Below are positions 1 through 36,273 of a DNA stretch of 36,273 nt, piece after piece (the first letter of the stretch is position 1; every line of letters begins with the position of its first letter). Source of the DNA: Chloroflexota bacterium (GTDB lineage Bacteria > Chloroflexota > UBA6077); the NCBI GenBank assembly GCA_021806765.1, contig JAJZQR010000014.1, forward strand, positions 1 to 36,273, read 5' to 3'. The notes beneath the pieces are model-generated. The model was given only the letters and a program-made list of their open reading frames with translations, was not told the origin of the DNA and searched no databases. Both the position numbers and the translations under genes were made by a program.

Positions 1-956
1 ACGGTCTTCTGCTTCTGCCACACCACCAGATCCCCTTGCAGGGCGGGGTTAGCCAGCGTCCCCACCCCAGCCATTATGGGAAACTCGACACCGTCCGGGC
101 CTCTCCCATATAGACCGAAGCCGGAGCCACGACTATCCAGCCAGACCAGGGTCCAACCATCCTCTCGCCCCGATATCTGCGGTTTCGCCTGGACGCTGGA
201 GGAGGCGAAGGTAGCCATATCCAGAACCGGCCTCAACGTCATCGAACTGCCATCGGCGGGGAAGGCGAACACCTTCACGTGGGTAGAGCCGTCCACGGTC
301 TGCTCGAAGGCGATCAACCCCTCGGCCAGGGACGGCGAATCCTCTGAGCAGTTCTGGGGGCCGGGGTCCACCGGCAGGTCCTGGCCCGTAGAGAGGTTGA
401 GGAGGTGAACCCTGTTCCCCAACTCGGTGGCGGCCACGTAAGCGAGGAAGTCGCCGTAGAGGGAAAGGGAGGCCGTCGTCGCAACACCGGTGGCCGCTGT
501 CGTTACCGGAGGAGTGTTGCCGGCGTTGTATCGAAGGATGGAGGCTCCACCGAAATCCACCCACACCACATTCGATCCAAAGACCCGGGCCATCATCTGG
601 TTGCCCGTCGTGCCGGCAGAGAGCAAAATGGGTGAACCGGAGCCGATCTCCAGGGCATAGATCTGGATGGGCCCCGCGGGCTTGCCGTTGACCCGCGGCT
701 GCTCATCGTAGACCAGCCGCTGCTGGTAAAGGTCCGGTCTTCCCACCCCCTGGCCGTCGGAGACCACAGGGGCCTCGACCACTATCGGAAGGTTGCCTTG
801 CCCGAGCACGGAGGTCTGGACGGCCCCGTCGGGCAACTTCACCGGGGCGCGGCTCCAGTTGGATAGAGGGGCGGGATACAGAGGAGATAGGAGGCACAGC
901 GCGACGGCCACGAGGAAAGTCAGAATCCAGGAGATAGCGACCGATGGTTTGCCCAA
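1..956 (-). CDS. Secreted or membrane-anchored beta-propeller-like protein (partial, C-terminus beyond window)
   Basis: An uninterrupted minus-strand frame runs from a TTG at 956 to the window edge, about 318 codons. The start is set by AAAGGAGG seven bases before the TTG; no ATG fits. The N-terminus is a hydrophobic segment (ISWILTFLVAVALCLLSP), so the protein is secreted or membrane-anchored. The rest is made of short repeating beta units such as VVWVDFGGASILRYN, AYVAATELGNRVHLLNL and LVWLDSRGSGFGLYGRG. These resemble the 'VWxDxRxGxxDIY' blades of TolB/YVTN-like propellers. No enzyme motif is visible. It is divergent from the L,D-transpeptidase. Function is unknown; surface binding or sensing is only a guess. 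Confidence 0.6.
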   Translation of the reverse strand, partial: MGKPSVAISWILTFLVAVALCLLSPLYPAPLSNWSRAPVKLPDGAVQTSVLGQGNLPIVVEAPVVSDGQGVGRPDLYQQRLVYDEQPRVNGKPAGPIQIYALEIGSGSPILLSAGTTGNQMMARVFGSNVVWVDFGGASILRYNAGNTPPVTTAATGVATTASLSLYGDFLAYVAATELGNRVHLLNLSTGQDLPVDPGPQNCSEDSPSLAEGLIAFEQTVDGSTHVKVFAFPADGSSMTLRPVLDMATFASSSVQAKPQISGREDGWTLVWLDSRGSGFGLYGRGPDGVEFPIMAGVGTLANPALQGDLVVWQKQKT

Positions 957-1215
957 GACGAATCCTCCTTTCCGATGCCCCGAAGCATTCGGGCAGGGTA
1001 TGGAGTCTCAAGGATGGGCCTCGGCGCCAGAACGGGGGCCGGCCGCGAGGGTTTGCCGGCCTCTATAACGAGGTTGTTGATCCATTGCCACTATACTAGT
1101 GTAAGATGGCTGCTGTCAATATGAGACGCGCCGCTGTTGTAGGCTTCCATCCAGCCCCGGCGCGAATCCTGCATCTATCACCATCCCTGCGTGTAGCACA
1201 TCAGGCGGAGGTTCC

Positions 1216-2475
1216 ATGAGCAGCTTCTTCGTAACGACAGTTCCAAGATCTATCCTCCTGCCCCGCACCCTTCTGGCCGCGCTCCTGGCGCTGACCCTTG
1301 GGATGCTCGGTGGCGGAGTAGCCCACGCGGACCGATGGGGACCGCCCTGGGAGGGCCAGGTCTCCGCGGGCCAGACCGTGGTTCACACCCAACCGGACCC
1401 CTCCTCGACGGTGGTTGGCCCCCTGGGCAAAGGAGCCATCGTCGTCGTGCTGGCGGAGAAGCGGGGCGCCGACGGCAACAGCTGGCTGAAGATCCCCGAC
1501 GGCTACCTGCCCTCCAGCGACGTCCAGGACATGTACTACCCATGGACGGCCGAGGTCACCGTGCCCAGCGTATCGCTCTACGCCAGGCCCTACGTGGACA
1601 GCGGAATAATGCGCACCGCAAGGAAGGGCGACCTGTTGCGGGTAACCGGCGTGTCGGCGGGGCTCAACGGCGACACCAGCGTCTGGTGGGCCACCACCGC
1701 GGGCTACCTGCAGCTGGGCACCCTGAAGTGGGCGACCAACGACTGGGCCGGGTGGTGGCAACTGCCCGACGCCTCGGAAGCCCCCAAGGGCTGGTGGGGA
1801 GTCGTCCGGTCGTCGACCAACGTTCGAGCGGCACCCACCACCGACTCCCCCATCGTCGGAGCCTTCGCAGGCGGGGAACACGTCAAGGTGCTGGCCGAGG
1901 AGCAGGGCCAGGCCATCAACGGCAACTCGGTGTGGTACCGCATCGACGGCGGCCGGTACGCGGGTGCCAGGGTGCACAGCTCGATGATAGCCCGCATGCC
2001 CGCCCCCCAGGCGAATACGACGCCGCCCCCGGCGAACATGGCGGCCAACTCCTGGATCGTGGTGGACCGCAAGGCCTCGACCCTGACCTTCGTCAAGGGC
2101 GGCCAGCCGGTCTTCGTCACCTACGTCTCCCTGGGGCAGGCCGGGGTGGCGACCCCCACGGGAACCTACAGCACCTTCGGCAAGTTCATAGCCGACCGAA
2201 TGTCCAGCCGCAACGTCGCCAACCCCACCCACCCCTACGATCTGCCGAACGTACCCTTCACCCAGTACTACCTGGACGGCGGCTACGCTATCCACGGCAC
2301 CTACTGGCACGACTACTTCGGCCTCGCGGAGAGTCAGGGCTGCATCAACCTCACCTGGGCGGACTCCGCCTACCTGTTCAACCTGACGCAGCCTCAGTTG
2401 GGCCCCGAAGAGACCGAGGCCTGGGCCTCCGGACATGGTGGAGCGGCCACGCCAGTGGTGATCCTTGGCCAGTAG
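1216..2475 (+). CDS. Secreted L,D-transpeptidase (YkuD) with SH3-like repeats
   Basis: This 419-aa protein has a signal peptide (about residues 12-38, ending AHA). Three bacterial SH3-like segments follow, at about 45-110, 115-170 and 190-250. After a proline-rich linker comes a C-terminal YkuD domain at about 275-418. The active-site signature is present: HGTYWHD with His about 360, and SQGCINL with Cys about 376. YkuD enzymes cross-link peptidoglycan stem peptides (3-3 links) or attach proteins to the wall, acting outside the membrane; SH3b segments usually bind the wall. GGAGG lies five bases before the ATG. The gene converges on the HesB-like gene with a strong hairpin between them. It shows no link to the injection system. 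Confidence 0.9.
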   Translation: MSSFFVTTVPRSILLPRTLLAALLALTLGMLGGGVAHADRWGPPWEGQVSAGQTVVHTQPDPSSTVVGPLGKGAIVVVLAEKRGADGNSWLKIPDGYLPSSDVQDMYYPWTAEVTVPSVSLYARPYVDSGIMRTARKGDLLRVTGVSAGLNGDTSVWWATTAGYLQLGTLKWATNDWAGWWQLPDASEAPKGWWGVVRSSTNVRAAPTTDSPIVGAFAGGEHVKVLAEEQGQAINGNSVWYRIDGGRYAGARVHSSMIARMPAPQANTTPPPANMAANSWIVVDRKASTLTFVKGGQPVFVTYVSLGQAGVATPTGTYSTFGKFIADRMSSRNVANPTHPYDLPNVPFTQYYLDGGYAIHGTYWHDYFGLAESQGCINLTWADSAYLFNLTQPQLGPEETEAWASGHGGAATPVVILGQ

Positions 2476-2482
2476 AGACAGT

Positions 2483-2511
2483 TGCAGGGACGGGGTGGCC
2501 CCGTCCCTGCA
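2483..2511. terminator. Perfect 13-bp hairpin between convergent genes (likely bidirectional terminator)
   Basis: TGCAGGGACGGGG (2483-2495) and its exact complement CCCCGTCCCTGCA (2499-2511) flank a three-base loop. It lies just after the L,D-transpeptidase stop and before the end of the convergent HesB-like gene. The nearest T-run (TTTT, about 2525) is about a dozen bases away on the plus strand, so it is not a textbook intrinsic terminator. Confidence 0.65.
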
Positions 2512-2540
2512 GCCCGGCGCTCTGCTTTTCGAGGGGATCT

Positions 2541-2849
2541 CTACTGGCTGATGGTTAGCCGCCGCCCATCGGGCGTATCGACGGCGTCCAGCGTGACCCC
2601 ATCCAGAAGGTCGCTGGTCGTCGAGTCGATCAGGAGGATCTTCTTGCCGTTGTGCTCCACGACCTCATCCCCCTCCTGGGGCCGATCCAGCATCAGGCCA
2701 AGCGCAACCTGGCCGCTGTTCCCGTCCCCTCCCTGCGTCGTCGGCGCCAACCGTATCGACGTGCTGCCGTCGATGTCGGCCCCCTGCTGTTCCGCTTGCT
2801 GCAGTATCTCCTGCAGCAGATCCCTGGCTTCGGTCGTCACGCTGACCAC
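2541..2849 (-). CDS. HesB/IscA-fold protein without cysteines
   Basis: A 102-aa protein starting at GTG (MVSVTTEARDLLQEIL), with AGAGGTG upstream. The alternation of an N-terminal helix, RLAP, VALGLMLD, GDEVVEHNGKKILLID and LLDGVTLDAV matches the A-type Fe-S carrier (HesB/IscA) fold and its usual length. Canonical carriers hold three conserved cysteines. This protein has none, so it cannot bind an Fe-S cluster in the usual way. Cysteine-free HesB-like proteins are known, of unclear role. No isc or suf genes are nearby. The fold call is fairly secure; function is unknown. Confidence 0.7.
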   Translation of the reverse strand: MVSVTTEARDLLQEILQQAEQQGADIDGSTSIRLAPTTQGGDGNSGQVALGLMLDRPQEGDEVVEHNGKKILLIDSTTSDLLDGVTLDAVDTPDGRRLTISQ

Positions 2850-2996
2850 TGCGGCACCTCTTTAGGTTTTTCCCCTCCAGCCCATGCTGGCGCTCGGGGC
2901 GAACGCAGGTATCGGGCCAGAGAAGAGGCCATCCACAAGGGGGCACGGGCGCAACGCCGTTGCGCCCTCACGAAACGGGGTCACGGGGTCTGAAGG

Positions 2997-3197
2997 CTAA
3001 AGCAGCCTTCCCGAAGGGGCCAGATTGTCAGGGGGTGGAAACCCATGCTGCTCGCAGTACTGTTTGCGAGCGCACCGCTCCGACTTCTCCCGGGAACCAC
3101 AGAACAGACGAAACCACCCGTCGGTGATCGCCACGAGAGAATCCTCTCGCCCCGCTAAGAAAGCGCACTCTTCCAACTTCTCGCAGGGTTCCTGCAC
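2997..3197 (-). CDS. Small Cys-rich protein, possible metal-binding fold
   Basis: A 66-aa frame starting at GTG (MQEPCEKLEECAF) with a G-rich ribosome site just upstream. It has five cysteines, at residues 5, 11, 33, 42 and 48, spaced like small bacterial proteins of the form 'C...C.FF...YC....CARY.V....G...P..L.P'. That resemblance comes from memory of the pattern and is not a database match. The cysteines could bind zinc or an Fe-S cluster. No functional neighbour clarifies its role. It is a plausible real gene; a spurious frame is the alternative. Confidence 0.5.
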   Translation of the reverse strand: MQEPCEKLEECAFLAGREDSLVAITDGWFRLFCGSREKSERCARKQYCEQHGFPPPDNLAPSGRLL

Positions 3198-3291
3198 GGT
3201 GCACCCCCAGCCCTCAGAAGTAGCACTACATCATTGTATCAGATATTCTTCAATTTACTAGAAGGGAAATGGGGGAGTAACCGGGGCCTTT

Positions 3292-3360
3292 GTCACCCTG
3301 AGCAGAGCGAAGGGTCTCCACGTACGCGCGAGGAGATTCTTCGCTGACGCTCAGAATGAC
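3292..3360. repeat. Dispersed palindromic repeat, copy 1
   Basis: The stretch begins GTCACCCTGAGCAGAGCGAA and ends GACGCTCAGAATGAC, so its ends are imperfect inverted repeats. Similar elements occur at 22095-22159 and 34321-34388. This is a widespread REP-like family often mistranslated as peptides such as 'FASLRMT' or 'AERSEAS'. The surrounding 3198-3449 stretch has no other gene I can support. Confidence 0.75.
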
Positions 3361-3449
3361 GGTGTGGAAGCTTCCGCGCTGCACTTTGTGAGTCCGGCAC
3401 CGGAAAACTAAGTTGGGCAGCCAGCTCTTCGAGGACAGGGGAGGAGGGA

Positions 3450-4277
3450 CTACGCCGTCCAGCGGCGCCGGCCGTCCATAACGAGGGTGCCGTTGATCCG
3501 GCCTGCCAGGCTCTCCATGTCCTGGCGAGTCATCCACTCCTTGCCGTTGCGGTAGGAGGTACCGCTGGCCCCCACGTGGAATCGGCCGGTCTTGGGGTCG
3601 TAGGCGTCGGCCACGAAGTAGTGGCCCGGGGTGCTGATGGTGACGGGCTGTCCCGCGGACAGCATCTCGACCACCCCGTTCCAGTCGCCCGAGCTGTCCA
3701 ACCGGACGGGAACCCCTATCTTCTCCAGCAACCTTTTCTGGTTGGCCACCCCGTTCATCCCGCCGGCAGGAGTCCAGCCCACCGTCTTGGCCAGGTCCAC
3801 CACCTCCCGCAGGCTCAGGTTCTGGCCGCTGGCTCGGGCGAAGGCTACGGCGGCAGCGGGCCCGCAGGCCGCATAGGCCTCCTGCGGCGAGAGCGAGGGA
3901 TCGAACTGGTTGGGCACCAGGCCACCTGGACTCGACCTCGGGGCGGGTTGCGAGTCTTGCCGCTCCAGCTTCCCGTGGGCAGCCCCGACCTGTCCGGGGG
4001 CCTGTGGGGAACGGGCTTCGCCCCAGGGGAGAGAAGGCACCGGGGGCATCAGCGACTGCAGGATCTGCGACAGGGAAAGGCTGGGGACGGGACCAGGCCA
4101 GGAAACCGGTGCCGAGGGTTCCTGGCCCTCCAGCATCGATTCCTCTCTCGCCAGCCACTCCTCCCAGGGTAGGTCGAGACCGGTCTCGGGCCTGCTCCTG
4201 GGACCGAGGGCTTCTTGAAGGCCAGAGAGGGAGAAACGCAGCTCCCGCACCAGACGAGACGGATCGACTCCAGACAT
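3450..4277 (-). CDS. C39-like papain-fold cysteine peptidase
   Basis: A 275-aa protein starting at ATG 4277 with GAGGGG upstream. Residues 1-125 are a proline-rich, probably disordered arm without a signal peptide. The C-terminal half is a C39-like domain. It shows AACGPAAAVAFAR (candidate nucleophile Cys138), a helical region, and PGHYFVADAYDPKTGRFHVG, giving candidate catalytic His219 followed by an Asp. C39-type peptidases cut after double glycine or act as lysis and processing enzymes; the substrate here cannot be read from sequence. It lies alone on the minus strand, 9 kb from the injection genes, so it could be a processing enzyme or an unlinked hydrolase. No frameshift is seen. Confidence 0.7.
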   Translation of the reverse strand: MSGVDPSRLVRELRFSLSGLQEALGPRSRPETGLDLPWEEWLAREESMLEGQEPSAPVSWPGPVPSLSLSQILQSLMPPVPSLPWGEARSPQAPGQVGAAHGKLERQDSQPAPRSSPGGLVPNQFDPSLSPQEAYAACGPAAAVAFARASGQNLSLREVVDLAKTVGWTPAGGMNGVANQKRLLEKIGVPVRLDSSGDWNGVVEMLSAGQPVTISTPGHYFVADAYDPKTGRFHVGASGTSYRNGKEWMTRQDMESLAGRINGTLVMDGRRRWTA

Positions 4278-4621
4278 CCCGATGAACCCCTCGAGAGAAT
4301 TGAAGGGGGGGTAGAGACCGGCCTTACCTTACGATCCCGCTGCCGTCGAGCCAAGGGACTATCGTCCCTCCCTCGAGGGCCAGCGGTCCCGGGACTTCAC
4401 TGCGGAGTCCTCCCAAAGCACGCCCGATGGCGCCTTTACCCTCGCCCTCGGGCTCCCTTGACCTTGACCCCTTGACCACTGAGATTGCACCATAAGGGGA
4501 AGCAGGCCTGCTCAGGGTGAAGGGATGTGTCAGCAACTTGGGGACGGCTGCCTGGAAACCGTCATTCCCGCGGAAGCGGGAATCCAGCCTGGGATGGTTC
4601 ACGGACAGAGTGACAGACTCC
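4278..4621. other. Intergenic stretch without a supported gene
   Basis: This 344-base gap contains a palindromic repeat (4561-4587) and a short cluster of TTGACC-like direct repeats (about 4457-4480; on the minus strand GGTCAAGGGGTCAAGGTCAAG). Minus-strand frames through it are arginine/glycine rich and match nothing I know. The TTGACC cluster could carry the promoter of the C39-like peptidase, but I cannot place a -10. Confidence 0.5.
4561..4587. repeat. Short palindromic repeat of the 'VIPAEAGIQ' type
   Basis: ATTCCCGC (4564-4571) and GCGGGAAT (4576-4583) form an exact 8-bp stem with a 4-base loop, within GTCATTCCCGCGGAAGCGGG and AATCCAG. The element is known across many bacterial genomes because it translates as VIPAEAGIQ or SFPRKRESS. 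It is mobile or repetitive non-coding DNA. Confidence 0.8.
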
Positions 4622-5452
4622 CTAGACCGACTTGCCGGCGAGGATCTGCTGATGGAGGACTCTTGTCTGCTCGGATGGTTGCATGTCAAGCACTGCCTCG
4701 AGCGTGTCCACACAGACATCGTACCAGTGTAGTGCCTGGCTTCGTTGGCCCAACCGGGCGTAACTGCGCATCAGACGCCGGTGAGCATCCTCGCGACACC
4801 GGTCCTTTTGCAGGATTTTGTGGCAGCGCATGATACAGCCTTCGTCATCACCCTGCTGCGACGCGTAGTCGGCAAGCTTGGTCAGCAACATCAGGTACTG
4901 GTCGTTCAGCTCTTCCCGACGTGCCAGTGTCCACTCCTCGTAGATGTCCTCCACCAGGTAGTCGTCGCGATATAGGTCTTCAGCAATCTCGTAATGGTGC
5001 GCGGCCATGGCCGGTTGCTGGCGTTCGATTCTGCGGCCGGAAGCGTAGTTCGACTGGAACTCATCGACGTCTACCCAGACTGGCGAACGCGAATGCAGAC
5101 GATAATTGCCGCCTTCCAAGACGATCCACTCGTGGGCCTCGCACCCCAAGGACTGGCGAAGGGCATGCAGCACCACGCGGAGTCCGTTGCTAGCCAACTC
5201 TGGGTCGCTCTCGGGCCACAGCAGGTCGAGGAGAACATCGCGAGGCACGGGCTGCCGGCGGGCGATGAGGTACTTGAGGAGAGTCTTGGCCTTGGCCCGA
5301 CGCCAATACTCTACTGGCTCGCCTGCCCGCAGAACCTCGAAGCGGCCGAAGCAATGAACCTGTACAAGTCGCCGGTCGTGGATAGGCACAATCATGCCCG
5401 CAGAAACGGCAGGGCTTGACACAGCCGGAATGCTCGTGACTTGAATCACCAT
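4622..5452 (-). CDS. SARP/BTAD-type transcriptional activator
   Basis: A 276-aa protein. I place the start at ATG 5452 (MVIQVTS) because AGGAG lies just upstream; an in-frame ATG at 5497 lacks this. Residues about 28-110 form an OmpR/PhoB-like winged-helix domain (VHCFGRFEVLRAGEP, KTLLKYLIARR, VPRDVLLDLLWP, LRVVLHALRQSLG, YRLHSRSPVWVDVDEF). Residues about 112-265 are a helical BTAD domain (DDYLVEDIYEEWTLARREEL, DRCREDAHRRLMRSYARLGQ). This is the minimal SARP architecture of DnrI or ActII-ORF4, without an ATPase extension. SARPs activate by binding 11-bp-spaced heptamers next to a -10 box. Such an array is present at 9829-9953, so the likely targets are the kinase operon and the VWA/eCIS operon. 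Confidence 0.88.
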   Translation of the reverse strand: MVIQVTSIPAVSSPAVSAGMIVPIHDRRLVQVHCFGRFEVLRAGEPVEYWRRAKAKTLLKYLIARRQPVPRDVLLDLLWPESDPELASNGLRVVLHALRQSLGCEAHEWIVLEGGNYRLHSRSPVWVDVDEFQSNYASGRRIERQQPAMAAHHYEIAEDLYRDDYLVEDIYEEWTLARREELNDQYLMLLTKLADYASQQGDDEGCIMRCHKILQKDRCREDAHRRLMRSYARLGQRSQALHWYDVCVDTLEAVLDMQPSEQTRVLHQQILAGKSV

Positions 5453-5637
5453 CCTCACTCCTCGTCGGCTCAGCGACATCGAGCGAACTGCCAGCACGCA
5501 CCGGACCGCTGGACAGCGGTGTCAGGGCAAAACGCGGAAGTCCGTGCGCCGATGCTCTCAGGGAACTCGGCCGCACCTAGTAGATGTGTGCACACAGAGA
5601 TCAAGGACAGATGGATGCCGGTCAGGTCCGCCAGGTG

Positions 5638-5666
5638 ATGCTACTATCTTGTTGCCGGACTGTCAA
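5638..5666 (-). promoter_or_regulatory. Sigma-70-like promoter of the SARP gene
   Basis: On the minus strand TTGACA (5666-5661) is followed after 17 bases by TAGCAT (5643-5638). The -35 is perfect and the -10 matches 4 of 6. It lies about 186 bases before the SARP start. I see no 11-bp heptamer repeats here, so basal rather than SARP-driven expression is likely. The remaining 5453-5771 gap shows no gene. Confidence 0.5.
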
Positions 5667-5771
5667 TTCATCTGAACAAAATGTCATAAATACGCCGGGG
5701 CTTGGAATCTTGAGCAGCGACAGATCGTCCGATGGACAGCGGGATACCTTCCGGATCGATAGATGAGTTGC

Positions 5772-8108
5772 TCAGGCCTGTTGCACCGGTACCGGCACCT
5801 GCGCAGTGTCAGGTTTCTGTTGGCTGGGCGGACGAACAATGGGCAGCAGGCGGCGAACGAACGAGACAAACACCAGTAGAGCGGCCGCAAGGAAGGTGGC
5901 ATAGACAAGCACGCTCACCCACGTGAGGTTGGTAACGTCGGACACCATTCCCACTACCGGTCGCACGGCCGCGAAATAGGCCAGCAGCAGATACATGACG
6001 TTGACCAGCATATCGGAAGCGCTCTCCAGCGCTCGGTGTCTCGCCTCCGCCTGGGACTCACTACTCGCGGTCAGAAGGCCACTGAGTTGGTGGTCGATGG
6101 TGGGAACGATGACCCCTCGCGCAGCCGCCTGTACCTGGCGGCGGATGCTGAGGAAGATGGCCAGCACGCCCAGGGCGATTATTAGATTGGCCGCCCATTG
6201 TAGGGATGTGCCCCCAAGAAATCCCTCCTCGAACAGCGGCAAGGCCATCAACAGGGGTGCGGACAGGAGCAACCCGAGCGTAGCAGGAAAGACGCCGCTG
6301 GCCGCCCGCAGTTGTAATACCAGTAGGGCGACGATGAGCGCCACCACCAACGTGATAAGCACGGCCGCTACACGCTCGGAAACCAGCCCCTCCAGAACCC
6401 GCCGAAGAGGCGTGGCGATGATCGGATAGCCAACGATCAGGTAGAACACATTCACCAGGCCATCCGCGGCCCGGCCAACGATCCGGCCGCGTGCGGAGGG
6501 CTCCTCGGCACTCCGGACTCGCTTCAGGCCGCCGAGTGGCTGCTGCACCAGAGGCACGATGAACGCCCGCACCTCCGCCTGCACCTTTCCCCGTACAGCG
6601 AAGAAGGCCACGAGAACGGCCACGCCCACGGCAAGTTTGACCAGCCATTGCAGCGACAGCCCCCCATACACTTCCATGTCCACTATCGGCATTGAACTCA
6701 CAAGCCCCCAGCAAATGGCAAGCGCCAGCACCGCCACTATCGCCCCACTCTTGCGATACACCCTGAACACGATGGCCGCCGCAAACAGCAGGGTAAGAAC
6801 GGCCACGCCCGTGGCCGTCAGCGCCTCCGCCTGTCCCATCGTCAGAAGTCGCGCGATCGTCTCTACAAGCGGCTGGCCGAGAATGCGATAGATCAGAAAC
6901 AGGTAGGCAATGTTGACAATGACCTCGGCCGAGCCGACCGCGGCATTACGCCAGACCTTCACACGCAACGGCCCCTGTGAGTCGGTTCCGAGGCGCACGT
7001 AGGTGCGGGTGAACTGGTCCAGTCCGTCCAGCACTGCCCCAAGGAAGCGCGTGATGATACCGATGAGGTGCCATCGGATGCCCAGGAGCAGCCACACCTG
7101 GAGCAGGGCGGTGACCAGGGCGATGGGTGAGTTCAGAGTCAACTGGTGGAATATGGGTGCGCTTGAATTTGGCAGGCCGGAGAGCAGGGGAGCGACCACC
7201 GACAGCACAAGCAACGCAACGAGGTTGGGGGCGGCTGAGACGATGGCCTGCTTTGTCTCCAGCTGCATTCCTCGGGAGTGCTCCACAGCCTCTGTCAGGG
7301 CCGTACCGAACTCGTCTATGGTCGGGAAGCGGCCGTCGGGATCTTTCGATAGCGCCCGCATCACCACGTCCTCCACCGGACCTGGAACGCCCGGGTTCAG
7401 GTCGCGCAGGCGCGGTGGCGGCTCATTGACGTGCTGTTCCTTCAACTCGGCAGACGTTTCGCCCGAGAACGGTCGCCGCCCTGTTACGATCTCGTAGAAC
7501 ATTAATGCGAGCGAATACTGATCGCTGCGCCCATCCAGCGCCAAGCCTTGCCACTGCTCGGGCGACATGTAGGCGGGTGTGCCCGCGACGCGGTGGCCAT
7601 CCTCGCGAGCCTCGCCGGCGATACGGACGATGCCAAAATCCGATAGTAATGGCCAATCTACGCCGCCGAGCAGGATGTTAGCGGGCTTGACATCGAGGTG
7701 AATCAGACCAGCGTTGTGAGCATAATGGAGAGCGGAGGCCACCTGCACGGTGAGACGGGCCGCCGAGTTCAGGTCCATCATACCACCCGTCTCTTTGAGC
7801 CGGTCTTTCAGTGTGCCACCCGGCGCGTAGCGCATCGCGATGTAGGGCGCGTCGTTCTCTCCGCCGAAGTGGTGCACCTCGATGATGTTCGGATGATGCA
7901 GCGCAGCGATGTTGGTGGCCTCGGCGTGGAAGCGCTGGCGGAATGCAGGGTCCTGCGCCAGGCGCGCGGACAGGACCTTGATGGCTACAATCGTGTCCAA
8001 CGACCGGGCGTACGCCGTGAAGACGGTGGCCATTCCGCCCTGGGCGACACGCTCTCTGATCTCGTACTCTCCGCCCCACAGCTGCTGTCCCTGCAGCTCA
8101 ACAGCCAT
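5772..8108 (-). CDS. Membrane Ser/Thr protein kinase (Hanks type) with 12-TM repeat domain
   Basis: A 778-aa protein. ATG 8108 is chosen because AGGAGG lies 8 bases upstream; the alternative GTG at 8114 is too close. Residues about 15-275 form a bacterial Hanks-type kinase. They include the glycine loop VAQGGMATVF, VAIK (Lys44), HLDVKPANIL (Asp139), DFG (157-159) and SPE. HLD replaces HRD, so it is a non-RD kinase and may not need activation-loop phosphorylation. Residues 290-775 hold about twelve hydrophobic segments in three related units, each containing a 'VN(V/I)xYL' helix. No PASTA or other extracellular sensor is seen. It follows the 8126-9739 gene by 17 bases. Likely substrates are the FHA proteins' partners, by analogy with PpkA of type VI secretion. 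Confidence 0.9.
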   Translation of the reverse strand: MAVELQGQQLWGGEYEIRERVAQGGMATVFTAYARSLDTIVAIKVLSARLAQDPAFRQRFHAEATNIAALHHPNIIEVHHFGGENDAPYIAMRYAPGGTLKDRLKETGGMMDLNSAARLTVQVASALHYAHNAGLIHLDVKPANILLGGVDWPLLSDFGIVRIAGEAREDGHRVAGTPAYMSPEQWQGLALDGRSDQYSLALMFYEIVTGRRPFSGETSAELKEQHVNEPPPRLRDLNPGVPGPVEDVVMRALSKDPDGRFPTIDEFGTALTEAVEHSRGMQLETKQAIVSAAPNLVALLVLSVVAPLLSGLPNSSAPIFHQLTLNSPIALVTALLQVWLLLGIRWHLIGIITRFLGAVLDGLDQFTRTYVRLGTDSQGPLRVKVWRNAAVGSAEVIVNIAYLFLIYRILGQPLVETIARLLTMGQAEALTATGVAVLTLLFAAAIVFRVYRKSGAIVAVLALAICWGLVSSMPIVDMEVYGGLSLQWLVKLAVGVAVLVAFFAVRGKVQAEVRAFIVPLVQQPLGGLKRVRSAEEPSARGRIVGRAADGLVNVFYLIVGYPIIATPLRRVLEGLVSERVAAVLITLVVALIVALLVLQLRAASGVFPATLGLLLSAPLLMALPLFEEGFLGGTSLQWAANLIIALGVLAIFLSIRRQVQAAARGVIVPTIDHQLSGLLTASSESQAEARHRALESASDMLVNVMYLLLAYFAAVRPVVGMVSDVTNLTWVSVLVYATFLAAALLVFVSFVRRLLPIVRPPSQQKPDTAQVPVPVQQA

Positions 8109-8125
8109 TTCCACCGCCTCCTAGC

Positions 8126-9739
8126 TCAGCCACCGTTCTGAGTTGTATCGGAACCCGGCTCACACTCATCATGGACAACTGTCTGATCCATCTCGCTCGG
8201 TGACGCTGACACGGTGCGCTCGGCCTCTCCCGACAGCCGGAGCTCAGGCGTCGCGGGCGTAGCCGGCGAAGTGGTTCGTCGAGCGAAAGTCACCTCAGAC
8301 CAGGTAGTTCGCTCCGCTGGCTTCTCTTCCGCATTCACCGGTGGCTTGGTCCCGATAGGCGCTACCACAGGCGGCGTTCCCGCGGGCATCCCAGTCCCGA
8401 AGCGTAGCTTGGACCATTGGGTATGTGACCTGTTCCCCTGTTCAGGAGCAGCCACGGCGATCTGATCCAGCTCGGTCGGCGGCCGATCCAAGGCTGACTC
8501 GGGCTCGACCGCCACTGATTTCGGGTGCTCGGGCTCCAACTGAGCTTCCAGCGGGGGGGCTGGCGTCTCGTCCTGTTGGTCAAGCGCGGGAACTGGCGTC
8601 TCCTCCTGTTGATCAAGTACCGGCGCGGAGATCGCGGCCATTTCGCCGCCCGCCGGCGTCAGCTCTGGCTCCTGTGCCGGCCCGCCCGGGGCCTCAACCG
8701 GCTGCGGCTCGTCCGCTACGGACCCCGCTTCTACAGGCGGCGGCTCTTCGACCAAGGGCTCCGCCTCTACCGATCGCGAGCCCGACGGGCCGGCGATAGT
8801 GGCATCGATCTGCCAATCCGCTGCGGCCGCGGGCGGAAGCTCGAGATGCACAAGACCGTCCTCAGGAGATGGGGAAGCGGACCCGAGCGCTACGTCCGCA
8901 GCGGGGGACGGCTCCGCCAGGGTCTCCTCGGCAGAGACAACCGACGGAGCTGCCATTGTGGCCTCGGCCGCCGCAGCTGGCGGACTCGCGGCCAGGGTTA
9001 CTTCGGCCGCTACGGCCATTGCCTCCGCGGCCCCGGCATTCTGCGCCGCCACTGTGGCTTCAGCCGGGCGCGACCGGGCTGGCGTGACCGCAGCGCTCGC
9101 GGCCGGTCTTGGTATGGCCGGTGCGGTCTTTGGCGTCTCGTAGCCCGCAGTCGGCACCACCTGCTCCAACCCCGCCCAGACCAGCTGTTCAATCAGTGGA
9201 CGGCTGGCGGCATACAGGCGCAGGAGCATCAGCAAGGCTACGAGGAAGACGAGCACCACTATTCCGGCGTCGACGTAGGACTTCCGTGCGTAGGCAGCGC
9301 CGACTGTTACCAGAGGGGGTCTGAGAAGGCTCTGCACAATCAGCACAAGTGCAAGGTTGAAGAGGCCGAGAGCGAGGCTGGCCCCCAACCGGGGCAACTC
9401 GCGCCCGTCGCGCCGGGAACTCGGCACCGTGTCTCTCTTGACACCGGCAAGCATTGCACCGACGGTCTGGCCAAGCAGTCTACCGATTCGGACGCGTCCC
9501 CAGATGATCACAATGCACAATACTAACGTGGCCAAGAGCCACACCAGATCCACGAGGGAAACCTGGCCGCCCAGAAGCCGGAGACTCCGATCGAAGTCGC
9601 GCCCATATTCCGTCACCGGCGGCAGCAGATATCCCAGGCCTATCGCCACCACCAGAGCGACAAAACCCGGGAGATAAGCACGCCAATGGACAGATTTGGG
9701 TTGGTCGGGACCGGCCTGGCTATCGGCGACGCCTTCCAT
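8126..9739 (-). CDS. Membrane protein with long Ala/Pro/Glu-rich tail, first gene of kinase operon
   Basis: A 537-aa protein. I choose ATG 9739 (MEGVADSQ), which has GGAGG 8 bases upstream. Four hydrophobic segments lie at about residues 19-40, 60-82, 115-137 and 150-170. The arrangement VDLVWLLATLVL, then RVRIGRLLGQTVGAML, then LALGLFNLALVL recalls the repeat unit in the kinase's membrane half. Residues about 195-535 are low complexity (Ala, Pro, Glu, Val) with repeats such as LDQQEETPVPA and LDQQDETPAPP, probably a flexible cytoplasmic region. Many Thr residues (for example TPAP, SEVTFARRTT) could be phospho-sites for the adjacent kinase; this is inference. I recognise no family. Confidence 0.75.
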   Translation of the reverse strand: MEGVADSQAGPDQPKSVHWRAYLPGFVALVVAIGLGYLLPPVTEYGRDFDRSLRLLGGQVSLVDLVWLLATLVLCIVIIWGRVRIGRLLGQTVGAMLAGVKRDTVPSSRRDGRELPRLGASLALGLFNLALVLIVQSLLRPPLVTVGAAYARKSYVDAGIVVLVFLVALLMLLRLYAASRPLIEQLVWAGLEQVVPTAGYETPKTAPAIPRPAASAAVTPARSRPAEATVAAQNAGAAEAMAVAAEVTLAASPPAAAAEATMAAPSVVSAEETLAEPSPAADVALGSASPSPEDGLVHLELPPAAAADWQIDATIAGPSGSRSVEAEPLVEEPPPVEAGSVADEPQPVEAPGGPAQEPELTPAGGEMAAISAPVLDQQEETPVPALDQQDETPAPPLEAQLEPEHPKSVAVEPESALDRPPTELDQIAVAAPEQGNRSHTQWSKLRFGTGMPAGTPPVVAPIGTKPPVNAEEKPAERTTWSEVTFARRTTSPATPATPELRLSGEAERTVSASPSEMDQTVVHDECEPGSDTTQNGG

Positions 9740-9828
9740 ACTGACAGCACCTCCAAAGGCGACCCTTGGTAACGAGAGGGGAAAGCGATACGCAGCAGCA
9801 GCGGCAGCCTTGCTGCAAGCTCCGGCGG

Positions 9829-9871
9829 ATTGTAGCAATCCTCTATTACCGCGGAATTACACGACCGTCAC
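9829..9871 (-). promoter_or_regulatory. Candidate SARP-activated promoter of the kinase operon
   Basis: Read on the minus strand, heptamers GTGACGG (9871-9865), GTAATTC (9860-9854) and GTAATAG (9849-9843) are spaced exactly 11 bp. The third ends 8 bases before TACAAT (9834-9829), a 5-of-6 match to the -10 consensus. No good -35 exists, as expected where an activator replaces it. The spacing matches the published rule for Streptomyces SARP sites. The first gene starts about 90 bases downstream. Confidence 0.65.
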
Positions 9872-9899
9872 AATCGAAGGCCATTATTGCGCCGCAACT

Positions 9900-9953
9900 G
9901 TGATTTCCTGGTAACGCCGTGGTGATTTCGGTGTGACGGACATGTAGTATCGT
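9900..9953 (+). promoter_or_regulatory. Candidate SARP-activated promoter of the VWA-FHA/eCIS operon
   Basis: Heptamers GTGATTT (9900), GTAACGC (9911), GTGATTT (9922) and GTGACGG (9933) recur every 11 bases. The last ends 8 bases before TATCGT (9948-9953), a 4-of-6 -10 match. All four fit GTRAY, as do the three in the divergent promoter. The VWA-FHA start codon is 43 bases downstream. A fifth GT-starting heptamer at 9944 overlaps the -10 and does not fit the consensus. Confidence 0.65.
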
Positions 9954-9996
9954 TGGGGCGCAAAGCATGCGGCTGTTGTGCAGAGGAGGGGCTGGG

Positions 9997-11841
9997 ATGC
10001 GGAATAAGTGGATGTCCGGCTGCTTGGCGGCACTAATGGTCGCGGCTTCACTCGTCTCGATTGTGCAGGCAGCCGACCTCGGCCTTACCCTGCATCAGAT
10101 CGATTCCTCGCAGTTCCCCAAGGTTCGGGTGTACGTCACCGTGGCGGATAGCCAGGGACTGCCGATCACGGGCCTGGACGCGCAGGCTTTCGCCCTGGCA
10201 GAGGATGGCAAACAGATCAAGGATTTCCGCGTCGAGCCCGTTGTCGACAGTCAGGAATCTATCGCCGTCGCACTCAACATAGACGTTAGCGGAAGTATGA
10301 ACGACGGCGGCAATCTGGACGCAGCTAAGCAGGCCGCCACTGCCTTCGTCGAGACGATGGGTGCAAAAGACAGCGTGGCCGTGGTCAGCTTCGCCGACGA
10401 CGTGAAGGTAGTGCAGGGGTTCACCGCCGACAAGGGCGCTCTCACCGCCGGTGTGCAGAAGTTGGCAGCCAAAGGCGACACTTCGCTTTTCGACGCCGTG
10501 ACGCAGTCGGCCCAGCTGATGGGTGCTCTTCCACAGCTGCGCAAGGTCATCCTCGTACTCACGGACGGCGAAGATACTAAGAGCAAGCAATCGTTGGACG
10601 ATGCCGTGGCCGCAGCCAACGCGGCCAAGGCGGTGGTACTGGCGGTCGGTCTGGGGCCGGGGGTCAAGAAAGACATCCTGGACAAGCTGGCCGGCTCAAC
10701 TACCGGCCAGGCCGTGTATGTGGACAAGCCTGACCAGTTGCGCCAGGTATTCCTTTCCTTTGGTGATCAGCTACGCCGGCAATACGTTCTCCAATACACA
10801 TCTGCGTTGCCGGGCGACGATAAGCAGCACGAAGTTGTGGTGCAATCTGCCTATCGCGGACAAAAGGCGGAGACCAAAGGCACCTTCGTTGCCAAGCGCA
10901 CGCCTTTGGCCCTTGACGTCAAGGGCATCGCCAACGCCACCAAGGTCACCGGTGCCCAGAAGGTTGAGGTGGCAGTCACCGGCGGCGCGGCCAAGACGGT
11001 GGAACTGCTGGTAGACGACCAGCAGCGAGCAGTGGCTGAAACGGCTCCTTACGTCCTGCAGTGGGATACGGCCAAAGAGAATCCCGGAATGCACCGTGTC
11101 ATCGTGCGAGCCAAGGACGCGGCAGGTGTGGCGACCGACAAGGAGTTCGTGGTCGAGGTTGCCGGAGCAGCACAGCCGGCCCCTGCCGTCGCCTCAACAC
11201 CGGTCAAGGCGAATACGGCTCCTCCGGCGGCACAGGACAACACTATGCTCCTGGCGCTGGGGGTTCTAGTGGCACTGGGTCTCGTCGGTTTCCTGGTATG
11301 GTTCTTCGCTCTGCGCAAGCGCCCGCGAGTGCCCGCCATGCCAAAGATCGAGGCGGCGCCAAAAGCGGAAATGGACGACCGCACGGAAAACATAGACTAC
11401 CGTATCCCGGCAAAAGCGGTGGCACCGGCAGCAGCGGCCGCGCCGGTGATGGCGGCCGACGCCGGCGCCACGGTGGTTGGCGCCATCCCGAGCGGCGACG
11501 CGGGCGCAACCGTCATCAGCGAGGCGCCTGCCCCGCCACCACCGCCACCGAAAGCCCGGCTGCAGGTCTCGCAGCAGGGGACGCAGCGCGTCGTAATCGT
11601 CGCCAAAGCGGAGGCCGTCCTGGGTCGGCTGCCAGAGAACGAAGTGATCATCAACGACCCGCTTGCCTCGCGTAAGCACGCCCGGATCATACGCGAGGAA
11701 ATGGAGTTCTGGGTCGAGGACCTGGGCAGTAAGAACGGCACCTCTGTGAACGGCCGGCAGATTACCCGACAGAAGCTGGCAAGCAACGACCAGATCAAGA
11801 TTGGTGACGCCACCATAACGTTCACGTTGGACGAGGGTTAG
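9997..11841 (+). CDS. Membrane-anchored VWA domain protein with cytoplasmic FHA domain
   Basis: A 614-aa protein. ATG 9997 (MRNKWMSG) has GAGGAGGGG upstream. A signal peptide (about 1-26, ending VQA) is followed by a short beta region. A von Willebrand A domain occupies about 88-260, with the MIDAS motif DVSGS (96-100) and VILVLTDGEDT. A bacterial Ig-like module spans about 290-395, a membrane segment 417-440, and an FHA domain about 520-614 with GR, SRKHA and NGTSVNG. The VWA part is therefore outside and the FHA part inside. FHA domains bind phosphothreonine, so it could relay kinase state. It is divergent from the kinase operon behind a shared SARP-like operator. The operon downstream is now interrupted by an IS element. 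Confidence 0.9.
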   Translation: MRNKWMSGCLAALMVAASLVSIVQAADLGLTLHQIDSSQFPKVRVYVTVADSQGLPITGLDAQAFALAEDGKQIKDFRVEPVVDSQESIAVALNIDVSGSMNDGGNLDAAKQAATAFVETMGAKDSVAVVSFADDVKVVQGFTADKGALTAGVQKLAAKGDTSLFDAVTQSAQLMGALPQLRKVILVLTDGEDTKSKQSLDDAVAAANAAKAVVLAVGLGPGVKKDILDKLAGSTTGQAVYVDKPDQLRQVFLSFGDQLRRQYVLQYTSALPGDDKQHEVVVQSAYRGQKAETKGTFVAKRTPLALDVKGIANATKVTGAQKVEVAVTGGAAKTVELLVDDQQRAVAETAPYVLQWDTAKENPGMHRVIVRAKDAAGVATDKEFVVEVAGAAQPAPAVASTPVKANTAPPAAQDNTMLLALGVLVALGLVGFLVWFFALRKRPRVPAMPKIEAAPKAEMDDRTENIDYRIPAKAVAPAAAAAPVMAADAGATVVGAIPSGDAGATVISEAPAPPPPPPKARLQVSQQGTQRVVIVAKAEAVLGRLPENEVIINDPLASRKHARIIREEMEFWVEDLGSKNGTSVNGRQITRQKLASNDQIKIGDATITFTLDEG

Positions 11842-11842
11842 G

Positions 11843-11863
11843 CGACCGCCGCGGCCGTCGTTT
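11843..11863 (+). terminator. Weak intrinsic terminator-like hairpin
   Basis: CGACCGCC and GGCCGTCG (11843-11860) pair with one mismatch around a two-base loop, followed by TTT. It comes immediately after the VWA-FHA stop. It might reduce read-through from the SARP-type promoter into the eCIS genes. Confidence 0.35.
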
Positions 11864-11876
11864 GATCGCGGCATAA

Positions 11877-13461
11877 TACTACTTTGGCGTGATAGGTGCA
11901 GGCATCCTTCATCGTAGTGGAGGGTGCAGCTGTGCAGATCGTGATCGGCGAGATTGACCATACCGTGATTCAAAGATTCGTGGAGCAGTTCCGCTCGGTG
12001 TTCCCGCGGGAGTGTGGCGTCGAGAACTGCACTCACTACTTGCTCGGTCTGGTCTCGGACCTGCCGAGGAAGAATATCCACCAGATGGCCGAGGTCCTTC
12101 CCGATGCCACACTGGAGCAGATGCAGAACTTCCTGGCGGATACTCCCTGGGATGCCCAAGCGTTGCAGGCCAGGCTTGTTGAGATGATGGTGGCCGAGGG
12201 CTTCACCGACCCCAAACAGGGGGTGCTGTGCTTCGATGACACAGGGCTGCCCAAGCAGGGCAAGCATTCGGTCGGGGTCCAGCGGCAATACTGCGGGGAA
12301 CTGGGCAAGAGGGCCAACTGCCAGGTAGTAGTCACCGCTGTATACGCCGATCCTCGCTGGCACTGGCCCCTTGGGACCCGGCTGTATCTGCCTGAGTCGT
12401 GGATCAAGGACCCCGAGCGGTGCAAGGCGGCGCGAGTTCCCGACGGGATTGCCTTTGCGACCAAGCCTGCCCTCGCGCTGGGGTTGCTGGACCGAGCGCG
12501 GCGGGCAGGGGTTGCTCACCTGCTCAGCACCGCCGATGCCGGTTACGGGGATGTGCCCAACTTCTTGAAGGGGTTGGAGGAACGGCAGGAGCCGTACATC
12601 GTCCAGGTGAGCAAGGTCTTTGGGGTTCGGCTGCCTGACGAAGTGGCCGAAGCGGCGCAGCATCCTATCCCGCCCACTAACCGGCCTGGGCGCAAGCCGA
12701 GGGGGCGGGGGTGTCCAGGAGGAGTACCACGGCCGGGCGGGCTGGCCCCGGAAGCACCCGCATCCGGCCCAGGTAGCCCCCATGCACACGGCTAAGGAGC
12801 TGACCGAGGCGTTGCCGGTGGCCAAGTGGGCGACGGTAGCGGTGAGCGAGCGAGGTGAGCATCCCATCTCCTATCAGACCTGCTGGATCCGGGTGCACCG
12901 CGCCGTTGGGGACGAAACGGGCCCTGAGGGCTGGTTGATCGGGGAACTGCCGTTGCCGGGCGAGGAGGGGGAGCCTCGCTGGTACTTCGCCTGGAAGTTG
13001 GACCAGTTCTCCCTGGCGGAGCAGCTGCAGTTCGCCCACTGGCGGTGGACCATCGAACGGTTCCACCAGGATGGCAAGCAACTGCTGGGATTGGGGGACT
13101 ACCAGGGGCGCTTGTGGCCGGGTTTTCACCGGCATCTGGCACTGATCTGTCTCATGTGGTGTTGCGCCCTCGTGGAGGCCGTCACCAAAGCCCGGATGGG
13201 GACAGCCAGCGCGATGCGGCCATTGTCCAACGAGGTGCCGGCCACCGCCACGCTTGGTGCCGATGCCCAAGCCGACACGACCAGCGGGATCCCGTTGGCT
13301 TTTCCCCCCTATGGCCAGTCTCGTCCAGATCCGTCGCGACCTGTTAGCCCAGTTGCCCATCACTATTCGCTGCCCTTGCTGCCAGACAATGGTGCCGGTT
13401 CCAACCCTGGCAGCCGCCATCTCGCGTGCGCGGTCACCAACCGGATGACGCCAAAGTAGTA
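11877..13461 (+). mobile_element. IS701-family insertion sequence
   Basis: The ends are inverted repeats: TACTACTTTGGCGTGAT (11877-11893) and ATGACGCCAAAGTAGTA (13445-13461) match at 16 of 17 positions. The 1585-bp length is normal for IS701. Flanking bases ATAA (left) and CTAA (right) may be a decayed 4-bp target duplication. The element separates the VWA-FHA gene from the eCIS genes and carries a broken transposase. Confidence 0.85.
11932..13448 (+). pseudogene. IS701-type DDE transposase, two frameshifts
   Basis: The likely start is GTG 11932, preceded by GGAGGG. The IS701 hallmark [20 protein letters not shown] and a second acidic motif (TADAGYG) lie in frame 1. HWRWTIERFHQDGKQLLGLGDY, carrying the third catalytic residue (Glu), lies in frame 2. 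A C-terminal piece (MASLVQIRRDLLAQLP, CPCC) lies in frame 3. The first shift is near the G-runs at about 12700-12713 and the second near TTTTCCCCCC at about 13300-13308. All three DDE residues survive, but no intact protein can be read. Both shifts sit in homopolymers, so sequencing error is a real alternative to decay. Confidence 0.85.
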
Positions 13462-13505
13462 CTAAGCGAAGGCACAGCGATTATGGTGCCTGGGAGGGTA
13501 TGCAC

Positions 13506-13742
13506 ATGGGTCGCTACCGGACATTCGTGGTCAGGATATGGGTAGACACGAGTGAGGACTCTCCGCGCGGGCACATCCAACAGGTGGCCACCGGTCGCAC
13601 GGCCTACTTCCGTGATACGAACAAGATGGTGCGCTTTATCAACGAGCAACTGGGCCCCTTAGCCTTGCCGTCTGGCAATCCAAGCGCCATCCCAACCCAC
13701 AACATCAGAGCGGCGGCGGGAGGCGAGACTGATGATCGGTGA
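13506..13742 (+). CDS. Small conserved-looking eCIS-associated protein
   Basis: A 78-aa protein. ATG 13506 (MGRYRTFVVRIWVD) has GGGAGGG about seven bases upstream; ATG 13500 is too close. The core reads as a compact beta-beta-alpha unit: RTFVVRIWVDTSED, GHIQQVATGRTAYFRDTNKMVRFINEQL. No catalytic residues are apparent. I recall similar small proteins beginning with this pattern at the head of eCIS clusters, but cannot name a family. It overlaps the tail terminator gene by 11 bases, which suggests translational coupling. It is the first intact gene after the insertion sequence, and I see no clear promoter between the IS end and its start. Confidence 0.7.
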   Translation: MGRYRTFVVRIWVDTSEDSPRGHIQQVATGRTAYFRDTNKMVRFINEQLGPLALPSGNPSAIPTHNIRAAAGGETDDR

Positions 13743-14637
13743 CGTCGATCGGACACTGCGTTCCCTGCTTGAACAATCGCTTGGGCTGGTAGAGCAAGAG
13801 ATTTACTTCGACCGCCCAGACGAACGTTTTGTGCAGGCGCTGACGGTACCACGCGCCCTCTGCCTCTACTTGTATGACGTCAGGGAGAACCGCGAATTCC
13901 GCAACGGCGACTTCAACATTGAGCGCCGTGGTGATGGCACGGCGACAGTGCGTCCACCCGCCATGTACTTCGACCTCACCTATCTCGTGACGGCCTGGGC
14001 GAACAGCCGGGAGGTGGAGCACGAGTTGCTTGGCGAGGCGCTCAAGCTGCTGCTCGGCCACCCCATGCTCGAGGGAGAGCTTCTGCAAGGCAGTCTGCGG
14101 GAACAGGGGCTGGCGATTCCGGCCTCGGTCGGACCTCCGAACGGTTGGATGGACCCTGTTGCTCTCTGGTCTGGCCTGGGTGGAGTGCGACCGGCGCTGT
14201 TCTACAGCGTGACGGTACCGGTGCAGCCCTTCGCGGCCGAGGAGCGGCGCCTGGTCAGCGCGCGCCTATTGCGCACCGCGGAGAAAGACCGCGCCGAGCC
14301 CAAGCCGACGGAGGGTCGGCAACCCGAGGAAGCGGTGGAGTTCGCCGGCAAGGTACGAAGCGCACGTGGCAGTGGCCCCGTGGGAGGGGCGCAAGTCTCA
14401 CTACGGGAAGTGAGCCGTTCCGCCGGTGTAGACGAGGGCGGCATCTATCGCCTCGGTTGGGTCAAACCTGGCCGCTACACACTGATCGTCTCCGCGCCTG
14501 GCTATCGCGAGGCGCGCCGGCAGATTCTCGTCAGCGGCGAGGCGGGGTTGGCCCATTCCGGTAGCCCATATGACGTCGAGCTGGAGGCCGAGCCGTTGGA
14601 ACCAGCCGCTCAGTCTGCGCGACAAGGCAGGAGGTAG
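13732..14637 (+). CDS. eCIS tail terminator (Pvc16/Afp16-like, DUF4255) with C-terminal carboxypeptidase-regulatory-like domain
   Basis: A 301-aa protein. Residues 1-185 match the DUF4255 family. The N-terminus IGDVDRTLRSLLEQSL is followed by beta strands with YLYDVRENREFRN, the turn RPPAMYFDLTYLVTAW, the helix LLGEALKLLLGHP, and WSGLGGVRPALFYSVTVPV. Family members cap the sheath-tube end of contractile particles. Residues about 203-272 (EFAGKVRSARGSGPVGGAQV, GGIYRLGWVKPGRYTLIVSA, PGYREARRQI) look like a carboxypeptidase-regulatory-type beta-sandwich. Typical Pvc16 proteins are shorter and may lack it. It overlaps the preceding gene and precedes the sheath, the common eCIS order. Confidence 0.88.
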   Translation: MIGDVDRTLRSLLEQSLGLVEQEIYFDRPDERFVQALTVPRALCLYLYDVRENREFRNGDFNIERRGDGTATVRPPAMYFDLTYLVTAWANSREVEHELLGEALKLLLGHPMLEGELLQGSLREQGLAIPASVGPPNGWMDPVALWSGLGGVRPALFYSVTVPVQPFAAEERRLVSARLLRTAEKDRAEPKPTEGRQPEEAVEFAGKVRSARGSGPVGGAQVSLREVSRSAGVDEGGIYRLGWVKPGRYTLIVSAPGYREARRQILVSGEAGLAHSGSPYDVELEAEPLEPAAQSARQGRR

Positions 14638-14716
14638 CAGCTTCGCTGAAGGCGCTGAGCCCGCCGCGAGATCTTCGCCCGAAATAGACACTCTAAGAAA
14701 AGGGGGATGCGACTGA

Positions 14717-16378
14717 ATGGCCACAAGCTATCAGACGCCAGGTGTCTACGTAGAGGAGATGCCGCCTGGCAGTCGACCTATCGAAGGGGTCGGCACCTCG
14801 GTCGCCGCGTTCATAGGCTTCGCGGAGATGGGTCCACGCAACAAGCTAACGCTGATCACAAACTGGTCGCAGTTTGTCGACAAGTTCGGTAGCTTCCATG
14901 AGGGGTACTACCTCGCCTACTCCGTCTATGGCTACTTTGCCAACGGCGGAGGCACTTGCTATGTGGTGAACATCGCCCCGTCGCTCGCACCGCAGGCGCT
15001 GCTGCCGGGAGACAGCGCAGGCAAAGCATCCATCGACGCATACGCCGTGCGGCAGGGTCTAAAACTGGCAGGAGTGACTCTCGAAATCTCATACGCCGAC
15101 GGCGCGCAGGCCCTGCCCGCGGCCAGCCCGACCGAGCAGCCGGCAGCCGAAGAGAGCAAGCCAGCCGACGATAGCGCCGCTGGTGCCGGTCCCGCCAAAG
15201 GCAGGACAATCAGCAGGGCCGCGGAGCCGATCAAATCACCCGACCCGACCACGCCCTTCACCATCACCATCAAGCGCGGCAGTACTGTTCTCGAGTCGTT
15301 CGCAAGCGTGTCAATGGACCGCGGTGCGCGCAACTACGTCGAGACCATGGTTAACGGCGCATCCCAGTTCATATGGTTGAACGTTCCCCAGGCCAAGGGG
15401 CCGCTGGCGCCCGCGCCGAAAGCAGGCACTTTCGAGCTCAAGGCTCCCACGACCACGGCGCTCGCTGTGAGCACCAAGGACTTCATGGGAAAGGTGGAGG
15501 ACCGTTCCGGCATCGAGGGACTGGAGGCGATCGACGACATAACCATCGTCTGCGCCCCCGACCTGATGGGCGCCTTCAGGCGAGGGCTAATCGGCGAGGA
15601 ATCGCTGGTTGGCATCCAGAAACTGATGCTTACCCACTGCGAGAACATGCAGGACCGCGTGGCCATCCTCGATACGCCGCCGGACCTGGATCCGCAGGAG
15701 ATGATCGCATGGCGCGAGAAGACCATGATCGACTCGGCCTACGGGGCCCTCTACTATCCATGGATCAAGGTGCTTGACCCGCTGGATCCCACCGGCAAGC
15801 GCACCTTGACCGTCCCCCCGTCCGGCCACATGGCCGGCATATGGGCGCGGACCGACGCCGAGCGCGGTGTGCACAAGGCTCCGGCCAACGAGGTCGTGCG
15901 TGGCGCGATCGACGTGGCGCAGCAGGTCACTCAGGGTGAGCAGGGTCTCCTGAATCCCCGCGGCGTGAACTGCATCCGCACCTTCGGCACGCGCGGCCTC
16001 CGCGTATGGGGCGCCCGCACGTTGTCCAGCGATGTGGCCTGGAAGTATGTGAACGTCCGCCGATTCTTCAACTACGTCGAAGAATCGATCAAGCAGGGTA
16101 CCCAGTGGGTCGTCTTCGAGCCGAACGACTTCGACCTCTGGCAGCGCATCTCGCGGGATGTCAGCTCCTTCCTGATGCGCTCTTATCGTGACGGAGCTCT
16201 GTTCGGCGCAACGCCTGAGCAGGCATTTTACGTCAAATGCGACGAAGAGACCAATCCGCCCGAGACTATCGACGCCGGAATGGTCATCATCGAGCTTGGC
16301 TTGTGCCCGGTCAAGCCGGCCGAGTTCGTGGTCTTCCGCGTTACGCAACTGCCGACAGGCGGGGCGACCACGAGCTAG
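14717..16378 (+). CDS. Contractile tail sheath protein
   Basis: A 553-aa protein. The N-terminus TSYQTPGVYVEEMPPGSRPI with TSVAAFIGFAEMGP is the classic sheath signature. The C-terminal domain is equally typical: GIWARTDAERGVHKAPANEV, LNPRGVNCIRTFGTRGLRVW, GARTLSS, KYVNVRRFFNYVEESIKQG and FEPND. The sheath polymerises around the tube and contracts to drive injection. Residues about 128-180 are an Ala/Pro/Glu-rich linker. It is the only sheath gene here, while Pvc and Afp clusters have three, so one protein presumably builds the whole sheath. AGGGGG lies ten bases upstream of the chosen ATG. Confidence 0.97.
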   Translation: MATSYQTPGVYVEEMPPGSRPIEGVGTSVAAFIGFAEMGPRNKLTLITNWSQFVDKFGSFHEGYYLAYSVYGYFANGGGTCYVVNIAPSLAPQALLPGDSAGKASIDAYAVRQGLKLAGVTLEISYADGAQALPAASPTEQPAAEESKPADDSAAGAGPAKGRTISRAAEPIKSPDPTTPFTITIKRGSTVLESFASVSMDRGARNYVETMVNGASQFIWLNVPQAKGPLAPAPKAGTFELKAPTTTALAVSTKDFMGKVEDRSGIEGLEAIDDITIVCAPDLMGAFRRGLIGEESLVGIQKLMLTHCENMQDRVAILDTPPDLDPQEMIAWREKTMIDSAYGALYYPWIKVLDPLDPTGKRTLTVPPSGHMAGIWARTDAERGVHKAPANEVVRGAIDVAQQVTQGEQGLLNPRGVNCIRTFGTRGLRVWGARTLSSDVAWKYVNVRRFFNYVEESIKQGTQWVVFEPNDFDLWQRISRDVSSFLMRSYRDGALFGATPEQAFYVKCDEETNPPETIDAGMVIIELGLCPVKPAEFVVFRVTQLPTGGATTS

Positions 16379-16408
16379 GAAGCAGAACGTTAGAGAGGAC
16401 GAGATCAA

Positions 16409-16849
16409 ATGCCACCGAAAGATCCGCTGGCTAGTTACACCTTCTGTCTGGAGATCCAGGGACTCACTGAGGCCACGTTCCGAGAGGGCGCAGGCTTCGA
16501 TTCGGAAACAGAGGTTATTGAGTCGCGAGAGGTCGGGAAAGGCGGCGTGACCTACATCAAGAAGGTGCCGGGCGCGCTCAAGTGGTCAAACATCGTCTTG
16601 CGCCGTGGCATCACCGACTCGCTTGATCTCTGGAACTGGCGAAAGAAAGTCGTCAGTGGCGACATACAGGGCGCTCGGATGGATGGCTCGATCGTCATCT
16701 ATAACCCCAAGCTCCAGGAGGTAGCCCGCTACAACTTCGTTCGTGGCTGGCCCGCCAAGTGGAAGGGCGGCGATATGAACGCCACCGCCAACGAGGTGGT
16801 GCTCGAAGAGCTGGAGATCGCCCACGAGGGCCTGGACAGGGTGAAATGA
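16409..16849 (+). CDS. Inner tube protein 1 (T4 gp19-like)
   Basis: A 146-aa protein of the usual tube length. It has the typical ordered motifs: YTFCLEIQGLTEATFREGAG near the N-terminus, ESREVGKGGVTYIKKVPG, WSNIVLRRGITDSLDLWNW, ARYNFVRGWPAKWKGG and NEVVLEELEIAHEGLDRV. Such proteins form hexameric rings that stack into the injected tube. It follows the sheath by 30 bases and its stop overlaps the next ATG. A second paralogue at 19668 probably forms a baseplate-proximal tube layer. Confidence 0.96.
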   Translation: MPPKDPLASYTFCLEIQGLTEATFREGAGFDSETEVIESREVGKGGVTYIKKVPGALKWSNIVLRRGITDSLDLWNWRKKVVSGDIQGARMDGSIVIYNPKLQEVARYNFVRGWPAKWKGGDMNATANEVVLEELEIAHEGLDRVK

Positions 16850-17226
16850 GTCCACGTGCTGAGAGTCTGCAGACAGAGTTCGAGTTCACGCTGCCGAAGG
16901 GGTACGTGGACTCGGAGGGCAACCTCCATCGCAAGGGAACCATGCGTCTGGCTACGGCTATCGACGAGATTGCGCCGCTGCGCGATCCGCGAGTGCGCCA
17001 GAATCAGGCGTACCTCACGATCATTCTGCTGGCGCGCGTGATCACCAAACTCGGCACGACGTCCGACGTAAACCCGGGCGTCATCGAATGCCTCTTCTCG
17101 TCCGATCTGGCGTATTTGCAGGCGCTCTATCGCCGGATCAACGAGAACGCGAGCACCGCCATCACAGCTGCGTGCCCGGAATGCAGCCACGAGTTCGAGG
17201 TGGAGACCCTGGGCGTGGGGGAATAG
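16846..17226 (+). CDS. Tail assembly chaperone-like protein
   Basis: A 126-aa protein starting at an ATGA overlap with tube 1. It begins with LQTEFEFTLPKGYVDSEGNL and RKGTMRLATAIDEIAPLRDP, then helices (YLTIILLARVITKLG, VIECLFSSDLAYLQALYRRI). It ends with a CPECSHEFEVETLGVGE tail containing CxxC. This resembles phage tail assembly proteins found after the tube gene. Its terminal codons read GTG GGG GAA TAG. The next frame, in the -1 register, continues without an obvious start, which recalls the G/GT frameshift of phage chaperones. Function is inferred from position and pattern. Confidence 0.75.
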   Translation: MSPRAESLQTEFEFTLPKGYVDSEGNLHRKGTMRLATAIDEIAPLRDPRVRQNQAYLTIILLARVITKLGTTSDVNPGVIECLFSSDLAYLQALYRRINENASTAITAACPECSHEFEVETLGVGE

Positions 17227-17378
17227 TCGGCTACCCGCTTGAGCGCCTTTACGAGGAGGTAGCCTACATCGCCTACCACTTTCACTGGCCGATGGAGGAC
17301 ATCCTGGCCCTGGAGCACCAGGACCGCCAGCGCTGGGTTGACGAGATCGCCAAGATCAACCGCCAACTCAGCAGCTAG
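17181..17378 (+). CDS. DUF6760-like small protein, start uncertain (possible -1 frameshift product)
   Basis: The conserved part is GYPLERLYEEVAYIAYHFHW followed by PMEDILALEHQDRQRWVDEI and a short tail, about 50 aa. It matches the small protein seen after the chaperone in many eCIS clusters. The only ATG in frame (17181) lies inside the preceding gene, has no ribosome site, and would add a basic, glycine-rich arm (QPRVRGGDPGRGG) that does not look native. Expression may instead occur by -1 slippage on the GGGGG run at about 17216-17221, fusing it to the chaperone. The total length of 65 aa given here assumes the ATG. Confidence 0.6.
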   Translation: MQPRVRGGDPGRGGIVGYPLERLYEEVAYIAYHFHWPMEDILALEHQDRQRWVDEIAKINRQLSS

Positions 17379-17399
17379 AATCCCTTCCGGCCGGTGTAG

Positions 17400-17431
17400 C
17401 CGGAGTAGCACTGGCAGAAGCGCTACTCCGG
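17400..17431. other. Perfect 10-bp stem-loop inside the operon
   Basis: CCGGAGTAGC (17400-17409) and GCTACTCCGG (17422-17431) enclose a 12-base loop in the 129-base gap after the DUF6760-like frame. No T-run follows, so it is not a clear terminator. It could be an RNA processing or stability element that adjusts structural-gene ratios. Confidence 0.5.
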
Positions 17432-17507
17432 CAACACCGTCGCGTTCCAGCGCAACGAGCCGTGCTGCGCACGCGCCTGACTGTGACAGTAACCGAGGAG
17501 GAATGCC

Positions 17508-18212
17508 ATGGCGCGCGATACCATCGTCATCCGTAAGCCGGCAAGAGAGGCCAAACTGAGACTCGGCAGCCGCAACGAGGTGACCGTGGACCTGAGCCTG
17601 GCACGGCCCTGGTTCGACGCCCCGAGCTACGGCACGCGCATCCGCACGATCACGGGACAAAGCCGGCGGGGTGCCGACTTCCAGCCCAGTGGCGAGCGAT
17701 CGCTCACATCCCTCACGGAGGGTAAGGCCGCCGTCTTCGATACGCACAAGGACTGTTACGCACGCACCGACAGCATCGGCGCCGGCCTCGGCTGCTACGT
17801 GGTGGTCACCTCCGGCGACCTCAAGCTGACCTACGCCAATCTGAAGCGCGGGAGCGCCCGATCGGGCGCGGTCAGGGTTGGCGACCGCATCGGCCTGGCC
17901 GGCAATACCGGCCACTGCCTGGAGGAAGACGGAAAGCACTTTGTCCATTTTGAGGTCAACGACGGCGCGACGCCGCGCGAGCCCGGCGCCTTCGCCCAAC
18001 CGCTGGAGCTGCTGCTTCAGATAGAAGGCAGGCCCGTGGGCAAACCGGTGGAGGTTCCGGAGGGCGTCCTTCAGATCGCCGGATTCACCATCGGCGAGTG
18101 GTCCATCTCCCCCCGCGACTTCCAGCCGCGCACCTTCGAACTGGAGGTGCTGCTCAAGCAGGGGGTGCGCGTGCGTGCGTCGGCCAAACAGCGGGTCAAC
18201 GTGATCCGCTGA
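17508..18212 (+). CDS. Degenerate M23 peptidase-fold protein
   Basis: A 234-aa cytoplasmic-type protein; the start has GAGGAGG upstream. Residues about 45-150 follow the LytM/M23 fold: RRGADFQPSG corresponds to HxGxD, TYANL to YxHL, VGDRIGLAGNTG to the glycine-rich turn, and HFVHFEV to HLHFEV. Compared with active enzymes, the first zinc His is Arg53, the YxHL His is Asn111, and the first His of HxH is Phe145. Only Asp57 and His147 remain. It should therefore be catalytically dead. A C-terminal beta extension follows (residues 160-234). Its place between chaperone and DUF4157 genes suggests a structural or scaffolding role in the particle; this is inference. Confidence 0.75.
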   Translation: MARDTIVIRKPAREAKLRLGSRNEVTVDLSLARPWFDAPSYGTRIRTITGQSRRGADFQPSGERSLTSLTEGKAAVFDTHKDCYARTDSIGAGLGCYVVVTSGDLKLTYANLKRGSARSGAVRVGDRIGLAGNTGHCLEEDGKHFVHFEVNDGATPREPGAFAQPLELLLQIEGRPVGKPVEVPEGVLQIAGFTIGEWSISPRDFQPRTFELEVLLKQGVRVRASAKQRVNVIR

Positions 18213-18247
18213 TAACAGCAGGTTGCTCCGCGAGCGAGGTTCCTTGT

Positions 18248-19207
18248 ATGCCAAACACAAGAGCCACCACAGGTAGCGTGATAGGGGCCGCCGGCAGGGA
18301 AGCCCTGTCATTGGCACGCTCGCTATCCTTGGCGGCAGATGTGAGCCTGCGTCGGCAGCCGCCGCTGCTCGAGCGAACCGGTCGTGCGACCGCCCCCCCG
18401 AGTCTCTCCCGCGGGGCGGATTTGACGCCGGTATCGGCGCAAGCGCTCGGCTCAGCAGACGGCGAGGGCACTCCGCTCACACGCGCGCAGCGAGAAGCCA
18501 TGGAGCAAGTAGTCGGTGGGCCGCTTCGGAACGCACGCCTGCACACAGGCCCGGGGGCCGCGCACACGGCCGCGGTCCTCGAGGCCGACGCCTTCACCGT
18601 GGGCAACGACATCTTCTTCGCCGAAGGAAAGTACGACCCTTCCAGCGTGCGGGGGCAGGCCCTCCTGGCACATGAGCTAACCCACGTGCGCCAGCAGACC
18701 GTGGGCGAAATCCGCGGCTACGAGAGCGAGGGGTCGGGCGAGGCGGAGGCCGAAGCCTCGGAGCGAGTCGTGCTGGCCGGCCGTCTCTCCATGGGGGAGC
18801 TGTCGGTCGGTCGCTATGTGCGCAACTACGGCACCGTCGATGGCCGGCCGCTCTCGGCCGCGGACTCGTCGCGTCTCGACGCCATCTCTATCAAGGCACT
18901 CGCCGTCTGCCGCGACGTCCTCGGCTCCGAACTGGGCAGCCTGGTCAACGAGAGGATCGACCGGCTGCAGCTGAACGTGAGCCTCGACCTCACCGGTATG
19001 ACCGACGACCATGCCGCTCAGGAATGGGGCCAGGCCGTGGCCGAGCAGGTCCGGGCAGAAGTGATCAGCCAGACCGTCCCTCCGCCACCGCGAGCGGTCA
19101 TCGCCCGCAGCAAGAACGACGACCTGCAGCCTGTGGCGGACGAAGAGACCATATGCCGGACGGCTCGTTCGACACCGATCGGGCGCAGGCGTTCGTCGAC
19201 GAGATGA
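18248..19207 (+). CDS. DUF4157 (eCIS core domain) protein with HELTH motif
   Basis: A 319-aa protein starting at ATG 18248. Residues about 78-150 form the DUF4157 domain, a marker of eCIS loci: LTRAQREAMEQVVGGPLRNA, LHTGPGAAHTA, EADAFTVGNDIFFAEGKY and LLAHELTHVRQQ. HELTH (142-146) is a zincin HExxH motif. DUF4157 proteins are thought to be cargo, assembly factors or metalloproteases. The mid region (EAEAEASERV, VRNYGTVDGRPLSAADSSRL) is unknown. The final 18 residues (from ICRTARSTPIGRR) are Arg/Ser-rich and look like out-of-frame GC-rich DNA. They overlap the next small frame, so the true C-terminus may be the 19153 frame joined by a frameshift. Confidence 0.88.
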   Translation: MPNTRATTGSVIGAAGREALSLARSLSLAADVSLRRQPPLLERTGRATAPPSLSRGADLTPVSAQALGSADGEGTPLTRAQREAMEQVVGGPLRNARLHTGPGAAHTAAVLEADAFTVGNDIFFAEGKYDPSSVRGQALLAHELTHVRQQTVGEIRGYESEGSGEAEAEASERVVLAGRLSMGELSVGRYVRNYGTVDGRPLSAADSSRLDAISIKALAVCRDVLGSELGSLVNERIDRLQLNVSLDLTGMTDDHAAQEWGQAVAEQVRAEVISQTVPPPPRAVIARSKNDDLQPVADEETICRTARSTPIGRRRSSTR

Positions 19208-19308
19208 TGGGCAGGGCGAGACAGGAGTCCATCAGGCTGCGCACCATCCCGGTCACGCGTGACGCCCCGGCCGAGACGTCCGATGGCGTGCCGCTGGAGG
19301 CGCCATGA
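19153..19308 (+). CDS. Small protein or displaced C-terminus of the DUF4157 protein
   Basis: A 51-aa frame starting at ATG 19153 (MPDGSFDTDRAQAFVDEMMG), with GAAGAGA just upstream. It overlaps the end of the DUF4157 gene by 55 bases. Its composition (acidic helix QAFVDEMMGRARQESIRL, then IPVTRDAPAETSDG) looks coding. Its stop overlaps the next ATG as ATGA. Either it is an independent, translationally coupled gene, or it is the real end of the DUF4157 protein after an indel. I do not recognise a family. Confidence 0.5.
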   Translation: MPDGSFDTDRAQAFVDEMMGRARQESIRLRTIPVTRDAPAETSDGVPLEAP

Positions 19309-19619
19309 CAGTTCGCATCGACGAGCTGATATGTAACGTGACGGTGACGCTGGGCGCGCCGGCACTGCCGCTGACGGAGTTTCCGCCGGCCGAGGCGCCC
19401 CTCGACGAGACGCCGTCCAGGCCGCCGCTGGAGCAGGCGCTGTTGGGCACGTCCCCGCTGGCGGAAGCGGGAAACGTGATGGGCGGCATGGCTGGCCGCC
19501 AGAACGTCGCGCCCGCCACCGGCGGGCTGTTGCCGCCGAACGTCGACGCCAATGAACTGGCCAATCGCGTGTACCGTCTCATGCGCGACGAACTGGCGAT
19601 AGCCCGCGAGAGAGAGTGA
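19305..19619 (+). CDS. Small eCIS protein with the 'LANRVYRLMRDELAIARERE' tail
   Basis: A 104-aa protein in ATGA overlap with the preceding frame. It begins with beta-like residues (TVRIDELICNVTVTLGAPAL), then a proline-rich and Gly/Ala middle. It ends in an amphipathic helix, NANELANR-type (residues about 79-104: ANELANRVYRLMRDELAIAR, then ERE). The same kind of helix ends the 1091-aa protein downstream (DALSRQIYAIIKQRLAVERE). A shared terminal helix suggests a common docking role, perhaps for loading or assembly in the tube or baseplate. No family name is assigned. Confidence 0.65.
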   Translation: MTVRIDELICNVTVTLGAPALPLTEFPPAEAPLDETPSRPPLEQALLGTSPLAEAGNVMGGMAGRQNVAPATGGLLPPNVDANELANRVYRLMRDELAIARERE

Positions 19620-19667
19620 ACGCGACAGATGGCCCGGCGGCACGTCATGTCGGGAGGTTGAGATAGT

Positions 19668-20117
19668 ATGCCAAACGGTTCGGGAAAGACAGACCCATTC
19701 GTGACGACAAGGTTCCACGTTGAGATCAAGGGTGTCACCGAGGGCCTCTTCACCGAATGCTCCGGCCTGTCCGTGGAGACCGAGGTGATGGAGTACGCGG
19801 AGGGGGGGCTCAACGACCACGTCCATAAGCTGCCGGTCCGGACCCGCTTCTCCAACATCATCCTGCGGCGCGGGTGGGTCGAGTCGGACGAGCTGTGGAA
19901 GTGGTACAAGAACATTGTCGCCGGCACGATAGAATTCCGGCCGGTATCCGTAATCATGTACAAGTACAAGGGCGAGAACGCCGGCCAGGAAGTGGCCCGC
20001 TGGAACCTCCAGGACGCCTATCCGGTGAAGTGGTCGGGCCCCAATTTCTCCTCTACCAGTAATGAGATAGCGGTGGAGACGCTGGAGCTGGCCCATGCGG
20101 GCTGGCAGCGCCAATAG
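19668..20117 (+). CDS. Inner tube protein 2 (T4 gp19-like, Pvc5-like)
   Basis: A 149-aa paralogue of tube 1, preceded by GGGAGG. Motifs are TTRFHVEIKGVTEGLFTECS, LSVETEVMEYAEGGLNDHVH, LPVRTRFSNIILRRGW, WNLQDAYPVKWSGPNF and NEIAVETLELAHAGW. Contractile particles commonly encode a second tube-type protein that joins the main tube to the spike hub. Its position before the LysM and VgrG-like genes fits that role. It is distinct enough in sequence from tube 1 not to be a recent duplicate. Confidence 0.94.
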   Translation: MPNGSGKTDPFVTTRFHVEIKGVTEGLFTECSGLSVETEVMEYAEGGLNDHVHKLPVRTRFSNIILRRGWVESDELWKWYKNIVAGTIEFRPVSVIMYKYKGENAGQEVARWNLQDAYPVKWSGPNFSSTSNEIAVETLELAHAGWQRQ

Positions 20118-20152
20118 GAACAGTGAGGAAGACCCCCTCGGGGGAGTGAGCG

Positions 20153-23100
20153 ATGGAGATCGGTCAGGGCAAGAATAGAGGCGGTTCGCCGCTACTGCAC
20201 GAATTGCGTCGTTGGGAGCGAAGGTCGCGCCGCGCCGAGCTGCCCAGCCGGGCTCGCCTGGCGATGTGGCAGCAGGCAGTGGCGATCGCCCAGAGCGACG
20301 GGGATCCGGAAGCTCCCAAGCTAGCGGCCTCGCTGCGCACAATCCTGCGGATGGGGGTAGATTCGCGCCTTGCCGGGCTGGAGCAACTGGTGGACGCCCG
20401 GCGGCCGCTGAGCTCGATAGTCTTGGCGCCGCGCGAGGCAGCCGCGATGCGGGCGGACCTGGACGTGGCAGCGGGATTAGGGGGTCGCGTCAGGAGACAT
20501 CGCGCCGAACTTGCCACACTGTTGAAGGCTCAGATAGCCGCACACTTGCTGTGGTTGGAGAACCAGGCAAATGCAGCAAGCCCCGAATGGGCTGCTACGC
20601 TCCTGCCGCGGGCTACCAACCTCTGGGGAGACCTTCTGGAGGCCGAAGCCCAGGGAACGCTCGAAATGGCCGTGCTCCGCCAGCGATTGGGCAGCCTGCA
20701 GCACGCGCTCGAGACCCTGAAGCGCATGACATCCAGCACTCGAGAGGATCTCGCCGATCTTGCGCCCGATGTGTTTATTCTGGCCTCTCAATCAGAGAGT
20801 CTGGGCAATGCTGTACTGAAAGCCTGGACTGAGCGGCTGGCAATGCAGTTCGCCGATCGTCCTGGCTGGGAAGAGTTCGTGGCGGAGCTGAGATCGCTGG
20901 CGCAGGGTGAGGCCGGAATGACAAATGAAGCCTCGATCCCAGCGCCGATCGGTGACAGGGCAGGTCATACTCTCCTGCCGGCCGCCCTCGCTGGGGTCCT
21001 CTCCTTCGTCCGAGACCAAGACGAACGTACGGCCGCCTTCCTGGCCGAGCTGGCAAGTGCCCGCCGCACCGAGGGTGGCCACCCGACACTGGATATGCCC
21101 TTCGTAACCAAAACCGAGATCCAGCTCGACTGGGTGGAGGGGCAGCCCAACCCCTGGAGCAGCGCCGAGGTGCTGGACCAGGCCAGGACGGCGGCCAACA
21201 CGTTGCTGGCGGAAGGCGTGAGGGTTCAGTTCGTGCCCGGCCGTCCCCTCCCACGAGAGGAGTACGACGAACGCCTGGCCAGGCGGGCAGTGGAGTTCAG
21301 CCTGCCAGGCCCTGCGGGTCGGCTGACGCTGGAGCGGCTGGAGACACTCGAGAAGGCGACGCTCGTCGTGCAGAGCCCCGGCCGTCTGGAAGTAGTACTG
21401 CCGCCCGCCAGAACGGTGATGTCCGGTCAGGTGCGGGCCGGGACGTTTGCCCGCGAGATCGTCCGCGCCGTGGCCGGTCTGGCTCCAGCCGCCAACATCC
21501 CGGGCGCCTCCGCTCCGCCAATCAACGTCCCTGGCGGTTCCGGTCCGGCCGCCAGAGCCTCAGATGGTTCCGCTCCGCCCGTCGAGCTGCGCCTGGACTG
21601 GGTGGAGGGCCAGGATCCCTGGCACCAGCCAGACGTTCTGGCTCGGGCGGAGGCGGCGGCCACTCAAATGGCAGGTCAGGGCGTGCAGCTGGTGTTCATA
21701 CGAGGACATGGGGTACCCCTCTCCCGCTACGTGGCCGGCCAAGAGCACGTCGCGGCCGATTTCGTCGTGTCGGGTTCGCGCGGGCCGGTGTCGCTGGCTG
21801 GGCTGGAGATACTCGAGCGGGCCCAGCCCATCGAGCAGCGGCCGGGCCTGCTGCACGTCATCCTCGCGCCGAACAGTGGCAAAGAGATGAGGACCGGCGG
21901 ACCCTCTGCAGAGAACATCCAGGGCAAACCAGCGGGGGAGGTCGAGCCGTATTGGGCGCCGCGGGAGCGCCATCTGCTTGCGTCCGCCGCGACCCAAGGG
22001 ATGGGCGAGCCGCAGACAGCGCGTCTCGAACCGGGTCGGTCGGCCGCCCCGAACGTGCGGCCAGCGCTTGGCCGCAGTGAAAGCGGTAAGTACAGTCATG
22101 CTGAGCGAAGTGAAGCAGCTCCCCACACCCGGAGATCCTTTGCTATCGCTCAGGATGACACCTACCGTCAGCGCTTTGGCGGAGTTCTGTCGGGATCAAT
22201 GTCGCCGGCCGGAGCACTGTCCCGGCATCGGGATCTCTATGTCGGCTCGATGCCGATGGGTATGAGTACCCGCCTCGATAACTATCTGGACGGCCCGCGC
22301 CCGCTGAAGGGAGCCACGACGCTCGACGCCGTTGGGGCAGCAAGCAGATCGGCCATCGCGGCCAACGTCACCGGGCCCTTCGGCCCTCCGGACAAAGAAG
22401 CCGGGGGTAAGGGTGTCGCCGCATCGGCCGCGGTGCCGCAAGACGTGCGTCTCGAACTGGACTGGATAGCCGGCCAAGACCCATGGCAGCGGCCATTGGC
22501 GCTGGCAGCGGCCCGACAAGCGGCTGGCGATCTGGAGGGCAGGGGTGTGCATCTAGAGTTCATACGCGGCCGCGGGCTGCCGCCCGAGCGCTACGTGGCG
22601 GATGAGGCCCTCTCCGCCGGCGCCCTTGGTCTGATCGGATCGGCCGGGCCGATCAGCCTGGCGAATCTGACCCTGCTCGACAGGGCGATGCTCCTGGCTC
22701 AGCGCCCGGGGCTATTGCACGTCATACTCGCGCCGGCATCAAGACCCGGGGTCGGATCGAGGCTGCCCGGCCGGATCGGCATGGCCAGCGGACTCACCGG
22801 GGCCATCCCGACCTCGCGCCTATTAAAGCCGCGGGCGGAGACAGGGTCAGTCGGCGACCTCTCAGACCTGCGTTCGGCACCCACGGCCGCGGCTGAGAGC
22901 CACACAGGCCCGAGCCTGGAGTTGCCGCACCGCCCGTCGCGGGGAACCGCGGCCAACGCTGCATCGTCGTGGCAATCCTGGCAGGGGGGAATCCCCGAAG
23001 TGGCGCGATGGGCCACGGCGGGCGGCCTACCCGGGCTGATGCCCATCGATCGACCGTGGGGGGCAGGACCATCGGCGGAGATGTCCAGCATGCTGTCCCA

Positions 23101-23428
23101 GACCTTCACGTCGGGAACCGCGACGCCCGGGCCCGGCACCCAGCCGCCGACGGGTCAGGACTGGGTACTCCCGCTGGCCAGGCAGACCGGGCTAGAGCGG
23201 CTGGCCGCGGCCGAGTCGAACAGGCCTTCCGCGTCCGCTGCACCGGCGTCGCCGGCACAACCCTCTGTCGCGACTTCCACGACGAGCGGGGTTCTGGACG
23301 GCCACGGTGGCGAGCGAGCGCCCAGGATGGATGTGGATGCCCTATCGCGCCAGATCTACGCGATCATCAAGCAACGACTGGCAGTCGAGCGCGAGCGCAG
23401 CGGTGCCCGCGTTAGCCGGCTCTGGTAG
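20153..23428 (+). CDS. Large eCIS protein with three copies of an undescribed ~95-aa module
   Basis: A 1091-aa protein; GGGGAG lies six bases before the ATG. Residues 1-310 are helical and Leu/Ala-rich (for example LAMWQQAVAIAQ, ADLAPDVFILASQSESLGNA). Three copies of one module follow, at about 321-421, 477-577 and 764-863. Each has (L)DW(V/I)xGQxPW, an Ala-rich helix, G(V)xLxFIxGxxLP, then GPxSLAxLExLxxA and QRPGLLHVILAP. Linkers are disordered, and the second holds a dispersed palindromic repeat read in frame (about residues 648-669). The end is a helix like that of the 104-aa protein. It lacks a long hydrophobic tape-measure helix. It could be a tape measure substitute, a scaffold or cargo; none is shown. 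Confidence 0.75.
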   Translation: MEIGQGKNRGGSPLLHELRRWERRSRRAELPSRARLAMWQQAVAIAQSDGDPEAPKLAASLRTILRMGVDSRLAGLEQLVDARRPLSSIVLAPREAAAMRADLDVAAGLGGRVRRHRAELATLLKAQIAAHLLWLENQANAASPEWAATLLPRATNLWGDLLEAEAQGTLEMAVLRQRLGSLQHALETLKRMTSSTREDLADLAPDVFILASQSESLGNAVLKAWTERLAMQFADRPGWEEFVAELRSLAQGEAGMTNEASIPAPIGDRAGHTLLPAALAGVLSFVRDQDERTAAFLAELASARRTEGGHPTLDMPFVTKTEIQLDWVEGQPNPWSSAEVLDQARTAANTLLAEGVRVQFVPGRPLPREEYDERLARRAVEFSLPGPAGRLTLERLETLEKATLVVQSPGRLEVVLPPARTVMSGQVRAGTFAREIVRAVAGLAPAANIPGASAPPINVPGGSGPAARASDGSAPPVELRLDWVEGQDPWHQPDVLARAEAAATQMAGQGVQLVFIRGHGVPLSRYVAGQEHVAADFVVSGSRGPVSLAGLEILERAQPIEQRPGLLHVILAPNSGKEMRTGGPSAENIQGKPAGEVEPYWAPRERHLLASAATQGMGEPQTARLEPGRSAAPNVRPALGRSESGKYSHAERSEAAPHTRRSFAIAQDDTYRQRFGGVLSGSMSPAGALSRHRDLYVGSMPMGMSTRLDNYLDGPRPLKGATTLDAVGAASRSAIAANVTGPFGPPDKEAGGKGVAASAAVPQDVRLELDWIAGQDPWQRPLALAAARQAAGDLEGRGVHLEFIRGRGLPPERYVADEALSAGALGLIGSAGPISLANLTLLDRAMLLAQRPGLLHVILAPASRPGVGSRLPGRIGMASGLTGAIPTSRLLKPRAETGSVGDLSDLRSAPTAAAESHTGPSLELPHRPSRGTAANAASSWQSWQGGIPEVARWATAGGLPGLMPIDRPWGAGPSAEMSSMLSQTFTSGTATPGPGTQPPTGQDWVLPLARQTGLERLAAAESNRPSASAAPASPAQPSVATSTTSGVLDGHGGERAPRMDVDALSRQIYAIIKQRLAVERERSGARVSRLW
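22095..22159. repeat. Dispersed palindromic repeat, copy 2, inside a coding region
   Basis: It begins GTCATGCTGAGCGAAGTGAA and ends CGCTCAGGATGAC, matching copies at 3292 and 34321 in layout. Here it lies in frame within the 1091-aa gene, where it encodes SHAERSEAAP and RRSFAIAQDD. That peptide is the usual translation product of this repeat family. Confidence 0.8.
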
Positions 23429-23446
23429 CTTAGGAAAGCGAGGCAG

Positions 23447-24121
23447 ATGACGATGAGCCCGAATTCCACCCAGCTCGTCAAGGCCTACCTGTACAACGAA
23501 GACTCGAAGCAGAAGGTGGTCGACTGCCTGTTCAATCCCACCGAGTACGCCTTCACAAAGAACAACTCGTGGGAAGCGAAGAGGGTAATGGGCAAGAACG
23601 TCCCGATGGTCAACTTCCAGGGTGGCGGCATCATGACGCTCACTGTTTCTCTGCTCTTCGACACCTCCCTTGCCGCGGGTCAGCCGGACGTGCGCAAGTA
23701 CACCGAGAAGGTGCTGAAGCTGATGGAGGTGGACGAGAGTCTCAAGGACTCCAAGAACAAGAAGGGACGTCCTCCTCGAGTGAGCTTCCGCTGGGGCCAG
23801 TACTGGAGCTTCAAGTCCGTGATCGTCAGTATCAACCAGCGGTTCACGCTGTTCAAGCCCGATGGCCAGCCGGTCCGCGCAACCCTGGACGTGACCTTCC
23901 AGCAGGTGGAGAGCGAGGGCACCTATCCCCCCACCAACCCCACCTCCTACGCCGAAGTGAACAAGGTCAGGGTAGTGATGCCGGGTGAAACGATCGACTC
24001 CGTCGCCTTCGACGAGTACGGCGATGCCAAGTGCTGGAAGCTTCTTGCCGATCACAACGAGATCGACGACCCGATGCACTTGAAGGCCGGGCAGAAGCTT
24101 ACCATCCCGCCGCTTCCCTAA
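23447..24121 (+). CDS. LysM baseplate hub adaptor (Pvc7/Afp7-like)
   Basis: A 224-aa protein. The N-terminus VKAYLYNEDSKQKVVDCLFN with PTEYAFTKNNSWEAKRV, then GGGIMTLTVSLLFDTS and WGQYWSFKSVIVSINQRFTL, matches the conserved eCIS/phage protein that ends in LysM. The LysM is at about 172-222 (VVMPGETIDSVAFDEYGDAK, LLADHNEIDDP, LKAGQKLTIPP). It links tube initiation to the spike hub. ATG 23447 is chosen; ATG 23453 is possible. Confidence 0.92.
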   Translation: MTMSPNSTQLVKAYLYNEDSKQKVVDCLFNPTEYAFTKNNSWEAKRVMGKNVPMVNFQGGGIMTLTVSLLFDTSLAAGQPDVRKYTEKVLKLMEVDESLKDSKNKKGRPPRVSFRWGQYWSFKSVIVSINQRFTLFKPDGQPVRATLDVTFQQVESEGTYPPTNPTSYAEVNKVRVVMPGETIDSVAFDEYGDAKCWKLLADHNEIDDPMHLKAGQKLTIPPLP

Positions 24122-24138
24122 AGAAACAGGAGACTGCT

Positions 24139-25965
24139 ATGCCGACGATTGCCGAGCTCTACACTTCTAGACCCTACGTCAAAGTCGGAGGGACATTTCT
24201 CCCGCCGGAGAAGATGGACCTGGTCGAGTCGGTGCTCGTCGAGCAAAGTCTGCATCTGCCAGACATGTTCGAGATCCGGATACACGACGTCATGGACAGC
24301 ACCAACCAGCAACACCAGATGGAGCTGTTTCCCATGATGGACCAGGACTTCTTCAGCATCGGTAAGGAGATCGAGATACTGGTCGGTCGCGAGCAGGAAC
24401 CGGAGAGAGTGACGAAAGGGGAGGTCACGTCGAGTGAAGTGGAGATCGACGGCAGCGGACCGCCCCTGCTGACCGTGAGGGGCTACGATCGGGGGCACCG
24501 TCTGCATCGGGGTCGCCAGAGTCGCTCTTTCAAGAGCATGACCGACTCCGATGTCGTCCGCAAGATCGCCAGCGAGGTGAGCCTGAGCGCGGACGCCGAC
24601 TCCACGTCCACCACTCACGACTACTTGCTGCAATACAATCAAACCAACTGGGAGTTCCTCCAGGAGCGCGCAGCTCGCGTGGGCTACGAGCTCTTCGTCG
24701 ACGACCGCAAGCTTTGCTTCCGCAAGCCCCGCAACGGACAGGATCAGGGGCCGACGCTGACTCTGGGCAACGAGCTGATCAGCGTACGAGTGAAGGTCTC
24801 ATCCGCTTTCCAGGTAGACGAGGTCACCGTGCAAGCATGGGATGTCAAGGCGAAGCAACCCATCGTTGGCACGTCGGCGAGTGGCAAGATGGCACCCAAG
24901 ACTGGCATGAGCCAGAGTGGCGGCGCGCTGGCGAACTCGTCTTTTGGCAGCGCCAAGCACTACATCGTCAACCGACCGGTGGCCAGTCAATCCGAGGCAA
25001 ATGATATCGCCAAGGCAGTCTACGACGAACTGGACGGCTCCTTCATCGAGGCGGAGGGTAGTTGCATCGGCGACCCCAAGATTGAGCCGGGCGCCACCGT
25101 GGAACTCAGGGGCCTCGGCGAGAGGCTCTCCGGCAAATACTACGTCACTTCTGCCAGCCACGAAATGAGCGCGCAACAGTCGTACATGACCCGCTTTGTC
25201 GTCAGCGGCCGGCGGAGCAACTCGCTACTTGAGATGCTCCAGCGCGGGAACAGGGACAATCGAGAACAGCTGCCGAACGTCGTCATCGGCGTGGTAACCA
25301 ACAACACCGACAGCGACGGTCTGGGGAGGGTGAAGGTCAAGTTCCCCTGGCTATCGGATAGCGACGAAAGCTGGTGGGCACGCATCGCCAGCCCGATGGC
25401 CGGGCCGGAGCGAGGCTTCTTCTTCCTGCCGGAGATCGACGACGAGGTCCTCATATCGTTCGAACACGGCGACGTTACGCGCCCATTTGTGATTGGCGCG
25501 CTCTGGAACGGTAAGGACAAGCCCCCCAAAGGCAACAACGATGTCGTCGGCAGCAGCAAGGTCAACGAGCGATTGATCAAGACACGCGCCGGCCATGTCA
25601 TCTCCCTGGATGACACGCAGGGCTCCGAGAAGATCTCGATCACCGACAAGACGGGCAACAATCTGGTGATGATCGAATCGTCGAGCAACAAGATCACGAT
25701 CAAGGCAGATGGGGACGTCAACGTCGAGGCCAAGGGCAAGGTCAACGTCAAGTCGCAGCAAGAGACCATCGTGGATGCCACGGGCGACGTCAAGGTCAGC
25801 ACCAAGGGGAACGCCACGGTGGACGCCACTGGCAGCGCATCGGTGACGGCCAAAGGCAACCTGGATCTCAAGGGCATGCAGGTAAACGTCCAGGCCGACT
25901 CCACGATGTCGATAAAGGCGAACGGGCCGCTGACGATTAAGGGCGCAGTGGTCAACATCAATTAG
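24139..25965 (+). CDS. VgrG-like spike protein (Pvc8-like)
   Basis: A 608-aa protein starting at ATG 24139, with ACAGGAG upstream. The N-terminal half is a late-control-D/gp27-like hub (ELYTSRPYVKVGGTFLPPEK, LTVRGYDRGHRLHRGRQSRS, YLLQYNQTNWEFLQERAARV). The middle has the gp5-like OB fold (VVIGVVTNNTDSDGLGRVKV, FPWLSDSDESWWARIASPMA, LPEIDDEVLISFEHGD). The C-terminus is a repetitive beta-helix (DGDVNVEAKGKVNVKSQQET and similar, ending GPLTIKGAVVNIN). It forms the trimeric central spike. No toxin extension follows the beta-helix. The PAAR gene is next. Confidence 0.95.
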   Translation: MPTIAELYTSRPYVKVGGTFLPPEKMDLVESVLVEQSLHLPDMFEIRIHDVMDSTNQQHQMELFPMMDQDFFSIGKEIEILVGREQEPERVTKGEVTSSEVEIDGSGPPLLTVRGYDRGHRLHRGRQSRSFKSMTDSDVVRKIASEVSLSADADSTSTTHDYLLQYNQTNWEFLQERAARVGYELFVDDRKLCFRKPRNGQDQGPTLTLGNELISVRVKVSSAFQVDEVTVQAWDVKAKQPIVGTSASGKMAPKTGMSQSGGALANSSFGSAKHYIVNRPVASQSEANDIAKAVYDELDGSFIEAEGSCIGDPKIEPGATVELRGLGERLSGKYYVTSASHEMSAQQSYMTRFVVSGRRSNSLLEMLQRGNRDNREQLPNVVIGVVTNNTDSDGLGRVKVKFPWLSDSDESWWARIASPMAGPERGFFFLPEIDDEVLISFEHGDVTRPFVIGALWNGKDKPPKGNNDVVGSSKVNERLIKTRAGHVISLDDTQGSEKISITDKTGNNLVMIESSSNKITIKADGDVNVEAKGKVNVKSQQETIVDATGDVKVSTKGNATVDATGSASVTAKGNLDLKGMQVNVQADSTMSIKANGPLTIKGAVVNIN

Positions 25966-25989
25966 GTAGGCAGGCGAGGAGGAGACGCG

Positions 25990-26385
25990 GTGGGACAGCC
26001 GGCGGCAAAACAGGGCGACCAGGTCGTCGCCGTAGACATACATATCATAATGAACCCGTCGCCGAGCGGGACCGTGCCCACGCCCACGCCTCACCCCTTC
26101 AACGGCATCATCACGGGTAACCTCAGTACAAACGTGAACATCATGGGGATGCCCGCCGCTACCGTCGGCAGCACAGCCGATAACACCCCCCCGCACGTAC
26201 CGATAGGGGCCGGTCCCTTCCAGATCCCTCCCCGTAACAAGGGAACGATCATGATGGGCAGCACGAGCGTCTTGATCAACAACAAGCCCGCCGCCAGAAC
26301 CGGGGATACCGCCCTTACCTGCAACGACCCAGCCGACCTCCCGAATGGGACGGTGGTGGCCGTCAGCACGGTTATGATCGGCTGA
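25990..26385 (+). CDS. PAAR-like spike tip protein
   Basis: A 131-aa protein starting at GTG 25990 after GGAGGAGA. It begins GQPAAKQGDQVVAVDIHIIM and continues in short beta units: PHPFNGIITGNLSTNVNIMG, PAATVGSTADNTPPHV, GTIMMGSTSVLINNKPAART, GDTALTC. The repeated 'NVxIxGxPAAxxGD' style is that of PAAR tips, which cap the VgrG-like beta-helix. The final strand (GTVVAVSTVMIG) closes the cone. It has no C-terminal effector domain. Confidence 0.9.
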   Translation: MGQPAAKQGDQVVAVDIHIIMNPSPSGTVPTPTPHPFNGIITGNLSTNVNIMGMPAATVGSTADNTPPHVPIGAGPFQIPPRNKGTIMMGSTSVLINNKPAARTGDTALTCNDPADLPNGTVVAVSTVMIG

Positions 26386-26401
26386 GAGGAGAAGGCTAAT
26401 C

Positions 26402-26806
26402 GTGGAGCAAAGCCGCAACTTCCTGGGCGCGGGCTGGTCTTTCCCCATGGGCGTGAACGGACGCGGCGGTATCGCGCTCACGAGCGAAGACGAGGCTATC
26501 GCCCGCTCGATGTTCATTATTCTCTCAACCGCCAAGGGGGAGCGCCGTATGCGGCCGAATTTCGGCTGCGGCATTCACGATCTCGTCTTCGCACCTAACG
26601 ATGCCACCACCGCCGGTCTCGTGCGCTATCACGTCATGGAGGCCGTTGGCTGGTGGGAGCCGCGGGTCACCGTGAGCGACGTGGAGGTGAGCACGGACCC
26701 CGACGACCCGGCACGCTTGCTGGTGGAGGTGCGCTACGTCGTCAAGTCGGTCAATGCCGAGCGCAGCCTCGTCTATCCGTTCTACCTGATTCCTGGGGAG
26801 GAGTGA
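26402..26806 (+). CDS. Baseplate wedge protein gp25-like (GPW/gp25)
   Basis: A 134-aa protein starting at GTG 26402 after GAGGAGAAGG. Motifs are GAGWSFPMGVNGRGGIALTS, EDEAIARSMFIILSTAKGER, RMRPNFGCGIHDLVFAPND, and beta strands ending RSLVYPFYLI. gp25-type proteins join the baseplate wedge and help start sheath assembly. Its length and its position between PAAR and baseplate J are standard for eCIS. Confidence 0.95.
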   Translation: MEQSRNFLGAGWSFPMGVNGRGGIALTSEDEAIARSMFIILSTAKGERRMRPNFGCGIHDLVFAPNDATTAGLVRYHVMEAVGWWEPRVTVSDVEVSTDPDDPARLLVEVRYVVKSVNAERSLVYPFYLIPGEE

Positions 26807-26812
26807 GATAAC

Positions 26813-28930
26813 ATGCCGCCCAGCACGCCGATAATCGACCCACGGGATTTTCAGGACATCGTCGACGAGGCGAAGCGTCGCATCCCGCAGTACTGTCCGG
26901 AGTGGACCGACCACAACGTGGCAGATCCGGGCGTCACATTGATCGAGCTGTTCGCCTGGATGACCGATGTGCTGCTCTATCGCCTCAACAAGGTTCCGGA
27001 GCGCAACTACCTTGAGTTCCTGAAACTGATCGGCGCCCGCCCGTGTCCCGCCGTGCCCGCGACCGCCGAACTGGCCTTCTGGCTCACGGCTCCTCAGGCG
27101 GAAACCAAGACCATCCCGCGCGGTACTGAGATCGCCACTCGCCAGACTGAGACGAGTCAGGCCGTGACCTTCACGACCGACGAGGGACTGCGCATCCTGG
27201 TACCGGTGCTGCGCTACTGCGTGGTTGCTCGGCACCAGGATGGAGGTACTGCCCACAGATACGACTATGAGGATGTCTCCGAAAGGTTGAGCTGGGAGAG
27301 GGCAGCCATCACCGTCTTCCAGGAGGTACCCAAAGAAGGCGACGCCTTTTACCTGGGCTTTCAGGACAACCTGGCCGGGCATTTTGTCCGCCTGAACCTC
27401 ACGTGCGAGACACTGCGGGCGCCCAACATCAACCAGGACGATCCGCCCCTCACATGGGAGTTCTGGAACGGCGAGAAGTGGGTATCGCTACTTCCTCAGC
27501 CTCAAGAGGTGCTTCTCCTGCGGCAAACGGAGCCCGAGTGTGAGAGATTAGGCCCGCGCCTGGACGACACACGTGGCCTCAACCGCGATGGGAGCGTCGT
27601 CCTCGTCGTGCCCCGCACCTGCACGCCGCGTGAGTTGCGCGTGGGCAAAAAGGGGCTTTACGCTTGTTGGTTCCGTTGCCGGGCCGAGCGCCGCCGTCAG
27701 GATGAGCGGTTCTACGACCGTTCGCCCGTTGTGCACTCCTTTCTGCCGGAGGACATAGGTGGCGTCACAATAGCGAGCCACGCCTTCGAGGTGGTTGGAG
27801 AGACCCTCGGGCGAAGCGATGGGACGCCTGGCCAACTCTTTCCCTTACTGAATCCGCCGGTCCTCCCGCGACGTCCCGACGGCGAGTTCCCTGAGGTCCT
27901 GGAGGTGGAACTCCCCGACCACAGCTATGAGCGATGGTCGGAAGTGGACGATTTCGCGGACTCTGGTCCAGCCGACTCGCATTACGTGATCGACGGTCTG
28001 ACCGGAGAGGTCCGCTTCGGCCCGCGTCTGCGCGAGCCCTCCGGTCAGGAGCGTCAGTACGGGCGGGTACCACCCAAGGGGCAGCAGCTTCGGATCACGC
28101 GTTACCGCAGCGGCGGTGGGTCGGTCGGCAACGTCGGCGGAGGCACGCTCGTGGTACCGAAGTCCGCCGTTGACCTCTCCTATGTCAAATGGGTGATCAA
28201 CCTCCAGCCGGCCTCCGGCGGCCGTGACCGCGAAACGCTGGACAGTTTCAAGCTGCGAGGGCCAAGGCTCGTGCGCACCCGCGAGGTAGCGGTCACGAAA
28301 TCCGACTTCGAATATCTTGCGCTTGAGGCTTCGCCTCGGGTAGCGCGCGTACGTTGCCTGGCCGCTACCGCGGAGAAGAATGGCGGACTGCACTACGCAC
28401 GGCTGCTGCTTGTGCCGACCGTCGCCACAATCGACCAGTACATACCACCCGAGCAGCTAACCCTGTCCGAAGAGCGCAGGCGAGAGCTGTGTCGTAATGT
28501 ACGTGCCTACCTGGAGGAGCGCTGCCCTCTCACCACCGAGCTGGCCGTGGGACTCCCCAACTATCGCTGGGTGACCGTGCGCGCCAAACTGGTGGTGAAG
28601 GCCCGAACCGACGCCGAGACTGCCGTGCGCGAGGCCGAGCGTCTGCGCATCCAGCAGGAAGCTCGGCGCCGGCTCTATGTCTTCATTCATCCAGTAACTG
28701 GTGGGCCAGATGGCAAGGGGTGGCCGTTCGGTAGGTCGCTCACCCTGGGTGACGTCTATCCGCTGCTGCAGAGCATAGACGGCGTGGAGTACGTGGAGGA
28801 GGTTCGCTTTCGCCTGGTCAGTCTGGTCGACGGCACTCGCCAGCCCGGTCCCGAGGAGCGAGTGATCCGCCTGGCCGAGGCCGACGTGCTTTGCTCGGAC
28901 GTTCACGACGTCGAGGTGGTTGAAGAGTAA
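26813..28930 (+). CDS. Baseplate J-like wedge protein (Pvc11/Afp11-like)
   Basis: A 705-aa protein with GGAGGAG upstream. The N-terminus IIDPRDFQDIVDEAKRRIPQ, then PEWTDHNVADPGVTLIELFA and WMTDVLLYRLNKVPERNYLE, is the signature of large eCIS baseplate J proteins. A later region carries YVIDGLTGEVRFGPRLREPS, the GGGSVGNVGGGTL turn, and the conserved VAVTKSDFEYLALEASPRVA segment. The C-terminal part (LTLGDVYPLLQSIDGVEYVE) fits the J-like core. It forms the wedge surrounding the hub. Confidence 0.95.
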   Translation: MPPSTPIIDPRDFQDIVDEAKRRIPQYCPEWTDHNVADPGVTLIELFAWMTDVLLYRLNKVPERNYLEFLKLIGARPCPAVPATAELAFWLTAPQAETKTIPRGTEIATRQTETSQAVTFTTDEGLRILVPVLRYCVVARHQDGGTAHRYDYEDVSERLSWERAAITVFQEVPKEGDAFYLGFQDNLAGHFVRLNLTCETLRAPNINQDDPPLTWEFWNGEKWVSLLPQPQEVLLLRQTEPECERLGPRLDDTRGLNRDGSVVLVVPRTCTPRELRVGKKGLYACWFRCRAERRRQDERFYDRSPVVHSFLPEDIGGVTIASHAFEVVGETLGRSDGTPGQLFPLLNPPVLPRRPDGEFPEVLEVELPDHSYERWSEVDDFADSGPADSHYVIDGLTGEVRFGPRLREPSGQERQYGRVPPKGQQLRITRYRSGGGSVGNVGGGTLVVPKSAVDLSYVKWVINLQPASGGRDRETLDSFKLRGPRLVRTREVAVTKSDFEYLALEASPRVARVRCLAATAEKNGGLHYARLLLVPTVATIDQYIPPEQLTLSEERRRELCRNVRAYLEERCPLTTELAVGLPNYRWVTVRAKLVVKARTDAETAVREAERLRIQQEARRRLYVFIHPVTGGPDGKGWPFGRSLTLGDVYPLLQSIDGVEYVEEVRFRLVSLVDGTRQPGPEERVIRLAEADVLCSDVHDVEVVEE

Positions 28931-29014
28931 CAGTGGATGCGCAATCCCCAGGAACGCACGAAGCAAACGCGCTGTGAGTCAGGATATCGAGGAATCTCAG
29001 GGGGAGACAACCGT

Positions 29015-29932
29015 ATGATGACTGCGCAAGCGCTCGCGAGGTTGAGCGTCGACGACTTTAGGATCGAAGGCGGCGCCACCGCCGAGGCTCTGGTCCAGGT
29101 CGGGTCGCCGGAGAAGGCCGGGAGCGACAGCTCCGTCGACTTCGCCGTGCGGGTGGCTGGGCTGCCGCCGAGCTGGTACACACTGGCGGCGCCGCATCTT
29201 CAGGTTGCAGCCGGTGAATGGGCGGAGACGCTTCTGGTCATTCACCCGCCCCGCGATGACAGCGAAGTGCCATTCGGGGAATTCGAGTTCGCGGTGGAGG
29301 TGGAGGCACCATCGAGAGGACAGATGGTCACGCTGCCGGCGCACATAAGGGTGCTGCCCCCAGGGGCTGTCGCCCTGCGTAGCCGTCTGCTCGACTATCT
29401 ACCAGCCCTCTTCCGCAATGACGACTTTATGGCGCGATTCCTTCTCATCTTCGAGAGCATCATCGATCCCATCGAAGAGACTATCGGTGGCACGCACCAC
29501 TATTTCGACCCGGGGCTGGCCCCCGCGGCATTTCTGCCATGGCTCGCCACCTGGGTAGGGCTAGAGCTAGACCCTCGCCTGGAAGAGGCCGAGCAGCGCC
29601 GGCTCATCCTGCGAGCCGTGGAATTGGCCCGTTGGAAGGGCACCCGTCGAGCCATGCATGAGGAGCTGAAGATTCGCACCGGCGGCCGAGCCCTCATTGT
29701 GGAGAACTTCGATGGCATGCGTCTGGGCCAGGATGCAGCCCTGGGACTCAACTGTCACCTGGGTGTCCAGCGCGACCAGTGCGCGGTAGTGACATTAGCG
29801 GTAGATACTCCGGCGGCCATGGAACCGCGCAAGGCAGAAGCCGCCGTCGATGAATTGAAGCCGGCAAATGTCGGCCACGTAGTGAGAATCGTCCCGACCC
29901 CCAGCCGCATGCACGGAGGTGGCAATGGCTAG
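29015..29932 (+). CDS. Tail protein I-like baseplate protein (Pvc12-like) with N-terminal beta domain
   Basis: A 305-aa protein. I choose ATG 29015 because GGGGGAG lies eight bases upstream, rather than the in-frame ATG at 28937. Residues about 1-120 form a beta-sandwich-like domain (LPPSWYTLAAPHLQVAAGEW, FGEFEFAVEVEAP). Residues 125-300 match tail protein I: LRSRLLDYLPALFRNDDFMA, RFLLIFESIIDPIEETIGGT, FLPWLATWVGLELD, LARWKGTRRAMHEELKIRTG. This part closes the wedge with baseplate J. The N-terminal module resembles a segment of the 855-aa FHA protein. The 3' end overlaps the next gene by 8 bases. Confidence 0.88.
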   Translation: MMTAQALARLSVDDFRIEGGATAEALVQVGSPEKAGSDSSVDFAVRVAGLPPSWYTLAAPHLQVAAGEWAETLLVIHPPRDDSEVPFGEFEFAVEVEAPSRGQMVTLPAHIRVLPPGAVALRSRLLDYLPALFRNDDFMARFLLIFESIIDPIEETIGGTHHYFDPGLAPAAFLPWLATWVGLELDPRLEEAEQRRLILRAVELARWKGTRRAMHEELKIRTGGRALIVENFDGMRLGQDAALGLNCHLGVQRDQCAVVTLAVDTPAAMEPRKAEAAVDELKPANVGHVVRIVPTPSRMHGGGNG

Positions 29933-31616
29933 TCTAGTGACCTTGGATGGCACCAGTTTCGAACTGGCGGAACAGGAAACCCTGGTGGGCCGGGGCGGGC
30001 GTGAGGCGGATGACCCTCCAAAAGTCGACGTCGGCGTGCTGCATACCGGAGTGACGGTGTCTCGTCATCACGCCCGAGTCTTCCGCCGCGGCGATCAGTG
30101 GTTTCTGCGCAGCGAGCCAACGGCCCGGAACCCCACCCTCGTCGGTGGCACACGCGTCCCAAGCGGAGAGGAACGCCCGCTCGCCGATGGAGTGCGCATT
30201 CAGTTAGGCGACATAGTGTTGATCTTCAAGGCGCCCCAGGGGGTACGGGCAGAGGCATTCGATGCCACGATAATCGAAGACGCCCGGCCAGCCGCGGTGC
30301 CGATCGTGGCGCCGCCACCGACAATTCCCCCGGCCGCGTCCACGGCCACTGCTGCCGTCGCAACCGCTGCGCCCGTCGCCCGACCACAGGTGATGGTGTC
30401 GGTCGAGCCAGCACCATCCGGTCCACCTTCGGCCGCCTGGGTAGCAAGGCTGCCCGACGCACCGGCAGGACTAGCGGCCCTGGGCATCACAGAGTTCAAG
30501 CGCATTAACCCCTTCCGCGGCCTCATGGTCGATGAGGCCACCTGGGCCGACGCCCACGATTACCACCGCAGCCAACTGCGCCTGCACCTGCTCGGCGAGC
30601 ACGGGTGGGGCATCGTCGAAGGGCTGGAAGTGGTGGCGGACCAGTTCGCACCCAAAATCCTCGTCGTGCGGCCCGGTGTGGCCATAGATGCCAACGGCCA
30701 CGCACTCGTTCTCGCCAGGGAACTGAGGCTGTCCGTGGCTGCGGAGCCGGCGGCGACGCTGTATGTGCTCCTGAGGCTGCGAGAAGAGCTTACCGAGCCG
30801 CAGCGCTTCTGGAACAATCTCGACGAGTATACCCGCGTGGTCGAGCGCTGCGAGGTCATGACACAGCTCGCCCCGGTCGCACCGCCCGCCCTGGAGCTGG
30901 GTCGCGTGGCGATCACGGGGAGCGTGCGCAACGCCGCCGATCCGCTCGACCCCCAGGCAGGCGAGATCGACCTGCGATTCCGCGAACGCGTGGCGGTGCG
31001 GCCGCGCGCAGAACTCGGCGTGGCACAGCTGGTGGCGAGCGGGAGTGAGACTGATGCAACGGTGGTCGGCCATCGCGTGGGGCTCCGCTACTTGCTTCGG
31101 GAGATCGGCCACACCACAGCCTACCGGCCGCGCTGGGCAGGCGCTTACAGGCTCGGTGACGCCATACCCTCAGTGTCCCTACTCTATCTGACCGCATCCG
31201 GCGGCTTCACTGTCGACGATGGGGCCGTGAAGCGACTGCAGACATTCCTCGATGGCGGTGGCGTCGTCATGGCAGACGCCTGTCAGACCGGCAATGCGAC
31301 GGAGTTCGCCGCCTCGGCCGAGCGGCTGGCCAGAGCGCTGGGCCGTCAGCCGGAGATCGTCGGCCGCTGGCATCCGCTCCTGACAGCGCGGCACCTCTTC
31401 TCCGAGCCCCCCCTGGTAGGTAAGGTGATGACCCTTGCCGAGGGCGGAGGGTTCGTGCTCAGCACCGCCGACTATGGCTGCGCCTGGCAGGGTGGCAGGG
31501 AAGGCCAGTCGCTGGGGCGAGAGGCGATCAGGGGGGCGCTGGAACTGGGCGTTAACGTCGCAGTCTACGCGCGACGGCGCCAGCAGCCGCTCGAAGCGAT
31601 TGACCTGGAAGCCTAA
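29925..31616 (+). CDS. FHA protein with eCIS 'YHR' domain and DUF4159-like domain
   Basis: A 563-aa protein; GGAGG is five bases before ATG 29925. Residues 1-103 are an FHA domain (LVGRGG, VSRHHARVFRRGDQWFL, NPT). An Ala/Pro linker (105-165) follows. Residues about 183-290 contain FRGLMVDEATWADAHDYHRS, LHLLGEHGWGIVEGLEV and VRPGVAIDANGHALVLARE, a module I recall from other eCIS loci. Residues about 375-560 resemble DUF4159 (SVSLLYLTASGGFTV, LQTFLDGGGVVMADACQTGN, GVNVAVYARRRQ). The FHA module should bind phosphothreonine. A phospho-switched baseplate or outer-shell component is the inferred role. Confidence 0.8.
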   Translation: MASLVTLDGTSFELAEQETLVGRGGREADDPPKVDVGVLHTGVTVSRHHARVFRRGDQWFLRSEPTARNPTLVGGTRVPSGEERPLADGVRIQLGDIVLIFKAPQGVRAEAFDATIIEDARPAAVPIVAPPPTIPPAASTATAAVATAAPVARPQVMVSVEPAPSGPPSAAWVARLPDAPAGLAALGITEFKRINPFRGLMVDEATWADAHDYHRSQLRLHLLGEHGWGIVEGLEVVADQFAPKILVVRPGVAIDANGHALVLARELRLSVAAEPAATLYVLLRLREELTEPQRFWNNLDEYTRVVERCEVMTQLAPVAPPALELGRVAITGSVRNAADPLDPQAGEIDLRFRERVAVRPRAELGVAQLVASGSETDATVVGHRVGLRYLLREIGHTTAYRPRWAGAYRLGDAIPSVSLLYLTASGGFTVDDGAVKRLQTFLDGGGVVMADACQTGNATEFAASAERLARALGRQPEIVGRWHPLLTARHLFSEPPLVGKVMTLAEGGGFVLSTADYGCAWQGGREGQSLGREAIRGALELGVNVAVYARRRQQPLEAIDLEA

Positions 31617-31634
31617 CGGCGAGGAGGAGTGGGG

Positions 31635-34202
31635 ATGGCGGAGTTGATTGTTGGTGACAGACCGCTGGTCCTGCAGAGCGAGGGCACGGTTGTCGGACGG
31701 CATAGCGATGACGGCAGCTTCCGGCCAGGTATTGACCTGGCGAGCCTTGAAGGTGGCAGGACCGTCTCCCGCCAGCACGCGCGAATATTCGAGCGCGACG
31801 GCCAATGGGTCCTGCGCGTCGAGCCGACCACCAAGAACCCGACCACGGTAGCGGGCCACGCCCTGGTGGCCGGCGAGGAAGCGACGCTAGGCGATGGTGA
31901 CCAGATCACCCTGGGCAAGGTAGCAGTGATCTTCCGCGTCGGCAAGCCGTCCACCAAGCCTGCGATACCGGCGCTGATCGAACCGACAGCCGAGCTACGC
32001 TGTGAGGACAAGGTCGTCCCGCTCGCCGCCAGCGAAGGGCAAGAGCTGTCACTCGGACGCCACTCGGAGGACAGAAGCCACGTTCCCGATGTGGACCTGG
32101 CTGACCTTCCCTATGGGCGCACCATTTCGCGGCGACATGGCTTCCTCACCTTCCGTGAGGAACGCTGGTACCTGCGTGTCGAGGCCGATGTAACCAATCC
32201 TACAATCACCAACGGCCAGACACTGGCCAAGGGCCAGGAAGTGGCGCTCAACGACGGCGACCGGTTACAGTTGGGACGAGTGGTCGTCATCTTCCGTCAG
32301 CGCAGGCAGATCGCCAGCGTGGGAGAAGAGCAGATCGAGTTGATCCTGGCCCCGGCGCAGCTGCGCGTCGAAGCCGGCAGCGAAGTAGAGATGAACATCA
32401 CCGTCGTGAACCACACGGGACACGTCGACTGGTTCCGGGTGGAACTGCTGGGTCTGCCGGAGCACTGGTACCGGATCACGGCCCCAGACCAATCGACCGC
32501 TCCAGCCGCGCAGGTGCATCTCTTCCACACCCCACTGCACGCCACTCCTTCCGCCGACGCCGTGGCTCAGCTGCGGTTGGTTGTGGCCCCTCCCAGGGAT
32601 AGCCAATCGCAGGCCGGCGTGCACCATTTCGCCATCGCGGCCACCAGTCAGGGTGAGCCGCCGGCCCGGCGCGTGGCGACAAGCCAGCTATCCATCGATC
32701 CCTTCGAGGACGTAAAGGTGGCCATGGAGCCGGAGGAGATCTCCAAGCTACAGGGCGAGTTCACGATAAGCCTCCACAACGCCGGCAACAACCTGGCCAC
32801 AGTGGCCTTGAAGATCGAGGCTGACGAACTGGAGTGTCAGGCCGATCGACAGGAGGTACAACTGGCCAACGGTGGGCGCGACGCGATCCGAATCAGGGCC
32901 AGGGTCAAGAGACGCCACTGGTTCGGCTCAAATCGCACCCACAGCATGGTCGTGACAGTCAAGGCCGGCGAACAGGAGCAGATTAAGCACGCTCTCGTGT
33001 CTTTCCCACCGCGCGTGCCAATCTGGCTACAGTCGCTGTTCAGGCGCGTGCAACCGTTCATGATTCCGGCCTTTAGCCTGCTGCTCGTGCTGGGAATCGT
33101 CTTCTTTGTCGCACGTCCGGCGGAGATACTCGAGTTCAAGGCCGACCCGGCGACCGTCGTGGCAGGGCAGCCGGTCACGTTGACGTGGGGTGTCATCCGC
33201 AGTTCAGGCATCTCCATCGAGCCTGCCACGGGCACGGAGGAGCTCGGCCTGCCCAACGGGGAGTTGAAGCTCGTACCGACTGCCAGCGGCAAGTACACGC
33301 TCACCGCACGCAATCGGGTCGGCATCCAGACCAGCCGCAGCGTCAACATCGAGGTCAAGCCCAAGCCAGAGCTGGCGAAGATCGTCAACTTTACCGTCAC
33401 GCCAGAGCACGTCAAGAAGGAGGGTGACCCCGTCACGATACGCTGGGAAGTCGACGGCGCAACCAAGGTGTCGATCGAACCGGGGGACGATCTGAAGAGC
33501 GTCAAGCCTTCGGGCGAAGTTACGGTTAATCCGACCAAGAGCAACACTGTGTACAAGCTGGTGGCAACCAACGATGCGGGGAGTAAGGATGCATCCAAGA
33601 CAATCGTCGTCGACCCGCCGCAGATTGCTTCGTTCACGGCCAGTCCCGAGTTGGTTACCCCGGGTGGCGAGGTGAGCCTGCACTGGCAAGAGCAGGGCGC
33701 CTCGAAACTGGTCTTGCGGGCGAGCACGGGCGAAGTCGCCGAGGGTAAGCAAGAAGCGGAGCTCGCTCTGAGCGTCCTCAGTCAGACAGTCAAGCCACAG
33801 GCCGAGACTGAGTATACGCTGGTCGCGACGAACGCCGGTGGTTCCGATACCAAGACGTTGAAGGTAGGGGTTGGCCAGGCGCCCGTGAAGATCGATTTCT
33901 TCACTGTGGCACCCGTACCGATCGCACCGGACGAGCAGGCTACGCTCAGTTTCAGCGTGCAGAATGCCAAGCGGGTGATTATCCAGACCAGCGACGGACA
34001 AGTCGTGCGCAACCTGGAGATAAAAGACAAGACATACCTTGGGAGCGTCAAGGTCGGACCGAGCACAACAACTACCTACGCGCTTGTCGTGAGCAACGAC
34101 GCCGGCCAGACGGCCCAGCCGGCCACGGTGGAGGTTCGAACTCCAACGCCCGTGCCGCCACCAGCACCTCCAGCGCCGGCCCCGGCTCCACCAAAGCCAT
34201 GA
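31635..34202 (+). CDS. Double-FHA, single-TM protein with Ig-like repeats
   Basis: An 855-aa protein; GGAGGAG precedes ATG 31635. Two FHA domains lie at about 1-100 (GRHSDDG, VSRQHARIF, NPTT) and 110-225 (GRHSEDR, ISRRHGFL, NPT). A beta module spans about 230-345, a second about 350-460. A membrane segment sits at about 475-493 (MIPAFSLLLVLGIVFFVA). After it come four Ig-like repeats of about 80 aa, each starting like 'IxxFxxxPxxVxxGxxVTLxW' and ending 'YTLxATNxxGxxxxx'. A Pro-rich tail ends the chain. The FHA domains are inside, the Ig repeats outside. It may tether the phospho-signal, or a preassembled particle, to the membrane. Confidence 0.85.
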   Translation: MAELIVGDRPLVLQSEGTVVGRHSDDGSFRPGIDLASLEGGRTVSRQHARIFERDGQWVLRVEPTTKNPTTVAGHALVAGEEATLGDGDQITLGKVAVIFRVGKPSTKPAIPALIEPTAELRCEDKVVPLAASEGQELSLGRHSEDRSHVPDVDLADLPYGRTISRRHGFLTFREERWYLRVEADVTNPTITNGQTLAKGQEVALNDGDRLQLGRVVVIFRQRRQIASVGEEQIELILAPAQLRVEAGSEVEMNITVVNHTGHVDWFRVELLGLPEHWYRITAPDQSTAPAAQVHLFHTPLHATPSADAVAQLRLVVAPPRDSQSQAGVHHFAIAATSQGEPPARRVATSQLSIDPFEDVKVAMEPEEISKLQGEFTISLHNAGNNLATVALKIEADELECQADRQEVQLANGGRDAIRIRARVKRRHWFGSNRTHSMVVTVKAGEQEQIKHALVSFPPRVPIWLQSLFRRVQPFMIPAFSLLLVLGIVFFVARPAEILEFKADPATVVAGQPVTLTWGVIRSSGISIEPATGTEELGLPNGELKLVPTASGKYTLTARNRVGIQTSRSVNIEVKPKPELAKIVNFTVTPEHVKKEGDPVTIRWEVDGATKVSIEPGDDLKSVKPSGEVTVNPTKSNTVYKLVATNDAGSKDASKTIVVDPPQIASFTASPELVTPGGEVSLHWQEQGASKLVLRASTGEVAEGKQEAELALSVLSQTVKPQAETEYTLVATNAGGSDTKTLKVGVGQAPVKIDFFTVAPVPIAPDEQATLSFSVQNAKRVIIQTSDGQVVRNLEIKDKTYLGSVKVGPSTTTTYALVVSNDAGQTAQPATVEVRTPTPVPPPAPPAPAPAPPKP

Positions 34203-34415
34203 GCAGTGAGTTGTAGGCGTGAGACGCGAGCCGGAAGCCGCAAGTCACAAGTCGCGACTTCTCGACTCACGGCTCATATCTGGGGACCAGTTCTCTGCAG
34301 CCCGTGGCGCTATGGGTAGTGTCGTCCTGAGCGTAGCGAAGGATCTCCACATCGCCGAGGAGAGATGCTTCGCTATGCTCAGCATGACAGTCACCAAGGG
34401 TCCCGTGACAGGGCA
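34203..34415. repeat. Dispersed palindromic repeat (copy 3) in the gap between convergent genes
   Basis: The element spans 34321-34388, beginning GTCGTCCTGAGCGTAGCGAA and ending GCTCAGCATGAC. It lies between the convergent double-FHA and PP2C genes. Upstream of it, 34210-34300 holds short repeated runs (CAAGTCACAAGTCGCGACTT). No gene or clear terminator is seen in the gap. Confidence 0.75.
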
Positions 34416-35309
34416 CTAGAACGGGCGCAGTACCAGATATGCCGCAACCGCCACCAAGGGCAAGGCTAGCAGCCAGAGAAGGCCCAAGCGCGAGCGCCGT
34501 CTTGCGGTGGCGACTGCTTCCACGGCTAGACGCACGACTGCGACCGTGACGTTGTCGGGTGCCCCGCGAGAATTGGCTACATCAACCAGCCGCTGTACCG
34601 CCTCCTGGGGCGGCAACTCACGTGCGTAGCGGCCGATCTCGCCGTCTTCGACGGTGCTCGTGAGGCCGTCGGAGCATAGCACCAGCACATCGCCCTCCAC
34701 CACGCGCAACCTGTAGAGGTCAACGGCGACGGCGGCACGATGGCCAATTGCGCGAGTGATGACGTTCCGCCTGGGGTGCTGGCGAGCCTGCTGGGGCGTA
34801 AGGGCGCCGGTTCGCACCTGCTCCGCGACCCAGGAATGGTCGGTGGTGATCTGTGTGATGTCCGCTAGACGCACCAGGTAGGCTCTACTGTCGCCCACAT
34901 GGCCGACGACAACCTCATCGCCACACACCGCGGCTGCACTGATGGTGCACCCCATACCCGCCTTCTCAGGCGACCGCTGTGCCTCCCACCACACTGCTTC
35001 GTTGGCGGCAGTGATAGCCTCACGCAGCGCCTCGCCGTTTTCGGGATTGACGCTGGCATAGAAGGAGTGCCGGGTAGTCTGGACGGCCAGAGAGCTCGCG
35101 ACCTCACCCGCCGCATGGCCACCCATGCCGTCCGCCACCGCGCACAGCACACCACGCCTTCGTGCCTCCGGCGAGTTCACCGGTTCGGCAAGGACGGCAT
35201 CCTCATTGTTGGAACGAACCTGGCCCCGATGAGAAAGCGAGGCCACTTCAACTCGCAGGCTCCCGGCGGTGCACGCCTGGTGCTGGCTGTCCAGGGTCAT
35301 GTCCATCAT
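34416..35309 (-). CDS. PP2C-family Ser/Thr protein phosphatase, C-terminal TM
   Basis: A 297-aa protein. All PP2C metal-site motifs are present: VRSNNEDAV, ADGMGGHAAGEVASS, HVGDSRAYLV, LCSDGLTSTVEDGEI and GAPDNVTVAV. A membrane segment closes the protein (about 276-295, LLWLLALPLVAVAAYLVL), so the catalytic domain is cytoplasmic and membrane-tethered. It is the natural reverser of the kinase at 5772-8108. In type VI secretion the pair PpkA/PppA plays this part. It converges on the double-FHA gene. The start is the first ATG of MMDM; the ribosome site is weak, so a later ATG is possible. Confidence 0.92.
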   Translation of the reverse strand: MMDMTLDSQHQACTAGSLRVEVASLSHRGQVRSNNEDAVLAEPVNSPEARRRGVLCAVADGMGGHAAGEVASSLAVQTTRHSFYASVNPENGEALREAITAANEAVWWEAQRSPEKAGMGCTISAAAVCGDEVVVGHVGDSRAYLVRLADITQITTDHSWVAEQVRTGALTPQQARQHPRRNVITRAIGHRAAVAVDLYRLRVVEGDVLVLCSDGLTSTVEDGEIGRYARELPPQEAVQRLVDVANSRGAPDNVTVAVVRLAVEAVATARRRSRLGLLWLLALPLVAVAAYLVLRPF

Positions 35310-35391
35310 TGGTTCACGCCCACAAGGACGAACTTTTCGGTGGAAGAAGTCGCGGACTGTACGCTGGCGGCAGTGCAGCGGTCTCCGCCAG

Positions 35392-35420
35392 TTGACAAAC
35401 CCAGGTCATGGTACTAACCT
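35392..35420 (+). promoter_or_regulatory. Possible sigma-70-like promoter of the zinc-ribbon gene
   Basis: TTGACA (35392-35397) is followed after 17 bases by TAACCT (35415-35420), a poor -10 match. It lies 73 bases before the GTG start, between divergent genes. A good -35 with a weak -10 suggests modest expression. No GTRAY heptamer array is seen here. Confidence 0.35.
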
Positions 35421-35493
35421 GTTGCCTGCGCGTCAAGAGAATAGCTGATCATATAGTCGATCACCACTATTCAACCTGGGGAGGGCGAGCGCC

Positions 35494-35946
35494 GTGGCAG
35501 GATTCTTCGACAAGATCGGTAAAGCGGCCCAGCAGACGGCGGCGGAGGGCAAGATTCGCCTGGACATCCGCAACCTGACCGGTCGTCTAGACGACCGGGC
35601 TCAGGCCCTAGGGCATCTGATGTTTCGACAGCACAAGGGAGAGGCGATTCCGGAAGAGGAGTACGTCAAGCTCCTCGAAGAAATGACGCAGATTGAGGCC
35701 GAGCGGCACGCCAAGGAACTTGAGTTGGCGACGCCCGCACCCGCACCGGCGCCTGCTCCCACTCCTTCGCCTGTACAGGCACCTGCACCGGTGGCAGCGC
35801 CAGCACCCGCGCCACCGCCGGTGGCGGCATCGGTGCCGGCTGACGATGGTCCCGGTGCGGGACCGGCGTTCTGCAACAACTGCGGCCAGGCGCTGGCACC
35901 AGGCGCCAAGTTCTGCCCGAACTGCGGAAACCACATCGCGTCCTAG
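35494..35946 (+). CDS. Zinc-ribbon protein with helical N-terminus and Ala/Pro linker
   Basis: A 150-aa protein starting at GTG 35494 with GGGGAGGGCGAG upstream. Residues 1-75 are helical (FFDKIGKAAQQTAAEGKIRL, YVKLLEEMTQIEAERHAKEL), likely coiled coil. Residues 78-122 are an Ala/Pro repeat linker. The C-terminus FCNNCGQALAPGAKFCPNCG is a double-CxxC zinc ribbon. Such proteins are common bacterial adaptors of unknown role. It is divergent from PP2C and does not look like an injection-system part. Confidence 0.85.
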   Translation: MAGFFDKIGKAAQQTAAEGKIRLDIRNLTGRLDDRAQALGHLMFRQHKGEAIPEEEYVKLLEEMTQIEAERHAKELELATPAPAPAPAPTPSPVQAPAPVAAPAPAPPPVAASVPADDGPGAGPAFCNNCGQALAPGAKFCPNCGNHIAS

Positions 35947-35952
35947 GGACAA

Positions 35953-36273
35953 TACAGTTCACTTAAGCGATCAACACAGGAGAAGGGACGCCTCCGGTCG
36001 AGGTTTGTGGCATCCTTGGAAGTGTCAACACCAGGCTGGCCACAGCCCTCGAAAGGAACCGTCCCTTGGGATTCATGATACGTCAGATCGACCCGAACGC
36101 CAAACTGGTCAACGAGGTCTCGATGGAAGCCATCGAGGCCGCAGTGCCACGCGCCACCGTGGAAGCCGTGGTCGCTGATCTGGGTGTAGCCGAGCAGCGC
36201 AGACGCAAGCTCCCTTGGTGGAGCTGTTCCATCGAGTCTGTCGGCCGATGGCAACCGAGCAGACCCATGGCGC
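35953..36273 (+). mobile_element. IS4-type element, left part only in window
   Basis: TACAGTTCACTTAAG (35953-35967) resembles IS4-group terminal inverted repeats I have seen, and it lies about 100 bases before the transposase start. The right end is outside the window. The end position given is the window edge. Confidence 0.5.
36075..36273 (+). pseudogene. IS4-family transposase with internal deletion (partial)
   Basis: The N-terminus IRQIDPNAKLVNEVSMEAIE, then AAVPRATVEAVVADLGVAEQ and RRRKLP, matches IS4-type transposases. After KLP, the annotated frame becomes noise (WWSCSIESVGRW). The +1 frame instead reads LVELFHRVCRPMATEQTHGA, a segment that normally lies about 70 residues further on. 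The simplest explanation is an out-of-frame deletion joining the two near position 36210. The 3' part runs off the window. Left-end repeats at 35953-35967 support an IS. Confidence 0.65.

Follow-up and report, generated by a model that had tools for sequence, protein, structure and literature searches.

Divergent promoters with SARP-type operator geometry between a kinase operon and a contractile injection system operon in a Chloroflexota bacterium

Published SARP promoters carry repeats at steps of 11 or 22 bp, the last of which lies 8 bp from the -10 element (PMC10936776). As far as the accessible portions of the reports describe them, the operators of AfsR, Aur1PR4 and FdmR1 share heptamers spaced by 11 bp, the 8-bp distance to the -10 and a weak -35 (PMC10936776; PMC7040171; PMC10972967), and those of DnrI, ActII-ORF4 and PapR2 are likewise heptameric direct repeats, the PapR2 heptamer GTCAGSS also starting with GTNA. 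At the afsS promoter, which has a poor -35, AfsR has the DNA on one side and sigma region 4 on the other (PMC10936776), and for PimR one monomer is thought to occupy each heptamer, two heptamers being needed (PMC5930380).

A 2024 review presents SARPs as exclusive to actinobacteria and as activators of antibiotic clusters (PMC10972967), a restriction that the protein discussed here, SARP1, does not obey and that we treat as an outdated statement of distribution rather than as a defining feature. The Geobacter protein GSU1771 has already been named as a member of the SARP family (PMC10599522), and BTAD has been described as a shell domain of contractile injection systems (eCIS), a proposed regulator that is occasionally kinase-activated (Geller et al. 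2021, PMC8213781; the domain role is repeated in PMC12961389). The available part of that survey gives neither operator nor target promoter for the BTAD regulators at eCIS loci, and the word “Chloroflexi” is absent from its main text. An earlier note on the DNA analysed here had proposed a SARP operator outside Actinobacteria; the protein annotation has these precedents in the accessible literature, and it is the operator that appears to be new, no report of a SARP operator in Chloroflexota having been found in the open literature searched.

The DNA under study, hereafter the window, is a stretch of 36,273 nucleotides from a Chloroflexota bacterium, in which two gene sets diverge from a single intergenic region. 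The leftward genes, all on the minus strand, encode a membrane protein (8126-9739; no Pfam match, with homologues preceding the kinase in the related loci L142 and L125), a 780-residue serine/threonine protein kinase (5772-8114; Pkinase, 1.2e-39) and SARP1 (4622-5452). The first rightward gene encodes a VWA-FHA protein (9997-11841, plus strand; its start is set by the ribosome-binding site, and the VWA_2 and FHA matches were obtained on the longer open reading frame 9967-11841). It is followed on the same strand by an IS element (11877-13461) with 14-nt inverted ends and two overlapping frames, the first of which gives a DDE_5 transposase match, by a small gene for 78 residues (13506-13739), homologous to small genes past VWA-FHA in L127, L142 and L144, and by the eCIS genes (13732-34202), which begin with Pvc16-N and, according to Pfam, include sheath, tube proteins, M23, eCIS core, baseplate, PAAR and gp25, two FHA proteins coming last. 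A PP2C phosphatase gene (34416-35309, minus strand; PP2C_2, 5.1e-18) occupies the far end of the cluster, and its homologue adjoins SARP1 in L142, L128 and L129. Because the IS element lies between VWA-FHA and the eCIS genes in the window, where it may uncouple them, relatives offer the better support for control of a whole eCIS operon; in the genome G002 (L126), a promoter with an array stands upstream of a same-strand series comprising an FHA-ended gene, eCIS core, AAA ATPase, Pvc16 and sheath.

On the plus strand of the intergenic region, the heptamers GTGATTT (9900), GTAACGC (9911), GTGATTT (9922) and GTGACGG (9933) form a candidate operator (9900-9939) of the rightward promoter, and the -10-like hexamer TATCGT (9948-9953) starts 8 nt past the last of them. 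On the minus strand, GTGACGG (9871), GTAATTC (9860) and GTAATAG (9849) form the candidate operator (9843-9871) of the membrane protein-kinase promoter, again 8 nt before a -10-like hexamer, TACAAT (9829-9834). Re-reading of the sequence placed all seven GTRAY heptamers and both hexamers where the earlier note had reported them, with the exact 11-bp spacing and 8-bp gap in both arrays. The note's further statement that the window holds no second array also stood, since the triple-repeat and composite patterns match at 9829-9953 alone. GTRAY-N6-GTRAY-N6-GTRAY with up to one mismatch gives four matches in the 36-kb window, all in this intergenic region and three of them exact, whereas 100 dinucleotide shuffles averaged 0.05 and never exceeded 1; the composite GTNAY-N6-GTNAY-N10-TANNNT gives two, one per promoter. 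From the sequence, ATG 9997 (+) and ATG 9739 (-), each after GGAGG, are the likely start codons, at 43 nt (+) and 89 nt (-) from the -10 boxes.

A search for sigma-70-like -35/-10 pairs within 9700-10050 gave 0 matches, as did a search for promoter-like matches within L142 13330-13640, and the hexamer located 17 bp from the -10 is unlike TTGACA in all ten promoters that we aligned, the VWA-FHA promoter included. The region thus displays three traits of SARP operators, namely heptamers as direct repeats with an 11-bp period, a 3' repeat 8 bp from the -10 (both window promoters, and 7/7 regions in relatives) and a poor or absent -35; that 11 bp and 8 bp are the known Streptomyces geometry, as the note had stated, is in print in the accessible text of PMC10936776. 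The locus departs from Streptomyces SARP operators in its Chloroflexota host, in its heptamer, GTAAYGC, and in its downstream genes, which are kinase and eCIS operons instead of an antibiotic cluster.

A genome scan with a SARP1 alignment yielded 50 loci, four of which (L001-L004) are close orthologous loci as judged by neighbouring genes; L003 lies in G001 and L004 in G002, L002 corresponds to G003 and L001 to G004. Three strict GTRAY repeats were found in none of these first 50 related loci, the window providing the sole example in this comparison, and the intergenic regions of L002-L004 contain arrays with a looser core, GTNAY. The proximal repeat of relatives is often GTTAC or GTCAC, and the core was therefore relaxed from GTRAY to GTNAY, after the regions of three relatives (five of the seven regions tested below) had been seen; only the G004 VWA region and the -10 gaps of the G002 kinase and G016 promoters were unseen when GTNAY was fixed. 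With this core, the check on orthologues that the earlier note had called for came out in favour of the heptamers, the 11-bp period and the 8-bp gap, which are kept at the testable promoters of four genomes.

Ten promoters could be aligned, two each from the window, G001, G003 and G002 and one each from G004 and G016, and each shows two or more GTNAY spaced by 11 bp, followed by 8 bp to TANNNT; two of them are the discovery pair, and those of G016 and the G002 kinase were first met via the repeat pattern. The rightward first gene in G002 and G016 is FHA-ended rather than a full VWA-FHA homologue, the leftward promoter of G003 faces SARP1 with no kinase between, and G004 contributes its VWA-FHA promoter alone, its kinase promoter lying beyond the contig end. 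In G002 the layout is retained at the eCIS promoter and also at the kinase promoter, which sits on another contig, each promoter being well inside its contig. Across nine promoters, a set without G016 and G015, pairwise identity is 0.77 at the GT-AY positions against 0.26-0.27 in 40-bp flanks, the value of 1.00 at TA...T following from selection and carrying no weight; within one promoter type, flank identity is 0.25-0.32, and the flanks are near-random. The pattern GTRAY-N6-GTRAY-N6-GTNAY occurs twice in the 5.6 Mb of G001, both times at this locus, once in G003, again at this locus, and four times in G002, one of these at the kinase promoter; it has no match in G004, since the VWA repeats there are GTAAA, GTAAC and GTTAC. 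Elsewhere, G029 carries an array at about 1490-1530 (-) of L111, GTAACTGCCAG GTAATTGCCAG GTAATTG with an 8-bp gap to TATGCT, and no homologue of the window genes nearby.

For a controlled test we took seven upstream regions, six located by gene and the seventh, that of the G002 kinase, noticed by pattern and subsequently found to belong to the kinase orthologue (56% identity over 751 residues). The composite with GTNAY is present in 7/7 regions, against a summed shuffle expectation of 0.0007. When the period was varied from 7 to 16 and the gap from 3 to 14 (120 combinations), 11 x 8 alone scored 7, 11 x 10 and 16 x 3 scored 1 and the rest 0. No composite was found in 23 other upstream regions, comprising those of SARP1, SARP2 (a second SARP type, discussed below), PP2C, Pvc16, distant VWA-FHA, kinase and SARP genes. 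With the strict GTRAY core, an 11-bp pair remains in 6/7 regions and the full composite in 2/7, a consequence of GTTAC, GTTAT or GTCAC often standing as the proximal repeat.

In L125-L144 (234,380 bases) the composite matches nine times, always upstream of such operon or eCIS-linked genes (G002 kinase, G002 eCIS, G004 VWA-FHA, two each in G003 and G001, G016, where the gene is FHA-ended, and G015), a count that shows placement within loci and not genome-wide rarity, as these loci were picked around such genes. Distant VWA-FHA genes (G013, G015, G019, G021 and G025) have no array of the same form in their upstream regions, and in the kinase paralogue loci L182-L186 the four GTNAY pairs present stand in isolation, without a TANNNT 8 bp away. 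A sheath search gave 15 loci, none with a SARP1 match. The composite matches among these loci amount to one sequence, shared by L149 and L150, which lacks a GTAAY repeat and was dropped as chance.

SARP1 has 276 residues and combines an N-terminal OmpR-type winged helix with a BTAD following the DNA-binding domain, both of which are traits of the SARP family. Its BTAD match is clear (2.2e-23; 83.7 bits against a cut-off of 22.1), that to Trans_reg_C (6.3e-5) is under the curated cut-off, and the top fold matches of its predicted structure are the SARP domain of AfsR and EmbR; domains and predicted fold alike bear out the note's description of a SARP-type gene close to the arrays. With AfsR and EmbR, SARP1 shares the winged helix plus BTAD fold at an identity of about 22%; it is without the NOD/TPR extension of AfsR, and T88 and R92, given as base-contacting in the accessible description of AfsR, are V and A in SARP1. 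EmbR, which is linked to the serine/threonine kinase PknH, carries an FHA domain that is absent from SARP1. Among the at least 120 matches listed for SARP1, those with an organism in the name are from Chloroflexota; weaker relatives from the genome scan include Actinomycetota and other phyla, a search of viral contigs for SARP1 relatives found none, and the fork of the SARP1 clade carries no star.

The stretches tested upstream of SARP1 in the window, G001, G002 and G004 have no array. In G003 an array is found some 420 bp upstream of the presumed start of SARP1, the intervening DNA holding no long open reading frame, and we read this array as a remnant because this genome has no close kinase orthologue (best 40%). 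In the window, SARP1 is preceded by a sigma-70-like promoter, TTGACA-N17-TAGCAT (5638-5666, minus strand), without heptamers and different from its proposed target promoters. An own promoter with a -35 was rejected as a general feature of SARP1, given one good match in the window, one weak match in G002 and none in G001, G003 and G004.

Other regulators of the OmpR family could read such repeats. GlnR- and PhoP/PhoB-type response regulators bind 11-bp direct repeats too, and the fold of their DNA-binding part is common to GlnR/PhoB-type regulators and SARPs, the DNA-binding domain of GlnR being of the OmpR type. As given in the available text of PMC10704036, the S. venezuelae GlnR box, GTnAC-n6-GTnAC or more fully GTnAC-n6-GTnAC/GAAAC, is near-identical to the window motif, with the same 11-bp repeats and GTNA core; the window differs in having C or T as the fifth base and in its fixed 8-bp gap to the -10. 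GlnR is a global nitrogen regulator, yet none of 19 glnA and ammonium-transporter loci of G001-G004 (68,302 bases) showed either a GTNAY pair at 11 bp or a GlnR a-b box, some of these loci being cut by contig ends. A search with the phosphate-binding-protein family gave four loci in three of the four genomes; three have no pair, and the fourth, L190, which is below the family cut-off, has one pair and no TANNNT at 8 bp. Moreover, both three-repeat arrays of the G001 genome lie at this locus, and no response-regulator gene is present among the 29 window open reading frames scanned with Pfam. We consider a regulator of this kind an unlikely reader. That the repeats arose by chance or by repeat expansion and have no regulatory role is very improbable. 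Some genomes of the class do contain GTNAY arrays resembling expanded tandem repeats, but the shuffle expectation, the fixed 8-bp gap to the -10 and the conservation amid near-random flanks stand against such an origin here. The example of G014 (L102, L112, L118 and L120-L124) consists of 11-bp tandem repeats of the GTGACGC type that can be read on either strand; the 8 of its 20 matches that were looked at resemble an expanded repeat family, not promoters.

Another candidate reader is a SARP of a second clade, SARP2, which would read the arrays alone or with SARP1. SARP2 is 39-44% identical to SARP1 and sits inside the target operon of relatives (L142 16117-16887, L127 3522-4268 and L144 1373-2119), where it separates VWA-FHA from Pvc16 in G001 and follows VWA-FHA in G003 and G004; these proteins fall into one group with the G015 and G021 SARPs. 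The eCIS locus of G015 has a protein of the SARP2 clade alone, yet an array is present (L130 11342-11384: GTTACCC/GTAACCA/GTAACGC in 11-bp steps, 8 bp to TAATGT), so that co-distribution of clades does not single out SARP1. This array overlaps the end of the SARP gene, can in part also be read on the opposite strand and precedes by 63 bp the start codon ATG of a small eCIS-linked gene, which is related to the small gene of the window via L127 and is followed by an AAA-ATPase gene that recurs in the G001, G002 and G021 loci. Conversely, arrays are present where SARP2 is absent, namely in the window, which covers part of a genome and has the IS element at that place, and in G002, where nothing like it was found and the next best match is a 1056-residue frame at 5.6e-15; in addition, the VWA-FHA genes of G015 and G021 are without an upstream array. 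The SARP nearest the array in G016 belongs to another clade. SARP2-type proteins may read arrays too, and we regard SARP2 as the reader here as rather improbable, somewhat more so than a GlnR- or PhoP-type regulator. Upstream of 10566 in L130 of G015, ahead of the SARP2-clade gene, a de novo heptamer search also returned GATACCG/GTAACCG/GAAACCT, a possible diverged triplet, 8 bp from TACCTT.

The reading that we favour, and hold to be likely, is that of a SARP-type operator read most likely by SARP1, which would activate the -35-less divergent promoters of both operons. The SARP-operator interpretation of the earlier note is supported at the level of sequence, and, because spaced repeats recur with the same layout in relatives, a SARP-type regulator probably controls the contractile injection system in this Chloroflexota-related bacterium. 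The region 9829-9953 would constitute a pair of activator-dependent promoters, each without a -35 hexamer, in which arrays of heptamers (consensus about GTAAYGC, core GTNAY) are set on one face of the DNA and end 8 bp before the -10. As the putative reader and activator, SARP1 would occupy two or more heptamers in head-to-tail fashion and, like AfsR, recruit RNA polymerase by offering sigma region 4 a place to dock, with transcription predicted to start just past the -10 boxes. The membrane protein-kinase operon and the VWA-FHA/eCIS operon would then be co-activated and rise together. The accessible part of the 2024 review links AfsR to serine/threonine kinases and a phosphorylation input (PMC10972967), and the kinase, PP2C and FHA genes around the arrays suggest a comparable input, so that, more speculatively, their products might gate SARP1 by phosphorylation. 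EmbR is another regulator with a phosphorylation input.

What appears to be new at this locus is the host phylum, the heptamer and the target, BTAD genes beside eCIS being already known. We lean towards a broader view, with less assurance than for the operator, in which the promoter grammar of SARPs (11-bp heptamers, 8 bp to the -10, no -35, sigma adaptation) persists unchanged outside Actinobacteria with its own heptamer and two SARP clades, and a dedicated kinase-SARP-FHA-PP2C circuit switches on an injection system together with its own signalling operon. If true, this grammar would predate, or have crossed, the split between Actinobacteria and Chloroflexota. A conserved operator with a fixed target set would provide a sequence code for unassigned BTAD regulators of Chloroflexota and a comparison case for the rules of DNA recognition by SARPs, that is, which residues read which heptamer, and SARP1 would be a candidate activator for an eCIS.
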